Positions 1 to 64,000 of a stretch of DNA of 64,000 nucleotides are shown here, one piece after another (within the stretch, counting starts at the first letter, position 1; each line of letters opens with the position of its first letter). The notes below the pieces were generated by a model. The model had not been told where the DNA came from. It saw only the letters and a program-made list of their open reading frames with translations, and ran no database searches. The DNA is taken from NCBI GenBank assembly GCA_018268195.1, contig JAFDWZ010000026.1, forward strand, positions 1 to 64,000, read 5' to 3'. Both the position numbers and the translations under genes were made by a program. Source of the DNA: Bacteroidota bacterium (GTDB lineage: Bacteria; Bacteroidota; Bacteroidia; AKYH767-A; OLB10).

Positions 1-525
1 ACCATTTGACCATAAGTAAGAGCTACCTGCACTTGCTGTAAGTTTAACATTTCCACCGGCACAGAATGAGGTAGAACCATTGGCTGTGATGGTTGGTGTT
101 GCACCTGATCCCATTGTTACAGACAAAGGTGAAGAAGTTGCAGAGCATCCCTGACCATTACTTACAGTTACAGAATATCCGCCTGATGTATTTACAGTAA
201 TTGATTGGGTGGTTGCACCATTTGACCATAAGTAATTGTTTCCTGCACTTGCTGTAAGTGTTACACTTCCACCCGGGCATAATGCCGTTGATCCACTGGG
301 AGTAATGGTTGCTGCTGGTGCAGTGCTCACAGCTACATTAATTGTATTACTTACTGCAGCACATCCGCCACTTTGCGATACGGTAACATTATAGTTGCCT
401 GATGTGTTTACAGTAATTGATTGGGTGGTTGCACCATTTGACCATAAATAGGAACTACCTGCGCTTGCTGTAAGTGTTACACTTCCTCCTTGGCAGAATG
501 AAGTGGCACCGTTAGCTGTTGCACT
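1..525 (-). repeat. Tandem Ig-like coding repeats, 216-bp period
   Basis: The same sequence start (ACCATTTGACCATAA) occurs at 1, 217 and 433, which is an exact period of 216 bp or 72 codons. Each unit encodes a small beta-rich domain with the signature C-x-G-G-S-V-T-L-T-A-S followed by YLWSNGATTQSITV. The array continues beyond the left edge, so the copy number is unknown. Such arrays usually act as stalks on adhesins and are prone to copy-number change by recombination. Confidence 0.85.
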
Positions 526-3435
526 GGCTGACCCACCTGAAGAACAGGTTGCAGTAGAATAATTTGTTATCAGGTTGCTGTTAGATGATAAGACAAACTT
601 GTCAAACATCAGCTTATTATTGGATGGTGTAAAACGGATGGTATGCTGACCCACACTGATACCTGTAAATTCAATAGGTTGTTGGCTGCAGGCATCAATC
701 CTATACCATGTCCAGTTGGTGTCAGAAATACATCCAATTGTTTTTGCTGCACCATTATCTAACGAAATAGATACACCGGAAGCAGTGCCATCGGCACTTC
801 TCGCTCTTACCCATAAGTATAAATTACTTTGTGAAGTGCTCCTTGGCTGAATCACATATTCCATTGGAGTAAAGTTAGACTGACCTGAAGGGAAAACTAC
901 AGCAGTGGTATAATCGGTGTAATCACCTGCTGCAGCTCCTGCAGCCTGAATAGTTTTTAAATTGTAAGTAGTATTGGTGTTGTCATACAATTCAGCTTCA
1001 ACCACGAAGTCTTTTGACCAATAAGAAGGATGTGAAGCTTCATGCCATGCATCTAACTGATAAAATACCGGACTTGAAGCATTTGTTTTATCATAAATAT
1101 AAGTGCTACCCTGACGTCTTACATTAAATTTCAGTTGCTGACCATCCAGTGTTATTGTTGCAACACTTTCGTTCTCGGCACCACCCTGCATATTTGTATT
1201 AGGCTGAATGGTTCCAGTAATAGCAAATTTCGATTGTGTGTTATGTTTTCTTACAACTACGAGTTTACGCAAATCTCCTGCCCAGAATGTATAACCCGGT
1301 TTTCCATTAGGATCAGAATAATATGCAGGAACATCACCATTCATTATACTTCCATTGCGTAATAACTCTTCGTAACGACTGGCGGTACCTTGTGCATAAG
1401 ATGGAACTGCAGCCTGCCATGCATATCCTGCCGGATTGTTTGGAGGAGGATTTGGTGGATTGTAATTTCCTGCTTCGTTAAAATAACCTGCATAAAAATA
1501 CTCTGCACCCATCATATTCAAACATTTCAACAAACCGAGAAACTGTGCAGGACGCATATTTTTTGTTTCATCAGCATCCCAACCCGCAGCTACAAACGGT
1601 GAGAACAATTTATCACCTGCCTGTAATTCATAATAACGACTATCTACAATCCATTGCCATCCATGCCATGCCGTAATCCAGTTACGCCAGTTGTATGGCC
1701 AACGCGGATAAAAATCAGGAGTACTATAATACTGTCCGTTGATCTGAGAATTTACAAGTCGTGCTTCAGAATACTTCTGACGATATTGAGGGAATCCATC
1801 AATGCCATACTCAGTAAATTTAGTATTTGACAATGCCGGTATATCGAAAATTTTATCGCGGTACGACTGTATTTCATTTTCTTTGAATTTACGTGCTTGA
1901 AAAGTCTGATAATCCAAGCCTGAAGCATTTTTAGCAGAAACCACTGCAGGGTCTGAAGATAATGCTGCATCTGTCATCCATGGGAATACTTCACCATTTT
2001 CATTAATCATTGTCAATGGTCTGGTCAAAGCATTCAATACGTTCTGCACACCTGCGCGCATCTGTACGCCATCATTGTCATACGTTGAAGTAGGAGCAGT
2101 TGGTCTCCACCACTTGTGTGATGTAGAGTTACCATTGGGGTCAATAAAGTTACCTGATGAATTTTGAAGATATTTATCGTTGCTCAACGACTGACTCGTA
2201 ATCATTGTAGGATTCAATTGTGCACGCAGCGTAATCAGTGAGGTTCCCAACTGGGGATTCTGATTGGCAAGATTGGCCCATGCATTACCCCAACTATCCA
2301 TGCTCAGTCGCAACTGAATCATATAATTCCAGTTTTTAGCTAACTCTTCATTCAGACTCACACTATTGGTAACAGATTGTGCATCGGAAACGCTCGGTTG
2401 AAAACGACCTCCCATATACATTAGGTCTATCCAGTTAAAATTTTTCATCAAGGTGTTGCCCGGCTTAAATCGTGCAGTAGGATAACTGCGCAATTGCTCA
2501 ATAGCTGAAGAAGTTGGGCTCAGATTTCCAGGAGGAAAATCCATTGGATCCAATGCAGCAGTGATAGGAGTAGATGCAGGTAAACTACCTGTGAAAGTAA
2601 GGTTGAAATTATATGGCTTCTTATCATTGATAGCATCTTTATAATGCTGATATACCAGTTTTGGAGGAATACTCATATTATAAATGGCAATTTCATCATA
2701 CTCCCCAAAGTATTTCATATAGCTTACTCCCTGATTCCAGAACAAATTGGTGTTTGAACCACCGGATATTTTACCGGATATTGTTTTGGAGTATCCAAGT
2801 GGACATTCACCATCAATATAAATTTCTTTCTTTCCGGTTGCAGAACTGTATTTAAAAACCATGTGATGCCAGTTGCCATCCACAAAATAACCATAAGAAC
2901 GTTTTCCAATCTGATCAAATGATACTTTTAATTCATCAGAGCCTGTTCCTGTGGTGTAGGTATAGAAATAAATTCCATCAAAATTAAAATTGGCGGAAAA
3001 ACCTCCGTCCATTCTTCTGAATAATAACGTCTGATTAAACTGATAACCCGGTTTAAATAAAAACTCAATGGTAAAAGCAGTATCTACTGCAAAATTCCCT
3101 GAATTAATATTATCACCATTGCTTCCTAAAATCATTCCTTTGCCTACAGCACTATTATTAGATACTGTATAACCACATCCGTAAGATGTGAAGTCAAGGT
3201 TTGTTCGGTTCATAGAATCCTTATTGAAAGGACTGCTGTTGAACGTCCAATAACTCATCGGCATATATACCTGTGCGCTAACTAAATTAAACGCTGCATG
3301 CAGCATCAATACCAGATGAATCAGAAAAAGAGAAAATGACCATGCTTTGAATTTCGCCAGCCATTGTCTTCCTTCATCACGCTTCAGAGATGTATCACTC
3401 TCTGACTCTTTTGTTCTGTAAATTTTTAGTGCCAT
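1..3435 (-). CDS. Large secreted LamG / Ig-like repeat surface protein (3' end outside window)
   Basis: The frame is open for 1145 codons from the ATG at 3435-3433 to the left edge, so the C-terminus is missing. Residues 1-32 are charged. Residues about 33-54 are hydrophobic and end in VSAQ, which reads as a signal peptide with an unusually long n-region. Residues about 60-265 resemble a LamG/concanavalin-A-like domain (FTIEFLFKPG, GNWHHMVFKY, KEIYIDGE). Residues about 270-800 are rich in W and Y and I do not recognise them; they could be a catalytic or glycan-binding region. Residues about 810-950 resemble a CBM6/35-type module (LYLWVRARS, then GISVGQHTIRF). From about residue 966 there are tandem Ig-like repeats (SVTLTAS, YLWSNGATTQSITV). 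A T9SS sorting domain or further repeats would be expected beyond the edge. The likely role is a cell-surface polysaccharide-binding or -processing protein; this is inferred from the modules only. Confidence 0.8.
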   Translation of the reverse strand, partial: MALKIYRTKESESDTSLKRDEGRQWLAKFKAWSFSLFLIHLVLMLHAAFNLVSAQVYMPMSYWTFNSSPFNKDSMNRTNLDFTSYGCGYTVSNNSAVGKGMILGSNGDNINSGNFAVDTAFTIEFLFKPGYQFNQTLLFRRMDGGFSANFNFDGIYFYTYTTGTGSDELKVSFDQIGKRSYGYFVDGNWHHMVFKYSSATGKKEIYIDGECPLGYSKTISGKISGGSNTNLFWNQGVSYMKYFGEYDEIAIYNMSIPPKLVYQHYKDAINDKKPYNFNLTFTGSLPASTPITAALDPMDFPPGNLSPTSSAIEQLRSYPTARFKPGNTLMKNFNWIDLMYMGGRFQPSVSDAQSVTNSVSLNEELAKNWNYMIQLRLSMDSWGNAWANLANQNPQLGTSLITLRAQLNPTMITSQSLSNDKYLQNSSGNFIDPNGNSTSHKWWRPTAPTSTYDNDGVQMRAGVQNVLNALTRPLTMINENGEVFPWMTDAALSSDPAVVSAKNASGLDYQTFQARKFKENEIQSYRDKIFDIPALSNTKFTEYGIDGFPQYRQKYSEARLVNSQINGQYYSTPDFYPRWPYNWRNWITAWHGWQWIVDSRYYELQAGDKLFSPFVAAGWDADETKNMRPAQFLGLLKCLNMMGAEYFYAGYFNEAGNYNPPNPPPNNPAGYAWQAAVPSYAQGTASRYEELLRNGSIMNGDVPAYYSDPNGKPGYTFWAGDLRKLVVVRKHNTQSKFAITGTIQPNTNMQGGAENESVATITLDGQQLKFNVRRQGSTYIYDKTNASSPVFYQLDAWHEASHPSYWSKDFVVEAELYDNTNTTYNLKTIQAAGAAAGDYTDYTTAVVFPSGQSNFTPMEYVIQPRSTSQSNLYLWVRARSADGTASGVSISLDNGAAKTIGCISDTNWTWYRIDACSQQPIEFTGISVGQHTIRFTPSNNKLMFDKFVLSSNSNLITNYSTATCSSGGSASATANGATSFCQGGSVTLTASAGSSYLWSNGATTQSITVNTSGNYNVTVSQSGGCAAVSNTINVAVSTAPAATITPSGSTALCPGGSVTLTASAGNNYLWSNGATTQSITVNTSGGYSVTVSNGQGCSATSSPLSVTMGSGATPTITANGSTSFCAGGNVKLTASAGSSYLWSNG

Positions 3436-3464
3436 TTAATTAAAATTTTGGTTTGACATTTTTT

Positions 3465-3520
3465 TTGGCACGCTATTTGAAAATAAACTGTTGTTGATTT
3501 GATTTTATTTTCCGTGCCAA
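3465..3520. other. Long bulged inverted repeat in the non-coding region upstream of the surface protein
   Basis: TTGGCACG (3465-3472) pairs with CGTGCCAA (3513-3520). Inside it, GAAAATAAA (3479-3487) pairs with TTTATTTTC (3504-3512). This gives about 17 bp of stem with a 6-nt one-sided bulge and a 16-nt loop. It could be a 5' UTR structure of the leftward surface-protein gene, which starts at 3435, or the 5' part of a rightward small RNA ending at the terminator at 3628-3656. The rest of 3436-3928 contains no convincing gene. Confidence 0.35.
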
Positions 3521-3627
3521 CGCAAGCAAAATAGGCTGCATAAATGGCTACGATAGCTTAACAATACAATACCATTGCATTTGTAAGTTTTTTGTCGATA
3601 TTTGGTTGAAATTTGGTTAAATGAATG

Positions 3628-3656
3628 ACTGCCTCCTCTCGGGAGGCAGTTTTTTT
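3628..3656 (+). terminator. Rho-independent terminator with no upstream + strand gene
   Basis: ACTGCCTCC (3628-3636) and GGAGGCAGT (3642-3650) form a perfect 9-bp stem with a 5-nt loop, followed by a run of T. It would stop rightward transcription, yet no rightward gene lies to its left in the window: the left gene runs the other way and the next rightward gene starts at 3929. It therefore either ends a small RNA or acts as an attenuator or insulator for the 3929 operon. Confidence 0.65.
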
Positions 3657-3928
3657 ATCCAGGCACCCTAATCCGAATAGTTGTAAGAGTTTTACATGAT
3701 TTGCTGAATCGTATTAAATAATCAGGCATTTTCAACAATTTATATAGCCTGAAATCGCAAATTGTTTTTTTAGAGGCAGACTCCCAGCCATTTATAAAAC
3801 CGGATGGATACTGTCAACTACTTCAATATTAACAAATCAATGTTGCTAAAATGTAGTTATAAAGGGTTGTATTTCCTGCAACAATGAATATTTTTAGCCA
3901 ATCAATAACAAATAAAAATCAATAATTT

Positions 3929-4264
3929 ATGGATCAGCAATTCGAAAAAATAAAAGCAATCGAGGTTAAAATTCAAAAACTGATAGAGTTTAATAAAAAT
4001 GTAGCCGAAGAAAAAGCTATGTTTGAAGAAGAAAACCGTCAACTCACTGACGAAATAAAAAAGTTAAAAGAAACTATTCGCCAGCACGAACAACAGATTG
4101 AATTTCAGAAAGAACAACTTACTAACTTGGAGGATAAGAATAAAGTGCTTAATTTAGCCACCAGTGAAACAACAGAAACAAAAGAAGAGAATAAATTTCT
4201 GAAGACACGAATTGATGAATATGTGAAGGAAATAGATAAATGTCTTGCTTTACTAGATAAGTAA
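3929..4264 (+). CDS. Small coiled-coil protein upstream of ZapA
   Basis: This 111-residue protein is almost entirely charged heptad-type helix (repeated E, K, Q, L, I) from about residue 5 to 105, with no signal peptide or membrane segment. It lies 4 nt upstream of zapA. A short coiled-coil protein directly before zapA and rny is a recurrent arrangement in Bacteroidota, often downstream of pheT. The context suggests a cell-division accessory role, perhaps analogous to the coiled-coil ZapB, but there is no sequence signature proving that. Confidence 0.8.
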   Translation: MDQQFEKIKAIEVKIQKLIEFNKNVAEEKAMFEEENRQLTDEIKKLKETIRQHEQQIEFQKEQLTNLEDKNKVLNLATSETTETKEENKFLKTRIDEYVKEIDKCLALLDK

Positions 4265-4268
4265 TAAG

Positions 4269-4580
4269 ATGGAAACCGTAGCAATGCAAATACATGTAGG
4301 AAACCGCGAACTGAATATCAAGGTTCCGGTTACCGAAAAAGAGAATGTACTGAAGGCGGAAAAGCTTATTAATGATAAGATTTCTGCTTTGAAGCGTTTA
4401 TATTCCGTAAACGACAATCAGGATATTCTTGCAATGTGCGCATTTAGTATTGCGGGCGAACTCATCGGTATGCAAAGTGCAGGGGCAAAAAATGAAACCG
4501 TACGATTAGAAAAACTGGAGTCCTTAGATAGTTTATTAAATGGTTATCTTACTCAACCTCAGCTTTTCAATTCATACTAA
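4269..4580 (+). CDS. zapA: Cell division protein ZapA
   Basis: This 103-residue protein starts with the ZapA-type beta strand pair (MQIHVGNRELNIKVP) and the helix that follows (VLKAEKLINDKISALK), then a longer helix for dimerisation. ZapA binds and bundles FtsZ filaments at the division ring in the cytoplasm. The N-terminal signature and the length of about 100 residues fit the family. It is likely co-transcribed with the coiled-coil gene 4 nt upstream. A small hairpin with a T-run follows its stop codon. Confidence 0.88.
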   Translation: METVAMQIHVGNRELNIKVPVTEKENVLKAEKLINDKISALKRLYSVNDNQDILAMCAFSIAGELIGMQSAGAKNETVRLEKLESLDSLLNGYLTQPQLFNSY

Positions 4581-4600
4581 CTTTATCACCTGCTTTACAG

Positions 4601-4617
4601 ACTGATAATCAGTTTTT
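4601..4617 (+). terminator. Short hairpin with T-run after zapA
   Basis: ACTGA (4601-4605) and TCAGT (4609-4613) form a 5-bp stem with a 3-nt loop, followed by TTTTT. It lies 20 nt after the zapA stop. The stem is short, so this is a weak call. It would separate zapA from rny. Confidence 0.4.
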
Positions 4618-4670
4618 CTTCGTTTACCAATATCAGTGATTTTCCGGACTTTAATCCGAGAAGATGTTTG

Positions 4671-4719
4671 ATTGTTAGTTTCTAAACAAACAATGTTTAA
4701 CTTTTCCGTACTTACGGAA
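4671..4719 (+). other. Two consecutive inverted repeats in the rny leader
   Basis: ATTGTT (4671-4676) pairs with AACAAT (4689-4694), with an inner GTT/AAC pairing. Next, TTCCGTA (4704-4710) pairs with TACGGAA (4713-4719). The second repeat ends 25 nt before the rny start codon. They could be RNA hairpins in the rny leader or a DNA operator. I see no -7 box match in this interval. Confidence 0.3.
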
Positions 4720-4744
4720 GTAATATTTTATTCAAGAACAAAAA

Positions 4745-6304
4745 ATGGATCCAATTACAATAGTCATAGGTATAGGTGCTGCAGTTGTTGCAGCCCTTAT
4801 CACCTATCTTATTACCCGAAAAAATAATGCAGTAATAATTCAGGCTGCGCAGGAAAAAGCAGATGCACTTATAAAAGAAGCCGAAGCTAAAGGTGAAGTA
4901 ATCAAAAAGGACAAACTGCTGGAAGCAAAAGACAAATTCTATCAGTTAAAGACCGAACACGAAAAAATGATTGCTGAAAAAGACAAGAAAATTGCTGATT
5001 CAGAAAATCGAATTCGTCAGAAAGAGCGCGACCTTAATCAGAAACTGGAACAAAACTCGCGCAAGCATCAGGAGCACGAGGCAATGCAGGCTAACCTTCG
5101 CAGTCAGATGCAGATAGTAGAAGCCAAAAAGCAAGAAGTAGAAAAATCGTTGCAGAAACATGTGCAGGCATTAGAAAAAATTTCGGGCATCAGTCAGGAA
5201 GAAGCTAAAACGCAACTCATGGAAAACCTGAAAGCAGAAGCGCGCACTCAGGCACAATCCTACATTAAAGACATCATGGACGAAGCCAAGCTTACTGCTA
5301 ATAAAGAAGCTAAGCGCATCGTTATTCAAACCATTCAGCGTGTAGCAACTGAGCAGGCCGTTGAAAATTCAGTTACAGTTTTCAATATCGAGAATGACGA
5401 CATCAAAGGCCGCGTAATTGGTCGCGAAGGACGTAACATCCGTGCCTTAGAAGCAGCCACCGGTATTGAAATTATTGTGGATGATACTCCTGAAGCAATT
5501 ATCCTTTCCGGATTTGACCCTGTTCGCAGAGAACTTGCTCGACTTGCATTGCATCAACTTGTAAGTGACGGACGTATACATCCGGCACGTATTGAAGAAG
5601 TGGTTAACAAAGTACGCAGACAATTAGAAGAAGAAATTATTGAAACAGGCAAACGCACCTGCATTGACTTAGGTATTCACGGACTTGCACCTGAACTGAT
5701 ACGTATGGTGGGAAGAATGAAATACCGTTCTTCTTATGGACAAAACTTGCTACAACACTCTCGCGAAGTTGCTAACTTATGCGCCATCATGGCAACTGAA
5801 TTAGGATTAAACGTAAAACTCGCTAAACGTGCAGGATTACTACACGACATAGGTAAGGTACCTGATGATGAGCCTGAATTGCCGCATGCTATTTTAGGTA
5901 TGAAGTGGGCAGAAAAGCACAAAGAAAATGCTGAAGTCTGCAATGCCATTGGTGCACATCACGATGAAATTGAAATGACAAGTCTGATCAGTCCTATTGT
6001 TCAGGTTTGCGATGCTATTTCAGGAGCACGACCGGGAGCACGCAGGGAAATTGTTGAGCAATATATCAAACGACTGAAAGACCTGGAAGCATTGGCACTC
6101 ACCTACCCCGGAGTTGAAAAATCATTCGCCATACAGGCCGGTCGCGAACTCAGAGTAATTGTTGAAAGTGAAAAAGTAAGTGATCAGCAAGCCGACACAC
6201 TGAGTTTTGATTTAGCCCAGCGTATTCAGACTGAAATGACCTACCCGGGACAGGTTAAGGTTACCGTTATTCGCGAAAAGCGAGCGGTAAATTATGCCAA
6301 GTAA
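4745..6304 (+). CDS. rny: Ribonuclease Y
   Basis: This 519-residue endoribonuclease initiates mRNA decay at the inner membrane. It has an N-terminal membrane helix (about residues 5-22), then a long coiled coil (about 30-195). A KH RNA-binding domain follows around 215-265 ([12 protein letters not shown]). An HD-type metal-dependent phosphohydrolase domain lies around 325-430 (HSREVA, LLHDIGK), with the family C-terminal region after it. Domain order and length match canonical RNase Y. The leader contains inverted repeats. The next gene, a flippase, starts 13 nt after the stop, so read-through into the polysaccharide cluster is likely. Confidence 0.97.
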
Positions 6305-6317
6305 ACAATCATCCTAA

Positions 6318-7577
6318 ATGCGGGGGTCTGCACTGCGCTCTGATTATATCCGCAACCTGACAATTCTGGTTACCGGAAGTGCGTCAGCTCAGTTTATCGG
6401 ATTAGCACTGTCTCCCGTTTTCTCGCGATATTATTCCCCACATGAATTTGGCTTGTTAGCTGTTTTCATGAGTATTCTAAGTGCGCTTTCAGTTATTGTA
6501 TGCTTACGATATGAGTTTGCCATAATTCCTGCACGTACTATTGAAGATGCAGGAGCATTATTGCAGTTGAGTTTCAAAGTTACATTAATCACCACACTGC
6601 TTGCACTTATTGGTGTAACGATATTTAATTTGTTTTTATCAACCAATGCCGATTTATCACGCTGGTTGTGGTTACTCCCCGTGATGACTCTGGCAAATGG
6701 ACTTTACCAGGCAATGCTAAACTGGGCCAACAGACATAAAAACTATAAACTGATATCGAAATATCGAATAGTAAATTCTATTATCACCAACGGAATAATT
6801 CTGGCAGCCGCTTTACTCGGATATATATCATTCGGACTGTTGGTAGGATTTGTAACAGGAGGAATTTGTGCTATGCTGGTGTTATATTTCAACATTCAGA
6901 AAAGTAATGCTCCATTTAGTTTCAACAACAGCAACACTAAACTGATGGAAACTGCTCGTAAATATGATGTTTTTCCGAAGGTAAACCTTTGGCAGGCAAT
7001 TGCCGATATGCTACTCATTAACGGTGTGATTTATTTTCTCACTTTCTTCTTCAGCCAGGTGGTGGTTGGATTATACGGAATGACCATGCGGGTTTTGCAA
7101 GCTCCTTTTAACCTGATTGGATACAGTATCGGGCAGATTTTTTTGCAGGAAGCAGCACATCAGTTTCATGAAGGAAAAAACATACAGCCTCTGATAAAAA
7201 AATCAATAATCAGAACCTGTGTAGTAGCCTTACCCATCGTTATAATTTTGGTCATAACCGGACCATATATTTTCGCCTTTGTTTTTGGTGAGCAGTGGCG
7301 CGAGTCAGGAGAATTTGCCCGTATTTTGGCACCTTGGTTTTTTCTTGATTTCATACGAACACCAATTTCGCAAGTACCGGTAATAACAGGACAGCAAAAA
7401 CGCCTTTTCACCTTATCAATAGTGGGTAATTTGTTCATGATATCATCCATGATACTTGGTGGATTCTGGCTTAACGACTATCTGATGGTTGTTCGCATAT
7501 TTACAATTTTGCAGTGCTTATATCTGATTTATGTAATTTATTGGATATACACTAAAGCAGCTTTAGGAAAATCATAA
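6318..7577 (+). CDS. Polysaccharide flippase (Wzx/MOP superfamily)
   Basis: This 419-residue polytopic membrane protein has about 12 hydrophobic segments and the N-terminal pattern of oligosaccharide flippases (ILVTGSASAQFIGLALSPVFSRYYSP). Family members move lipid-linked sugar repeat units across the inner membrane. It is the first gene of the polysaccharide cluster, 13 nt after rny. The following genes (two ligase/polymerase proteins, two glycosyltransferases, an aminotransferase) support a role in capsule or O-antigen assembly. The substrate is unknown. Confidence 0.9.
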   Translation: MRGSALRSDYIRNLTILVTGSASAQFIGLALSPVFSRYYSPHEFGLLAVFMSILSALSVIVCLRYEFAIIPARTIEDAGALLQLSFKVTLITTLLALIGVTIFNLFLSTNADLSRWLWLLPVMTLANGLYQAMLNWANRHKNYKLISKYRIVNSIITNGIILAAALLGYISFGLLVGFVTGGICAMLVLYFNIQKSNAPFSFNNSNTKLMETARKYDVFPKVNLWQAIADMLLINGVIYFLTFFFSQVVVGLYGMTMRVLQAPFNLIGYSIGQIFLQEAAHQFHEGKNIQPLIKKSIIRTCVVALPIVIILVITGPYIFAFVFGEQWRESGEFARILAPWFFLDFIRTPISQVPVITGQQKRLFTLSIVGNLFMISSMILGGFWLNDYLMVVRIFTILQCLYLIYVIYWIYTKAALGKS

Positions 7578-7621
7578 CACCATTGCACCTCGAAACACTC
7601 ATGGCGTGTTATTGCTTTTTT

Positions 7622-7629
7622 TACTTTTG
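7622..7629 (+). promoter_or_regulatory. Bacteroidota -7 box (TACTTTTG)
   Basis: The box matches TAnnTTTG exactly, 35 nt before the GTG start at 7664. I see no clear -33 TTG at the usual distance. It suggests the cluster from 7664 onward has its own promoter in addition to read-through from rny. Confidence 0.45.
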
Positions 7630-7663
7630 CCTACTTCCGGAGTAATTACAGCCCCTCATTTGC

Positions 7664-8956
7664 GTGAAAAACACCCATTCAGACTTCTTACAAAAAACCA
7701 TCAGCTTTATACTGGCCTTGACATTATTTATGGCCATACCCTATTCAAAAAGTATTGCCTTTAATTGGTTTATTCAGTTACCAGGAAGCTATAAAATAAG
7801 TTTATTTAATTTGGTTGAGATTCTTTGCTTTTCAATCTTAATTGTAACATATAAAAGAAGGTCTTATTCTAAGATTGAAAAAAATATTCTCCTGGCATTA
7901 ATCCTTATCATGTTGTCACGGATAATATCTCTTTTGTTTGCCGTTAAATATGAACCCATTCAATTTCTCAGTACTATAAGATTTATAGAAGTAATACTTG
8001 GTATAATATTACTCTCCGGATTATTGAGCAGTAAAGAAAACCGTCAGGCGTTTTTATCAGGATTAAGTATTGGACTATTAGCTGAATGCATAATGGGAGT
8101 ATATATGGTGGTAGATACGGGAGGTTTTCTGCGTGGTATCTTTCTGGGAATTCCCTCATATCAGCTCATGGTGCTTTTTGTGTTGTATTTGCTATTGTTA
8201 TCAAAACAAGAAAACAAAATCATTTTGATTTTAGCCATCACAGTTTTGTTTACAGGAATAGTTGCCACACAAACTCGCGCTGCACTTATTCAGTTGATTA
8301 TCGGACTTGCCATAACGGTAATAATTGCCTACAAGCAAAAATTCCTTAAAAATTATTTTACTGTTTTCATATCTGCATTTCTTCTGCATTCGGCAATTTT
8401 ATATAGCCTTCAATCAGTTATAGAGGCAGCAAATCATCGCTATGAAGAAGCTATTAAGGAGGGAAAACACAACATAGAAGATGATGATTCAGCTGCAGGC
8501 GGTGGCACTATACAATATCGCTTGTATTTATGGGATAAAAGTGTCGGAGCTTTCTTCAGTCATCCCATAACTGGAATTGGAAGTGGAAGTTTTGCACGTC
8601 AGATAGACTCTTTGCCTCAGTACTTCGGTGTAAAACTTGATCGTATTGATAAGTCTAAGCCATTAAGTACTCATAACACTTTTTTAGGAGTACTGGCCGA
8701 AACGGGATTAGTAGGCATAGCTGTTTACTTTTTCTGGTTGTTCTGTATAATCAGGTTAGTTATATATTACATAAACAAGTCTGATAAATCAGCTATCTCA
8801 ACAGCTGTTGCTATCATGCTGTGTATATTTATTTTTTCTGACTTCTGGTCACAACAATCTTTCTTACCCAATATGACTTATCTGACGGCATTTCTATTAG
8901 GTTACATCCAAAACCGGTCAGTTAAAGTTAATAACATGAATACTGTTAAAGCCTGA
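7664..8956 (+). CDS. O-antigen ligase / polymerase family membrane protein
   Basis: This 430-residue protein has about 10-12 membrane segments. It carries the Wzy_C/WaaL-type periplasmic signature: TQTRAALI followed by a large loop with HPITGIGSGSFARQ and STHNTFLGVLAETGLVG. Such proteins either polymerise repeat units or ligate glycan to a lipid acceptor. The start is GTG (GTG AAA AAC); no ATG lies nearby in frame, and a -7 box sits 35 nt upstream. The stop overlaps the start of the next gene by one base. A second member of this family is encoded at 11371, so the two probably divide polymerase and ligase roles. Confidence 0.88.
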   Translation: MKNTHSDFLQKTISFILALTLFMAIPYSKSIAFNWFIQLPGSYKISLFNLVEILCFSILIVTYKRRSYSKIEKNILLALILIMLSRIISLLFAVKYEPIQFLSTIRFIEVILGIILLSGLLSSKENRQAFLSGLSIGLLAECIMGVYMVVDTGGFLRGIFLGIPSYQLMVLFVLYLLLLSKQENKIILILAITVLFTGIVATQTRAALIQLIIGLAITVIIAYKQKFLKNYFTVFISAFLLHSAILYSLQSVIEAANHRYEEAIKEGKHNIEDDDSAAGGGTIQYRLYLWDKSVGAFFSHPITGIGSGSFARQIDSLPQYFGVKLDRIDKSKPLSTHNTFLGVLAETGLVGIAVYFFWLFCIIRLVIYYINKSDKSAISTAVAIMLCIFIFSDFWSQQSFLPNMTYLTAFLLGYIQNRSVKVNNMNTVKA

Positions 8957-10062
8957 TGAAAATTTTGTTATTAGCTGATGCAGCTTCCTCACATACTAAA
9001 AAATGGAGTATCGCTCTTGCTGAAAGAGGTTTTACTGTAGCTATATTTTCATTAAACTATTCCGACTCTAAATGGGCAATTGAGAATAATATACAATTAT
9101 TTTTTAGTTCCTCCGACAAGAGATATAGCTCATCAATTTGGTCGAAAGTATTATATCTAACTGCATTACCTGCGTTAAAACGCACCATCCGTACATTCAA
9201 ACCCGAGATAATACATGCGCATTATGCCACAAGTTATGGTTTGATAGGTAACCTCTCAGGTTTCAAGCCATTTTTTATAACTGCATGGGGAACAGACATC
9301 ATACTTTTTCCAGGAAAAAGTATATTTCATAAACTATTATTAAGATGGACACTGAATGAATCTGACAAGTTACTCGCACCAAGTTCGTATTTGAGAAATG
9401 AAATCAAGAAAATCACAAATAAGCCGGTAACTGTTATCCCTTTTGGTGTTGATACAAATATTTTTCAACCAAATCGTTCGCTCAATTTATTCCCTACCGG
9501 ATATTCAGTAATTGGAATTATAAAATCATTAGAATCTGTATATAGGATTGACCTTATAATTGAAGCCTTTTCTATAATCAAAAGAGAAAGCTTATCCAAT
9601 AACTGGAAATTATTAATAGTTGGTGGCGGATCATTAGAAAACCAACTTAAAGAAAAAGTTGCAGGCTTGAAACTACAGGATGATGTAATTTTCACAGGCA
9701 GAGTAAGTCCTGCTGAGGTAATTAAGTATCATAACTCCATAGATATTTATTTAAATGTTTCAGACAATGAAAGTTTAGGCGTGTCGATCCTTGAATCGTC
9801 AGCTTGCGAAAAACCGGTGATTGCAACACGTGTAGGCGGCATCCCGGAAGTGCTTTTAGAAAATGAAACCGGTTGTTTAATTGACCGAGGCAATGTGATT
9901 CAGCTGGCAGAAAAAATAATGTTCCTGATTCACAATCCCGATACTGCAAAGGAAATGGGAATTAAGGGACGAACATTTGTGAAACAAAATTACGAATGGA
10001 GTAATTGTATGGACAAAATGATATTTGAGTATGAAAATGTAAAAAGTCATGATATAAAATGA
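8956..10062 (+). CDS. Glycosyltransferase family 4
   Basis: This 368-residue GT-B enzyme has an N-terminal acceptor domain (MKILLLADAASSHTKKW) and a C-terminal GT4 nucleotide-sugar domain. The latter shows the E-x7-E region in DNESLGVSILESSACEKPVI followed by ATRVGGIPEVL. It is a cytoplasmic enzyme that adds a sugar to the lipid-linked repeat unit. Donor and acceptor cannot be read from the sequence. It overlaps the upstream gene by one base and the downstream glycosyltransferase by four (ATGA), so translation is probably coupled. Confidence 0.92.
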   Translation: MKILLLADAASSHTKKWSIALAERGFTVAIFSLNYSDSKWAIENNIQLFFSSSDKRYSSSIWSKVLYLTALPALKRTIRTFKPEIIHAHYATSYGLIGNLSGFKPFFITAWGTDIILFPGKSIFHKLLLRWTLNESDKLLAPSSYLRNEIKKITNKPVTVIPFGVDTNIFQPNRSLNLFPTGYSVIGIIKSLESVYRIDLIIEAFSIIKRESLSNNWKLLIVGGGSLENQLKEKVAGLKLQDDVIFTGRVSPAEVIKYHNSIDIYLNVSDNESLGVSILESSACEKPVIATRVGGIPEVLLENETGCLIDRGNVIQLAEKIMFLIHNPDTAKEMGIKGRTFVKQNYEWSNCMDKMIFEYENVKSHDIK

Positions 10063-11288
10063 AAATTCTTTTTCTGACACAGTACTATCCCCCGGAAACA
10101 GGAGCACCACAAAATCGCTTATCAGACCTTGCAATGCGTTTGGCTAATGAAGGACATGAAATAAGTATTCTCACTGCTATGCCAAATTACCCTCACAATG
10201 AGATATATTCAAACTACCGGGGAAAATTCTTTCTGAACGAAGTTTTACAAGGCATTCCGGTTTACAGATCATGGATTTTTGTCGGCAAAAGTCGCTCTGT
10301 TATTTCCCGACTTCTCAATTATTTTTCATTTGTTGTTACTTCGTTTTTTTATGGCTTATTTAAAATTAAAAAACAAGATTATATTCTATGCGAAAGCCCT
10401 CCCCTATTTCTTGGTATCACCGGATGGTTATTGTCCTTCTTCAAAGGTTCGAAATTTATTTTTAATATTTCCGACCTCTGGCCTGAGTCAGCTGAAAAAT
10501 TAGGCGTCATCAATAATAAATTTCTTCTGAATACTTCTGAAAAGCTGGAATTATTTTTATATCGAAGAGCATATCTGATAACAGGGCAAACACAAGGTAT
10601 AGTTTCAAACATACAATTGCGTACAAAAAATAAGACCATTCATTGGTTGCCTAACGGATTTTCAGAAGAACAGTCGTATTTCGATTTTCCAAAAAACCAA
10701 TTGAGAACTAAATGGAATATACCTTCATCCAATTTTATTTTGGGATATGCAGGAATCATCGGTTATGCTCAGGGTTTAGAGATCATTACAGAAGCTGCTT
10801 CAATATTAAGAAACCATACACAACTCACTTTCGTGATTGCCGGAGATGGTCCGGAGTTGGAAAAATTAAAAAACCTGACAAAACAACATCAGTTGAAAAA
10901 TATTATTTTTACAGGAGCACTAAGCAAAAAGGAAGCATTACAGGTTGTTTCTGAATCCAATGCAGCTATTATACCATTGCGGAAAATAGATCTTTTTAAA
11001 GGTGCAATCCCTTCAAAAATATTTGAAAACTGCGCCTATGGCAAACCCTTACTCCTGGGGGTGGACGGTGAGGCTAAAGAACTGTTTATTGATCAGGCTA
11101 AAGCAGGAATTTATTTTGAACCGGAGGATGTACAAGCCTTAGCAGAGGGCATACTCAAACTTCAGGCTGACAGCAACCTTTGTGAACAATTCGGTGAAAA
11201 TGGCAAATTATATGTAAATAACTTTTTCTCCCGAAGGAAAATAGCTTCTGATTTTCTGGATGTACTGCAAAAAATGAACAAGAGATGA
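10059..11288 (+). CDS. Glycosyltransferase family 4 (WbuB-like)
   Basis: This 409-residue GT-B enzyme has the N-terminus typical of the WbuB group of GT4 enzymes (LTQYYPPETGAPQNRLSDLA). It also carries the conserved SDLWPESAEKLG segment. The C-terminal domain contains PSKIFENCAYGKPLLLGVDG. WbuB-type enzymes transfer N-acetylated aminosugars in O-antigen synthesis; assigning the same sugar here would be a guess. It overlaps the previous glycosyltransferase by four bases. An 82-bp gap follows before the second ligase gene. Confidence 0.9.
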   Translation: MKILFLTQYYPPETGAPQNRLSDLAMRLANEGHEISILTAMPNYPHNEIYSNYRGKFFLNEVLQGIPVYRSWIFVGKSRSVISRLLNYFSFVVTSFFYGLFKIKKQDYILCESPPLFLGITGWLLSFFKGSKFIFNISDLWPESAEKLGVINNKFLLNTSEKLELFLYRRAYLITGQTQGIVSNIQLRTKNKTIHWLPNGFSEEQSYFDFPKNQLRTKWNIPSSNFILGYAGIIGYAQGLEIITEAASILRNHTQLTFVIAGDGPELEKLKNLTKQHQLKNIIFTGALSKKEALQVVSESNAAIIPLRKIDLFKGAIPSKIFENCAYGKPLLLGVDGEAKELFIDQAKAGIYFEPEDVQALAEGILKLQADSNLCEQFGENGKLYVNNFFSRRKIASDFLDVLQKMNKR

Positions 11289-11370
11289 TGACAAATATGC
11301 CTGAATTCAATATCATTTAAATGTTCACTTACTGCATCATTACAGTTTTTTATTTGCTTTGCATAATTAT

Positions 11371-12645
11371 ATGATGGAATCGCAAGGTCATATCTGGTCA
11401 AAAGGATTGCTTTACACGCTATACGCCACAGGGGTATTGCTTCCTTTTAATCTGAAGGTGGCTAATTATGCACTGGGAGTATTTGCTGCAGTATATATTT
11501 TAGTCATACTGAAGAATTTTAAGGCATGTCGATTTAATTTTCAATTACTTTATCTGCCTATAATATTTTTTGCATTATATTTTATCGGGCTGTTTTATTC
11601 ATCCGAAATTAAAAATGCTTTTAGTGATTTAGGTACCAAAAGTACTTTTCTTATTCTCCCTTTATTATTTTCATCAGGAATACTTCCAACTGATAAGTTT
11701 CGGTTTTTCAGATTGTCATTTATTGCCGGATGCCTGTTGGTATGTTTATATAATCTGACCTTGTCAGGCATTGATTATTCCAAAAGTGGAAATGCAAATG
11801 TATTTTACTATACATCCTTCTCGAGAATAATGCATGTTCAGTATATGACCATCTATCTTAATCTAGCCGTGTTGTTTTTGATAAATGAAATGTTTGACAA
11901 CGGAAAAAATAACCGACCTGTGCAGATTTTAACAGTAATACTGATTGCATTTTTCTTTTTAAACATATCTCTGCTTGATAGCCGATTAGCTACTGTTGTA
12001 TCTTATATTACATCTACACTCTTCACCTTCTTAAAAATAAAAACTTCAGGAAGCATTCTTCGCTTTTCTATTTATGCCTTCCTGTGCATCTTAATCATTA
12101 TTTCCGTTGACTATTTCTCCATGCGCACCAATAGGTTTGAGCAGGTTAGCGATTTGCTTGCTAATGAAACTAACTTTTATGATTTTTCGAAACCTGAATA
12201 TAGCAGCACTGCTCTACGTATTCCTCTTTGGATAAATGCTTATCAGGTTATAGAAGATAATCCTTTCATGGGTGTGGGAACAGGGGATGTCCGAATTGCC
12301 TTAGACTCAATTTACAAGAAAAATGGTTTTAAATTCGCAATGGAGAAAAAATTAAATCCGCATAATCAATATTTACAAACAGGCGTTGCACTGGGTATTG
12401 TAGGAATAACTTCTCTTTTTGCCATGTTGCTAATCCCCATTTATTATTCCATTCGCTATCGTCATTTTCTTTTTCTTTCTCTCCTTATTATTTTCATTTT
12501 TAATATGCTCACCGAATCAATTTTGGAAAGGCAGGCTGGAATTTTAATTTTTTCTTTACTATATTCTATGTTCAGTGTTGAATTGAATAACTCTATGGCA
12601 ATTGAAAAAATAAGCGCAGTGAAACAACCTATTGTTACTACATAA
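11371..12645 (+). CDS. Second O-antigen ligase / polymerase family membrane protein
   Basis: The protein has 424 residues from the ATG at 11371; a TTG four codons upstream is in frame but less likely. About 10-11 membrane segments are visible. The periplasmic loop contains IPLWINAYQVIEDNPFMGVG and NPHNQYLQTGVALGIVG, which is the Wzy_C/WaaL pattern including the HNQYLQ motif. It shares fold and motifs with the protein at 7664 but is clearly diverged. One of the pair is probably the polymerase and the other the lipid-core ligase; sequence alone does not say which. Confidence 0.87.
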   Translation: MMESQGHIWSKGLLYTLYATGVLLPFNLKVANYALGVFAAVYILVILKNFKACRFNFQLLYLPIIFFALYFIGLFYSSEIKNAFSDLGTKSTFLILPLLFSSGILPTDKFRFFRLSFIAGCLLVCLYNLTLSGIDYSKSGNANVFYYTSFSRIMHVQYMTIYLNLAVLFLINEMFDNGKNNRPVQILTVILIAFFFLNISLLDSRLATVVSYITSTLFTFLKIKTSGSILRFSIYAFLCILIIISVDYFSMRTNRFEQVSDLLANETNFYDFSKPEYSSTALRIPLWINAYQVIEDNPFMGVGTGDVRIALDSIYKKNGFKFAMEKKLNPHNQYLQTGVALGIVGITSLFAMLLIPIYYSIRYRHFLFLSLLIIFIFNMLTESILERQAGILIFSLLYSMFSVELNNSMAIEKISAVKQPIVTT

Positions 12646-12655
12646 AACAACAATC

Positions 12656-13870
12656 ATGAAAGTACCCTTTGCTCCTCCACGTATGGATCAAAAAGTAATT
12701 GACGAAGTGAGTGACACGCTTCTCTCCGGATGGATTACTACCGGACCAAAAACCAAACGTCTTGAAAAAGAACTTGCACAATATTGCAATGTCGAAAACG
12801 TGCTTGCTCTGAACTCGGCAACTGCCGGATTAGAGATTATACTCCGATGGTTTGGCGTGAAAGAAGGTGATGAGGTGATACTTCCTGCTTATACTTATAC
12901 AGCTACGGCAAATGTGGTAATTCATTGCGGAGCCAAACCTGTATTTGCAGACATTGGTGACGACTTCAATATGAATGCAGCAAATCTTAAAAGCCTGATT
13001 ACTCCTCGAACAAAAGTAATTATGCCGGTGGATTTTGGTGGATTGCCTTGCGATTATGATGCTATAAATAATATTGTAAAATCGGAATCTGTAAAAAGCC
13101 TCTTTGTTCCACAAAATGATATACAGCAAAAACTCGGAAGAATATTGGTTCTCTCAGATGCTGCTCATTCCTTTGGTGCTGTTTATAATAATAGAAAAAC
13201 CGGAATTCTCACGGATATCACTGTGTTTTCTTTTCATGCTGTAAAAAATCTGACCACTGCCGAAGGGGGAGCTGTTGCTTTAAATCTGCCTGCGCCATTC
13301 AGCAATCAGCAAGTGTATGATTACCTCTGTATATACACACTTCATGGGCAGAATAAAGATGCACTTGCGAAGATGCAAAAAGGCAACTGGCGTTATGATG
13401 TCATTGAAGCGGGGTACAAATGCAATATGACCGATATTATGGCTTCAATAGGTTTGGTAGAATTATCGCGTTATGATGAAACCATTGCAAAGCGCAAAAC
13501 GCTTACTCAAAAATATCATGATGAATTTAAGAAATTTGACTGGGCTATTCTTCCTCCATCAGAAACTTCTACTGCCGAAACCTGTTACCATCTTTATGCT
13601 TTAAGAATAAAAAACTGCACCGAGGTACAACGTGATGCCATCATGCAAAAAATGTTTGATAAAGATATAGCAGTAAATATGCATTTTATACCCGTGCCCA
13701 TGCTGTCGTTCTATAAAAATCTAGGGTATCATATCATGGATTATCCTGTGGCGTATCAAACTTATTGCAGCGAAATTTCTCTTCCTCTTTTTTACAATCT
13801 CACTGATGAACAGCAGCAATTTGTCATTGCTACTTTGATTGAGTCAGTTACCGAAGTATTAAAAAAATAA
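12656..13870 (+). CDS. DegT/DnrJ/EryC1 family sugar aminotransferase
   Basis: This 404-residue PLP enzyme converts a keto-nucleotide sugar to an aminosugar. The PLP lysine is K197 in SFHAVKNLTTAEGG, with D168 in VLSDAAHSFGA as the pyridine-nitrogen partner. The chosen start is ATG (MKVPFAPPRMDQK), the usual start of this family; an in-frame TTG eight codons upstream overlaps the previous gene and is rejected. It is the last gene of the polysaccharide cluster, so an aminosugar is expected in the exported glycan. Its stop lies inside the A-run that forms the T-run of the opposing gene's terminator. Confidence 0.93.
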   Translation: MKVPFAPPRMDQKVIDEVSDTLLSGWITTGPKTKRLEKELAQYCNVENVLALNSATAGLEIILRWFGVKEGDEVILPAYTYTATANVVIHCGAKPVFADIGDDFNMNAANLKSLITPRTKVIMPVDFGGLPCDYDAINNIVKSESVKSLFVPQNDIQQKLGRILVLSDAAHSFGAVYNNRKTGILTDITVFSFHAVKNLTTAEGGAVALNLPAPFSNQQVYDYLCIYTLHGQNKDALAKMQKGNWRYDVIEAGYKCNMTDIMASIGLVELSRYDETIAKRKTLTQKYHDEFKKFDWAILPPSETSTAETCYHLYALRIKNCTEVQRDAIMQKMFDKDIAVNMHFIPVPMLSFYKNLGYHIMDYPVAYQTYCSEISLPLFYNLTDEQQQFVIATLIESVTEVLKK

Positions 13871-13899
13871 ACACCGGAACCTCCAGGAGATTGCCGGTG
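13861..13899 (-). terminator. Terminator of the C25 peptidase gene
   Basis: CACCGG (13872-13877) pairs with CCGGTG (13894-13899), with a short inner CTC/GAG stem. Read on the minus strand, the stem is followed by TTTATTTTTTT. It lies just downstream of the leftward gene ending at 13921 and overlaps the stop codon of the rightward aminotransferase. Confidence 0.6.
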
Positions 13900-13920
13900 C
13901 TTATGGGCGGGATTATTCTT

Positions 13921-16900
13921 TTACCGCTTTAAAAATTTTGTTTTTGTAATCTTGTCTTGTGTTTGTACTGTTACAATATACATTCCTGATGCCAGTGCAG
14001 AAACATCAATTTGTTTTTCTGTGCCATTATTCAGTTTATCAGTGAATACCACTTTCCCATCAGCACTGTTAATAATTACAACTCCATTTTGCTTTGAAGA
14101 TATATGAATATAATCAAATGCAGGATTAGGGTAAATGCCAATTGATTCATCGTTAGTCGGAATTTCATTTACAGCAGTTACTCCTGATGAAGGCGGGAAA
14201 TGAATATTATCCAGCATAACCATGTCACTTCCTCCGAAACAACAAACCGGATCTTTACTATACGACCATGTGAAGGTGTGAATACCGGTAGCTACAGGAT
14301 AGCTGCGATACGTCCATGCCTGAACTCCTGAATAACTATCCCGTAAAGTTCCGTCTATGTAAAATTGTAAAAAGTCCCAGTTTAATTCTGTTGACACCAA
14401 GGTGTAAAACGAAATATAATCATCAGATAATACATTTAACTGAATACTTAAAGTTGAAGTGTCGCCATCAGACAGTGCAGGGGTACTTGCCGAATAAACT
14501 CCCTGATATGGAGTGCTGCCGGTTATGGTCCATGGATGAGTGTAATTATTTTGCCAAGGGAATTTGGAGAAATCACCGGTTTCAAAATTCTCCAGTACTT
14601 CACCGGCAGTAATATAAAACTGTTTACTGTCAGAATAAGTACTATCCGTGATGTTAAACATCACATCAAGTAATGTTCCTATCTGCACATTTGAATTTAA
14701 GGTGACATTAAAGACGGCATCTGCATATCCCAAAGCATTAATCACACCAATGCTATATCCTGAATTATTAATGGTAAGATAAGGGCTGCTGGAAGTAATT
14801 GTAGCCATACATGCCGAACTGTTGCTGTGTCCTTTATTATTTGTTCTGATAATCAGATTTGCTGTTTCACCCGGATCTAACTTGCCGTTGCCATTACCTG
14901 CCAAATCATTAACTATTAAACTATAAACATTGAGTGCCGGTGCTCTTAAAACATGATTGACCACCGACTGCCAGTGATTGCCTGCAGAGTCTGTTAAATC
15001 TATTGTAAACTGCGCTATCTCATTGTCAGGTATAATATTATTTACGCTATATGAAAAAGCTCCAGGTACATTGGTCTGCGCTGATGCTGCAATAGTTCCT
15101 GCATTTCCGTTGGTCGAAAGCAACACTACATGGCTATTGGTAGTACTTACCGAGTAAGATACATTTACTGCATCAGTCAATCCGAAATTTCGTAATTCCA
15201 AATCTACACTGATATGCTCACCATAATCAACAAGTTGATTATTATTCCCAATTGTGTCGTTGATAGCATCTGAAACCATTGTAACAAAAGGGCCATTGAA
15301 AGAATTCACAGGTATTTCCATCATGTAAGGCACTGCGTTAAAAGCTGTAATGGTAAGAAACAAAGTGTCAATAGCATTGACCATAGGGAAATTCAGTGTT
15401 ACACTTCCATTGATAATTAATCCGGTAGCAAGTATTTGTCCATGACTGCTTAAACAAGCAAATGCGCTGTCGGTATTACAATTCACCAAAAGTTGATCTG
15501 CACCTATATTTAACACCGGTGCGTGGCTGGCAGAAATAGTAAAAGGAATAGCCGTTCTCACATTCAGGGAAGGGTCGCCAAAGCAATGCCAAGTATCTGT
15601 CATATCAAACCCTGCTCCACCATATTTATCGTTCATAAACATACATCCGTTAACACTCAATCCGCCAAATGTGCGCTTGATAGTTCCATGCGTTCCAACC
15701 AATAAATCTACCATTTCGTCCTGCCCTGCCATTGGAGGATCCCATGACTGATTGATGCTCGACATGAATGCTGCTATAGCTCCGGTAGGTTCATTGTTTT
15801 GTGTGGCTCGTAACCATGCTTCACCAAAACAAGTTCCTGTGTCAAATTCTCCATTTACACATCCCACACTCCAAATGAATGGAAGCATTCCCTGATTATT
15901 TAATCCGGTAATATCAGTATTCGAAAAACCGGTGGTTCCAAAAGAAACCTGGCTTCCATGTCCGGTATAATTAATGACTGAACTTCCGCTGTTCAACTCG
16001 GTTGACAACATAAATGCAGTGGGGTTGCCCGGTTGGTCATTTCCGCCTTGTGTGCCATCATACAATTCAGCAACATCAGTATAAGTAAATACAAGTTGTT
16101 TGGCACGAATTACCTGTTCGTGTTCATAATCTATTTCATTGTTATCGCCAGGCCCTTGATTGGAAGCTACGCATATCCCTTTTGAATACCATGTTCCAGC
16201 GGGGTCAGGGTTTCTTTCGTAAATAATTGTGCGTTGAACCTGAGTTTGTACATCGGCTATTGTCTGAGCACTGAAACGGCCTACAAAAACTTCGGCATAA
16301 GAATCATTACCTACAATATAACCATAGCTCGGGTCAGAAGCACCTCCGAAGACATAGTGTGTTGGAATCTGCTGAGCATCGCCTACAAGTAAAATATATT
16401 TCAGATTATGATTGAGATAAAACATATCAATATAACTCTGCAACTGTGCAGCGTTAGTTCCAATGGTAGTTACATCTACTACAGTAACTGCAATTCCCTT
16501 TTTAATCTTCCAGTCAACAAATGAATCGAGTGCAGAAATGAAAGACGGATACGAAATGATCAGCATCTCCCCTTCTTCTTCTACGGGAATATAGTTAATT
16601 GCAGCGGCAGCATTTCTGAACTGTGTTTGATATATCAATGAAAAATCACGATCAATTTTCTGAAGCGGCTTTTGTCTTTGCAAAACATTTAAAGCAGGCG
16701 CAACATCAGTGCTTCTGTTCAATGTAATTGTTACATCCGTAAAAACACGCAATACCTTTGTTACCGGATTGTACTGAAACGGATAAAACCATATTGTTTG
16801 CCCTCTGAAATCACGCAAAATGAACGGGTTTTGTAACGCTGCATTTTGTCCAGGATAGAATGCATTGTTACCGTACACACTTCCAAAATGTAAATCAATA

Positions 16901-17295
16901 TCATCAGGATTTATATTTCGATAAAGATTTCCCTTTGATGGTGCAATCTGTATGTTCTGAAAATCGGTAAAGTGATTTACAGTAACCGCCATTTGCATAT
17001 TTGCATCATCAGGTACGATGAGCGAAACTGCAATTTTACTTAAATCGGGAGCGTCCTTTTCAAGTATAGGAGTCAGTTCCGGACCTTCGGTTTTATAATA
17101 CTCCCCTTGAGTAGTTTTAACTCTGGTAAGATAAAAACCCTGTAGTTGAATCTGAACCGTTGATGATTCAATATTACTTTGTACATCTACAGTTGGCTTG
17201 GTTGCCTTTGCTGACCCCGTATTCACCCATTCTGCATGAATTAATAACGGAGCAAACAACAGAATTAAAGCAACTGTTAGTTTTCTAATTTGCAT
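13921..17295 (-). CDS. Gingipain-type C25 cysteine peptidase with T9SS sorting domain
   Basis: This 1124-residue exported protein begins with a signal peptide (residues 1-21, cut after LLIHA). A propeptide-like region spans about 60-215. A Peptidase_C25 catalytic domain spans about 245-590, with the catalytic pair H446 (NYTGHGSQVSFG) and C479 (FIWSVGCVNGEF). Beta-sandwich domains fill about 610-1045. The C-terminus is a type A T9SS sorting domain (IGIYPNPAFDYIHISS, ending ASGMYIVTVQTQDKITKTKF). Family members are secreted or surface-attached proteases, such as gingipain R and the sortase-like PorU. The length and the long beta-region suggest a secreted protease rather than PorU. A -7 box lies upstream and a terminator downstream. 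Confidence 0.92.
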   Translation of the reverse strand: MQIRKLTVALILLFAPLLIHAEWVNTGSAKATKPTVDVQSNIESSTVQIQLQGFYLTRVKTTQGEYYKTEGPELTPILEKDAPDLSKIAVSLIVPDDANMQMAVTVNHFTDFQNIQIAPSKGNLYRNINPDDIDLHFGSVYGNNAFYPGQNAALQNPFILRDFRGQTIWFYPFQYNPVTKVLRVFTDVTITLNRSTDVAPALNVLQRQKPLQKIDRDFSLIYQTQFRNAAAAINYIPVEEEGEMLIISYPSFISALDSFVDWKIKKGIAVTVVDVTTIGTNAAQLQSYIDMFYLNHNLKYILLVGDAQQIPTHYVFGGASDPSYGYIVGNDSYAEVFVGRFSAQTIADVQTQVQRTIIYERNPDPAGTWYSKGICVASNQGPGDNNEIDYEHEQVIRAKQLVFTYTDVAELYDGTQGGNDQPGNPTAFMLSTELNSGSSVINYTGHGSQVSFGTTGFSNTDITGLNNQGMLPFIWSVGCVNGEFDTGTCFGEAWLRATQNNEPTGAIAAFMSSINQSWDPPMAGQDEMVDLLVGTHGTIKRTFGGLSVNGCMFMNDKYGGAGFDMTDTWHCFGDPSLNVRTAIPFTISASHAPVLNIGADQLLVNCNTDSAFACLSSHGQILATGLIINGSVTLNFPMVNAIDTLFLTITAFNAVPYMMEIPVNSFNGPFVTMVSDAINDTIGNNNQLVDYGEHISVDLELRNFGLTDAVNVSYSVSTTNSHVVLLSTNGNAGTIAASAQTNVPGAFSYSVNNIIPDNEIAQFTIDLTDSAGNHWQSVVNHVLRAPALNVYSLIVNDLAGNGNGKLDPGETANLIIRTNNKGHSNSSACMATITSSSPYLTINNSGYSIGVINALGYADAVFNVTLNSNVQIGTLLDVMFNITDSTYSDSKQFYITAGEVLENFETGDFSKFPWQNNYTHPWTITGSTPYQGVYSASTPALSDGDTSTLSIQLNVLSDDYISFYTLVSTELNWDFLQFYIDGTLRDSYSGVQAWTYRSYPVATGIHTFTWSYSKDPVCCFGGSDMVMLDNIHFPPSSGVTAVNEIPTNDESIGIYPNPAFDYIHISSKQNGVVIINSADGKVVFTDKLNNGTEKQIDVSALASGMYIVTVQTQDKITKTKFLKR

Positions 17296-17315
17296 GACCT
17301 TTCTTTATTATCTAT

Positions 17316-17323
17316 CAAAGATA
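17316..17323 (-). promoter_or_regulatory. -7 box for the C25 peptidase gene (TATCTTTG on minus)
   Basis: An exact TAnnTTTG match on the minus strand, 20 nt upstream of the start at 17295. I see no TTG at the expected -33 distance. Confidence 0.45.
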
Positions 17324-17434
17324 ACAGTTTTCCACTAGAAATCCTTAATCAGCAGTTTATTTTTTCAACAATTATGATACGCTAATCTTGAAAAATTATT
17401 CACCTTCAATTATTTTTCTGAACTGTTAAAACCG

Positions 17435-17442
17435 TATTTTTG
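17435..17442 (+). promoter_or_regulatory. -7 box for the pRiA4b ORF-3-like gene (TATTTTTG)
   Basis: An exact TAnnTTTG match 34 nt before the ATG at 17477. The -33 element is not clear. Confidence 0.45.
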
Positions 17443-17476
17443 AGCACATAAATTTCAAAGAAAGTTATACCGTATT

Positions 17477-18115
17477 ATGGCAGTTTACAGATTTAAAATT
17501 TCATTCGAAGATTTCGAAGATGTTTATCGAGAAATTGATGTCACTTCCGACCAATCGTTTGCGCAGCTTTATGCTACCATACTTTCCTCCATTGGATTTG
17601 AGGATCATGGTACGGCATCGTTTTATATGAGTAACGACAGCTGGAAAAAAGGAACCGAAATTTCCAACAAAGAAGGTAAAATGAGAGATGGAAAACCGGT
17701 TGCTCTGATGACAAAAGCTATTTTTAAAAATTACATTGCCGACCCACATCAGAAAATTTATTTCCTGATAGAAAGTGAAAGCGTGTGGGCATTTCATATC
17801 GAACTGATAAAAATTTTGGCAACTGCCGATACTAAGCTAATCTACCCTTTTGTAAAAAAAGTTGTTGGGGAAGCTCCAAAGCAGTTTAAAGTAATTATTC
17901 CGCCTACTGTTACGGAAGAGGACGGTTTGTTGATAGACGAAGAAATATCAGATGAAAATGAGACAATCGATGACTACTCAGATAATCAAAAATATGACGA
18001 AGATGATACAGCAGCATTAGAAGGCGAAGAAGGTGAAGAAAACGAAGAAGAATCAGATGATGATATGGGTGATATGGAAATGAGTGGTGATGACAATTAT
18101 GAAGAAGAAAATTAG
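17477..18115 (+). CDS. Plasmid pRiA4b ORF-3-like protein with acidic tail
   Basis: This 212-residue protein has an N-terminal half (about residues 1-150) resembling the pRiA4b ORF-3-like / IS1096 passenger fold (MAVYRFKISFED, FEDHGTASFYMS). The last 60 residues are almost purely D, E, S and N. There is no signal peptide. The molecular function of this family is unknown. In Bacteroidota it commonly occurs as a stand-alone chromosomal gene, and no transposon features are seen here. It has its own -7 box and terminator, so it looks monocistronic. Confidence 0.75.
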   Translation: MAVYRFKISFEDFEDVYREIDVTSDQSFAQLYATILSSIGFEDHGTASFYMSNDSWKKGTEISNKEGKMRDGKPVALMTKAIFKNYIADPHQKIYFLIESESVWAFHIELIKILATADTKLIYPFVKKVVGEAPKQFKVIIPPTVTEEDGLLIDEEISDENETIDDYSDNQKYDEDDTAALEGEEGEENEEESDDDMGDMEMSGDDNYEEEN

Positions 18116-18132
18116 AACATGGTACTAAAACC

Positions 18133-18160
18133 AAAGCACATCTTCAGGGTGTGCTTTTTT
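18133..18160 (+). terminator. Terminator of the pRiA4b-like gene, ending 12 nt before the next start codon
   Basis: AAAGCACA (18133-18140) and TGTGCTTT (18150-18157) form an 8-bp stem with a 9-nt loop and a T-run through 18160. The DUF2027/Smr gene starts at 18172. It is either a true terminator with a promoter for the next gene hidden upstream, or an attenuator controlling that gene. Confidence 0.7.
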
Positions 18161-18171
18161 ATTTTAAGCAG

Positions 18172-19158
18172 ATGAAAGTTGGTGATAAAGTAAGTTTTGT
18201 CAATGAAAAACTTAACGGAGTAATAAAAGCTGTTAAACCCGGAGGAATCATTGCCGTAGAAATTGAAGATGACTTTATTATTGATGCATTGGAAAAAGAT
18301 GTAGTGGTTACTGAAGTATTTATCAAAAACCATTCAGCAGAAACTACTGAAATAAAAAAAGTAGAATCTACTGAGGCAGAGTTTGCGCTTCATACCAATG
18401 AAATTGATTTTGTTGCCATACCTGCCGAAAAACACAAAGTATTGACAGGTTATGTCTCCTATTATTTAATCAATGGCACCGATAATGACTTGCAATATTT
18501 ATTCTACTCTCGCTCTGACTCCGGTGTGCAGTTAAAATCTTCAGGAGCACTGAGTGCGCATAATAAAGTTAACGTGCTCACCATAAACCGTCCTGATATT
18601 ACAGACATTTCTTCCTTCCTCATACAGTTATTAATTTCGGGTGGCAATATCGTACATCATCCTGTTCAAAAAGAAATGGCTGTGATGCTGCCTGATTTAT
18701 CTTTAAAAAATAAAAATTATCCGGATTTCACTGCAGTTACTTCTATCCTCAATTTCAATCAGCCGGATGACTCCGCACTGATTAAGTTAAAAGAGTTGTT
18801 TGAACCGGAAATCAAAACGGGTGCAACCAATAAAAAAACGAAGGATAATAGAGCTTCAAAAAATTCACAAGCCATTTTACTTAATTACGATGAGATTGAC
18901 CTTCACATAGAAAAACTCACTGATAATTCGCATTTGATGAGTAATTTCGAAATGCTTGAACTTCAGAAATCAGTTGTAAGGCAGGAAATGGATAAAGCCA
19001 TTCGCAAACACTATAAGAAAATTGTGTTTATTCATGGTAAAGGCGAAGGTGTTTTAAAAAACGAAGTACTTAAAGAACTGTCGGTTTATAACGACATTGA
19101 AATCCGGGAGGCTGACTATTCACGCTTTGGAGGCGGAGCCACGGAAGTGATTTTCTAA
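18172..19158 (+). CDS. DUF2027 and Smr domain protein
   Basis: The protein has 328 residues from the ATG at 18172. An in-frame GTG at 18151 lies inside the terminator stem and is rejected. The N-terminus (KVGDKVSFVNEKLNGVIK) is a small SH3-like fold, followed by the DUF2027 beta domain (about 70-220). The C-terminal Smr domain (about 235-328) has IDLHIEKL and the motif HGKGEGVLKNEV. Smr domains are nuclease or nucleic-acid-binding modules, as in MutS2. The role of the DUF2027 combination is unknown. The last four bases overlap the 3' end of the convergent M61 peptidase gene. Confidence 0.85.
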   Translation: MKVGDKVSFVNEKLNGVIKAVKPGGIIAVEIEDDFIIDALEKDVVVTEVFIKNHSAETTEIKKVESTEAEFALHTNEIDFVAIPAEKHKVLTGYVSYYLINGTDNDLQYLFYSRSDSGVQLKSSGALSAHNKVNVLTINRPDITDISSFLIQLLISGGNIVHHPVQKEMAVMLPDLSLKNKNYPDFTAVTSILNFNQPDDSALIKLKELFEPEIKTGATNKKTKDNRASKNSQAILLNYDEIDLHIEKLTDNSHLMSNFEMLELQKSVVRQEMDKAIRKHYKKIVFIHGKGEGVLKNEVLKELSVYNDIEIREADYSRFGGGATEVIF

Positions 19159-20876
19159 TTTCTTTTGGACCACTTTTTAAAAAACAATTCCTGCTCAGTG
19201 GTTTTGTTTTCGGTATGTTTTACTTTCCAAGTCGAAAAATAATTTTTATCGCCTTTCTTAACAATTACTGTTTTCAGTTTAAGCTGTGAAAATACCGTAA
19301 GCTCCATTTGCGCTGAATACTGATACTGTGCAAACAAATCATGCACTCTTTTATCTGCTTTGTGGCCATTTACTGCAATTAACTCATCGCCTACCGATAA
19401 AATTCTAAATGCAGGAGCATTTTTAGCTATATTTGAAATAATGGGCATACTGCCTGACTCATCTATGCGAATACCATATTTCTGTTCACCGATTTTAGAA
19501 GATAACTGCTCCGCTAATGTCAATCCCGCAAATTCCAATACCTGCTCAAGCATTGACTCATAACTGACAGCCTTAAAAACAATATCCGTAAAAAATTGCG
19601 ACAACGATTTTCCGGCACACTGTTCTGCTACCTGTCTGTAATCATCAGCAGTATATCCTTTACCCTTCTTTCCAAAATCATTGTAAATTTTCAGAAACAC
19701 ATCATCTATTGATTTTCTATTTCCCGAATATTTACGAATCAGAAAATCGAGCATCAGGGTAATGATGCTTCCTTCATCGTAAATGGAAGTTTTTCTTCCC
19801 GGAACGCCAGGAACGTAACCGTCCAGCCAGGTATCGAAAGAAGATTCTGCTGCTGAAAAATTAAATCGCCCTTCGTTGGAAAGATGCTTGTTGATGCGAA
19901 AATTCAATTCATTGAAATACTCTTCTTCACTGAAGTAACCACAACGGTACAGAAACAAGTCACCATAATAAGTAGTTGCACCTTCATACACAAAACCTGA
20001 TGGCGAATAGTTCTCTCTGTCGTAATTATAAGGTTGCATTTCAACCGGGCGTATGGTTTTGATATTCCATGAATGAAATAACTCATGCGAAGAAACACCT
20101 ATCAGTTCATTGTACAATTCGCGCTTATGCAATCCTGATGATGGTCCGACTACAATTACAGTTGAACTGAGATGCTCTACTCCGTGATAAAAAGTATGAG
20201 GCACTGCCAATATTATAAAATGATATTCCTTCACAGGAAAATCCTGCATCATCCGTAGCTGCTCCGAAGTGAAGGAAACAAAATCTGCTATGAGCTTATC
20301 AGGTTCGGGATTGTAATCGCCTTCAATCCATATATGAAATAAATTTTCACTTACAGTGTAACTCAAATGTTTCAACCCTTCACTTGCAATAAACGGACTG
20401 TCAACCAACTCATCAAAACTATCAGCTTCAAATAAGTTGTGTCCTGTTTTTTTCAATGAAGTGGCCACCGTAGTCTGAGCAATATCTAACTGCACAATAC
20501 ATTTATCACTCCTGTGTTTGTCAGTATAAAAACAACAGTGAATGGGATTGATGTAAAGCTGGTGTTCATCTACATAACAAGAACCTGCATCCTGCTTGTT
20601 GGCATAATACTGATAGTTCACTTTAATGTGAGATACCTTTTCGCTTGTTTGAATAAGCCACACACTTTTAGAAATTTTCTGAAACGCAAGCGGTTTGTTG
20701 TCGGAATCAGTAACGGTAAAAGCTCTGATATTTTTCGCAAAGTTTCCTTCTTCGTATCGGCCGGGTCTCCATACGGGCAGCTTCAATTCAATTTGATTTT
20801 GCCCTTTAGTATCGAGTGTAAGTTCTATATCTACAAAACGTTCTGCAGAGTTGGAGACAGAAAAACGATAATGCAT
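19155..20876 (-). CDS. M61 family metallopeptidase with PDZ domain
   Basis: The protein has 573 residues from the ATG at 20876; an upstream in-frame TTG lies inside the previous gene. The zinc motif is HELFH (H264, E265, H268) with a downstream glutamate in GFVYEGATTYY, as in M61 glycyl aminopeptidases. The N-terminal part (about 1-170) is the M61 beta domain. A PDZ domain sits at about 455-520 (YGIRIDESGSMPII, VGDELIAVNG). No clear signal peptide is seen, so it is probably cytoplasmic. It starts 4 nt after the stop of the E1 dehydrogenase gene and is the last gene of that operon. Confidence 0.88.
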   Translation of the reverse strand: MHYRFSVSNSAERFVDIELTLDTKGQNQIELKLPVWRPGRYEEGNFAKNIRAFTVTDSDNKPLAFQKISKSVWLIQTSEKVSHIKVNYQYYANKQDAGSCYVDEHQLYINPIHCCFYTDKHRSDKCIVQLDIAQTTVATSLKKTGHNLFEADSFDELVDSPFIASEGLKHLSYTVSENLFHIWIEGDYNPEPDKLIADFVSFTSEQLRMMQDFPVKEYHFIILAVPHTFYHGVEHLSSTVIVVGPSSGLHKRELYNELIGVSSHELFHSWNIKTIRPVEMQPYNYDRENYSPSGFVYEGATTYYGDLFLYRCGYFSEEEYFNELNFRINKHLSNEGRFNFSAAESSFDTWLDGYVPGVPGRKTSIYDEGSIITLMLDFLIRKYSGNRKSIDDVFLKIYNDFGKKGKGYTADDYRQVAEQCAGKSLSQFFTDIVFKAVSYESMLEQVLEFAGLTLAEQLSSKIGEQKYGIRIDESGSMPIISNIAKNAPAFRILSVGDELIAVNGHKADKRVHDLFAQYQYSAQMELTVFSQLKLKTVIVKKGDKNYFSTWKVKHTENKTTEQELFFKKWSKRN

Positions 20877-20880
20877 GATA

Positions 20881-22959
20881 TCAGTATTCAAGTAAATATT
20901 TCATTCTTGCAGCAACTTTATCTGCATTTGGAATCATGGTAAACTCCAAAGTAGAATTCAAAGGTATGGCCGGTAAATTTTCAGAACCCATTGCAATAAC
21001 GGGTGCATCCAACGTATGGAAACAATGCTGTTGAATTCTTCCAGCCAAAGCTTCAGCAAAGGAATTTTTCAATGACTCTTCTGTTAGCACCAAACAACGG
21101 TGATGTTTCTCAACCGTACTGAAAATTGTTTCTTCGTCAATAGGATTTAATGTGCGTAAATCCACAATTTCTACTCTTCCCGGAAACTGCTTTGCAGCAT
21201 TTTTAGCCCAGTAAACGCCCATGCCATAAGTTATCACTGCAATGGATGATTGGTCATCAGAGTTATTTGCAGCCAAAGCAATGCGTGCTTTACCAAATGG
21301 AATAATGTAATCTTCGTCCGGTTCAATGGTACGCGCCTCTTCTGTTCCTTTTATTTTACTCCAGTAAAGTCCTTTATGTTCAAATATCACTACAGGATTG
21401 GGGTCGTAATAGGCTGATTTTATCAGACCTTTTAAATCTGCTCCGGTAGATGGATACGCTACTTTAACACCACGAATATTCAGTAAAACCGATTCTACGC
21501 TTGAAGAGTGATAAGGACCTCCGCTGCCATAAGCGCCTATAGGCACACGAATCACACAGGATACCGGCCACTTACCATTGCTTAAATAACAGGAGCGACT
21601 CACCTCTGTAAATAACTGATTAAGGCCGGGCCATATATAATCGGCAAACTGAACTTCTACAATCGGTTTACATCCAACAGCACTCAATCCAACTGTAGAG
21701 CCTATTATAAATGCTTCCTGAATGGGTGTGTTGAATACTCTTTCATCACCAAAAGTTTTTGCCAGAGTTGCCGCTTCGCGAAACACACCTCCCAACCTTG
21801 CTCCTACATCCTGCCCGTAGAACAAACATTCAGGATGTTTCTGCAACAGTTCTTTCACTGCAAACAAAGCACTGTCCACCATTACGGTAGGTTCCTTGCC
21901 TGCAGGTTCGCGCACTCCTTTTTCCTCGGTAACCGGGGTTGGCGCATAATCATGAGTAAACAAATCTTCGGGGCGTGGATCTTCAGCTTTCAATGCTTTC
22001 TGATAATCCGCAGCTACTAATGCCGTTGCTTCTTCCTGAATCGTATTTAATTCATCGGAGGTAAAACCTGCTTCGGCCAGTTGTTGTACAAACTTCGGCA
22101 ATGGGTCATTCTTTTTTGCCTTCTCCAAATCATCGCGATACCACTCTCTTCTTACTCCTGAAGTGTGATGTCCGAGTAAAGGCACTGTAGCATGAATCAG
22201 GAATGGCCTTCTTTCTTTCCGGATAATATCAAGTACTTCTTTGATGGTGTTGTACGATCTGAAAAAATCAGTTCCATCAATACTTCTTGTTTCAAGACCT
22301 TTAAATCCTTTAGCATATTCAATTGCATTACCGGTTCTGAATTCTGTTGCATGAGCCGAAATATCCCATTCATTATCCTGCACAAAATACAGTATAGGAA
22401 ACTTTTTAAGCACAGCCATCTGAAAAGCTTCTGCCACTTCGCCCTCCGTGATACTTGCATCACCAAAAGAACAAACTGTAACGGGATTTTCGCCCTCATC
22501 ATATTGTGCAAGCTGCTGTTGTTCCAGATATTTCATACCCATGGCTACACCGGTAGCAGGAATTGCCTGCATACCTGTAGCACTGCTCTGATGAGGAATC
22601 TTAGGCATATCATCGCGCTTAAGACTTGGATGCGAATAGTAAGTTCGCCCTCCCGAAAATGGGTCATCGCGCTTGGCCATTAGTTGCAACATCAGTTCAT
22701 AAGGTGTCATACCTATGGAAAGCAGAATGCTGTCATCGCGATAGTAAGCCGAAAGATAATCCTGTGGTTTAAGCTGAAGTCCCAATGCAACCTGCACTGC
22801 CTCATGACCTCTTGAACAGGCATGAACATATTTAGCTGTCACCTGAGCATTTTCCTCATAAATATCACTCATGGCACGGGCAGTACACATCAGCTTGTAG
22901 GCTTTTAAAACTGTTGCCGTATCTATGGGTGTTGTTTCTAATTTTTTTTCTGCAAGCAT
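20881..22959 (-). CDS. 2-oxoacid dehydrogenase E1, fused alpha and beta subunits
   Basis: This 692-residue protein carries a thiamine diphosphate E1 alpha region (about 1-330) and an E1 beta region (about 350-692). The TPP/Mg motif starts GDASITEGEVAEAF and ends near VQDNEWDIS, around residues 165-200. The beta part includes EAFIIGSTVGLSAVG and GAYGSGGPYHSSS. It decarboxylates a 2-oxo acid, probably branched-chain (2-oxoisovalerate type), and passes the acyl group to lipoyl E2. No E2 or E3 gene lies in the window. Alpha-beta fusions of this type are common in Bacteroidota. The enoyl-CoA hydratase gene lies 14 nt upstream, which fits branched-chain or short-chain acyl-CoA catabolism. Confidence 0.9.
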   Translation of the reverse strand: MLAEKKLETTPIDTATVLKAYKLMCTARAMSDIYEENAQVTAKYVHACSRGHEAVQVALGLQLKPQDYLSAYYRDDSILLSIGMTPYELMLQLMAKRDDPFSGGRTYYSHPSLKRDDMPKIPHQSSATGMQAIPATGVAMGMKYLEQQQLAQYDEGENPVTVCSFGDASITEGEVAEAFQMAVLKKFPILYFVQDNEWDISAHATEFRTGNAIEYAKGFKGLETRSIDGTDFFRSYNTIKEVLDIIRKERRPFLIHATVPLLGHHTSGVRREWYRDDLEKAKKNDPLPKFVQQLAEAGFTSDELNTIQEEATALVAADYQKALKAEDPRPEDLFTHDYAPTPVTEEKGVREPAGKEPTVMVDSALFAVKELLQKHPECLFYGQDVGARLGGVFREAATLAKTFGDERVFNTPIQEAFIIGSTVGLSAVGCKPIVEVQFADYIWPGLNQLFTEVSRSCYLSNGKWPVSCVIRVPIGAYGSGGPYHSSSVESVLLNIRGVKVAYPSTGADLKGLIKSAYYDPNPVVIFEHKGLYWSKIKGTEEARTIEPDEDYIIPFGKARIALAANNSDDQSSIAVITYGMGVYWAKNAAKQFPGRVEIVDLRTLNPIDEETIFSTVEKHHRCLVLTEESLKNSFAEALAGRIQQHCFHTLDAPVIAMGSENLPAIPLNSTLEFTMIPNADKVAARMKYLLEY

Positions 22960-22973
22960 TTATTTAGCTGTAT

Positions 22974-23735
22974 TTATTTTGCCTTTGCTTTAAATTTCTC
23001 TATTGCATTTCTTGTAAATTCTGATAAGACGAGAGTTCCACTCATCTCTGCACGTTCACTCAGCAATGTGTTCCAGTGATCGGTACCTTGCCAGAATATC
23101 TGTTTGAGTTTTTGCATTGCTTCAGGGTTACTTGAAGCAAGACGGGAGGACAGATTTTGAATTTCTGTTTCCATATCTTCCACCGTGGCATGAACGGAAG
23201 CATACATTCCTTTTTGGAGTGCCCATTGTGCTGACTGCCATTCAGTAGCGTTAACGGTTAACTGCGTAAATGCGGCAGTGCCCACTTTTCTTTCAACAGC
23301 AGGACCTACCACAAATGGGCCAATACCTACTGCCAGTTCGCTGAGTTTTACAGCTGCCGACTCATGAGCAATGGTATAATCAGCAGCACAGGCAAGGCCT
23401 ACACCTCCGCCAACAGCTTTGCCCTGCACACGCGCTATCACAAATTTAGGTGCAAGCCGCATGGCATTAATCACCATTGCAAAACCGGAGAAAAATTTTC
23501 TTCCGGTTTGTATATCCTTAATCTGTATGAGTTCATCAAATGAAGCTCCTGCACAAAATGCCTTTTCGCCTTTGCTTTTTAAAATAATTACTTTCACTGC
23601 GGTATTACGACCTGCATCTTCAATGGCTGCTGCCAGTGAATGAAGCACCTCTCCGGGAAGGGAGTTGCTTTGTGGATGAAAAAATTCAATTTCGGCAATG
23701 CCATTCGTCACCTTGGTTTCAACAGTACCCTGCAT
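22974..23735 (-). CDS. Enoyl-CoA hydratase/isomerase family protein
   Basis: This 253-residue crotonase-fold enzyme has the first oxyanion-hole segment AFCAGASFDEL and the second GGGVGLACAADYTIA. It also has SELAVGIGPFVVG at the usual catalytic-glutamate region. It hydrates or isomerises enoyl-CoA thioesters in the cytoplasm. The neighbours, fused E1 and PaaZ, suggest branched-chain or ring-cleavage acyl-CoA catabolism. The exact substrate cannot be told. A -7 box 69 nt upstream marks it as the first gene of the operon hydratase-E1-M61. Confidence 0.88.
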   Translation of the reverse strand: MQGTVETKVTNGIAEIEFFHPQSNSLPGEVLHSLAAAIEDAGRNTAVKVIILKSKGEKAFCAGASFDELIQIKDIQTGRKFFSGFAMVINAMRLAPKFVIARVQGKAVGGGVGLACAADYTIAHESAAVKLSELAVGIGPFVVGPAVERKVGTAAFTQLTVNATEWQSAQWALQKGMYASVHATVEDMETEIQNLSSRLASSNPEAMQKLKQIFWQGTDHWNTLLSERAEMSGTLVLSEFTRNAIEKFKAKAK

Positions 23736-23803
23736 ATTCTTAATTCTGTGTTAAAATAAAACATTAAAAACAGACTCTACCCAAGTCTGAAAAATAAGAA
23801 ATG

Positions 23804-23811
23804 CAAATATA
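23804..23811 (-). promoter_or_regulatory. -7 box of the hydratase-E1-M61 operon (TATATTTG on minus)
   Basis: An exact TAnnTTTG match on the minus strand, in the 90-bp gap between the SHOCT gene stop and the hydratase start at 23735. No clear -33 element is seen. Confidence 0.45.
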
Positions 23812-23825
23812 AAAAAGCAGCGTGA

Positions 23826-24692
23826 TTAACTACCCAGAATCTGCTTTTTCTGGACAATAAACTCCTCATCTGTGAGGTAACCTTTCTCCTTGAGTCGGGC
23901 TAATTTTTCTATCTGATCAAGTTTAAAATCAAGCGCATCATGTGATGCAGCCAAAATACCTTCTGACGATACTTTGATGACAGGTTCAGGCTTAACTTCA
24001 GGTTGTTTTCTTACAGGCTCAGGCTGTGCAACTACAGGAACGGCTGCCTCAGGCTTGGGTGCAGGCGAATTCAGCAACATTTTTTTGGCAACGGGCTTAC
24101 GCAGTAAGAAAAACAAAGCAAGAATAAGACCCAATGCTACCAGCGAGTTAAAGATTATCAGAACAATATTTTTTTCTTCGAGAGCTTTATTGTCAATGGT
24201 AAGTGCATCAAACCGTGCTTGCATTTTTCTGTTGGCCGAAATCAAACTGTCTGATTTGCTCAGCAAGGTCATAAAGGCCTCATCTTTGGCTTTCATGGCC
24301 TCCGAGAGGTTGTTTACCTTATTCTGAGAAATAAAAAGTGCATCATATACAGAGTCATTTATGGAAACTCCGGCTTTGCCGGGAATAGTTTTAACAATAG
24401 TACGCGGAGCTACATTAGCTTTCTTCTCCAGTTCTGCATTATCCTTCTGTAACTCATTAACAGTGTGATTTGCAGAGAGAATAATCTTATCATCCAGTTC
24501 GAGTAGTCGTCTCACCAACGCCTGAAATTCGGATGTGGCAGTTTTGTTTTTAAATGCTTTGTCAGACTTAAGCATCTCTTCCATCTGCTTCTGAATGTTT
24601 TTGCGCTCAACCACAAAATTGTTGTAATCGCCCTGAGCTGATGCCAGAGCACTTATCATCAAAGCTGCGCACAAAACTTTTAATGTCTTCAT
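23826..24692 (-). CDS. Membrane-anchored coiled-coil protein with SHOCT domain
   Basis: This 288-residue protein has a signal peptide (residues 1-19, ending ALASAQ). A coiled-coil region spans about 25-175, with one membrane helix at about 180-200 (LVALGLILALFFLLRK). A Pro/Glu/Val linker follows. The C-terminus is a SHOCT motif at about 258-287 (LARLKEKGYLTDEEF). SHOCT is a short oligomerisation module found at protein ends. No enzymatic function is visible. It lies between paaZ and the hydratase and may be co-transcribed with paaZ (27-bp gap), but its architecture does not suggest a metabolic role. Confidence 0.8.
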   Translation of the reverse strand: MKTLKVLCAALMISALASAQGDYNNFVVERKNIQKQMEEMLKSDKAFKNKTATSEFQALVRRLLELDDKIILSANHTVNELQKDNAELEKKANVAPRTIVKTIPGKAGVSINDSVYDALFISQNKVNNLSEAMKAKDEAFMTLLSKSDSLISANRKMQARFDALTIDNKALEEKNIVLIIFNSLVALGLILALFFLLRKPVAKKMLLNSPAPKPEAAVPVVAQPEPVRKQPEVKPEPVIKVSSEGILAASHDALDFKLDQIEKLARLKEKGYLTDEEFIVQKKQILGS

Positions 24693-24719
24693 GTAAATTC
24701 GTCCTTTTATATCAAAACC

Positions 24720-26759
24720 TTACATTTTTCGTGCCACCAATGTCAATACTGTCTCCACGGCAACCGTTTCTCCTCGCTGATTGGTAATTTCCACATCCCA
24801 TTCAACCACGCCCTGCGGAATTTGACCTTCGCGATCTTCTTTCTGTGTTTTCGTTTTGCACGTTAGTCGTACCTGAATGGTATCGCCCACATAAACTGGT
24901 TGCGTAAAACGCAGATTATCGAGACCATAATTGGCAAGCACCGGTCCTTTTTTCGGGTCAACAAACAAACCGGCAGCTGCAGCAATAATGAAATAGCCAT
25001 GTGCCACACGTTTTTCGAAAACAGAACCTTCGAGAGAAGTTTCATCGGTATGTGCATAAAAATAATCGCCACTGATGCCTGCAAAGTTTACAATATCGGC
25101 TTCGGTAATAGTTCGCTTATGTGTAATCAGCGTATCACCAATTTGTATTTCTTCAAAATATTTTCTGAAGGGATGTATCACATCCTCCTTTGTAGCTGCT
25201 CCTTTAAGAAAAGTATTGCAGATGTGTGTAAGGGTTGTTGGCGAGCCTTGCAATGCTGTTCGCTGCATAAAATGTTTCACTCCTCTTACGCCACCCATTT
25301 CTTCGCCACCTCCTGCTCTGCCCGGGCCACCATGAATGAGTTGTGGCATGGGTGATCCATGACCTGTGCTTTCTGCAGCACTTTGTTTATTGATGATGAG
25401 CATACGTCCGTGATAACTTGCCGTGTTGAGAATAATTTTTTTAGCAATTTTATCATCAGCAGTAAACAGCGAACCTACAAGGCTACCCTTACCCATCTTC
25501 GCAAGTTCTATTGCTTCATCGGCATTACGGTAAGGCATTACGGTAGTTACCGGGCCGAAAGGCTCAATGGCATGCGGCTCAAGAGTGTTCAAAGGATTTT
25601 TACAATACAACACTACCGGAGGCATAAACGCTCCCGCCTCACGGCTGGCACCTGTAACTTCAAAGTTCTGTAAATCGCCATAAGCAACTTCGCACACCTT
25701 CATCAATTCTTTTACATTATTACTTACATCTACCACCTGTGATTTATTCACCAAAGGCCCCATGCGCACACCTTCTACCGAAGGGTTTCCCAAACGAATA
25801 TCGGCCAGACGTTTTTTTAAGGCATCCACTACTGCTCCCGATAAATTATCAGGAACAATAGTTCTGCGTATAGCGGTACATTTTTGTCCTGTCTTAGCAG
25901 TCATTTCCCGTGCTACTTCTTTGATAAAAAGCTTAAACTCTTCCGTATCCGGAGTAGCATCTTCGCCCAGTATGCAACAGTTGAGCGAGTCTGCTTCCAT
26001 AGTAAACCGTACTGAATTTTCTACTATCGCAGGTTTTTGTTTAAGCATTCTTCCGGTATGAGCGCTACCTGTAAAAGTAACCACATCCTGACAGTTGACA
26101 TGGTCGAGAATATCGCCTGCACTTCCGCAGATTAATTGCAGTGACCCCTCCGGCAATATGCCTGATGCAATTATTTCATGCACCATCAACTCCGTAAGAA
26201 AAGATGTGGCTGTTGCAGGTTTGATAATGGCCGGCATACCTGCCACAATAGTGGGAGCTAATTTCTCCAACATTCCCCAACATGGGAAATTGAATGCGTT
26301 GATATGTATGGCCACACCTTCGAGAGGAACACAAATATGCTGTCCGATAAAATTTCCGCCTTTGGAAAGGTTTTCAATATTTCCCTCCACCAGAAAAGTT
26401 TCGTCAGGCAATTCTCTGCGACCTTTGCTGGCATAAGTATATAATGTTCCAATGCCTCCTTCAATATCTATCCATGAATCGGTACGTGTAGCTCCGGTAG
26501 CTGCTGAAAGCTGATAAAACAATTCTTTTTTACCCATGAGATAAATTGCAAGAGCTTTGAGTTTGCGGGCACGCTCATGAAAAGTCATAGCTCTGAGTTT
26601 GGGGCCTCCCACAGTGCGGGCATAATGAAGCATGGCCTTAAAATCCAGCCCTTCACTGCTTGCTTCCGCTACTTCTTCGCCTGTAACCGCATGATATAAC
26701 TTGGTTCCTTTTCCGGTGCCTTCAACCCATTGTCCGGCTATGTAATTTTTTAATCTCAT
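24720..26759 (-). CDS. paaZ: Bifunctional phenylacetate-degradation protein PaaZ
   Basis: This 679-residue protein has an N-terminal aldehyde dehydrogenase domain (about 1-520) with the nucleophile cysteine near residue 293 (TGQKCTAIRR) and a general-base glutamate in FTMEADSLN. A C-terminal MaoC-type hydratase follows (about 540-679), with FAGISGDYFYAHTDE and RVAHGYFI. PaaZ opens the oxepin-CoA ring with its hydratase and oxidises the semialdehyde with its dehydrogenase in phenylacetyl-CoA catabolism. No other paa genes (paaABCDE, paaK) are in the window, so the rest of the pathway lies elsewhere or this copy serves another aldehyde. Confidence 0.93.
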   Translation of the reverse strand: MRLKNYIAGQWVEGTGKGTKLYHAVTGEEVAEASSEGLDFKAMLHYARTVGGPKLRAMTFHERARKLKALAIYLMGKKELFYQLSAATGATRTDSWIDIEGGIGTLYTYASKGRRELPDETFLVEGNIENLSKGGNFIGQHICVPLEGVAIHINAFNFPCWGMLEKLAPTIVAGMPAIIKPATATSFLTELMVHEIIASGILPEGSLQLICGSAGDILDHVNCQDVVTFTGSAHTGRMLKQKPAIVENSVRFTMEADSLNCCILGEDATPDTEEFKLFIKEVAREMTAKTGQKCTAIRRTIVPDNLSGAVVDALKKRLADIRLGNPSVEGVRMGPLVNKSQVVDVSNNVKELMKVCEVAYGDLQNFEVTGASREAGAFMPPVVLYCKNPLNTLEPHAIEPFGPVTTVMPYRNADEAIELAKMGKGSLVGSLFTADDKIAKKIILNTASYHGRMLIINKQSAAESTGHGSPMPQLIHGGPGRAGGGEEMGGVRGVKHFMQRTALQGSPTTLTHICNTFLKGAATKEDVIHPFRKYFEEIQIGDTLITHKRTITEADIVNFAGISGDYFYAHTDETSLEGSVFEKRVAHGYFIIAAAAGLFVDPKKGPVLANYGLDNLRFTQPVYVGDTIQVRLTCKTKTQKEDREGQIPQGVVEWDVEITNQRGETVAVETVLTLVARKM

Positions 26760-26940
26760 ATCTATGTTTAAACTATACTGAAAATATACTTTATTTTAAA
26801 GGTGTGAAATTAGGAAAACTGCATTAATATTTGTTTTTAAACTACAACCATTAACCAACAGCAGATGTTTAAAGATATTTACACGGTCAATTGTTGATGA
26901 TTATACACTGAATGTAAGCTTTTCCAATGCTGCTTTAACC

Positions 26941-26948
26941 TATTTTTG
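26941..26948 (+). promoter_or_regulatory. -7 box for the glycogen-synthase-like gene (TATTTTTG)
   Basis: An exact TAnnTTTG match in the 231-bp gap between the divergent paaZ and glycosyltransferase genes, about 40 nt before the chosen start at 26991. Its position rules out the in-frame TTG at 26946 as the start. Confidence 0.5.
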
Positions 26949-26990
26949 CAACAGTTCCATTTCTCACACATGAGAAATAAAAGCGCGATT

Positions 26991-28295
26991 ATGAGGAAAC
27001 CAAAAATTTTGATGTTAGGTTGGGAATTTCCACCTGTTATAAATGGCGGCTTGGGTGTGGCTTGCCACGACTTATGCCTTGCTATGGCTAAACATGCCAA
27101 GGTGACAATGATTATTCCAAAGAGTAACCCTGAATTTGTTGTTAAAGATTTGAACCTGATAGGGCTCAATACCATTGATTCGCGTACTTTAAAACAAGTA
27201 AACTATAAGGATGAATATAAAACTTTTGAAGATGTACATTTTATCCCTTCAGAGTTAAATCCCTATTACACCGAAAGAAAAAACACTTTTGCTATTCCTG
27301 CTGCTGATATCAACAGCCAGTATATGAAAGAAGTGCGCATTGGTCGCAAACAGGCAAAAGTGTTTCACATTGACGACCTCTATGGCGGTGATGTGATTGA
27401 AAAAGTAACCGTGTTTGGCGAACTTGCTTCAATGCTTGCACAAACACTCGACTTCGACATTATACATGCACATGACTGGATGACCATGCTTGCCGGAATG
27501 GAAATAAAAAGGCTCACCGGTAAACCTTTGGTAGTACATGTACATTCACTGGAAGTTGACCGTGGCGGTGTAAACAGCCAGGGGTGGGTTTATCAGATGG
27601 AAAAGCGCGGTATGGAAGAAGCTGATCTGCTCATGCCGGTAAGTAATTTTACCGGAAACATCATTAATGAATATTATGGAATAGATTACCGCAAAATTTT
27701 TCCTGTACATAATGGCATTCGTGAAGTAAAACCGTTTCGTACAAAAAGCCCTTATGAAGAAAAAACCGTATTGTTCGTAGGGCGACTTACCCGTCAGAAA
27801 GGGCCTGAATATTTTGTGGATATTGCAGCCAAGGTGCTCGAAAAAAATCCGAACGTGCGATTTATTATGGCAGGCACAGGCGATATGCAAAACCGTATTC
27901 TTGAAAAAGTTGCTCAGAAACAAATAGGTCATCGTTTTCATCTGGCTGGATTTCTGGGACTTGACAAGGTGCGTTATTTACTTTCTATTGCTGATGTTTA
28001 CTGTATGCCCTCGGTGAGTGAGCCTTTTGGTTTGTCGGCAGTAGAAGCTGTGCAATTCGATATTCCTGCTGTCATCAGCAAACAGTCAGGCGTTGCCGAA
28101 GTGCTTTCAGGAGCGTTGAAGTTTGATTTCTGGGATATCAATCAGGCCGCAGAGTACATTTTAAGTGTAATCGAAAATAATATTCTGCATGAACAAGTAA
28201 CCGCTGATGCACAAAAAGATTTGAAAAACATCAGCTGGGACATTGCCGCCAACCGTGTGATGGAAGGATATAAAAAACACAAACTGATAAAATAA
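26991..28295 (+). CDS. Glycogen/starch synthase-like glycosyltransferase
   Basis: The protein has 434 residues from the ATG at 26991 (MRKPKILMLGWEFPPVINGG); an ATG at 26970 is also possible. The N-terminal half looks like the GT5 starch-synthase catalytic domain (GGLGVACHDL, IIHAHDWMT). The C-terminal half is GT4/GT5-like (LFVGRLTRQKGPEYF, then SVSEPFGLSAVEA with the E-x7-E pair). It probably adds alpha-1,4-glucose to an intracellular glucan. The GH57 gene follows 88 nt later with its own -7 box; the two are commonly found together in Bacteroidota. Confidence 0.88.
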   Translation: MRKPKILMLGWEFPPVINGGLGVACHDLCLAMAKHAKVTMIIPKSNPEFVVKDLNLIGLNTIDSRTLKQVNYKDEYKTFEDVHFIPSELNPYYTERKNTFAIPAADINSQYMKEVRIGRKQAKVFHIDDLYGGDVIEKVTVFGELASMLAQTLDFDIIHAHDWMTMLAGMEIKRLTGKPLVVHVHSLEVDRGGVNSQGWVYQMEKRGMEEADLLMPVSNFTGNIINEYYGIDYRKIFPVHNGIREVKPFRTKSPYEEKTVLFVGRLTRQKGPEYFVDIAAKVLEKNPNVRFIMAGTGDMQNRILEKVAQKQIGHRFHLAGFLGLDKVRYLLSIADVYCMPSVSEPFGLSAVEAVQFDIPAVISKQSGVAEVLSGALKFDFWDINQAAEYILSVIENNILHEQVTADAQKDLKNISWDIAANRVMEGYKKHKLIK

Positions 28296-28314
28296 GAGAT
28301 TGCAATAGAATTAC

Positions 28315-28322
28315 TATGTTTG
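28315..28322 (+). promoter_or_regulatory. -7 box for the GH57 gene (TATGTTTG)
   Basis: An exact TAnnTTTG match about 62 nt before the GH57 start. The nearest upstream TTG is only 12 nt away, shorter than the usual spacing. Confidence 0.4.
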
Positions 28323-28383
28323 AAAAAAATATTGCACCACCCTTTTCAGTATAAACGATTCATCAGATAAAAAAATATAAACT

Positions 28384-29649
28384 ATGCCGTCTGTTTGTTT
28401 TTATTTTCAGGTACATCAGCCATTTCGCATCAGACATTACAGCGTGTTTGATATAGGCAAAGACCATTTTTACGAGGATAGCGAAAAGAATAAATGGATT
28501 ATGGACAAGGTTTCAGAAAAATGTTACCTGCCTGCCAATTACAAAATGCTGGAGCTGATAAAACGTCACAAAGGAAAGTTCAAAATTTCTTATTCACTGA
28601 GTGGAACGGTGATTGAGCAAATGGAACTTTACAGACCTGATGTGCTGCAAACATTTGTTGACCTGGCAAAAACAGGTTGTGTGGAATTTCTGTCAGAGAC
28701 TTATTATCACTCGCTTAGCTTTTTATATAACAAAGATGAGTTTGTGCGACAAGTAAAAGCACATGACGAGCGCATAGAACATTATTTTAAACAAAAGCCC
28801 AAGGTTTTCAGAAACACCGAGCTTATTTATAACAATGAATTAGCTGCATTTATTGAAAAAATGGGATATAAAGGCATATTGTGCGAAGGTGTGGACAGAT
28901 TGCTTCACGGCAAACATCCTAACCATCTGCTAAAACCCGTAGGAACAAAATCTATAAAAGCATTGCTCAAAAATTACAGATTGAGCGATGATATTGCATT
29001 CAGGTTTTCAGACAAAAACTGGACTGAATGGCCTTTACATGCCGATACTTTTGCATCGTGGATACATAAAGTTGCAGGAAGTGGTGATGTAATTAATTTA
29101 TTTATGGACTATGAAACTTTTGGCGAGCATCAGTGGGAAAGCACAGGCATCTTTGATTTCATGGATCATTTGCCAAGAGAAATCCTGAAGCATCCTGATT
29201 TTAATTTCAAAACTCCTTCAGAGGTAGTTGATACCTATAATGCACGTGGTGTTTATGATGCACATGAGTTTGTAAGTTGGGCCGACAGTGAGCGCGACCT
29301 GAGTGCTTGGCTTGGCAACAATATGCAACAGGAAGCCTTGAAAAAAATATATTCCATCAGCGATGATGTGGTGGCCTCCGACAATAAAGATTTGATGGAA
29401 GTATGGGGCAAACTGCAAACCAGTGACCACTTTTATTATATGAGTACCAAATTTTGGAGTGATGGCGATGTGCATAAATATTTCAGCCCTTACAATTCGC
29501 CTTACGATGCCTATATATTTTACATGAATGTGTTTGCCGATTTTGAAGCTACCGTGCGCCCCGGAGCCGGAAAAAAATCAACTGCCAAGCGAAGTACTGT
29601 AAAAAAGAAAGCTCCCGCACGCACTTCGAAAAAGAAGGACTCGGAATAA
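28384..29649 (+). CDS. Glycoside hydrolase family 57 (alpha-amylase / 4-alpha-glucanotransferase)
   Basis: This 421-residue protein contains the GH57 conserved regions in order: HQPFR (11-15), EFLSETYYHS (101-110), FRNTELIYNNE (nucleophile E146) and FMDYETFGEH (acid D242). The domain fills about residues 1-385. The last 30 residues are a K/S/T/R-rich tail (KKSTAKRSTVKKKAP) with no fold, unusual for the family. No signal peptide is seen, so it acts in the cytoplasm on alpha-glucan together with the upstream synthase. It could hydrolyse, transfer or branch; motifs alone do not decide. Confidence 0.9.
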   Translation: MPSVCFYFQVHQPFRIRHYSVFDIGKDHFYEDSEKNKWIMDKVSEKCYLPANYKMLELIKRHKGKFKISYSLSGTVIEQMELYRPDVLQTFVDLAKTGCVEFLSETYYHSLSFLYNKDEFVRQVKAHDERIEHYFKQKPKVFRNTELIYNNELAAFIEKMGYKGILCEGVDRLLHGKHPNHLLKPVGTKSIKALLKNYRLSDDIAFRFSDKNWTEWPLHADTFASWIHKVAGSGDVINLFMDYETFGEHQWESTGIFDFMDHLPREILKHPDFNFKTPSEVVDTYNARGVYDAHEFVSWADSERDLSAWLGNNMQQEALKKIYSISDDVVASDNKDLMEVWGKLQTSDHFYYMSTKFWSDGDVHKYFSPYNSPYDAYIFYMNVFADFEATVRPGAGKKSTAKRSTVKKKAPARTSKKKDSE

Positions 29650-29754
29650 CTATTGCAGCGCATTATAGAGATGCAGATGCCGGTTATTTAAAAAGTTAAA
29701 TAATACCAAGTTGATATCTATTTAATTCAACGCTATCTATTAGAGCGTTTCCAT

Positions 29755-29762
29755 TACATTTG
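29755..29762 (+). promoter_or_regulatory. -7 box for the Fe-S oxidoreductase gene (TACATTTG)
   Basis: An exact TAnnTTTG match 24 nt before the ATG at 29787. Immediately upstream is an inverted repeat, AACGCT (29729-29734) with AGCGTT (29744-29749), which might be an operator. The in-frame TTG at 29760 overlaps this box and is rejected as a start. Confidence 0.5.
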
Positions 29763-29786
29763 TGCCATAACCATTTTAACTTAAAT

Positions 29787-31091
29787 ATGATTCAGGGAAT
29801 AGTTTTCACTCTCATATTGGCAGCAGGCATTTATTTTTTTGCCCGCAATGTGGGACGAATACGCAGAAATATTCTGTTAGGTAAACCGTTGGACCGTACC
29901 GACCGACCCGCTGAACGCTGGAAAACCATGTTGCGCGTAGCTTTTGGTCAAAGTAAAATGACGGTGAGACCCATACCCGCATTCTTTCATTTTATCATCT
30001 ATGCAGGTTTTCTGATTATCAATATTGAAGTTCTTGAAATAATGATTGACGGTGTTGTCGGTACGCATCGTGTGTTTTCATTTCTTGGACCAGTGTATGA
30101 TTTTCTCATTGGAGGATTTGAAATACTTGCGCTGCTCACCGTCATAGCCTGTGTGGTATTTCTTGCTCGAAGAAATATTTTAAAACTGAAACGTTTCTGG
30201 AGTCGCGAAATGACATCATGGCCCCGTAGTGATGCCAACATTATTTTATTTACTGAAATAGTTTTGATGTCGTTGTTTCTTACCATGAATGCAAGCGACC
30301 ATTTGTTGCAGCAGATGGGTGCTGAACATTACAAGCAGGCAGGATATTTCCCAATCAGCAGTATGCTGTCTCCAATGTTGAGCGGCATGAGCATTGGAGG
30401 ATTAATTGCGATTGAAAGATTCTGTTGGTGGGGACATATTTTAGGCATTATTGCATTTTTGAATTACCTCCCCTACTCCAAACACTTCCATATTATTTTG
30501 GCTTTCCCAAATACGTATTATAGTAAACTTACCCCTAAAGGTGAATTTACCAATCTTGAAAGTGTTACGCAGGAAGTAAAACTGATGCTGGACCCTTCGT
30601 TGCCTGCTCCACCACCGCCTGACACTCCTATTCGCTTTGGCGCAAAAGATGTTCAGGATCTTACATGGAAACAACTGATGGACTCCTATACCTGCACCGA
30701 ATGTGGAAGATGTACCTCTGTATGTCCGGCTAATATTACAGGTAAACTTCTGTCGCCACGAAAAATAATGATGGACACCCGTGACCGCCTTACCGAAGTA
30801 GGAAAAAATATTGATCAAAACGGAGCTTTTAAAGATGATGGTAAAACATTGCTGAATGATTACATTAAACCGGAAGAACTTTGGGCTTGTACTACCTGTA
30901 ATGCCTGCACCGAAGCTTGTCCCGTAAATATTGACCCTTTGTCAATCATTGTTGATATGAGAAGATATCTGGTAATGGAACAGTCTGAAGCTCCAACAGA
31001 ATGGAATGGAATGTTTTCTAAAATTGAAAACAATCAGGCTCCATGGCAGTTCTCGCCTGCTGACAGGTTTAATTGGAAAAATGAAGAGTAA
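29787..31091 (+). CDS. Membrane Fe-S oxidoreductase subunit (HdrC-like, two 4Fe-4S clusters)
   Basis: The protein has 434 residues. About five membrane helices lie in residues 1-240 with histidines placed as in haem-b-binding NarI-like domains. Two ferredoxin motifs follow: CTECGRCTSVCP (near 305) and CTTCNACTEACP (near 370). It resembles heterodisulfide-reductase-related membrane subunits that feed electrons to or from the quinone pool. The next gene (31296) encodes a CCG-domain Fe-S partner, a pair conserved in Bacteroidota. Electron donor and acceptor are unknown; acyl-CoA dehydrogenase/ETF-linked oxidation is one option. Confidence 0.85.
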   Translation: MIQGIVFTLILAAGIYFFARNVGRIRRNILLGKPLDRTDRPAERWKTMLRVAFGQSKMTVRPIPAFFHFIIYAGFLIINIEVLEIMIDGVVGTHRVFSFLGPVYDFLIGGFEILALLTVIACVVFLARRNILKLKRFWSREMTSWPRSDANIILFTEIVLMSLFLTMNASDHLLQQMGAEHYKQAGYFPISSMLSPMLSGMSIGGLIAIERFCWWGHILGIIAFLNYLPYSKHFHIILAFPNTYYSKLTPKGEFTNLESVTQEVKLMLDPSLPAPPPPDTPIRFGAKDVQDLTWKQLMDSYTCTECGRCTSVCPANITGKLLSPRKIMMDTRDRLTEVGKNIDQNGAFKDDGKTLLNDYIKPEELWACTTCNACTEACPVNIDPLSIIVDMRRYLVMEQSEAPTEWNGMFSKIENNQAPWQFSPADRFNWKNEE

Positions 31092-31295
31092 TGCGAAAAT
31101 AGATGTAATTGACAGTATGCAGTTATTAATGGTTGGTTTTTGTTTTAATATAAATTGAGTGATGAAAATTACGGAAATTTTTTCCTTTTAAAATGTACTT
31201 AAGGTATGATTTACTATAACCAATTAAAGTATTTACAAATAGCATCAACTGCCGAAAGCAAACTGCCAACTCTTTAACTTTAAACTTTAAAAAGA

Positions 31296-32081
31296 ATGAC
31301 ACTAAAAGTAAGAACCGTTCAGGACTTTATAAACAATGGCGAATCACCTGAAATACTTTTTTGGGTAGGATGTGCCGGTAGTTTCGATCAGCGTGCGCAG
31401 AAAATTACTCGTGCAATAGCTAAAATACTTAATAGTTGTAATGTTTCATTTGCAGTATTAGGAACAGAAGAGAGCTGCAATGGCGACCCTGCAAAACGTG
31501 CAGGCAATGAATTTTTATTTCAGATGCAGGCACTCATGAACATTCAGACACTGAATGGCTATAGCATTACCAAAATTGTTACCGGATGTCCACATTGTTT
31601 TAATACGCTTAAAAATGAGTATCCGCAACTTGGCGGAACCTATCAGGTGATACATCACAGCATGTTGCTGCAACAACTGATTAACGAAGGCAAACTGAAA
31701 GTTCAGGGAGGAAAATTTTTAGGTAAGAAAATTGTTTTTCACGACCCCTGTTATCTTGGTAGAGGGAATGATGTATATGAAGCACCACGTGATGTGATAA
31801 AGAAATTAGATGCAGAGCTGTTTGAAGCAAAACGTCATCGCGAAAATGCTTTGTGCTGCGGTGCAGGTGGCGCACAAATTTTTAAAGAAGCTGAACCCGG
31901 TAATAAGGAAATTAATATTGAACGAACAGAAGAAATTCTGGAATCGAAACCTGATTATATTGCCGTAGGCTGTCCTTTCTGCATCACCATGCTTAGCGAT
32001 GGAGTGAAAACGCTCAATAAAGAAGATACCGTAAAAGTGCTTGATATTGCCGAGCTGATAGAAAAAGCAAACGACCTTTGA
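31296..32081 (+). CDS. CCG-domain Fe-S oxidoreductase subunit (HdrB-like)
   Basis: This 261-residue soluble protein has the cysteine-rich pattern of the HdrB/GlpC CCG family: a first CCG-like domain (about 25-110, including TGCPHCF) and a second (about 145-245: HDPCYLGRGN, ALCCGAGGAQ, GCPFC). It probably forms a complex with the membrane Fe-S protein 204 bp upstream. That gap of AT-rich sequence holds no clear terminator or promoter. The stop codon lies 7 bp from the stop of the convergent asparagine synthetase gene. Confidence 0.87.
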   Translation: MTLKVRTVQDFINNGESPEILFWVGCAGSFDQRAQKITRAIAKILNSCNVSFAVLGTEESCNGDPAKRAGNEFLFQMQALMNIQTLNGYSITKIVTGCPHCFNTLKNEYPQLGGTYQVIHHSMLLQQLINEGKLKVQGGKFLGKKIVFHDPCYLGRGNDVYEAPRDVIKKLDAELFEAKRHRENALCCGAGGAQIFKEAEPGNKEINIERTEEILESKPDYIAVGCPFCITMLSDGVKTLNKEDTVKVLDIAELIEKANDL

Positions 32082-32088
32082 TTTTTTA

Positions 32089-33918
32089 TCAGCAGAAATT
32101 TTTCTGCCAGTAAGCAAGTGTGCACAACCTCCAGATAAGCACTGCATGTTGGTTGTTGCCTTTTCGGTATTCGTCCATCAGTGTTTTTATTTTCTTGTTA
32201 TTCAGAAAATCGAGTTTGCTGAAATCGGCATCTGTAAGTTGTGATAATGCACCGCGAAGCCATTTTACTTCTCCGGGAGTTACAAAACCTTTTTTATCTT
32301 TTCGCTTAACGATGGCTTCCGGCATTACCTCTTGCAAAGCCTGCCTCATCACCCACTTGGTGTATATGCCATTGGCTTTATCTTCATTGCGAAGCTTAAA
32401 TGCAAACTCTACCAAACGATGATCTAAAAATGGTACTCGCGATTCAACAGAGAAAGCCATGCTGTTACGATCCTCATACTGCAACAGTGTAGGAAGGCTG
32501 GTAGTAAACATCAGGTGATATAAAAAATTATCCGTGCAATTACCATCCACCTCGCCTAACTCGAAAGGTGTGCCTGACTCATTGCTCAGAAAAGGAAAAT
32601 AATGATGATATTCGAGTGTATATAATTGCTCTTCGTTTTTCAAAAGGCTGAGTATGCTTTTGCCAAAGTGGGCAAGCGTTTTGGTTACCGACAACTGTTG
32701 ATTTTTTGCTAACGAACCTGTAAGACTTATGGCCTTACCAATGCGAAATGCAGAAATTAGGTCGGCCACCATGCGATAAGCAGTGTGATTATATCCTGCA
32801 AGATATTCATCAGCGCCTTGCCCGTCAAGCACCACCTTGATATTGTTTTCTGCAATGAGTTTCATCAGAAAATACTGCGAAATAAAAGAAGAGCCTGTTG
32901 CAGGTACATCTGCATGATAAAGTGCATGATGAAAATGCTCTCTGATATTTTCTTCAGAAGGAGTAAAATAATGGGGTTGCAGTGAAGGGAATTTATCGCA
33001 TACAGCTTTTACAAATGGTCGTTCATCCACATCGCCTTTTCCCTCATAGTAAATGCTGAACGTTGAATAAGGCAACTTAGGTTGCTGATGCTGTACCATA
33101 CTTACAATGGCACTGCTGTCGAGGCCTCCGCTGAGGCAACTCCCAACAGCCACATCGCTGCGCATGTGCAACTTCACCGACTCATTAAAAAGCTGAAAAA
33201 AACGTTCTTTCTTTTCTTCTGCAGTTAAATTAAGATAATGGCCGGTCTGAATATTCCAGTATCGAAAAATTTTCAGCTCTCCGCTTTTTTGGTTGAACAA
33301 CAGATTGTGTGCTGCCGGCAACGCTTTCAGTTTACTGAAGTACGTTTCATCATAATAACTTGTCCAGCCCATTTGCAAACCACGGCTTACCTGCATGGTA
33401 TTGATGTCGTTAGAAAATAACGGACAAGGTTTTAAAGCTTTATACTCCGAACCGAAATAAAAAGCACCCGACTGATGAAGGTAATAAAATGGTTTGATGC
33501 CGAAGCGGTCGCGTGAGCAAAATAGTTCTTCATTCAATTCATCCCAGATGGCAAATGCCCACATCCCCATAAACCGGTTAACACAATCTTTTCCCCACTG
33601 ATGGTAGGCATGCAAAATAACTTCTGTATCACTCCTGGTCCTGAAATGCGCTCCTGATTTTTCAAGCTCTGATTTCAGTTCTAAATAATTATAAATTTCG
33701 CCATTGTAAACGATGGTCAGATGCTCATGCTGCATTGGCTGGTCAGCATCATGGCTCAGGTCAATAATGCTCAGGCGATTGTGACCTAAATACACATTGT
33801 TTTTTACAAAAGTGTGCCTTGCATCGGGGCCGCGATGTGCAATATTTTCAAGCATTACCGAAAGCATTTTATCTCCGTCAGTAATTTTATCATCAATAAA
33901 GCCTGCAATACCGCACAT
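32089..33918 (-). CDS. asnB: Asparagine synthetase, glutamine-hydrolysing
   Basis: This 609-residue protein has an N-terminal class II glutamine amidotransferase domain (nucleophile C2 in MCGIAGFIDD; RLSIIDLS; NGEIYNY), about 1-215. A C-terminal ATP-pyrophosphatase synthetase domain follows, with the PP-loop SGGLDSS near residue 265. It makes asparagine from aspartate, glutamine and ATP. Many Bacteroidota also use AsnB-like proteins in surface glycan or peptide pathways, but nothing here points away from amino-acid synthesis. It has its own -7 box. Confidence 0.93.
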   Translation of the reverse strand: MCGIAGFIDDKITDGDKMLSVMLENIAHRGPDARHTFVKNNVYLGHNRLSIIDLSHDADQPMQHEHLTIVYNGEIYNYLELKSELEKSGAHFRTRSDTEVILHAYHQWGKDCVNRFMGMWAFAIWDELNEELFCSRDRFGIKPFYYLHQSGAFYFGSEYKALKPCPLFSNDINTMQVSRGLQMGWTSYYDETYFSKLKALPAAHNLLFNQKSGELKIFRYWNIQTGHYLNLTAEEKKERFFQLFNESVKLHMRSDVAVGSCLSGGLDSSAIVSMVQHQQPKLPYSTFSIYYEGKGDVDERPFVKAVCDKFPSLQPHYFTPSEENIREHFHHALYHADVPATGSSFISQYFLMKLIAENNIKVVLDGQGADEYLAGYNHTAYRMVADLISAFRIGKAISLTGSLAKNQQLSVTKTLAHFGKSILSLLKNEEQLYTLEYHHYFPFLSNESGTPFELGEVDGNCTDNFLYHLMFTTSLPTLLQYEDRNSMAFSVESRVPFLDHRLVEFAFKLRNEDKANGIYTKWVMRQALQEVMPEAIVKRKDKKGFVTPGEVKWLRGALSQLTDADFSKLDFLNNKKIKTLMDEYRKGNNQHAVLIWRLCTLAYWQKNFC

Positions 33919-33954
33919 GGTGTTTTATGGAAATTTAATTAGTTTATTTCGTTT

Positions 33955-33962
33955 CAAAAATA
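33955..33962 (-). promoter_or_regulatory. -7 box for asnB (TATTTTTG on minus)
   Basis: An exact TAnnTTTG match on the minus strand, 36 nt upstream of the asnB start. A TTG on the same strand (33979-33981) lies 16 nt further upstream, close to the expected -33 distance. Confidence 0.5.
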
Positions 33963-34030
33963 GGTAATGATTATCAAGCAAAGCTGATTTTTTATCAGCA
34001 AAAGCTTTGTAATACTAAACTGTAGTCATA

Positions 34031-34056
34031 AAAAAACCGCCCTGCAAGCAAGGCGG
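34031..34056 (-). terminator. Terminator of the outer-membrane barrel gene
   Basis: CCGCC (34037-34041) pairs with GGCGG (34052-34056). On the minus strand the stem is followed by a T-run from the A-run at 34030-34036. It lies about 20 nt past the stop of the leftward gene at 34079. Confidence 0.65.
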
Positions 34057-34078
34057 CTTCTAAAAATTTTCAAACCGG

Positions 34079-34789
34079 TTATTTTCCTGTAGGTATGGTG
34101 TAAAGAATACCTAGGTTAATACCACCAAAAAGTCTGTTAGTTGATTTGTAGCTTGGTTCGTTAAATCCTTTATTACGATTTGCCCAAGATGTAGCCCAAG
34201 CATCATCAACTGAAAATGTTTTTTCCTTAGTCACATCAGTGAACCCATAACCAATGCGAAGCCCTGCTGTTAAGGTAATAGATTCACTGAGGTCAACATC
34301 AGCTCCAAAACCTATTAATACTCCAATGTTTGTTGCATTGAGAGAATTTTTAACATCTTTGTTTTTGTAACCACTACCTGAAGCATTCCTATCTTCTTTA
34401 GCTGTCGAAAGGAAACTAAACTGAGGACCGAATTCAAAATAAGCACCTTTATCACCACCTACACGAAGTAATAATGGAACATCCAAATAACGAAGCTTCA
34501 GTTTTGTAGAATAACTAGAATTTGAAATTGTACCTTCATATTTCTGGTTATGGCCGGTACGCATAATACCTAATTCCAAACCCAATTTGTCGTTAAAATA
34601 ATACTGAGTTTTCAACCCGAAGGAACCACCGAATGTCATGGCAATATCCAATTTATCATCTGCATCAAAAACGTTTTTATTCATCAGCCAGGTGCTGTTG
34701 AAAGCTCCACCCAGACCTACTTTGAATTTTTGTGCGTTTACGCTCAGCGCTGTCGCAACTATGGCAACACTTAGTAATAGTTTTTTCAT
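34079..34789 (-). CDS. Outer-membrane beta-barrel protein (porin-family fold)
   Basis: The protein has 236 residues from the ATG at 34789. An in-frame start further upstream would lie above the promoter and is rejected. A signal peptide (MKKLLLSVAIVATALSVNAQ) is followed by alternating hydrophobic strands with aromatic girdle residues (LKTQYYFNDKLGLELGIM, YLDVPLLLRVG, ITLTAGLRIGYGF). This matches the 8-strand OmpA-like/PorT-like barrel proteins common in Bacteroidota. No ligand or function can be assigned. It is divergent from fabG across a short promoter region. Confidence 0.85.
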   Translation of the reverse strand: MKKLLLSVAIVATALSVNAQKFKVGLGGAFNSTWLMNKNVFDADDKLDIAMTFGGSFGLKTQYYFNDKLGLELGIMRTGHNQKYEGTISNSSYSTKLKLRYLDVPLLLRVGGDKGAYFEFGPQFSFLSTAKEDRNASGSGYKNKDVKNSLNATNIGVLIGFGADVDLSESITLTAGLRIGYGFTDVTKEKTFSVDDAWATSWANRNKGFNEPSYKSTNRLFGGINLGILYTIPTGK

Positions 34790-34808
34790 CACTTTTGAAG
34801 TTAAGATA

Positions 34809-34816
34809 TATATTTG
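34809..34816 (+). promoter_or_regulatory. -7 box for the fabG-like gene (TATATTTG)
   Basis: An exact TAnnTTTG match 44 nt before the ATG at 34861. It lies only 5 bp from the opposing -7 box at 34822-34829, so the two promoters must interfere. Confidence 0.45.
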
Positions 34817-34821
34817 AGCCG

Positions 34822-34850
34822 CAAATGTAGAACTATTATTCAATTATCAA
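34822..34850 (-). promoter_or_regulatory. Full promoter of the barrel-protein gene (TTG-N18-TACATTTG on minus)
   Basis: On the minus strand TTG (34850-34848) is followed after 18 nt by TACATTTG (34829-34822). This matches the Bacteroidota -33/-7 consensus. The expected transcript start leaves a leader of about 25 nt before the ATG at 34789. Confidence 0.6.
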
Positions 34851-34860
34851 AATACTGTAT

Positions 34861-35607
34861 ATGAAACTACTTGAAAATAAGGTAATACTGATTACTGGCG
34901 CTTCGCGTGGCATTGGCCGTGGCATAGCATTACAACTGGCAGCGCACGGTGCACACGTGGCATTCACCTTTCTTTCTTCTCCTGAAAAAGGGCTTCAACT
35001 CGAAAATGAACTCAAAAGCAATGGTGTGAAAGCTAAAGGTTATCAAAGTGATGCTTCGCAGTTTGAAGCTGCTGAAAAACTCATCAATCAGGTACTTGCC
35101 GATTTCGGACAAATTGATGTACTGGTGAATAATGCCGGTATCACTCGCGATAATCTGCTCATGCGTATGACGGAAGAACAGTTTGACGAAGTCATTCGCA
35201 CCAATCTCAAATCGTGTTTTAATACTACCAAACACATTCAGAAATCAATGCTCAAACAGCGCTCCGGTTCTATCATCAATATCACTTCAGTAGTTGGCGA
35301 AAAAGGAAATGCAGGTCAGGCTAATTATGCCGCAAGTAAGGCCGGTATGATTGGTTTTACCAAATCTGTTGCCCTTGAATTAGGCTCACGCAACATACGA
35401 TGCAATGCCATAGCACCCGGATTTATTGAAACGGAAATGACGGCAGCTCTCGATCCTGCAACCGTAAAAGGATGGACTGATGCCATACCTATGAAACGCG
35501 GAGGAACAGTTGATGATATTGCCAATGCAGTATTGTTTTTTGCGTCAGACCTGAGTACTTACGTAACCGGACAAGTATTGCACGTAAATGGCGGAATGTA
35601 CACCTGA
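34861..35607 (+). CDS. fabG: 3-oxoacyl-ACP reductase-type SDR
   Basis: This 248-residue short-chain dehydrogenase has the NADPH motif GASRGIGRG (about 12-20), the NNAG motif, the catalytic serine in NITSVVG and Y-x3-K in NYAASKAG. Its C-terminus (GQVLHVNGGMYT) is typical of FabG, which reduces 3-oxoacyl-ACP in fatty-acid synthesis. It lies upstream of a methyltransferase and an NRPS-PKS megasynthase that lacks a ketoreductase domain, so it may act on that pathway instead of, or besides, general lipid synthesis. The next gene starts 9 nt after its stop. Confidence 0.9.
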   Translation: MKLLENKVILITGASRGIGRGIALQLAAHGAHVAFTFLSSPEKGLQLENELKSNGVKAKGYQSDASQFEAAEKLINQVLADFGQIDVLVNNAGITRDNLLMRMTEEQFDEVIRTNLKSCFNTTKHIQKSMLKQRSGSIINITSVVGEKGNAGQANYAASKAGMIGFTKSVALELGSRNIRCNAIAPGFIETEMTAALDPATVKGWTDAIPMKRGGTVDDIANAVLFFASDLSTYVTGQVLHVNGGMYT

Positions 35608-35616
35608 TGCAAGGTG

Positions 35617-36258
35617 ATGAAATATAATCCACCCCTCTACTTCCATTTTCTTACACCCGTTTACGACAGTTTATTCCGTCTGTTGCTGCCTTCTGAAAAA
35701 ATCAGAAAAACTTCAATTCAGTTGCTTGACTACGATATTCCGACAGATATTGTTGAATTAGGTTCGGGTACCGGAGCACTTACATTGCCACTTGCCAAAC
35801 AATTTCCTTCTTGCAGAATTTCTGCTGTAGATATTGACCGTAAATCAAATGCCATTCTTCATAAAAAAATATGGAAGAACTCCATTGGAAACGTGCAGGT
35901 ACAGGAGGCATTGTCCTACCATCTTCCATTTGAAACAGGCAGTGTTAGTGTCGTCTTTGCAAGTTTACTTTTTTGTAACCTTCCGCTTAAACTAAAGTAT
36001 GATACGATGCAGGAAGCCAAACGTGTATTGCACAAAAATGGAAAACTGCTGATTACCGAGTGGGGGCCGCCTCTGACATTGCTTTCTAAAACCGGATTTA
36101 TGGTTCTTAAAGCCATTGGCCGAAACAATATTACAGACCTAAGTAACGGAATGTTGCCCAATTACCTGAAAGCAAATGGTTTTACATGCTCTCAGAAACA
36201 AACCCTAAACACTTTGTTTGGCACCCTATATTTCTATCAGGCTGAAAAATTAACCTGA
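35617..36258 (+). CDS. Class I SAM-dependent methyltransferase
   Basis: The protein has 213 residues from the ATG at 35617; a GTG one codon upstream is equally in frame. SAM-binding motif I is VELGSGTGALTLPLA, followed by the acidic residue region AVDID and later motifs (VVFASLLFCNLP, GKLLITEWGPP). It resembles small-molecule or lipid methyltransferases of the UbiE/PmtA type. Its position between the SDR and the megasynthase suggests it could methylate the megasynthase product, but a phospholipid or quinone substrate is possible. A 136-bp gap follows with no clear terminator. Confidence 0.82.
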   Translation: MKYNPPLYFHFLTPVYDSLFRLLLPSEKIRKTSIQLLDYDIPTDIVELGSGTGALTLPLAKQFPSCRISAVDIDRKSNAILHKKIWKNSIGNVQVQEALSYHLPFETGSVSVVFASLLFCNLPLKLKYDTMQEAKRVLHKNGKLLITEWGPPLTLLSKTGFMVLKAIGRNNITDLSNGMLPNYLKANGFTCSQKQTLNTLFGTLYFYQAEKLT

Positions 36259-36394
36259 TACGGTGTTCCATTGGCGTAAATACCCTCCAATTCAGCCAAA
36301 ACTTTGAAAATGCTTTCCTGAAACTTATTATATTCGCTTCCGTACAATGTAACATAGTTATTACATCAGCCATTATTTTAAACCACCGGCTTCA

Positions 36395-39300
36395 ATGAAA
36401 TCGCATCATTATCATTTCCCTAAAGCTGTCTTTGATCAGAAAATGCTTCTGCCTGCTTTATTTGAAAAACAGGTTGCTGCAACTCCTGAACATACTGCCG
36501 TTTATTTCCATGAAGATAAACTTTCTTATTCTCAACTGAATGATAGAGCCAATGCACTGGCATCGCATCTCATTGCCAAAGGAGTAAAACCCGGCAGCCT
36601 GGTTGGGCTGTGTATTGAGCGCAGCTGCAATTTAATTGCAGGTGTATTGGGAATACTTAAAACCGGTGCCGGTTATGTTCCTCTCGACCCGGAATATCCG
36701 CAAGAGCGTTTGCTGTATATGATGGAAACTGCGCAAATGCCGTTACTGGTGACCAACAAAAACCTATCAGGAAAATTACCCGAAGGTAAAACCGAAAAAA
36801 TTTTAATAGAAGATGTACCTCAGAATAACAAACCTGTTGAAGTAAAACACTCTTCTGATGATATTGCTTATGTGCTTTTCACGAGCGGAAGTACAGGCAT
36901 GCCAAAAGGTGTGGCTATGCCACATAAACCATTGGTGAACCTGATTACCTGGCAGTTGAAAAACACGTCTGTACTTGAAGGTGGAAAAACCTTGCAGTTT
37001 GCCCCTATCAGTTTTGACGTTTCGTTTCAGGAAATATTTTCAACGCTGAGCAGTGGAGGCACTCTGGTAATGATAGAAGATGATTTACGTTTGAATGCCG
37101 TAAATCTTTTGAATTTTGTTTCAAAGCAAAAAATCAACCGCCTGTTTCTTCCATTTATTGCCTTACAGCATTTATGTGAAGTGGCTGAAAACTTCACGGA
37201 CGACCTGAGTTCTCTCATAGAAATTATAACAGCAGGTGAGCAATTGCAAAGTACTGCCTTTATCAAAAACTTCTTCCGTAAGAACAAACAATGCACACTA
37301 TGGAATCATTATGGTCCTACCGAAGGGCATGTGGTTACAGCTTATCAATTGCCGGCCAATCCTGATGAATGGGCTGCTTTGCCATCCATTGGCAAACCTA
37401 TTGACAATGCTGAAATTTATATTCTTGACGAAAACGGGAATGCAATAGATACACATGAAGGCGAACTTTTTATTGGAGGTATAAGCGTAGCGAAAGGCTA
37501 CCTGAACAGAGATGATTTGACCGCTGAAAGATTTATCATCAATCCTTTTGAAAATACACAGGGAAAATATTTTTACAAAACAGGCGACCTTGCAAAGTAT
37601 CTTCCTGACGGAAATATCGAATACTTGGGACGAATTGATGGCCAGGTAAAAATCAGAGGTTATAGAATTGAACTTGGAGAAATTGAACTGACATTAGATA
37701 AACATGACTCTGTAAAACAGGCAGTGGTAGTGGCACGTGAAGATGAGCCTGGCGATAAAAGGTTAGTGGCATACTGCCTTGCCGAAGAAGGAAAAAATAT
37801 CAGCACCGGTGAACTGCGAAAATTTTTATCTGATAAATTACCTGAATACATGATGCCTTCGGCATTTGTTAAGGTTGAAGAATTTCCGCGCACACCATCA
37901 GGAAAAATTGACCGCAGAAATTTGCCGGCACCATCTAACAAGCGCCCCGACCTGAACAATGTATTTGTAGCTCCTGAAACAGAGTTGCAGAAAATGTTTG
38001 CATCTAAATGGGGACAACTGCTGAAGATTGAAGGTATAGGCATACACGATAATTTCTTTGACCTGGGAGGAAACTCCCTCCTTGCTTTAAAATTTATTGC
38101 TGAATTACGTCAGGAGCAAAATCTTGATTTACCTGTTGTAAAAATGTATCAGCATCCTGATATTTTTTCACTGACAAAATTTTTAAGCAACGAAGATTCG
38201 TCAAAGTCATATTTTCAGTCGGCACAGGAGCGCTTTGCCGGAGGAGTTAAAGGTAAAATTGAAACGATAGAAGATGGCATTGCCGTTATTGGTATGAGTG
38301 GGCGTTTTCCGGGAGCTAAAAATGTGGACGAGTTATGGAAAATTTTGTTGGAAGGAAAAGAAACTGTTTCGTTTTTCAGGAAAGAAGAACTGGATACAGC
38401 CATCAGTGCAGAAGATAAAAATGATCCTTCTTATGTTGCGGTGCGTGGTGTTATTGCTGATGCAGATAAATTTGATGCACCATTTTTCAATGTAAACCCA
38501 CGTCTGGCCGAAGTTACCGATCCGCAACAACGAATTTTTCTTGAAATAGCATGGGAAGCATTTGAAAATGCAGGATACTGTCCGGGAAATTATAACGGGC
38601 TGATAGGAATATTTGCCGGTATGGGCAACAACACCTACTATCCCAATAATGTGTTTCATAACAAGGAAGCCATAAACCGTGTGGGCACATTTCAAACCAT
38701 GACTGCCAACGAAAAAGATTACATAGCGACACGTGTGGCTTATGAATTTAACACCAAAGGCCCGGGCTTGAGCATACATACTGCCTGCTCTACTTCGCTT
38801 ACGGCAGTAACTATTGCGTATGAGAGTTTGTTGAACAGAGAATGTGATATGGCACTTGCCGGAGGTATAGCTATTACCGTACCGGTGAACAGCGGACATA
38901 TTTATAATGAAGGTGGAATGTTCAGTAAGGACGGACATACCCGCGCCTTTGATGCAGATGCCACAGGCACCGTTTTCAGTGATGGTGCAGGTGCAGTAAT
39001 ACTGAAACGATATAAAGATGCCGTTAATGACGGTGATGAGATTTACGCAGTCATTCGTGGTGCAGCATTAAACAATGACGGAAGTGACAAAGCAAGTTTT
39101 ACGGCTCCGAGTGTGGAAGGTCAGGCACAGGTTGTTGCTATGGCACAGGCTAAAGCCGGAGTGGAACCCGAATCTATTTCCTACATTGAAACACATGGTA
39201 CTGCCACACCTTTAGGCGACCCGATAGAAATTGAAGCACTCACACAGGCATTCAGAAGTAAAACAGATAAAAAACAATTCTGTGCAGTAGGTTCAATAAA

Positions 39301-42300
39301 AACCAACATTGGCCACCTCACTCCTGCTGCCGGTGTTACGGGACTGATAAAAACATGTCTGGCTTTAAAACACAAAATTTTGCCGGCCTCACTTAATTAT
39401 AAAAAATCTAACCCTGCAATTGATTTTGAGAATTCACCTTTTTATGTCAATGCAACAAAAAAAGAATGGAAAAGTGCTGACGGAAAACCATTGCGTGCAG
39501 GAGTAAGTTCATTTGGTGTAGGTGGCACCAATGCACACGTTGTTTTGGAAGAAGCTCCCTCCCGAATTGATTCAGGTATTGCCCGACAGAAACATTTGTT
39601 TGTGTTATCAGCAAAAACAAAGACTGCGCTGGATGCTGCCACAAAGAATCTAAAATCATTTTTTGAAAAAAATAAAGAAGTAAACCTTGCTGATGCAGCC
39701 TACACATTGCAGACAGGAAGAAAACATTTTAACCATCGCAGAATAATAGTTGGTGGAACCATTGCTGAATTCAATGCTGTGGTTGATCAATCAAATCCGA
39801 AAAAAACATCTGCCCGTGAGCTCACTTCAGGGAACCCTGAAATCATATTTATGTTTCCTGGCCAAGGCTCGCAATATGTAAATATGGGCAAGAATCTTTA
39901 TGACGATGAAATCGTTTTTAAAGACGCTGTTGACACATGTTGCAACATACTTCAGCAGCATTTAGGTTTGGATTTACGCACGTTGCTATTTCCCAAAGAT
40001 GCAGAAACAGAAAAAGCAGCAAACATGCTTCGCGAAACTGCTTATACACAACCTGCACTGTTCACCATTGGTTATGCGCTGGCAAAGCTTTGGATGAGTT
40101 GGGGCATTCAACCCAAAGGTTTTATTGGTCATAGTATCGGTGAATTTGCAGCTGCACATCTGGCAGGCGTATTTTCTTTGGAAGATGCGCTGATGTTGGT
40201 TGCCAACAGAGGAAGAATGATGCAAGATTTACCCAGAGGAAGCATGCTGAGCGTAAGGTTGCCTGCTGCTGAAATAGAAAAAGAACTGGATGCATCATGC
40301 TCCATTGCTGCCAATAACGGCCCTGCCCTTTGCGTAGTTGCCGGCCCCACAGATAAAATAGAAGCATTACGAATAAGTCTTGAAAAACGTGAAATAACAG
40401 CCAAACTGTTAGTTACGTCTCATGCCTTCCATTCACCTATGATGGAGCCTATGCTGAAACCTTTTCTTGAAAAAGTAAAATCAGTAAGGCTGAATAAACC
40501 TTCCATTCCCTTTGTTTCTACTGCTACTTCCAAATGGATAACCGATGAGGAAGCAACAAACCCTGAATACTGGGTACACCATGTGAGAGCAACAGTTCGC
40601 TTTGCCGAAGGCATACAAACCTTATGGAATGAAAAACCACAACGTGTTTTATTGGAATGCGGGCCACGGAATACTGCAACAATGCTGGCAAAGCAACAAG
40701 CCAAAGAACCTGCTAAACAAATAGCAATAGCTTCTCTGAGTGATAATGCTGAGAATTATGCTGAGTGGGAGCAAATGCTTTTTGCTGTAGGGCAACTGTG
40801 GATGTCAGGCGCTGAAATAGACTGGAAGAATTTTTACGCTCTGGAAAAGAGAAAAAAAGTAGCTCTTCCTACCTACCCTTTTGAAAAGAAAAGATACTGG
40901 CTTGACCCTGTAACAACAAATATTCAAACATCATTTATAAACCACGATTTAATGCAGCAACAGCAGTTTATACCAAATGCTTTGCCGCATACTTCATCAG
41001 ATTTATCAGTAACAAAAAACAACATGAATAGAAAAGACCTTTTAACAGCAGAATTAAAATCCATTCTTGAAGAATCATCGGGAATGGAACTGGGAAATGA
41101 CTCTAACGCAACATTTATTGAATTAGGACTGGATTCATTATTCCTCACACAGGCTGCACTTACCATCAGCAAAAAGTATGGTGTGAAAATTACATTCAGA
41201 CAATTAAACGAAGATTTTTCTTCGTTAAATGCATTAGCAACGCACTTAGACAGCAACCTTCCGGCAGATGCAATGCCTGCGGTTGCAGCTCCTCAGTCAC
41301 AACCTGCCATGCAACCAATGGCACCACAGAATATTCAGATGCAACAGGGAATGAACCCTATGCAGATGATGATGATGCAACAAATGCAGATGATGCAAAT
41401 GATGATGCAGCAAATGTCGCAACCTGTGCAAAGCGTAGCACCATCAGTGCAAGCTCATATCGAAAAGGCTGTTGAAATAAAATCGCATACCAAGAAAGAT
41501 GACATCAGCGAAAATGAAAAAGCTGAACTTGCAAAACCATTTGGTGCAATAGCACGCATAGAAAAAGCCGCTTCATCCGATATCAATGAAAAACAATCGG
41601 CATGGTTGAATAAATTTGTAGATGATTACACTAAAAAAACGGCAAAGAGCAAACAATACTGTCAGCAATATCGCAGTGTACTTGCCGACCCGCGTGTGGT
41701 AACCGGATTCAAACCTGCACTCAAAGAAATTATTTATCAGGTAGTAGTAGAAAAATCCAAAGGAGTTAACTTCTGGGATTTGGATGGCAACAAATATGTT
41801 GACGTGCTGAATGGTTTCGGTTCCAACTTCTTTGGATGGGGAAGCGATGTGCTGATGAATGTGTGGAAAAATCAATTAGAAACAGGCATTGAACTCGGAC
41901 CACAAACACCTCTTGCAGGTGAATGTGCTAAGCTGATGTGTGAAATCACCGGCTACGACCGTGCAGGATTTTGCAACACAGGGTCAGAAGCTGTGCTGGG
42001 TGCTATGCGTATTGCACGCACCGTTACCGGACGAAATCTGATAGTTTGCTTCAATGGTTCGTATCATGGAATAAATGATGAAGTGATTGTGCGTGGTACT
42101 AAAAAGTTAAAATCATTTCCTGCAGCTGCGGGAATTATGCCTGAATCTGTTGAGAACATGTTGGTGTTGGATTATGGTACTGATGAAAGCCTGCAAATTA
42201 TTAAAGAGCGAATAGATGAAATTGCTGCCGTAATGATTGAACCTATTCAATCGCGCAGAGCTGATTTTCATCCAAAAGAATTTATTCACGAAGTAAGAAA

Positions 42301-43084
42301 AATTACTAAAGAAAATAATGTGCTGATGATTTTTGACGAAGTCATCACAGGATTCCGCCTGCGTTTGGGAGGTGCACAGGAGTATTACGGAGTAGATGCC
42401 GACCTGAGTACTTATGGAAAAGTAATCGGAGGTAACATGCCTATAGGTGCTATTGCAGGTCGCAAGCCATACATGGATGCACTCGATGGAGGTTTCTGGC
42501 AATATGGAGATCATTCTATTCCTGAAGTAGGCGTAACTTATTTTGCAGGAACATTTGTGCGTCATCCTCTGGCAATGGCAGCAATGAAAGAAGTACTTAC
42601 CTATCTGAAAAAAGAAGGAAAACCACTTTACGAAAAACTAAATTCAAAAACACAGCGACTGGTTGACGAAGTAAATGCCCACAGCAAAAAACTTGGCTCT
42701 CCGTTTAAGCTTGTAAATTTTGGATCGCTGTTTAAAGGTAAATGGGAAACTGAACCTCATTACACGGAATTGCTTTTCGCTATGATGCGCTTTAAAGGTG
42801 TACATATCATGGATGGATTTCCCTGTTTTCTGACGCTGGCTTTCACCGATGCCGATGTGGATTTTGTGATTGCTAAGTTTAAAGAAAGCCTTGATGAACT
42901 TTGTACAATAGGATTTATTCCTACAACCGTTGCAAGTTCCGAATCAACCAATGGATATGCTTCCAATGGCAACGGTCAGCATCCGCCAATACCGGGTGCT
43001 AAATTGGGTAAGGATGCCAATGGTAATCCTGCATGGTTCATCTCAGATCCGGAACGACCCGGAAAATATTTGTTGGTGAAATAA
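36395..43084 (+). CDS. Hybrid NRPS-PKS megasynthase: A(Pro?)-PCP-KS-AT-ACP-aminotransferase
   Basis: This 2229-residue protein has the following domains in order. Adenylation (about 20-510): FTSGSTGMPKG, NHYGPTE, GDLAKYLPDG, PSGKIDRR. Peptidyl carrier with S561 (DLGGNSLL). Ketosynthase (about 625-1060) with the complete triad C798, H934, H974. Acyltransferase (about 1135-1440) with S1247 (GHSIGE) and HAFH, the malonyl-type motif. Acyl carrier with S1581 (LGLDSL). A Met/Gln-rich linker (about 1632-1686). Class III PLP aminotransferase (about 1740-2180) with K2009. The adenylation pocket reads DVQFIAHVVK by hand alignment to GrsA, one residue from the proline code DVQLIAHVV. Predicted chemistry: prolyl starter, one malonyl extension, transamination of the beta-ketone. 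There is no condensation, ketoreductase or thioesterase domain. The aminotransferase arrangement resembles mycosubtilin MycA. Confidence 0.93.
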   Translation: MKSHHYHFPKAVFDQKMLLPALFEKQVAATPEHTAVYFHEDKLSYSQLNDRANALASHLIAKGVKPGSLVGLCIERSCNLIAGVLGILKTGAGYVPLDPEYPQERLLYMMETAQMPLLVTNKNLSGKLPEGKTEKILIEDVPQNNKPVEVKHSSDDIAYVLFTSGSTGMPKGVAMPHKPLVNLITWQLKNTSVLEGGKTLQFAPISFDVSFQEIFSTLSSGGTLVMIEDDLRLNAVNLLNFVSKQKINRLFLPFIALQHLCEVAENFTDDLSSLIEIITAGEQLQSTAFIKNFFRKNKQCTLWNHYGPTEGHVVTAYQLPANPDEWAALPSIGKPIDNAEIYILDENGNAIDTHEGELFIGGISVAKGYLNRDDLTAERFIINPFENTQGKYFYKTGDLAKYLPDGNIEYLGRIDGQVKIRGYRIELGEIELTLDKHDSVKQAVVVAREDEPGDKRLVAYCLAEEGKNISTGELRKFLSDKLPEYMMPSAFVKVEEFPRTPSGKIDRRNLPAPSNKRPDLNNVFVAPETELQKMFASKWGQLLKIEGIGIHDNFFDLGGNSLLALKFIAELRQEQNLDLPVVKMYQHPDIFSLTKFLSNEDSSKSYFQSAQERFAGGVKGKIETIEDGIAVIGMSGRFPGAKNVDELWKILLEGKETVSFFRKEELDTAISAEDKNDPSYVAVRGVIADADKFDAPFFNVNPRLAEVTDPQQRIFLEIAWEAFENAGYCPGNYNGLIGIFAGMGNNTYYPNNVFHNKEAINRVGTFQTMTANEKDYIATRVAYEFNTKGPGLSIHTACSTSLTAVTIAYESLLNRECDMALAGGIAITVPVNSGHIYNEGGMFSKDGHTRAFDADATGTVFSDGAGAVILKRYKDAVNDGDEIYAVIRGAALNNDGSDKASFTAPSVEGQAQVVAMAQAKAGVEPESISYIETHGTATPLGDPIEIEALTQAFRSKTDKKQFCAVGSIKTNIGHLTPAAGVTGLIKTCLALKHKILPASLNYKKSNPAIDFENSPFYVNATKKEWKSADGKPLRAGVSSFGVGGTNAHVVLEEAPSRIDSGIARQKHLFVLSAKTKTALDAATKNLKSFFEKNKEVNLADAAYTLQTGRKHFNHRRIIVGGTIAEFNAVVDQSNPKKTSARELTSGNPEIIFMFPGQGSQYVNMGKNLYDDEIVFKDAVDTCCNILQQHLGLDLRTLLFPKDAETEKAANMLRETAYTQPALFTIGYALAKLWMSWGIQPKGFIGHSIGEFAAAHLAGVFSLEDALMLVANRGRMMQDLPRGSMLSVRLPAAEIEKELDASCSIAANNGPALCVVAGPTDKIEALRISLEKREITAKLLVTSHAFHSPMMEPMLKPFLEKVKSVRLNKPSIPFVSTATSKWITDEEATNPEYWVHHVRATVRFAEGIQTLWNEKPQRVLLECGPRNTATMLAKQQAKEPAKQIAIASLSDNAENYAEWEQMLFAVGQLWMSGAEIDWKNFYALEKRKKVALPTYPFEKKRYWLDPVTTNIQTSFINHDLMQQQQFIPNALPHTSSDLSVTKNNMNRKDLLTAELKSILEESSGMELGNDSNATFIELGLDSLFLTQAALTISKKYGVKITFRQLNEDFSSLNALATHLDSNLPADAMPAVAAPQSQPAMQPMAPQNIQMQQGMNPMQMMMMQQMQMMQMMMQQMSQPVQSVAPSVQAHIEKAVEIKSHTKKDDISENEKAELAKPFGAIARIEKAASSDINEKQSAWLNKFVDDYTKKTAKSKQYCQQYRSVLADPRVVTGFKPALKEIIYQVVVEKSKGVNFWDLDGNKYVDVLNGFGSNFFGWGSDVLMNVWKNQLETGIELGPQTPLAGECAKLMCEITGYDRAGFCNTGSEAVLGAMRIARTVTGRNLIVCFNGSYHGINDEVIVRGTKKLKSFPAAAGIMPESVENMLVLDYGTDESLQIIKERIDEIAAVMIEPIQSRRADFHPKEFIHEVRKITKENNVLMIFDEVITGFRLRLGGAQEYYGVDADLSTYGKVIGGNMPIGAIAGRKPYMDALDGGFWQYGDHSIPEVGVTYFAGTFVRHPLAMAAMKEVLTYLKKEGKPLYEKLNSKTQRLVDEVNAHSKKLGSPFKLVNFGSLFKGKWETEPHYTELLFAMMRFKGVHIMDGFPCFLTLAFTDADVDFVIAKFKESLDELCTIGFIPTTVASSESTNGYASNGNGQHPPIPGAKLGKDANGNPAWFISDPERPGKYLLVK

Positions 43085-43087
43085 AAG

Positions 43088-43159
43088 TGGTCCTGTCGGG
43101 AATCGAACTCGAATCTCAGGTTCCGGAGACCTGCGTACTATCCGTTATACTACAGGACC
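43088..43159 (-). tRNA. tRNA-Arg (anticodon CCG)
   Basis: Read on the minus strand the cloverleaf is complete: acceptor GGTCCTG/CAGGACC, D stem GTAT/GTAC with GG in the loop, anticodon stem CAGGT/ACCTG with loop CTCCGGA (anticodon CCG), and T loop TTCGATT. The length is 72 nt including the discriminator A; CCA is not encoded. One T-stem pair (positions 52-62) is an A-C mismatch. It lies between the megasynthase and mfd. Confidence 0.93.
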
Positions 43160-43191
43160 AAATAACAGCGTGCAAAGGTAAAATTTTATAC

Positions 43192-46100
43192 TCAGGCATT
43201 AGCAGCAGCATGAGCGGTCATCTGCTCAAATAATTTGTTGCCTTCTTCTACCGTGTTGATTTTATAAAAAGTTATGCTGAGTTTGTCGTTCACTTCTTTC
43301 ATACGGCATCGTGAAGGATTGTTTTTTACAAAATTGATAATCTGCATAAACAATTCACTTTTATAAAGCTTTGAGTCCGGATTGGAAACCAAATATCCTT
43401 TGAGTTGACCGTTTTTGAGAATTAATTTTTCAAAACCCATTTTGCGTGCTTTCCATCGCAGTCTTACTGTTTCCATCAGTTCTTTCACCTGCTTGGGCAC
43501 AGGCCCGAAACGGTCGCGCAGCCTGCTTGCGAATGCAATTAGATTCTCTTCGTTTTCTATATCGTCCAACTCTTTGTACAGGTTCAATCGTTCAACAATA
43601 TTCTCCACATAGTTGGTAGGAATAAGAATTTCCAAATCTGTTTCTACCTGACAATCGGAAACGATAGGCTTATTGTCGTCATCAGGAAATAATCCTTTAA
43701 AATCTGTCTCACGTAATTCAATCAGCGCTTCATCCAGAATTTTCTGATACATTTCCAAACCTATTTCAGAGATAAAGCCGCTTTGTTCACCTCCAAGCAG
43801 GTTACCTGCACCGCGAATGTCGAGGTCGCGCAGTGCAACCTGAAAGCCCATGCCCAGATCGGAATACTCTTCGATTGCACGAAGTCGTTGACGTGCCTCA
43901 GGAGTAAGCACAGTAAGTGGTGGTGCCAGCAAATAACAAAATGCTTTTTTATTACTTCGCCCAACCCTTCCGCGCATCTGATGCAAATCGCTCAACCCAA
44001 AATTCTGAGCCTGATTGATGATGATGGTATTGGCATTGCTGATATCAATCCCTGATTCGATAATAGTTGTTGCAACCAGCACATCGCTGTCGCCTTCAAT
44101 AAAGGTCATCAGCACTTCTTCAAGTTGGCTGCCGTCCATTTGCCCGTGCCCAACGGACACTTTTACATCGGGACATAGCTTGCGAATCATATCAGCAATA
44201 TCATGAATATCCATCACACGGTTATGCACAAAAAACACCTGCCCTCCTCTTGACACTTCGTACATAATGGCATCACGAATAATTTTATCGTTGAAGGTAT
44301 GCAATTCTGTAGTTACAGGATAGCGGTTGGGAGGTGGAGTGTTGATTACAGATAAATCTCTTGCTCCCATTAGTGAAAATTGCAATGTTCGCGGAATTGG
44401 AGTTGCAGTGAGGGTGAGCGTATCTACATTTACTTTCAGCGATTTAATTTTGTCTTTACTGGCTACGCCAAATTTCTGTTCTTCGTCAATAATGAGCAAG
44501 CCAAGATTTTTGAATTTAATATCCTTACTCAGCAGCCTGTGCGTACCTATGATAATATCCACTTTACCTTCTTCAATTTTTTTAATGGTTTCGGTTTGCT
44601 GAGCCGAAGTCTTAAAACGATTGATGTAATCAATATTGCATGGAAATTCTTTTAGCCTTTCTAAAAAAGTACGGTAATGCTGCATAGCAAGAATGGTAGT
44701 AGGCACCAGCAAAGCAACCTGCTTGTTGTCGCTAACGGCTTTAAACGCTGCACGAATGGCAATTTCTGTTTTTCCGAATCCCACATCACCACAAATGAGC
44801 CTGTCCATGGGTGAAGTTTTTTCCATATCCTTCTTTACATCACGTGTAGCTTTCACTTGGTCGGGAGTGTCCTCATAAATAAATGATGCTTCCAGTTCAG
44901 TTTGTAAGTAATTGTCTTTGGAGTATGCAAAACCTTCCTGTGCTTTTCTTTTTGCATAAAGAGCTATCAAATCTCTAGCAATATCTTTTACCTTCTTCTT
45001 GGTTTTCTGTTTGAGAGTAGCCCATGCTGTACTTCCAAGTTTGTTCAATGAAGGTGCAGCACCATCTTTGCCTGTATATCGCGCAATGCGATGCAGGCTG
45101 TGAATACTGACATACAGTATATCGTTATCCTTATACACCAAACGAATGGTCTCTTGTTGTTTACCTTCAATGTTCAGTTTTTCCAAACCGCCAAAGCGGC
45201 CTACACCATAATCAATATGGGTAACGTAATCTCCCGGTTTAAGGCTGTATAATTCTTTAATGGAAATCGCTTCATTGCGACTGTAATTTTTACGCAATTT
45301 GAAACGGTGGTAACGATCAAAAATCTGATGGTCTGTATAGAAAGCAATCTTCAAATCATCATCAATAAAACCTTTGAAGATAGAAGTGTACACAGGTTTG
45401 AATTGTATTTCTTCATCGCTGTTCTTTTGTTTCGCATTCATATCTTCGAATATGGCATAAATGCGTTCAATTTGCTTTGCTGATTCTGAAAAAATAAAAG
45501 ATTGAATTTTGTTATCTGAATTTGCTTTCAGATTTTCAGAAAGGAGATTAAAATTTTTATTGAACTGCGGCTGCGGCTTAATATGAAAAGGTATTTCTAA
45601 AGCATTTTCATAGTTACTTTTTACTCCGAATTCAATATTGGTATGCTTCCTGAAATATCCGCTGATAATCGTATCGGATGGATAAACTTTTTTTGCATCA
45701 TCATAGTCCTGTATTTCATCAGCAGGGACTTCCCTTTCAAATACGGCTTCAATATTTTCTTTGAGGTATTGAAGCTGATAACCCAAATCACGGGTTGCTA
45801 TCAAGGTGCTTTCAGGCAAGAAACTGAAAAATGATTCTGTGTTATTGTTCTTCAGCTCAGTTTGAATATTGGGAATAACCGTTACGAACTGAAGATTTTT
45901 GTCAGACAACTGAGTTATCGGATCAAATGATCGGATAGACTGAATATTGTTACCATCAAATTCCAGCCGGTAAGGAAGTTCATAAGCAAATGAATAAACA
46001 TCCACAATACCGCCTCTGATTGCAAACTGTCCGGGTTCAAATACAAAATCGGTACGTTGAAAATTATTCTCTGTCAGAAAATCATTGACAAAATCAATAC

Positions 46101-46554
46101 TTAAAGACTCACCAACTCTGGCTTCAATGGTACTTTTTTCGAGTACATTTTTGGTTACCACATTTTCAGCAACTGCTTCAGCATAGGATACCACCATAAA
46201 CCTGTCGCTGTGTTTGTTAATGTAGCTTAATACTTCAGCTCTCATCTGAATGGCTGAAGTGTCATGTCCATTTAGTTTAAAGGGTTTGCGGTAAGAAGCA
46301 GGAAAAAACAAAACCTTGCCATTGCCCAAAAGATTCTCGAGGTCGTTGAAGTAATAAGCGGCTTCCTCGCGGTCGGGTAATACCAGCAACATGGGTTTAT
46401 TTAACAGGTTAAATGAAGCTGCTGTAATAAAGGATGCAGCAGAACCATGTACATGTGTTAGATGAATATGTCGGGTATCTTGAAGGGTATTGGTGAGTTG
46501 ACGAACAGAAGGATGCTCCTGATATTGTTCGATTAACTTCTGTAGTTGTTCCAT
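43192..46554 (-). CDS. mfd: Transcription-repair coupling factor Mfd
   Basis: The protein has 1120 residues from the ATG at 46554; the longer in-frame extension crosses the -7 box. It has the UvrB-homology N-terminal region, then the CarD-like RNA-polymerase-interaction domain (KPGDYVTHIDYGVGRFGGLE). A SF2 translocase follows with Walker A GDVGFGKTE near residue 590, DEEQ, and TATPIPRTLQ. The C-terminal TRCF domain ends the protein. It displaces stalled RNA polymerase and recruits the UvrA excision machinery. Length and order are canonical. It lies 32 bp past the tRNA-Arg on the same strand. Confidence 0.96.
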   Translation of the reverse strand: MEQLQKLIEQYQEHPSVRQLTNTLQDTRHIHLTHVHGSAASFITAASFNLLNKPMLLVLPDREEAAYYFNDLENLLGNGKVLFFPASYRKPFKLNGHDTSAIQMRAEVLSYINKHSDRFMVVSYAEAVAENVVTKNVLEKSTIEARVGESLSIDFVNDFLTENNFQRTDFVFEPGQFAIRGGIVDVYSFAYELPYRLEFDGNNIQSIRSFDPITQLSDKNLQFVTVIPNIQTELKNNNTESFFSFLPESTLIATRDLGYQLQYLKENIEAVFEREVPADEIQDYDDAKKVYPSDTIISGYFRKHTNIEFGVKSNYENALEIPFHIKPQPQFNKNFNLLSENLKANSDNKIQSFIFSESAKQIERIYAIFEDMNAKQKNSDEEIQFKPVYTSIFKGFIDDDLKIAFYTDHQIFDRYHRFKLRKNYSRNEAISIKELYSLKPGDYVTHIDYGVGRFGGLEKLNIEGKQQETIRLVYKDNDILYVSIHSLHRIARYTGKDGAAPSLNKLGSTAWATLKQKTKKKVKDIARDLIALYAKRKAQEGFAYSKDNYLQTELEASFIYEDTPDQVKATRDVKKDMEKTSPMDRLICGDVGFGKTEIAIRAAFKAVSDNKQVALLVPTTILAMQHYRTFLERLKEFPCNIDYINRFKTSAQQTETIKKIEEGKVDIIIGTHRLLSKDIKFKNLGLLIIDEEQKFGVASKDKIKSLKVNVDTLTLTATPIPRTLQFSLMGARDLSVINTPPPNRYPVTTELHTFNDKIIRDAIMYEVSRGGQVFFVHNRVMDIHDIADMIRKLCPDVKVSVGHGQMDGSQLEEVLMTFIEGDSDVLVATTIIESGIDISNANTIIINQAQNFGLSDLHQMRGRVGRSNKKAFCYLLAPPLTVLTPEARQRLRAIEEYSDLGMGFQVALRDLDIRGAGNLLGGEQSGFISEIGLEMYQKILDEALIELRETDFKGLFPDDDNKPIVSDCQVETDLEILIPTNYVENIVERLNLYKELDDIENEENLIAFASRLRDRFGPVPKQVKELMETVRLRWKARKMGFEKLILKNGQLKGYLVSNPDSKLYKSELFMQIINFVKNNPSRCRMKEVNDKLSITFYKINTVEEGNKLFEQMTAHAAANA

Positions 46555-46567
46555 CTGAAAAAGAACA

Positions 46568-46575
46568 CAAAAGTA
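46568..46575 (-). promoter_or_regulatory. -7 box for mfd (TACTTTTG on minus)
   Basis: An exact TAnnTTTG match on the minus strand, 13 nt upstream of the mfd ATG. This would give a very short leader. No -33 element is seen at the usual distance. Confidence 0.4.
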
Positions 46576-46633
46576 AGATGAATTGTTCAATTACACATTG
46601 AAAACATGAGAGTGAAAAAACACTTTTCTGTTT

Positions 46634-47482
46634 CTATCTCAGTTTGGTGCGGAAGGGCTTACACTTATCGGTATATTTCTTAGACAGGGTCCAGTTAATA
46701 GTCACTCCACCCATCATGTACCAATCTTTGTCGGAAGCATTGCCTCGTTGATGATTGGTATTAATTCCCGAGCCGGCAAAAACAGATCTGTCTGAAAGCG
46801 CAGCTGCCAATGGACCGTTAGAAGCAGCAAGGCCTGTATTATCGGGATAAACTGTGCTTACATCATCAAGATAATCTGTATATGTTTTTCGTGCTATTGC
46901 TTCTACCGAAAGTGAGAACCTGTTACTGAGTTTAAACTTAATGCCTCCCCCTATAGGTATTGCAAACTGCACACGTTTATAACGACTGCCGGTGTTGGGC
47001 AATCCACTACCCTGCCCTTCGGTGCCAAGAGGTTGAAGATCGTACCATGAACCATTGATAAAACCCTGCGGGTTGTGATGAAAAAATGCAATTCCTGCAA
47101 CAAGATAAGGAGCTACTTTAGATGAATGTTCGGCAGAGGTTTGAAAAGGAAAAAAGTTAAACTCGAACATTGCACTGGCATCAAACACATCATTGCGAAA
47201 TGAAAGATTGCGATACCTATTAAAGTCTTCTTTAACACGTGAATCACTACCGCTTATACGCCCATAAGTGAGTCCCAGCCTTAATGACCAGAAACTATTG
47301 AGGCATCTTTTATAATATAACCCTACTGCGGGATTAAATGCATCGGGGTTAAAAAGATGGGGATTGATTTCACCTTTGTAGGATGCAACTCCTAAAAGCA
47401 AACCCAACTCGCTGCTCTGAGCCTGTACAAGTACAGGTGTCTGAGATAGAATAAAACAAACTGCTATTAAAAATTTACGCAT
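46634..47482 (-). CDS. DUF6089-type outer-membrane barrel protein (paralogue 2)
   Basis: This 282-residue protein has a signal peptide (residues 1-21, ending VLVQAQ). It matches the pattern of the DUF6089 barrel family: GLLLGVASYKGEIN, YYKRCLNSFWSLRLGLTYG, AFFHHNPQGFINGSWYDLQPLGTEGQG at about residues 128-155, and IPIGGGIKF. It shares these landmarks with the product of 47530-48417. The two genes are 47 bp apart in the same direction and look like a tandem duplication. Function is unknown. The family habitually sits beside nadK and BamA-like genes in Bacteroidota. Confidence 0.82.
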   Translation of the reverse strand: MRKFLIAVCFILSQTPVLVQAQSSELGLLLGVASYKGEINPHLFNPDAFNPAVGLYYKRCLNSFWSLRLGLTYGRISGSDSRVKEDFNRYRNLSFRNDVFDASAMFEFNFFPFQTSAEHSSKVAPYLVAGIAFFHHNPQGFINGSWYDLQPLGTEGQGSGLPNTGSRYKRVQFAIPIGGGIKFKLSNRFSLSVEAIARKTYTDYLDDVSTVYPDNTGLAASNGPLAAALSDRSVFAGSGINTNHQRGNASDKDWYMMGGVTINWTLSKKYTDKCKPFRTKLR

Positions 47483-47529
47483 TCAATTTGAGCATCCAAG
47501 CTAAACGCCCGTTATATCAGAAAAGTATA

Positions 47530-48417
47530 TTAGAACATTGGATAATTAGTGCGCCCTGTTCGTATTTTATAGCTCACGTTAAATACCGCAAAAATATATG
47601 CGTCATTCCAGCGGGGATCGCCTCTTTGTTGTCCTACATGCGACTTATCATCCAAGCTACGGTCTGCCAGTTCTTCAACCAAAGAAGTACCTCTGTCATA
47701 ATAATAGCTTTTACTAACATCGTCAATATAGTCAGTAAAGGTGTAACGCAAGCCCAGTTCCAAACCTATACTGATTTGTCTGTCAATGGCATATTTGGCT
47801 CCTAAACCTAAAGGCACACAAATTTGGGTGCGCTTATATTTATCACGCGAAGCCACAACTCCTTGACCTTCTGTTCCCAAAGGTTGCAACTGATACCAGT
47901 GGCCATCAAGCTTAGCCTTTGGATTAAAATGAAATACGCCAATTCCTACAAATCCATAAGCAGATATTTCGATATTGCGCATACCTCGAACACCACGTAA
48001 TTTATAACGGTGACCTACCTGTTCCTGTAAAAATGAATATTCAATATTGGTGCTCAATTCAAAAATATTAGACTTAAAGCTGAGATTACGGTTATGGCGG
48101 AAATATTCATTCGTTAATTTATCATCACCTGCAACCACACCATAAGAAAATTTGGTGCAACTGGCAAATGAAGGCGATATTTTATAGCGATAACCAATCA
48201 TTGCAGCCGGCCGCGTCATTGAAAATTCCAAATCACGAAAAGCGTGTGTGCCGACCTGATTGGCCCCACCAAGTTCGCCCAGGAAGTTAGTCACTCCCAG
48301 TCCTGCAATATATTCAATCCGGTAGGCTCTCCATCTTTTTTTGGCTACCTGTGAGTAACTCATCAATGGAAAAGTAAATAGTAATAAAAGTAATAATCCT
48401 TTGTATTTATTGTTCAT
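47530..48417 (-). CDS. DUF6089-type outer-membrane barrel protein (paralogue 1)
   Basis: This 295-residue protein has a signal peptide (about 1-22, ending LMSYSQ). The barrel pattern parallels the neighbouring paralogue: YIAGLGVTNFLGELGG, HRNLSFKSNIFELSTNIEYSF, VGIGVFHFNPKAKLDGHWY followed by QLQPLGTEGQG, and CVPLGLGAKY. It is predicted to reside in the outer membrane. It is encoded downstream of nadK with a 65-bp gap containing a full promoter, so it can be expressed independently. Confidence 0.83.
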   Translation of the reverse strand: MNNKYKGLLLLLLFTFPLMSYSQVAKKRWRAYRIEYIAGLGVTNFLGELGGANQVGTHAFRDLEFSMTRPAAMIGYRYKISPSFASCTKFSYGVVAGDDKLTNEYFRHNRNLSFKSNIFELSTNIEYSFLQEQVGHRYKLRGVRGMRNIEISAYGFVGIGVFHFNPKAKLDGHWYQLQPLGTEGQGVVASRDKYKRTQICVPLGLGAKYAIDRQISIGLELGLRYTFTDYIDDVSKSYYYDRGTSLVEELADRSLDDKSHVGQQRGDPRWNDAYIFAVFNVSYKIRTGRTNYPMF

Positions 48418-48436
48418 AAGCCGGGATGGTTAACGA

Positions 48437-48469
48437 CAAAAATAAATATTTTACATAAATTGAGCACAA
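48437..48469 (-). promoter_or_regulatory. Promoter of the DUF6089 gene pair (TTG-N22-TATTTTTG on minus)
   Basis: On the minus strand TTG (48469-48467) is followed after 22 nt by TATTTTTG (48444-48437). Both elements and the spacing fit the Bacteroidota consensus. The start codon of the first paralogue is 19 nt downstream of the -7 box. Confidence 0.55.
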
Positions 48470-48482
48470 GTATAATATTTTA

Positions 48483-49364
48483 TTACCAATTACGGGCATC
48501 CAACCCCCAATTGAGCTTATTTCTTAAAGTCTGAAGAAAGTTATCACTGTCAAAACGTATCAGATTGAAGTTGAAATTCTCTTTACGTACAGCCAGCTGG
48601 ATACTGGAGTCAATGGTTACTGCACGCGAGTCGAGTGATGCCAGAAAATATGGGTTCCTTCCTTCCACTTCTATTGAAATTACATGTTTATCAGATACTA
48701 CGATGGGACGTACATTTAGGTTATGTGGGGCAATGGGTGTGATGACAAAGTTTCCTGAATGTGGCGAAATAATAGGTCCCCCGCAACTGAGCGAATAACC
48801 TGTTGACCCTGTGGGTGTACCTATAATTATCCCATCGGCCCAATAAGAATTGAGGTATTCTCCATTGAGGTAGGTATGAATGATAATCATGGAGGAGCTG
48901 TCCTTTTTATGGATGGAAAGCTCGTTGAGGGCATAAGGTGTTTCGCCAAAAATACTTTTATCGGTTTCAAGCCGCAGCATGGCTCGCTTATCGAGAGTGT
49001 AATGCCCCTTTTCTATGCTGTCAACGGCTTGTGGAAGATCTTCGGGGAGTACGTTTGACAAAAATCCCAATCTGCCGGTATTTATTCCCAACACAGGAAT
49101 GCCAGAATCTCTTACAAGCGTAACCGTGTCGAGGATGGTGCCATCTCCACCGATACTGAAAAGAAAATCAGCCTTGCCGATAAGTTCATTTGCAGTGCTG
49201 AATAGTCCGGTTTTCGAAAGGTCTTTTTGCCTTTGCTTGAGAGAATGGTATAAAGTGCCGAAAAGTAAAATGTCAGCTTTTATATGAAGCAGTTGCTGCC
49301 ACACCGTTTCGAGAGCGTTCAGCACCTTTTCGTTCACATTTCTGGCATAGACGGCAACAGTCAT
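48483..49364 (-). CDS. nadK: NAD kinase
   Basis: This 293-residue cytoplasmic enzyme phosphorylates NAD to NADP with ATP. The family motifs are GGDGT (72-76), NTGRLGFLSNV (95-105) and PTGSTGYSLSCGGP (184-197). Length and motif spacing match bacterial NadK. It lies between the BamA-like gene (17-bp gap) and the DUF6089 pair. A TATTTTTG match lies only 4 nt upstream of its start (49369-49376), which would give an almost leaderless transcript and may be chance. Confidence 0.95.
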   Translation of the reverse strand: MTVAVYARNVNEKVLNALETVWQQLLHIKADILLFGTLYHSLKQRQKDLSKTGLFSTANELIGKADFLFSIGGDGTILDTVTLVRDSGIPVLGINTGRLGFLSNVLPEDLPQAVDSIEKGHYTLDKRAMLRLETDKSIFGETPYALNELSIHKKDSSSMIIIHTYLNGEYLNSYWADGIIIGTPTGSTGYSLSCGGPIISPHSGNFVITPIAPHNLNVRPIVVSDKHVISIEVEGRNPYFLASLDSRAVTIDSSIQLAVRKENFNFNLIRFDSDNFLQTLRNKLNWGLDARNW

Positions 49365-49381
49365 TCAGCAAAAATAAGGAA

Positions 49382-50797
49382 TTAAATAGGTGCGGTAAGA
49401 TGAAAATAAAATCCTGTATTACCGAGTTTATTAACAGCAAATTCGGCCCGTATTACCATATCATAATAGGTGACAAAATCGAGTCCGGCACCAAAACTAT
49501 ATTGCCAGGAGTTGGACAAGGGGTTGCCATAATAAAATCGTTTATCACGCACATAGCCGGCATCAAAAAACAAATTAGCATATAACGAATAAGGAATTTT
49601 GGTAAAACTCTCAGGCAGCCCCACAGGCAGATGTATGGCGCGTGGCTTAATGATATTGTATTTAATTCCCGTTTTAAAGAGCGCGAAATTTTCGCCATTA
49701 ATTACATATCTGTCATACCCTCTAATGACATCGCCCTCATAGCCCAGCGCCTGCTGATTGTAAAAAGGTACATCATTGATACCGGAAAGCTTGAATTTGG
49801 CAGAAGCCGCTGTTGACCAGCGTTTATTAAGTTTCCAGAATTTCTTTCCGTGAAGAATAATATTAGTAAGTGAGGGGTCGGTAGAATTAATACCTACACC
49901 CAATTTAGTAAATTCCATGCTGAGAAAATATCCGGAAAGCGGATAGTTGCGAATGTCACGGGCATCGTCTTTATATTCGAAAGTGAAAGAAGGATAGTTT
50001 TCGGTTTTGAATCCATTATTAAAATAATTGTTGTTGAGCTTAAGAATCGTATCAGAGATAATGTTGGACTGAAAGCCTAAGGTCAGGGCAAAGGTTTTGT
50101 TAATTCCCTGACGATGGGTGTACCTGATGTTAGCCTTATATTCTTTGCGTGAAAAAATGTCGTCACTCTTATAATACAGCAATCGGTTATCGCTTAGTTG
50201 ATAAGGAATTTCATGCAGGAAAGTCTGAATGGCAGTAATTACAATTCCGTCATTTTGCTTTTTATCCATATAAGGAACAGAATACTGAAAACCCTGCCTC
50301 ACCGAATAACCAAATCTTACAAGTGCTTTAATATTCTCTCTTCTTCCACGAAAATTCTCCCAGTTGAGATAAAAACCATAATTGGTCTTACTCAAATTTT
50401 TGTCTTGCCACCAATCATAAAAGTTGCGGTCAACAATTTCGAAAATAGGTACAGGAAAAACGTACCATCGCTCCACCACTTCAATGATGAGATATACATC
50501 GGTGCTTCCGGTGAATTGTTGTTTGATTTCGACAAAATTGAATAAAGAAGTGTTGAGCAGATTCTCACGACTGCGTTCAATACGTTTGTCGAGTTCCTGC
50601 ATGGTCATAACATCACCAGCCTGCACCAGCAACTCGCGTTGCATGATGTGAGGGCGTGTAACCTTATTTCCTGTGAAAATAATCTGCCTAACGTAAACCT
50701 GTTGGTCTGAATTAAGCAATGTAGAATCAGTTACTGCGAGTAAGCACAGGCTCTGAAGAAAAAATATGGTTATTAAAAAAGCTGTACGCTTAAACAT
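49382..50797 (-). CDS. BamA/TamA-like outer-membrane protein (POTRA plus surface-antigen barrel)
   Basis: This 471-residue protein has a signal peptide (about 1-21). One POTRA-like domain spans about 33-112 (VRQIIFTGNKVTRPHIMQRE, SLFNFVEIKQQF). A 16-strand-type Omp85 barrel spans about 120-471 (GYEGDVIRGYD; SLYANLFFDAGYVRD; C-terminal aromatic-rich strand). It is far shorter than true BamA, which has five POTRA domains, so it is a reduced Omp85 member with an unknown substrate. It overlaps the CBS gene by 8 bp and is co-directional with nadK. Confidence 0.85.
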   Translation of the reverse strand: MFKRTAFLITIFFLQSLCLLAVTDSTLLNSDQQVYVRQIIFTGNKVTRPHIMQRELLVQAGDVMTMQELDKRIERSRENLLNTSLFNFVEIKQQFTGSTDVYLIIEVVERWYVFPVPIFEIVDRNFYDWWQDKNLSKTNYGFYLNWENFRGRRENIKALVRFGYSVRQGFQYSVPYMDKKQNDGIVITAIQTFLHEIPYQLSDNRLLYYKSDDIFSRKEYKANIRYTHRQGINKTFALTLGFQSNIISDTILKLNNNYFNNGFKTENYPSFTFEYKDDARDIRNYPLSGYFLSMEFTKLGVGINSTDPSLTNIILHGKKFWKLNKRWSTAASAKFKLSGINDVPFYNQQALGYEGDVIRGYDRYVINGENFALFKTGIKYNIIKPRAIHLPVGLPESFTKIPYSLYANLFFDAGYVRDKRFYYGNPLSNSWQYSFGAGLDFVTYYDMVIRAEFAVNKLGNTGFYFHLTAPI

Positions 50798-51452
50798 TCA
50801 TGTAGGTCATAAACGCTTTGTAGCGGTCTTCTAACTCCGAACTCAGTTCACTGCTTTGGTATGAGGCTATCACTTCATAATCGAAGCGATACAAACCTGC
50901 GAGCACACGAGTGAGGTCTAATTTGTCAACTTTGATAGTTAGTTCGTAATGCAGTGGATCATCTGTCTGATTAAGTGAAGTACTCAGAATCATGGCACCA
51001 TTGGATTCCACAATGCGTGCGATATCCTGAAGAGAGTAATTTTTTACGGCCACTTTAAGTATGATAATGCCTCCGGGCGTTTTTACTGAGCTTGTTTGAG
51101 CAAAACAATCTATAATATCGGTAAGCGTGAGCAAACCACGATATTGTCCGTCCTTGTTTATGACAGGCACAATGTCAAGTCCCTTTAAAGTAACAAACTC
51201 CAGTGCATCATAAATATATTGTGAGTCTAAAATAAACTCGCGCAGGTATGAAGGATTGAGTTTTGCAATGGTGAGTGACTTATCAGCACACTTTATAAGT
51301 TCGCTCTCGGTAATTATGCCAACAAATTTTACACCATCAACCACAGGCAGATGATTGAGATTAAAAGACTGCATCCATTGCAGCGCACGCACAACAGTGT
51401 CAGTAACTTTGAGCGGGGGAATGAAATCTTTGATATAATCTTTCGTAATCAT
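50790..51452 (-). CDS. Tandem CBS-domain protein
   Basis: This 220-residue protein has two CBS domains (about 1-60, DTVVRALQWMQSFNLNHLPV; about 75-130, DALEFVTLKGLDIVPVINKD). A C-terminal ACT-like region (about 135-215) contains GGIIILKVAVKNYSLQDIAR. CBS pairs bind adenine nucleotides, so it may be an energy or nucleotide sensor. It is the first gene of the leftward block CBS-BamA-like-nadK and shares a divergent promoter region with pdxJ. Confidence 0.85.
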   Translation of the reverse strand: MITKDYIKDFIPPLKVTDTVVRALQWMQSFNLNHLPVVDGVKFVGIITESELIKCADKSLTIAKLNPSYLREFILDSQYIYDALEFVTLKGLDIVPVINKDGQYRGLLTLTDIIDCFAQTSSVKTPGGIIILKVAVKNYSLQDIARIVESNGAMILSTSLNQTDDPLHYELTIKVDKLDLTRVLAGLYRFDYEVIASYQSSELSSELEDRYKAFMTYMNV

Positions 51453-51483
51453 TAACGCCTTTATGAATAATAATTTCAGTCGG

Positions 51484-51513
51484 CAAACATACTACATTTG
51501 CACTATATTTCAA
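51484..51513 (-). promoter_or_regulatory. Promoter of the CBS gene (TTG-N19-TATGTTTG on minus)
   Basis: On the minus strand TTG (51513-51511) is followed after 19 nt by TATGTTTG (51491-51484). The start codon is 31 nt further. The -7 box abuts the opposing pdxJ -7 box with only one base between them. Confidence 0.6.
51493..51500 (+). promoter_or_regulatory. -7 box for pdxJ (TACATTTG)
   Basis: An exact TAnnTTTG match 23 nt before the ATG at 51524. No TTG is seen at the usual -33 spacing. Confidence 0.5.
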
Positions 51514-51523
51514 GACTAAGAAA

Positions 51524-52258
51524 ATGCTTTGTAAACTGAGTGTCAATATAAACAAAATAGCCACGCTGCGCAACGCCCGTGGCGGCAACGTTCCTGATGT
51601 GATAAAAGTAGCAGCTGACATTGAGCATTTTGGAGCGGAGGGCATAACTGTGCATCCGCGTCCTGATGAAAGACATATCCGCAGAGATGATGTATTTAAT
51701 CTGAAGAAAATAGTGACTACGGAATTTAATATTGAAGGGTATCCTTCGGAGAGCTTTTTACAATTAGTGGAGGCCGTGAAACCACAGCAGGTAACCTTAG
51801 TACCCGACCCCCCTGATGTGCTAACTTCAAATGCAGGATGGGATGCCGTGAAGCATCAGTCTTTTTTGCGCGATACCGTAGCTCGACTCCGACAAAACGG
51901 AATGCGCGTTTCATTATTTATGGATACGGAGTTGAAACAAATAGAGGCTGCAGCAACCACCGGCTCTCACCGCATTGAATTGTACACCGAGCGCTATGCA
52001 GCACACTTCGCTTCAGGCGACAAAAATGCAGTATTGGATTTTGCAGCAGCAGGCAGGTATGCTCATGAACTTAATCTGGGCGTAAATGCCGGACATGACC
52101 TGAGCCTTGATAATATCAGATTTCTATTAGAAAATGTTCCTCAGATAATTGAAGTATCCATAGGTCATGCACTGATAAGTGAAGCATTGTACTTAGGATT
52201 GCAAAACACGGTGCAGATGTATAAACATCAGATAAAACTGGCGCGGAATATGGAATAG
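51524..52258 (+). CDS. pdxJ: Pyridoxine 5'-phosphate synthase
   Basis: This 244-residue TIM-barrel enzyme condenses 1-deoxyxylulose 5-phosphate with aminoacetone phosphate in DXP-dependent vitamin B6 synthesis. Recognisable motifs are [49 protein letters not shown] and [12 protein letters not shown] near the C-terminus. The length is standard. It is transcribed divergently from the CBS gene. The 118 bp after its stop show no clear terminator before the convergent STN-protein gene. Confidence 0.96.
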
Positions 52259-52376
52259 GAAAATTAAGTCTATTTTCATTTCGCTTTAACAGGTTGAAAT
52301 ATTTCCTAAACAAATTGTAACCGCCAATAATATATCTCTGCTGAAAACTTTTCTTGCATAACTTATCACAGGTTTA

Positions 52377-54140
52377 TCAGAAGAACCGCAAAGCAAGCTT
52401 CCCTCCTACCCACACTGAAGAAACATACCCGTTAGATGTTATTTTTTCAGTATTGGCAAATGTGTAGGGAGGAATTTCTTTAAAATATTTTTCATAATCG
52501 GGGTCTGATGTTTTTACCCAAAACGCATTCAGCACAGGACCTGCGGCAATGGACACACCTTTTGTGAATTGCCAATCATACATTATCGAAAACTTTGCCC
52601 ATGGATTAAAATTGGTGATGCGGTTGCCAATCATCAGTTGGTTTACAGTAATATCAAAATTCATACTTGATTTTTTCGACAACAGCAATGCAGAGCCGAC
52701 TCCATATCCAAAACTCCAGGTAATGGTATCTGTATGTTTCAATTGCATACCGGCATTAATAATGTTGTAAAAAGAGCGCACTCCTGTTCGCAATGAAGTG
52801 TTCAGCGGCATTACTTCATCAGTGCTTATTTCAAACTTGTGATAACCTTTGTTTACAAAACTTAAAAACCCAACCGGCACACCCGAACAACTATCGCTCA
52901 GGTTAAGAAAGCCCAATTGTGAACCATGAAGGGTGGTAGCATAATTAATTAATCCTGCTACCTGCATACCTTTCATTCTTCCGAGCGTAACATTCATTAA
53001 TCCGGCAAGTTGTGATCCGTTAACATCCTTTAATGCCACATTAGATAATCCGGCTATCTGAAAAGCATTTGTCTGCTTTAAATTCACATTGAGCAATCCC
53101 GAAATTTGACCTCCCTGCACATCACCGAGGTTCGTATTGATTAAACCTGCAAGTTGCAGACCTTTTGTCTCACGAAAAACGGTGTTAACCAATCCTGCAG
53201 CCTGAAGTCCGCGAAAAGAACCGCTTACTACATTGGCCAATCCCGCCAATTGAAGTTTTCCCGCATTTCCTCTGTCGGCATTAATCAGTCCTGCAATTTC
53301 CATTTTTGAAGTACCCATGGAATATCCCATCAGAATATTCAAAGAATAATCATTTACCGTGTTTCCGCTTAGCAACATGTTTGTTCCAACAAACGGCACA
53401 AAACCCAACTGAAATTTGCGTCTGAGGGTATCGGTAATGTTAATCATGTGTGTTTTTTCAGTTTGGTTAAGCATCATTTTAAACAGCAATGCATCTATAC
53501 TTTTATTGATACTGTCCATCATGTCATCACCATTATCTTCAGGTTCGGGAATATGTCTTGTGAAAATACTTATTTGCAAAGGGAATGAAGTTGCACGATT
53601 GACATCTACAAGTGTGTCACGGTAATTTGCTTTGCTAACAAACAACTTGATAGTCGCTCCCGATTTTTTTACTTTCCATTTAATAGTAAACCGGCCATCA
53701 GCACTTGTAATTACTGATGCACTGGTGTTTTTGTCATATACACTTGTGCCTGCAAGTTTTTTACCCGTTGCTCCATCAATTACTTCGCCAGTAATATTTA
53801 ATTCCACTTCGTTTTGAGTGGGTGGACTTAAAGTAAGAATAACGTGATTCCCTTTTGCACTGCATTGTATTTTTCCTGAAAACAAATAGTCAATTGCATC
53901 CTTTACAGACCTATCATCTATCTCCGGAGAAATATTTTTGTTGCCGTCAATGATTTCAGCATTATAGGCAAAAGTAAAACCTCCCTGAGTAGCGATAGCT
54001 TTAAGCACAGTTTCAACCGGTACATTGTTCATCTTTAAACTGATTTTTCGTTTAAGCAAATCAGATTGTTGTGCTGATGTTATAAAACAACAACACAAAA
54101 ACATTACGGAACAACTTAGAAATCTAATTACAGCCTTCAC
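52377..54140 (-). CDS. STN-domain protein with 16-residue surface repeats (LA_2272-like)
   Basis: This 587-residue protein has a signal peptide (about 1-23, ending FITSAQ). An STN domain spans about 30-110 (ISLKMNNVPVETVLKAIATQ). A carboxypeptidase-regulatory-like beta domain spans about 118-195 (GEVIDGATGKKLAGTSV). About nine copies of a 16-residue repeat, x-Q-L-A-G-L-x-N, fill about 278-430, resembling the LA_2272 surface repeat. A C-terminal beta-rich region (about 440-587) looks like outer-membrane strands. STN domains normally sit on TonB-dependent transducers that signal to FecR; here the receptor barrel is absent. It overlaps fecR by 17 bp. Confidence 0.82.
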   Translation of the reverse strand: MKAVIRFLSCSVMFLCCCFITSAQQSDLLKRKISLKMNNVPVETVLKAIATQGGFTFAYNAEIIDGNKNISPEIDDRSVKDAIDYLFSGKIQCSAKGNHVILTLSPPTQNEVELNITGEVIDGATGKKLAGTSVYDKNTSASVITSADGRFTIKWKVKKSGATIKLFVSKANYRDTLVDVNRATSFPLQISIFTRHIPEPEDNGDDMMDSINKSIDALLFKMMLNQTEKTHMINITDTLRRKFQLGFVPFVGTNMLLSGNTVNDYSLNILMGYSMGTSKMEIAGLINADRGNAGKLQLAGLANVVSGSFRGLQAAGLVNTVFRETKGLQLAGLINTNLGDVQGGQISGLLNVNLKQTNAFQIAGLSNVALKDVNGSQLAGLMNVTLGRMKGMQVAGLINYATTLHGSQLGFLNLSDSCSGVPVGFLSFVNKGYHKFEISTDEVMPLNTSLRTGVRSFYNIINAGMQLKHTDTITWSFGYGVGSALLLSKKSSMNFDITVNQLMIGNRITNFNPWAKFSIMYDWQFTKGVSIAAGPVLNAFWVKTSDPDYEKYFKEIPPYTFANTEKITSNGYVSSVWVGGKLALRFF

Positions 54141-55125
54141 CTTTTAAATAAATAACAGAATCATTCTTTTCAACCTGTAGTTTCAGAGCAACAGCAATGA
54201 TGGAAAGTATATCATCCGGATTTTCATTCTGAAAGGACGATGTAAGTCTGCAACTGTTTAAGGACTCATCAGCCACAATAATATTTGTGTTATATGCTTC
54301 ATTGAGTAAATGAACTACTTCTTTCAAATCAGTATTGTTAAACACAAAATGCTTGGTAGCATAGGCAGCTTCATTCATATCACCACCCACATGGCTGAGT
54401 GTTCCGTCTATCACATTATATTGTGCTGTTTCGCCCGGCTTCAGATTCAGTGAGCTTTTGGTATCATACATTCTTACCTCGCCTGAGATTACGGCAACGG
54501 TTACAATATTATCAGACCGAATAGCCTTCACATTAAACGAAGTGCCAATGTCTTCTATCTGCAATTTACCTACGCTAATTATAAATGGAGCCTCATCCTG
54601 ATGTTTTACCTCAAAAAAAGCTTCACCGCTTAATTCCAATGTTCTTCTGCTTTGAAATGTATTTTGAATATAGGTAATAGAACTTCCTTTTTTCATTACC
54701 ACAGTGCTACCATCAGGAAGGTTACTTTTTTTTGTTTGAGTAACAGCGGCAATACGTACAGCTGCTTCGGGCTCTTTAAGTAACAACCGGTACATCAGAA
54801 CACTCAAACCTGCAAGAATAGTAAGTACCGCTGCAAGACGATATAGTTTAAAATATAAAGTTTTGCCTTTAGCTTTTGAAGTATTCGGATGTTGCTTCAC
54901 ATCTATATTTTTCTGAACATTCTTCCAGGCTTTATTTGTATCTACCTGAATCCTGTCTTTAAATCCGGACATCTGCTGAAGGATAGTCTGCATATCTGAA
55001 AACTCCTTTTCATTCTCTTTGCTCAGATGCCGCCACTCCTGCAACAATGTTATTTCATCATCATTGGCTTCATTGCACAGATATTTTGCAATGATATCAT
55101 CTATATGTCTGAATTTTTCTTCCAT
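54124..55125 (-). CDS. FecR-family anti-sigma factor
   Basis: This 333-residue protein has a cytoplasmic N-terminal region that binds the sigma factor (about 1-85). One membrane helix lies at about 92-113 (LAAVLTILAGLSVLMYRLLL). A periplasmic FecR domain spans about 125-225 (SNLPDGSTVVMKKGSSITY, LSGEAFFEV, SGEVRMYD). A C-terminal DUF4974 domain spans about 262-330 (FVFNNTDLKEVVHLLNEAY). It keeps the ECF sigma factor inactive until signalled from outside. Its gene sits between the sigma factor (10-bp gap) and the STN protein (17-bp overlap), so all three are one operon. Confidence 0.92.
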   Translation of the reverse strand: MEEKFRHIDDIIAKYLCNEANDDEITLLQEWRHLSKENEKEFSDMQTILQQMSGFKDRIQVDTNKAWKNVQKNIDVKQHPNTSKAKGKTLYFKLYRLAAVLTILAGLSVLMYRLLLKEPEAAVRIAAVTQTKKSNLPDGSTVVMKKGSSITYIQNTFQSRRTLELSGEAFFEVKHQDEAPFIISVGKLQIEDIGTSFNVKAIRSDNIVTVAVISGEVRMYDTKSSLNLKPGETAQYNVIDGTLSHVGGDMNEAAYATKHFVFNNTDLKEVVHLLNEAYNTNIIVADESLNSCRLTSSFQNENPDDILSIIAVALKLQVEKNDSVIYLKGEGCN

Positions 55126-55135
55126 CTCTATGTTC

Positions 55136-55705
55136 TTAAAAAATGCCTGACCCTAATATGATAAACCACAACAAATAATCTTTTAGTTGCTCGCGCATGA
55201 TACGTAAAGCTTTGCCCATTTGATTTTCAACAGTTTTAACAGAAAGATTAAGCTGCCTTGCAATTTCATTGTAGGTAAGTTCCTCATATCTGCTGAGTTC
55301 AAATATAATTTTACATTGAGGCGGAAGTGTTTCAATAGCATGAAATATTTGTTTCTGAAGTTCATTTTTAAAGACTGTAGATGTAACATTTTCAGTGGAT
55401 GGATTCAGCTCCTGCACATCAGTATAACGCTCTTTTACTTCAGCATGCTTCAGTTTGTTTAATGCAGCATTACGCACTGCACGCATCAAATATGCCATAA
55501 CAGAAGTTTCAATGGTGAGTGTTTGTCTTTTCTCCCACATATTCACAAATATTTGTTGTACAATATCCTCGGCATCATCTGTATCTTTTAAAAATGTGTA
55601 AGCATAACTACATAATCGTTGATAATTATTTTTAAAGAACAGTTCAAATGATTGCTCATCTCCCTGCCTGATATTAAAAATGAAATCGTCTGTTTGCAAT
55701 GCCAA
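55136..55705 (-). CDS. ECF RNA polymerase sigma-70 factor (Bacteroidetes-type)
   Basis: This 189-residue protein has region 2 (ELFFKNNYQRLCSYAYTFLK, DAEDIVQQIFVNMWEKR) and region 4 (LPPQCKIIFELSRYEELTYN, LNLSVKTVENQMGKAL). The hydrophobic C-terminal end (LLWFIILGSG) is common in this family. The likely start is TTG at 55705; no in-frame ATG precedes the conserved region. It directs transcription of genes controlled through the FecR/STN partner; its own operon is the first candidate. No exact -7 box is seen upstream. Confidence 0.9.
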   Translation of the reverse strand: MALQTDDFIFNIRQGDEQSFELFFKNNYQRLCSYAYTFLKDTDDAEDIVQQIFVNMWEKRQTLTIETSVMAYLMRAVRNAALNKLKHAEVKERYTDVQELNPSTENVTSTVFKNELQKQIFHAIETLPPQCKIIFELSRYEELTYNEIARQLNLSVKTVENQMGKALRIMREQLKDYLLWFIILGSGIF

Positions 55706-55884
55706 TATGAATTGGGCCGCAATTTAATAAACTATCCCTTTCACTAAATGACAGTCAAAAAGTATTATACCCCTATTCTTCACTAAAAAAATTCAATCTG
55801 ACTTTCATCCGCCTATCTGACATACCGCTAAAACGGATTCATGCGGAATTATAAAACTGAGTTTTCTCATGATTTTGTAAAATT

Positions 55885-55904
55885 AAAAGTATTTACATAC
55901 TTTT
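55885..55904. promoter_or_regulatory. 20-bp palindromic operator before the NO/Fe-S repair operon
   Basis: AAAAGTAT (55885-55892) and ATACTTTT (55897-55904) are perfect 8-bp arms around a TTAC spacer. The site ends 15 bp before the -7 box at 55920 and covers the place where the -33 element should be. A dimeric regulator is expected, either the Rrf2 protein encoded at the end of the operon or a CRP/FNR-type protein. The remainder of 55706-55964 holds no gene. Confidence 0.55.
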
Positions 55905-55919
55905 ATTAAAAACTGTTTC

Positions 55920-55927
55920 TATATTTG
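55920..55927 (+). promoter_or_regulatory. -7 box of the NO/Fe-S repair operon (TATATTTG)
   Basis: An exact TAnnTTTG match 37 nt before the first start codon at 55965. No TTG lies at the -33 position, which is occupied by the palindrome, suggesting activator dependence or repressor overlap. Confidence 0.55.
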
Positions 55928-55964
55928 CAGCGATAAATTCAATAACAATATAAAAAAAAAAAAC

Positions 55965-56201
55965 ATGCAAACTACTGCCGACAACGTTCTTGATGTTACC
56001 ACATTGGACCCAAGAATAAAACATGCTACCATTTTTTCACGTATTGGCGAATTGAAAAGTGGCGAAAACCTTACGATTCACAACGACCATGACCCAAAAC
56101 CATTGTACTATCAGTTGTTGAGTATGTATGGCGATGCATTTAATTGGGAGTATCTGGAACAAGGCCCTGAATGGTGGAAAGTAAAAATTACTTTACGCTA
56201 A
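55965..56201 (+). CDS. Stand-alone DUF2249 protein
   Basis: This 78-residue protein is one complete DUF2249 domain (DPRIKHATIFSRIGELKSGE, IHNDHDPKPLYYQL, WEYLEQGPEWWKVKI). It is strongly similar over its whole length to the first 75 residues of the next gene product, so the pair looks like a tandem duplication of the domain. DUF2249 is a small TusA-like fold of unknown function that recurs with RIC, hemerythrin and NO-response genes. It is the first gene of the operon, 53 bp before the RIC gene. Confidence 0.85.
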   Translation: MQTTADNVLDVTTLDPRIKHATIFSRIGELKSGENLTIHNDHDPKPLYYQLLSMYGDAFNWEYLEQGPEWWKVKITLR

Positions 56202-56254
56202 ACTGTTCTGCAATAAAATAGTTATAATTATAGAAACCATTTAATAAAAACATC

Positions 56255-57196
56255 ATGCAAACTACTGTTGACAATATACTGAATGTAACACTACTTGAAC
56301 CAAGACAAAAACATCCTACCATATTTTCACGGTTTGATGAATTGCAAGAAGGAGAAAGTCTGATTATTCATAACGATCATGATCCTAAGCCATTATACTA
56401 TCAATTAATGGGTGAACGAGGTGATATTTTTACTTGGGAGTATCTGGAGCAAGGACCTCAATGGTGGAAAATTAAAATCACCAAACGCAAAACCGGTGAA
56501 GGTAGTGAAACACTTGCTGAGCTTGCCACTAAAGATATTCGCTATGCACAGATATTTAAGAAATTCGGTTTGGACTTTTGCTGCAATGGACACAAAACAG
56601 TGAGCGAAGCTTGTGCTGAAAAAGGTATTGATGTGAAAAGGCTCGAGAATGAATTACAACATGCAGAGAATTTACAAGGCTCTTCTCGGCCACTGCCTTA
56701 CAATGAATGGAGTATTGATTTCCTCGCTGATTATATTGTAAACACTCATCACTCCTACTTGCGAAAAGTGCTTCCGGACATTAGAGCTTATGCGAAAAAA
56801 GTAATGCAGGTTCATAGCGATCGTCATCCTGAATTGGTAAGGATGCAAGAGTTGGTGGATGCAACGGCCATTGAGTTGCTTGAGCACATGCAGAAGGAAG
56901 AGAAAGACCTATTTCCATACATCAAACAGATGGTATCAGGCAAATCCGTTTTAAACTCAGGAGTTCTGCAGGAAACTATTCATAACATGGAAAAAGAACA
57001 TTCCTTAGTGGGTGATAACCTTCACGAGTTGCGTCATATTACCAATAACTATCAACTTCCTGAAGATTCCTGTGCAAGTTATAGCTTGCTATTCCGTATG
57101 CTTGACGAAATGGAAGATGATGTGCATCTGCACATACATTTGGAAAACAATATTCTGTTTCCCAAAGCTGTTGAATTTGAAAAATCAAAAATATAA
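56255..57196 (+). CDS. ric: RIC/ScdA-type Fe-S cluster repair di-iron protein with N-terminal DUF2249
   Basis: This 313-residue protein starts with DUF2249 (about 1-75). A ScdA_N/DUF542 domain follows (about 83-140; YAQIFKKFGLDFCCNGH with the CC pair). The C-terminal hemerythrin-like di-iron domain (about 155-310) has ligand candidates in NTHHSYLRK, EHMQKEEKDLFPYI, EKEHSLVGD and HIHLENNILFPKA. RIC proteins repair Fe-S clusters damaged by NO or peroxide and may deliver iron. The DUF2249 extension is not in the classical YtfE/ScdA proteins. It sits inside the operon, 5 bp before the hemerythrin gene. Confidence 0.92.
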   Translation: MQTTVDNILNVTLLEPRQKHPTIFSRFDELQEGESLIIHNDHDPKPLYYQLMGERGDIFTWEYLEQGPQWWKIKITKRKTGEGSETLAELATKDIRYAQIFKKFGLDFCCNGHKTVSEACAEKGIDVKRLENELQHAENLQGSSRPLPYNEWSIDFLADYIVNTHHSYLRKVLPDIRAYAKKVMQVHSDRHPELVRMQELVDATAIELLEHMQKEEKDLFPYIKQMVSGKSVLNSGVLQETIHNMEKEHSLVGDNLHELRHITNNYQLPEDSCASYSLLFRMLDEMEDDVHLHIHLENNILFPKAVEFEKSKI

Positions 57197-57201
57197 ATAC
57201 C

Positions 57202-57699
57202 ATGTTCGATCAACCACAATATAATCCCATCAAGCGAAAAGAAGCGTTGCTTCGCTTTTCAAGAGAGCATCACTACGGCTTGTTGCTGATTTGGAAAATT
57301 AAAGAAGGGCTGAAAAAAAATATTGCTCCTGAAAGAATATCAGATTTTATACTGTATTTTTATGAGCATGATTTAAAGAAACATTTTCTTTCGGAAGAAA
57401 CAGAGGTTTTTGCAAAGATGGATAGTAAAAATGAATTAGTTCAATCTGCTTTGAAAGAACATGAAACTATCGTTAGCATGGTTGAAGAGTTGCGCAAAAA
57501 CAAAAATAACAAGGAGGTAATCATTAAATTCAGTGATGAGCTGGATAAACATATCCGTTTTGAAGAGAGAACCTTGTTTAATGAAATTCAGAATACACTT
57601 TCGGATAAAGACCTGATTGAGTTGGGACAAAAACATCAGGAGAAACCCTGTGATGTAAGCGATAATTGGAAAGATAAATTCTGGATAATAAATGCCTGA
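57202..57699 (+). CDS. Hemerythrin-like domain protein
   Basis: This 165-residue protein has hemerythrin-type histidine and carboxylate ligands: REHHYGLLL (about 21-29), YEHDLKKHFLSEETEVF (about 53-69), LKEHETIV (about 86-93) and DKHIRFEERTLFNEI (about 115-129). It likely binds a di-iron site that senses or carries oxygen or NO. The final 30 residues, with CDVSDNWKDKFW, are not part of the bundle. It lies 5 bp after ric and 6 bp before the cupin gene. Confidence 0.85.
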   Translation: MFDQPQYNPIKRKEALLRFSREHHYGLLLIWKIKEGLKKNIAPERISDFILYFYEHDLKKHFLSEETEVFAKMDSKNELVQSALKEHETIVSMVEELRKNKNNKEVIIKFSDELDKHIRFEERTLFNEIQNTLSDKDLIELGQKHQEKPCDVSDNWKDKFWIINA

Positions 57700-57705
57700 T
57701 ATTTT

Positions 57706-58029
57706 ATGGAAATAAAAATAAATACTGACGAGCTTGAATGGGAAGAAGGAAGAGTAAAGAATTTCTTCGGAAAAGAATTGCTGAATATGGACAACGGTAC
57801 TTTTAAGCTCGTAAAAGTTGCTCCACATTCAGGGTATCCGGAGCATTTGCATCCAGATAAAACGGAATTTATTTATGTATTAAAAGGTTTTCCGGAGTTC
57901 ACTATTGGTGCCGATAAATATTCAGCGCAACCTAATGAATTTTACATTTTTCCTGCGGATGTAAAACATGCTATACTGAACCATTCCGATGATGAATGTG
58001 TTTTGATGGTGGGAGGTATTAAAAAGTAA
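57706..58029 (+). CDS. Small cupin protein
   Basis: This 107-residue single-domain cupin has conserved cupin box 1 (HSGYPEHLHPDKTEFIYVLKG) with H/H/E metal ligands, and box 2 (PNEFYIFPADVKHAI) with the last histidine. It probably binds a metal. Function is unknown; in this operon it may be an iron-dependent or sensor protein. Spacing to both neighbours is 6-12 bp. Confidence 0.85.
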   Translation: MEIKINTDELEWEEGRVKNFFGKELLNMDNGTFKLVKVAPHSGYPEHLHPDKTEFIYVLKGFPEFTIGADKYSAQPNEFYIFPADVKHAILNHSDDECVLMVGGIKK

Positions 58030-58041
58030 CTACTTGTAAAT

Positions 58042-58851
58042 ATGATTACAATAAATGCCAACACCAAAATTGCTACTCTATTAAAGCAGCATCCCGATGC
58101 TTTGGAAGCTATCATCAGTATTTCACCCAAATTCAATAAACTGCGCAATCCTTTACTCCGTAAACTAATGGCAGGAAGAACCTCCATAAGTATGGCAAGT
58201 AAAATCGGTGGATGTACCGTTAATGATTTTTTCGAGAAACTCCAACCGCTCGGCTTTTCTGTCGACAGTGAGACAAAAGCCGATGAAACAACGGAAAGTG
58301 TTGCTGTTCCTGAATTTTTAAAAAATATTTCAGCAAAAGACATTGCTGAACTTGATGTGCGTCCGGTACTTGAGTCGGGAAAAGATCCTTTGAATTTAAT
58401 TCTCGAAAAACTAAAACCATTGCAATCGCATCAGGTGCTTAAACTGATAAACAATTTTGAGCCTATTCCATTGATTCAACTGCTGGAAAAACAGGGATAT
58501 CAAACCTACACAGAAATTATTGATCCGGATCTGTATTACACTTATTTTAATAAAACTGAAAAGGTTAAAAATACAGATGCCGGCAATAAAGCTGAGCTGA
58601 CTGACTGGGATGAAAAATTGAAATATTACGAAGGCAAACTGAAAACTATTGATGTAAGAGCACTTGAAATGCCATTGCCCATGCTTACTATTTTGGATGA
58701 ACTGGAAAAACTTCCAGAAACGGATGCGCTTTATGTTTATCATAAAAGAATTCCTGTTTTTCTGCTCCCTGAATTAAAGGACAGAAACTTTGAATTCAGA
58801 ATTAAAGAAATAACAGATGGCGAAGTGTATCTTTTAATTTTCAAGTCATAG
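58042..58851 (+). CDS. DUF1858 plus DUF2249 protein
   Basis: This 269-residue protein has an N-terminal DUF1858-type helical domain (about 1-72; ITINANTKIATLLKQHPDAL, KIGGCTVNDFFEKL). A DUF2249-type TusA-like domain follows at about 100-180 (AELDVRPVLESGKDPLNLIL, PIPLIQLLEKQGY). The remaining C-terminal region (about 195-269) may be a second, degenerate copy. Function is unknown. It recurs beside RIC and the downstream membrane protein in Bacteroidota. It is the third DUF2249-bearing protein of the operon. The next gene starts one base after its stop. Confidence 0.8.
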   Translation: MITINANTKIATLLKQHPDALEAIISISPKFNKLRNPLLRKLMAGRTSISMASKIGGCTVNDFFEKLQPLGFSVDSETKADETTESVAVPEFLKNISAKDIAELDVRPVLESGKDPLNLILEKLKPLQSHQVLKLINNFEPIPLIQLLEKQGYQTYTEIIDPDLYYTYFNKTEKVKNTDAGNKAELTDWDEKLKYYEGKLKTIDVRALEMPLPMLTILDELEKLPETDALYVYHKRIPVFLLPELKDRNFEFRIKEITDGEVYLLIFKS

Positions 58852-58852
58852 T

Positions 58853-60148
58853 ATGTTTGCAATAACTGGCGACACTGCTTCAATAAAAACCACTTCTTAC
58901 AAAGTGGTATTACCATTTTATATTTATGCTGCTGTTTCCTTTTTAGTTGCTACAATTTTATTGTTAATGTCAGGCAATTCATTTTTAGGACCTCTGTTTC
59001 AACCAAGCATTTTAGCCATCACACATACCATGGCTCTGGGGTGGGCAACCATGATTATTCTTGGGGCAAGTCATCAATTGGTGCCCGTGCTTATTGAAGG
59101 TAAATTACACAGTGAAAAACTGGCATGGCTTTCATTTGTTTTTGCAGCAATTGGTATTCCGCTTTTGGTATATGCATTTTATGTATTTAATATGGGAGCA
59201 CCTGCCAAATGGGGTGGTAGGTTTATCGCTCTTTCAGTAATCTGCTATCTCATCAACATTTTTATCAGTATGCAAAAAAGCAAAAGAGAAAACGTGCATG
59301 CTGTGTTTATTTTTGCTGCAGTTCTGTGGCTATTGTTTACTGTATTATTAGGCCTTGCACTGGTGTACAATTTCACTTTTCTCAATTTGCTTCCCTATGA
59401 TTCACTGCACTATCTGCCGGTACATGCACATACCGGAATCATAGGCTGGTTCTTATTACTTGTAATTGGTGTCGGTTCACGACTTATTCCAATGTTCTTA
59501 ATTTCGAAATACACAAATCCGAAGTTGCTTTGGATAATTTTCTGGCTAATTAATGCCGCACTTATATTTTATTTTCTGATATTTTATTTCTTCCCTGAGC
59601 GTGCAAATATTTTTATCCCTTCCATCCTCATCCTTGTAGCCATCAGCTTATTTATTTATTACTGCAGGCAAGCTTATAAAAACAGACTAAGAAAACAAGT
59701 AGATGAACAAGTCAAAATTTCACTCTTATCTGTTGTTATGATTTTATTGCCTGTCATTTTACTTCTTATCATCATATCACTCTTGCTTGGTAAGGCTGGT
59801 GATGAAAAAGAACTTCCGCTGGCTTATGGTTTCATGATATTTTTTGGGTGGCTTACTGCCATTATTCTGGGGATGACTTTTAAAACGTTGCCTTTCATTG
59901 TATGGAATAAAGTTTACCGACATCGTTCTTCTCTTGGAAAAACTCCTAACCCAAAAGATTTGTTCAGCCATCCTATGTTTAATGTGATGAGTGTTTTTTA
60001 CCTGGTGGGATTTGTGCTATTCGCTGCGGGAATAATTATTTCACATCTGCTTTTATTGAAAATCGGTGCAGCACTTCTTATTTTAGCAGCAGCACTCTAT
60101 AATTTGAATGTATTTAAAGTTATCACGCATAAAGCAATTATGAAATGA
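58853..60148 (+). CDS. Polytopic histidine-containing membrane protein (NnrS / haem-copper-oxidase-like)
   Basis: This 431-residue protein has about 12 hydrophobic segments. Membrane-embedded histidines occur in two parallel motifs: ITHTMALGWATMIILGASHQ (H58, H74) and VHAHTGIIGWFLLLVIGVGS (H191, H193) followed by RLIPMFL. The pattern resembles NnrS and subunit I of haem-copper oxidases, but the full oxidase histidine set is not obvious. In this operon it may bind haem and process or sense NO. No function is established from sequence. It overlaps the next gene by 4 bp. Confidence 0.8.
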   Translation: MFAITGDTASIKTTSYKVVLPFYIYAAVSFLVATILLLMSGNSFLGPLFQPSILAITHTMALGWATMIILGASHQLVPVLIEGKLHSEKLAWLSFVFAAIGIPLLVYAFYVFNMGAPAKWGGRFIALSVICYLINIFISMQKSKRENVHAVFIFAAVLWLLFTVLLGLALVYNFTFLNLLPYDSLHYLPVHAHTGIIGWFLLLVIGVGSRLIPMFLISKYTNPKLLWIIFWLINAALIFYFLIFYFFPERANIFIPSILILVAISLFIYYCRQAYKNRLRKQVDEQVKISLLSVVMILLPVILLLIIISLLLGKAGDEKELPLAYGFMIFFGWLTAIILGMTFKTLPFIVWNKVYRHRSSLGKTPNPKDLFSHPMFNVMSVFYLVGFVLFAAGIIISHLLLLKIGAALLILAAALYNLNVFKVITHKAIMK

Positions 60149-60471
60149 GTACGGAAACCAACAATAATATAAAATGCAGCATGGCACTGGCAGCGCTGAT
60201 GCATGTGGATGATCCTGAAATTGGACTTAACGTAGTGGACCTGGGTTTGATTTACAAAATCAATTTTGATGAGGAGGAGAAAAAAATTGTCTGCACTCAA
60301 ACGCTTACTACTGAGTTTTGCCCTATGGGTGACTCTATTGTGAGTAATGTTACACAGGCCTTGCAACAAACATTTCCTGAGTATTTTATTGAAGTAAATC
60401 TGACTTTTGAACCGCCTTGGAATTTTGAAGCTGTTTCAGAAGAAGGACGTAAATTTTTAGGTCATTATTAA
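60145..60471 (+). CDS. MIP18/DUF59-family Fe-S assembly protein (SufT/PaaD-like)
   Basis: This 108-residue protein has the DUF59 signature VDDPEIGLNVVDLGLIYKI and the conserved cysteine in TTEFCPMGDSIVSNV. DUF59 proteins help mature Fe-S proteins (SufT, PaaD, eukaryotic CIA2). Its place behind the RIC gene and before an Fe-S-type regulator fits a role in rebuilding clusters after NO damage. It overlaps the membrane-protein gene by 4 bp; the regulator gene starts 2 bp after its stop. Confidence 0.88.
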   Translation: MSTETNNNIKCSMALAALMHVDDPEIGLNVVDLGLIYKINFDEEEKKIVCTQTLTTEFCPMGDSIVSNVTQALQQTFPEYFIEVNLTFEPPWNFEAVSEEGRKFLGHY

Positions 60472-60473
60472 CT

Positions 60474-60905
60474 ATGCTCAGTTTAACCTGTAAAGCATCA
60501 GTAAAAGCCGTCATTTACCTTGGCTCCATTGCCGAGCATGGCAACCGAGCAAGTATCAAAGAAATTGCTGCTTTTATTAATGAGAACGAACATACCGTAG
60601 GTAAACTTTTACAAAAATTAGTAAAAGACGGAATCATCAACAGTTATAAAGGACCTAAAGGTGGATTTTACATTACAGCTAAACAGCAAAAACAACCGGT
60701 GATAAACATTATACATTCCATAGACGGAGAAGAAGTTTTTAATCAGTGTGGTTTAGGTCTTAGTAAATGTATTGAAACTCGTCCCTGCCCTTTTCACAAC
60801 GACTACAAGCCCGTAAGAGAAATGTTCAAACAAATGTGTTCCAATAAACGCATCTGTGATCTTCATGAGAACGTGAATAAAGGTCTCGCCTACCTTACCG
60901 GTTGA
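60474..60905 (+). CDS. Rrf2-family transcriptional regulator with three-cysteine cluster site
   Basis: This 143-residue protein has an N-terminal winged helix (about 1-65; AVIYLGSIAEHGNRASIKEI, GPKGGFYI). Three cysteines C92, C99 and C105 (NQCGLGLSKCIETRPCPFH) closely match the 2Fe-2S ligand positions of IscR and NsrR. It is thus likely to sense NO or Fe-S status. It is the last gene of the operon and is the best candidate for binding the palindrome at 55885-55904, giving autoregulation. Whether it behaves as NsrR or IscR cannot be read from sequence. Confidence 0.9.
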   Translation: MLSLTCKASVKAVIYLGSIAEHGNRASIKEIAAFINENEHTVGKLLQKLVKDGIINSYKGPKGGFYITAKQQKQPVINIIHSIDGEEVFNQCGLGLSKCIETRPCPFHNDYKPVREMFKQMCSNKRICDLHENVNKGLAYLTG

Positions 60906-60932
60906 TCTGGTTCTGAAAAAAGTTGATATTAA

Positions 60933-60964
60933 TTATGACAAACAAATAATATTAAATACATTTG
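60933..60964 (+). promoter_or_regulatory. Promoter of the T9SS secreted protein gene (TTG-N21-TACATTTG)
   Basis: TTG (60933-60935) is followed after 21 nt by TACATTTG (60957-60964), matching both promoter elements and spacing of the Bacteroidota consensus. The ATG is 23 nt downstream. Confidence 0.6.
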
Positions 60965-60987
60965 CTGCTCAACAAAACAAATGTATT

Positions 60988-61968
60988 ATGAAAAAACTCT
61001 ACACACTGATTACAGCTTTATTCGCTTTCACGTTTGTAAATGCACAAACAGTGATTTATGACAATGGTCCCTTAGTAAACTATCCCGGAATGGGTGATGG
61101 CGGTGCCGATGTTTCCAGCCTCCATGACGGGCTAAACACTTACGGCAACAATGTTAACCAATCATTAGGTTATTTTATCGCAGATGATTTTACTGTACCT
61201 TCCGGTGCAACATGGAATATTGATTCCGTTGTATTGTTTACTTATCAGACAAATTCGGGAAATACCTCAACTATTACAGACATGTTTGTAGTAATTTTCG
61301 ACAAAAACCCATCTGATCCCACAGCAACAATAATTGCCGGTGACTCTACATTAAACATTATGTCAACAACAGAGTGGACTGGGATTTATCGCACAAGTTC
61401 AACAACCCTTTCAAGCGTAAGCAGACCAATTATGCGTGTTTGTGGTGCGTTACCGGTTTCTCTCACAGCCGGCACTTATTGGATAGCATGGTCATTTCTC
61501 GGAACCAGCACATCAGGACCTTGGAGTCCGCCCATTACTTTCCCTGTGGTAACTGTAACAGGCAATGCTTTACAATACGTTGCAACTTCAGGAATATGGC
61601 AAAGTGTTATTGACACTGCTACTGCCGGATCGGCAGACGATGCAGCACAAGGATTCCCATTTCAGCTTATCTCAAATACATCTACTGGAATAACTACTAA
61701 TACTCCATCTGAACTGAACATTTCTTTCTACCCTAATCCGGTAGAAAATTATGCGTTTGTAACCATAAAAGGAACTGCATTAAACCTAAATCAAAATCCT
61801 GCAACCTTTATTGTTACTGATATGACCGGTCGTGAAGTTGCTTTGATAAACAATATTACCGGAGATACTTTTGAATTTAAAAGAGGTAATCTCAAGAAAG
61901 GAATGTATATCTATAAAATATCACAGGGCGATAATGTCTTAAAAACAGGTAGGTTTAGCGTGTATTAA
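60988..61968 (+). CDS. Secreted protein with T9SS type A sorting domain
   Basis: This 326-residue protein has a signal peptide (MKKLYTLITALFAFTFVNAQ). A beta-rich unknown domain spans about 21-235 (YFIADDFTVPSGATWNIDSV; SLTAGTYWIAWSF). A C-terminal T9SS sorting domain spans about 245-326 (ISFYPNPVENYAFVTIKG, VTDMTGREVALI, KKGMYIYKISQGDNVLKTG). It is exported across the outer membrane by T9SS. The middle domain resembles proline-rich carbohydrate-binding or adhesion modules, but I cannot assign it. It has its own promoter and shares a bidirectional terminator with the cyclophilin gene. Confidence 0.88.
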   Translation: MKKLYTLITALFAFTFVNAQTVIYDNGPLVNYPGMGDGGADVSSLHDGLNTYGNNVNQSLGYFIADDFTVPSGATWNIDSVVLFTYQTNSGNTSTITDMFVVIFDKNPSDPTATIIAGDSTLNIMSTTEWTGIYRTSSTTLSSVSRPIMRVCGALPVSLTAGTYWIAWSFLGTSTSGPWSPPITFPVVTVTGNALQYVATSGIWQSVIDTATAGSADDAAQGFPFQLISNTSTGITTNTPSELNISFYPNPVENYAFVTIKGTALNLNQNPATFIVTDMTGREVALINNITGDTFEFKRGNLKKGMYIYKISQGDNVLKTGRFSVY

Positions 61969-62000
61969 TATTCTGAACCAGAAGATTAAATATTACAAAA

Positions 62001-62032
62001 AAAACGCTGACAAGTTATGTCAGCGTTTTTTT
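62001..62032. terminator. Bidirectional terminator between the T9SS protein and cyclophilin genes
   Basis: AAAACGCTGACA (62001-62012) and TGTCAGCGTTTT (62018-62029) form a perfect 12-bp stem with a 5-nt loop, with an A-run on the left and a T-run on the right. It serves the rightward gene ending at 61968 and the leftward gene ending at 62044. Confidence 0.85.
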
Positions 62033-62043
62033 ATTTACCTTTA

Positions 62044-62538
62044 TTACTTTAATTCGCCACAATCGCTGACGATAATTTTCTTAAGTGTAGTTCCATTAGG
62101 TGTTCCATAGCCTTCAATTTTTTCAACTACATCCATCCCTTCGGCAACTTTACCAAATACAACATGTTTACCATCGAGCCATGGTGTGGTAACAGTGGTT
62201 ATAAAAAACTGTGAGCCATTGGTGTTTGGACCGGCATTCGCCATTGAGAGTAAACCCGGTTTGTCATGCTTTAAAATGAAATTCTCATCCTTAAATCTGT
62301 CTCCGTAAATACTCTTCCCTCCTCTTCCATTCATCATAGTGAAATCGCCACCCTGACACATAAATTCCGGAATAACCCTATGGAAAGGCGAACCTTTGTA
62401 GCCATAACCTTTTTCTCCGGTACATAATGCACGGAAGTTTTCAGCTGTAAGCGGAGTTACATCATTAAACAATTCAAAAACTATTCGGCCAATGTTTTCA
62501 CCATCGGCAGTCATGTCAAAATAAACCTTGCTATTCAT
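62044..62538 (-). CDS. Cyclophilin-type peptidyl-prolyl cis-trans isomerase
   Basis: This 164-residue protein is a single cyclophilin domain with no signal peptide, so cytoplasmic. The active-site arginine region is [18 protein letters not shown], followed by [18 protein letters not shown] and [11 protein letters not shown]. The sequence resembles eukaryotic cyclophilin A (including [18 protein letters not shown]) more than the shorter bacterial PpiB. It catalyses proline isomerisation during protein folding. It has a -7 box 29 nt upstream and the shared terminator downstream. Confidence 0.95.
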
Positions 62539-62566
62539 ATTATTTTTTACTTTTTTATAGAAAGTG

Positions 62567-62574
62567 CAAAGCTA
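62567..62574 (-). promoter_or_regulatory. -7 box for the cyclophilin gene (TAGCTTTG on minus)
   Basis: An exact TAnnTTTG match on the minus strand, 28 nt upstream of the start at 62538. No TTG is seen at the -33 distance. Confidence 0.45.
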
Positions 62575-62602
62575 TCAAATACCTCTGCATAACCTGATAA
62601 TG

Positions 62603-62652
62603 TGAATAATTATTCATAAAAAGCAGGTGTAGTCGTTTAAATAGATTTAAAC
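62603..62652. promoter_or_regulatory. Two palindromes in the cyclophilin-osmC divergent region
   Basis: TGAATAATTATTCA (62603-62616) is a perfect 14-bp palindrome. GTTTAAAT-AG-ATTTAAAC (62635-62652) has perfect 8-bp arms. They lie between the divergent cyclophilin and OsmC genes and could be operators for a stress regulator. A/T-rich palindromes also arise by chance in such DNA. The rest of 62653-62830 shows no exact promoter box. Confidence 0.35.
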
Positions 62653-62830
62653 AGAAATTATGGTTATACCATTCAATATTTATCACTGAAGGTTTATAAA
62701 ATAACACAATTCTTACAAACCGTTAAGGTTGTTTTATTGTTCTTATGCTGAATGATAAAACATCAAAAATCATTTTTCATTATCAGTAATGTTTAAAAAC
62801 ATAAATAAAACTTATAAAAAATAAATTATC

Positions 62831-63259
62831 ATGAAAAAGCATATCGCCTCTGCCGTATGGAACGGTTCATTAAAAGAAGGAAACGGAACACTTACAACAA
62901 GAAGTAAGGTATTGGAAAATCATCAGTATTCATTTAAATCGCGTTTTGAAAATGGAACAGGCACCAACCCTGATGAATTATTAGCTGCATCACATGCAGG
63001 TTGTTTTGCTATGGCATTGAGTTTAATTCTCGGCAAGGAAGGTTTTACTCCAAAAACACTAAACGTACAAGCCGAAATAACAATGGATGCAGAAAAGTTG
63101 CAACTAACAGGCTCTCACTTAACTCTTAAAGCCAACATTCCTAATATAGATCAGCGTAAATTTATGGAATGTGCCAATGCTGCAAAAGAAAATTGCCCTA
63201 TAAGCAAAGCATTAAGTTTTCCGATAACGCTAGATGCTAGGTTAGAGCAGGCTTTGTAA
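62831..63259 (+). CDS. OsmC/Ohr-family peroxide-detoxifying protein
   Basis: This 142-residue protein is an OsmC-type fold with the two redox cysteines C58 (AASHAGCFAMALS) and C122 (KENCPISKAL). It reduces organic or hydrogen peroxides using a thiol donor in the cytoplasm. Length and motifs fit the YhfA/OsmC branch. It lies upstream of an AhpD-like gene (103-bp gap) and a hemerythrin gene, forming an apparent stress-response group. Confidence 0.92.
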   Translation: MKKHIASAVWNGSLKEGNGTLTTRSKVLENHQYSFKSRFENGTGTNPDELLAASHAGCFAMALSLILGKEGFTPKTLNVQAEITMDAEKLQLTGSHLTLKANIPNIDQRKFMECANAAKENCPISKALSFPITLDARLEQAL

Positions 63260-63362
63260 TTTTTTATCTTTATGGAGTAAATACGGTTAATACCGACTAA
63301 AATACTTTTACCTGTATTCATTAAAATAAATCAACTCAACAATAAATTTTAACTTCACAACT

Positions 63363-63704
63363 ATGAATGATCAAAAAGAAATGTACCCTGCAGCAACGGC
63401 AGAAGATGCAAAGAAGAAAGCTGCCCTAGCGCCTAAGCAAGTTGAAGCATGGAGAAACTTCAGCAGAACTGTTTTCAAAGAAGGCGTGCTCGATGAAAAG
63501 ACCAAACAACTTATTGCAGTGGCAGTGGCGCATGTAACGCAATGCCCCTATTGCATAAAAGCGCATGTACCGCAAGCGATGAGAAAAGGCGCAACCAAAG
63601 AAGAAATTATGGAAGCTATATGGGTGGCATCAGAAATGAGATCGGGCGCTGCTTATGCACATGCAACCATTGCTATGGAAGCTATGGAAAGCGGACAACC
63701 TTAA
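63363..63704 (+). CDS. Carboxymuconolactone decarboxylase / AhpD-like protein
   Basis: This 113-residue protein carries the AhpD-type active site C61-P-Y-C64-x3-H68 (QCPYCIKAHV). It belongs to the CMD family, whose small members act as disulfide reductants for peroxidases. The neighbouring OsmC protein is a plausible partner. The 103 bp upstream contain a near-match TACTTTTA to the -7 box and an imperfect AATAC/GTATT inverted repeat (around 63301-63320), neither strong enough to call alone. Confidence 0.9.
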   Translation: MNDQKEMYPAATAEDAKKKAALAPKQVEAWRNFSRTVFKEGVLDEKTKQLIAVAVAHVTQCPYCIKAHVPQAMRKGATKEEIMEAIWVASEMRSGAAYAHATIAMEAMESGQP

Positions 63705-63778
63705 TTTTACTTTTTTCATTCACATTTTTTTTATTCCTTTGATGCTGTTGCTTGGAAGAATAAAAACATCATATTACT

Positions 63779-64000
63779 ATGAATAAACCATTATATGACT
63801 TTTTCACTCAGGATCACGAACGTGTAGAAGGATTTCTAAATAAAGCAACCGAAAAACCTGGTGAAATAAACATGGACTATTATCACTTGTTTCGCACAGG
63901 GCTCCTGAAACATATCAAAATGGAAGAAAATATTCTTTTTCCTGCAGCTCAAAAAGCCAACAACGGTGTGCAACTTCCATTGCAGGCAAAACTACGTTTG
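63779..64000 (+). CDS. Hemerythrin-domain protein (3' end outside window)
   Basis: The frame is open for 74 codons from the ATG at 63779 to the right edge, so the protein is partial. The sequence starts with the hemerythrin pattern FFTQDHERVEGFL, with a first ligand histidine, and continues LLKHIKMEENILFPAA with the H-x3-E ligand pair. It is probably a di-iron oxygen- or NO-binding protein. It follows the OsmC and AhpD-like genes with a 74-bp gap. Confidence 0.82.
   Translation, partial: MNKPLYDFFTQDHERVEGFLNKATEKPGEINMDYYHLFRTGLLKHIKMEENILFPAAQKANNGVQLPLQAKLRL

Follow-up and report, generated by a model that had tools for sequence, protein, structure and literature searches.

The megasynthase gene and its domains

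The window, meaning the whole 64,000-nucleotide stretch of Bacteroidota DNA that was analysed, contains one long gene for an NRPS-PKS-aminotransferase megasynthase, preceded on the same strand by two short genes. The features are as follows, with domain limits given as residues of the protein.

34861-35607, same strand as the megasynthase, upstream: short-chain reductase, passing the cut-off of a FabG model
35614-36258, same strand, directly upstream of the megasynthase: methyltransferase
36395..43084, + strand: megasynthase, A-PCP-KS-AT-ACP-AMT, 2229 aa, a single intact ORF (Pfam)
36461..37906, + strand: adenylation (A) domain, residues 23-504, code DVQFIAHVVK, predicted for proline (Pfam, pocket code, structure matches)
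38006..38182, + strand: peptidyl carrier domain (PCP), residues 538-596, S561 (Pfam, homologue alignment)
38276..39742, + strand: ketosynthase (KS) with C-terminal extension, residues 628-1116, C798/H934/H974 (Pfam, homologue alignment)
39845..40756, + strand: acyltransferase (AT), residues 1151-1454, S1247, HAFH, malonyl type (Pfam, homologue alignment)
41057..41269, + strand: acyl carrier domain (ACP), about residues 1555-1625, limits approximate, S1581 (one of two PP-binding stretches, homologue alignment)
41585..42925, + strand: MycA-type class III aminotransferase (AMT), residues 1731-2177, D1981, K2009 (Pfam, structure matches, homologue alignment)
42977..43081, + strand: conserved C-terminal tail PPIPGAKLGKDANGNPAWFISDPERPGKYLLVK, W2214 invariant in 84 homologues

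The Pfam matches comprise AMP-binding (23-370), AMP-binding_C (429-504), two stretches of PP-binding, ketoacyl-synt (628-1002), Acyl_transf_1 (1151-1454) and Aminotran_3 (1782-2140), and they place a class III aminotransferase after KS, AT and ACP within one protein. This is the domain order that the sequence-only reading had proposed, and the active-site residues it had named, S561, C798/H934/H974, S1247 with HAFH, S1581 and K2009, were each found at the position claimed; across 84 aligned homologues the catalytic residues do not vary, and a single homologue has M for the F of HAFH. In acyltransferases the HAFH motif denotes the malonyl type. The megasynthase of one congener (G003, L076:6442-13039) is read as a pair of ORFs that overlap in different frames, which is either a frameshift or an assembly error.

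The reductase and methyltransferase could be thought to belong to the pathway and to reduce or methylate its product, as they lie on the same strand directly upstream and their order is kept in two congeners (L074 and L075); however, the pair is not found beside the megasynthase or the NRPS described below in the other examined genera of the family, there is a gap of 136 bp between the methyltransferase and the megasynthase, and the reductase scores above the cut-off of a FabG model, so that we judged a tailoring role quite unlikely. A glutamine-hydrolysing asparagine synthase gene (32089-33918, - strand) lies 2.5 kb upstream of the megasynthase and occupies the same place in two congeners; close as it is to a line predicted below to use asparagine, it may be a housekeeping gene.

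Predicted starter unit and chain extension

The pocket code DVQFIAHVVK, read earlier by hand, was reproduced, and its assignment to proline holds. As an independent test of the starter substrate, the pocket region alone (residues 205-340) was searched against solved structures, where it matched tyrocidine synthase 2 (1.6e-20) and gramicidin S synthase 2 (3.6e-20), the next match standing at 1e-8. Both of the matched domains activate proline. The code thus has the form DVQ[LFY]IAHVV with proline-activating domains as nearest relatives, and Val236 and Gln239 are marks of most proline signatures (PMC12283262). The corresponding modules of TycB and GrsB (PDB 9bfd_B, 8p5o_A) differ from the megasynthase at one of nine pocket positions, with L there and F here, and in those modules a C domain comes first and proline takes an internal position in the peptide, whereas no C domain precedes the A domain of the megasynthase, which makes proline its predicted starter.

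The change from L to F at position 278 might instead indicate an analogue of proline, 4-methylproline or pipecolate for example, and the code DVQFIAHVV has been linked to 4-methylproline in cyanobacteria; but across the family position 278 is occupied by F or Y, genes for an analogue are not conserved alongside, and the only reproducible neighbours are the NRPS and a phosphopantetheinyl transferase, so that an analogue appears improbable. In every genome of the window's family where the code was read it follows DVQ[FY]IAHV[VIA]K, and by this measure module 1 stays predicted as proline-specific throughout the family; in loci beyond it the starter code varies widely.

Among solved structures the aminotransferase domain is closest to that of mycosubtilin MycA (PDB 6kfu, 6kfm), at 1.4e-114, the best aminomutase scoring 1.3e-51. 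It is thus nearer MycA than the free glutamate-1-semialdehyde aminomutases, and its PLP lysine, K2009, is invariant in the 84 homologues. Beta-transamination on a carrier protein is established for MycA, the starter of which is a fatty acid; that of the megasynthase would be an amino acid, and the product would therefore be a vicinal diamine. The residue checks and the nearest solved structures together support the proposed steps: activation of proline, extension by malonyl and beta-transamination of the MycA type. The A domain would load L-proline onto the PCP, the KS would join the prolyl and malonyl units to give 3-oxo-3-(pyrrolidin-2-yl)propanoyl-ACP, and the aminotransferase would convert this to 3-amino-3-(pyrrolidin-2-yl)propanoyl-ACP. 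Glutamine has been proposed as the amine donor from docking (PMC3870968).

A probable partner synthetase elsewhere in the genome

The megasynthase had been described as standing alone. For its contig this is accurate, as a search of that contig found no second NRPS or PKS gene, but it does not hold for the genome (G000; 3.0 Mb, 71 contigs), which contains exactly one condensation domain, on another contig (C44), within an NRPS of the order C-A-PCP-TE identified by genome search and domain matches. Two features thus lie outside the window.

C44:56253-60233 (L013:9254-13234): partner NRPS, C-A-PCP-TE
L013:13237-13920, directly after the partner NRPS: phosphopantetheinyl transferase

The megasynthase occurs in 18 of 61 related genomes (G000-G003, G005-G009, G011-G013, G015-G017, G019, G022 and G049), and the NRPS is found in exactly those 18, the only other matches of the NRPS search being to A domains at 32-33% in G052 and G056. 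The NRPS gene begins directly behind the megasynthase in ten of these 18 genomes. Of the 76 megasynthases in the genome_contigs set, 63 precede an NRPS that begins with a C domain (C-A-T-TE in 40 of these), and Spirosoma utsteinense carries all domains of both proteins in one protein of 3955 residues. Co-occurrence, adjacency and this fusion together lead us to regard the two proteins as one assembly line, the genes of which lie side by side in most relatives and have moved apart in the window's genus. In the window's genome the partner lies not directly downstream but on a different contig, and because each gene lies in the interior of a long contig (128.9 and 96.0 kb) they must be at least about 72 kb apart; in G008 both are on one contig, about 32 kb apart, which shows that the separation is real there.

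We therefore think it likely that a two-protein NRPS-PKS line, predicted to couple a proline-derived diamine to asparagine, begins with the megasynthase and is completed by the NRPS on C44, although joint action in the window's genus is inferred from its relatives because the genes are far apart there. The separation could also mean that in this genus the megasynthase works on its own and its unit leaves without the NRPS, either as the free beta-amino acid or as 1-aminopyrrolizidin-3-one, a five-membered lactam that is chemically possible because the pyrrolidine nitrogen, in the gamma position relative to the thioester, could attack it; a copy in Spirosoma linguale, with no C-A-T-TE gene in the 31.5 kb examined, would fit such lone action. 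To this we assign little probability, as the NRPS is kept in all 18 megasynthase genomes, also where the genes are apart, and the tail ahead of the C domain has been conserved. On the two-protein reading that tail is a possible hand-over element towards the C domain of the partner.

The Spirosoma linguale copy lies on plasmid pSLIN02 (L001:9739-16566), has the code DFWNIGMVHK and is found near copper-resistance genes; a copper-related role was considered and dropped, as this is a single instance. In Parapedobacter soli (L113:4841-18130) two A-T-KS-AT-T-AMT proteins with differing A codes stand in tandem.

Second residue, release and the wider family

The partner code is DLTKIGEVGK in G000, G001, G002, G012 and G016, a code included among the Asn-type signatures in PMC12283262. 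The partner of the window's genome would thus probably add asparagine, the codes of both A domains being predictions. In G003 and G006 the code is DLFNNALTYK, which we take to be an alanine code, and in G007, G009, G013, G017, G019 and G022 it is of the DILQLG type, read as glycine. Between the NRPSs of G000 and G003 identity is 64% in the C domain, 29% in the A core and 78% in the T-TE part, and between those of G000 and G012 it is 49%, 66% and 47%, respectively; G003 groups with G000-G002 in both the C and the T-TE trees (support 1.0 in both), whereas in the A-core tree G000-G002 group with G012 and G016 (support 1.0). These identities and groupings indicate that the A-domain core of the partner was swapped by recombination within the window's genus. 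Some Pedobacter and Parapedobacter partners (L099:11446-16680, L111:11459-16708, L103:11417-17056) contain an embedded methyltransferase (Pfam), which suggests N-methylated second residues; a glycine monooxygenase had been considered for an insert, some 400 residues long, in certain Pedobacter partners, and was dropped because Pfam identifies a methyltransferase.

The sequence-only reading had ended the line at 3-amino-3-(pyrrolidin-2-yl)propanoyl-ACP, a point at which it should in fact continue, since the partner, with its asparagine code, is expected to add a second residue and to release the product. The C44 NRPS would accept the diamine unit in trans, couple asparagine and release [3-amino-3-(pyrrolidin-2-yl)propanoyl]-Asn (C11H20N4O4, [M+H]+ 273.156) or a cyclised form (255.145), and this linear or cyclised compound, not the free beta-amino acid, is the likely product predicted from the domains and codes. 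The mode of release is less certain: the partner TE reads GLCFGG and ESDNDSII, so that it has Cys for the Ser nucleophile, does not have the GDH histidine and departs from the pattern of a type I thioesterase, although Pfam Thioesterase nonetheless matches it at 4e-23, and these changes make normal release uncertain. The same two changes occur in G000-G003, G006, G008, G012 and G016, and Ser and His are both present in G009, G013, G017 and G019 (GGSFGG, GDHNSIF-like). The TE of the former genomes may hydrolyse its product, cyclise it or pass it on. The TE-like subgroup with GLC[FY][GS]G and no GDH histidine goes with asparagine or alanine codes in module 2 and is also seen in G008, which has no assigned code, but not with glycine codes.

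The two-protein line is widespread in Bacteroidota yet patchy: of 295 genomes drawn from the class, 25 contained a match, and these fall in 10 of the 155 genera covered. In 2013 Pedobacter heparinus C6XWU5 was catalogued as A-CP-KS-AT-CP-PLP1, in a cluster predicted as Nrp-Mal-Gly-Pk, with the starter left unassigned (PMC3870968). Its domain order is identical to that of the megasynthase, its aminotransferase falls in the same GSA group, and its predicted glycine-adding partner resembles related loci in our analysis; the window's genus differs in its proline starter code, its asparagine second code and its separated genes. The architecture had thus already been catalogued before the sequence-only reading; open-licence papers (MIBiG not covered) yielded no described product or matching vicinal diamine, and the Bacteroidota genome-mining papers examined do not mention the aminotransferase line.

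Among 91 neighbours within the window's family we found phosphopantetheinyl transferases and otherwise mostly housekeeping proteins, with no glycosyltransferase model among the 25 families listed, and the 103 neighbours at other Bacteroidota loci include glycosyltransferase family 2 (n=20), polysaccharide flippase (n=5) and polysaccharide export (n=2); the neighbours were chosen from the loci retrieved, some of which come from related species, so that these figures are counts and no statistical test. Export and sugar-transferase genes also lie close to a Variovorax locus. We suggest, tentatively and as a minority possibility, a Bacteroidota-wide class of small vicinal-diamine peptides made by the two-protein line, with variable starter and second residue and no described product, which in Pedobacter and allies may decorate surface polysaccharide, as the Pedobacter-type loci lie among glycosyltransferase and flippase genes.

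What seemed a lone gene thereby becomes part of a defined and testable minimal line of about 3600 residues, present across Bacteroidota, that should make vicinal-diamine peptides. That nature has replaced the A core but not C and T-TE among close relatives marks recombination borders of the kind sought by enzyme engineers, and the separated genes of the window's genus illustrate that an assembly line can go unnoticed once its genes move apart.
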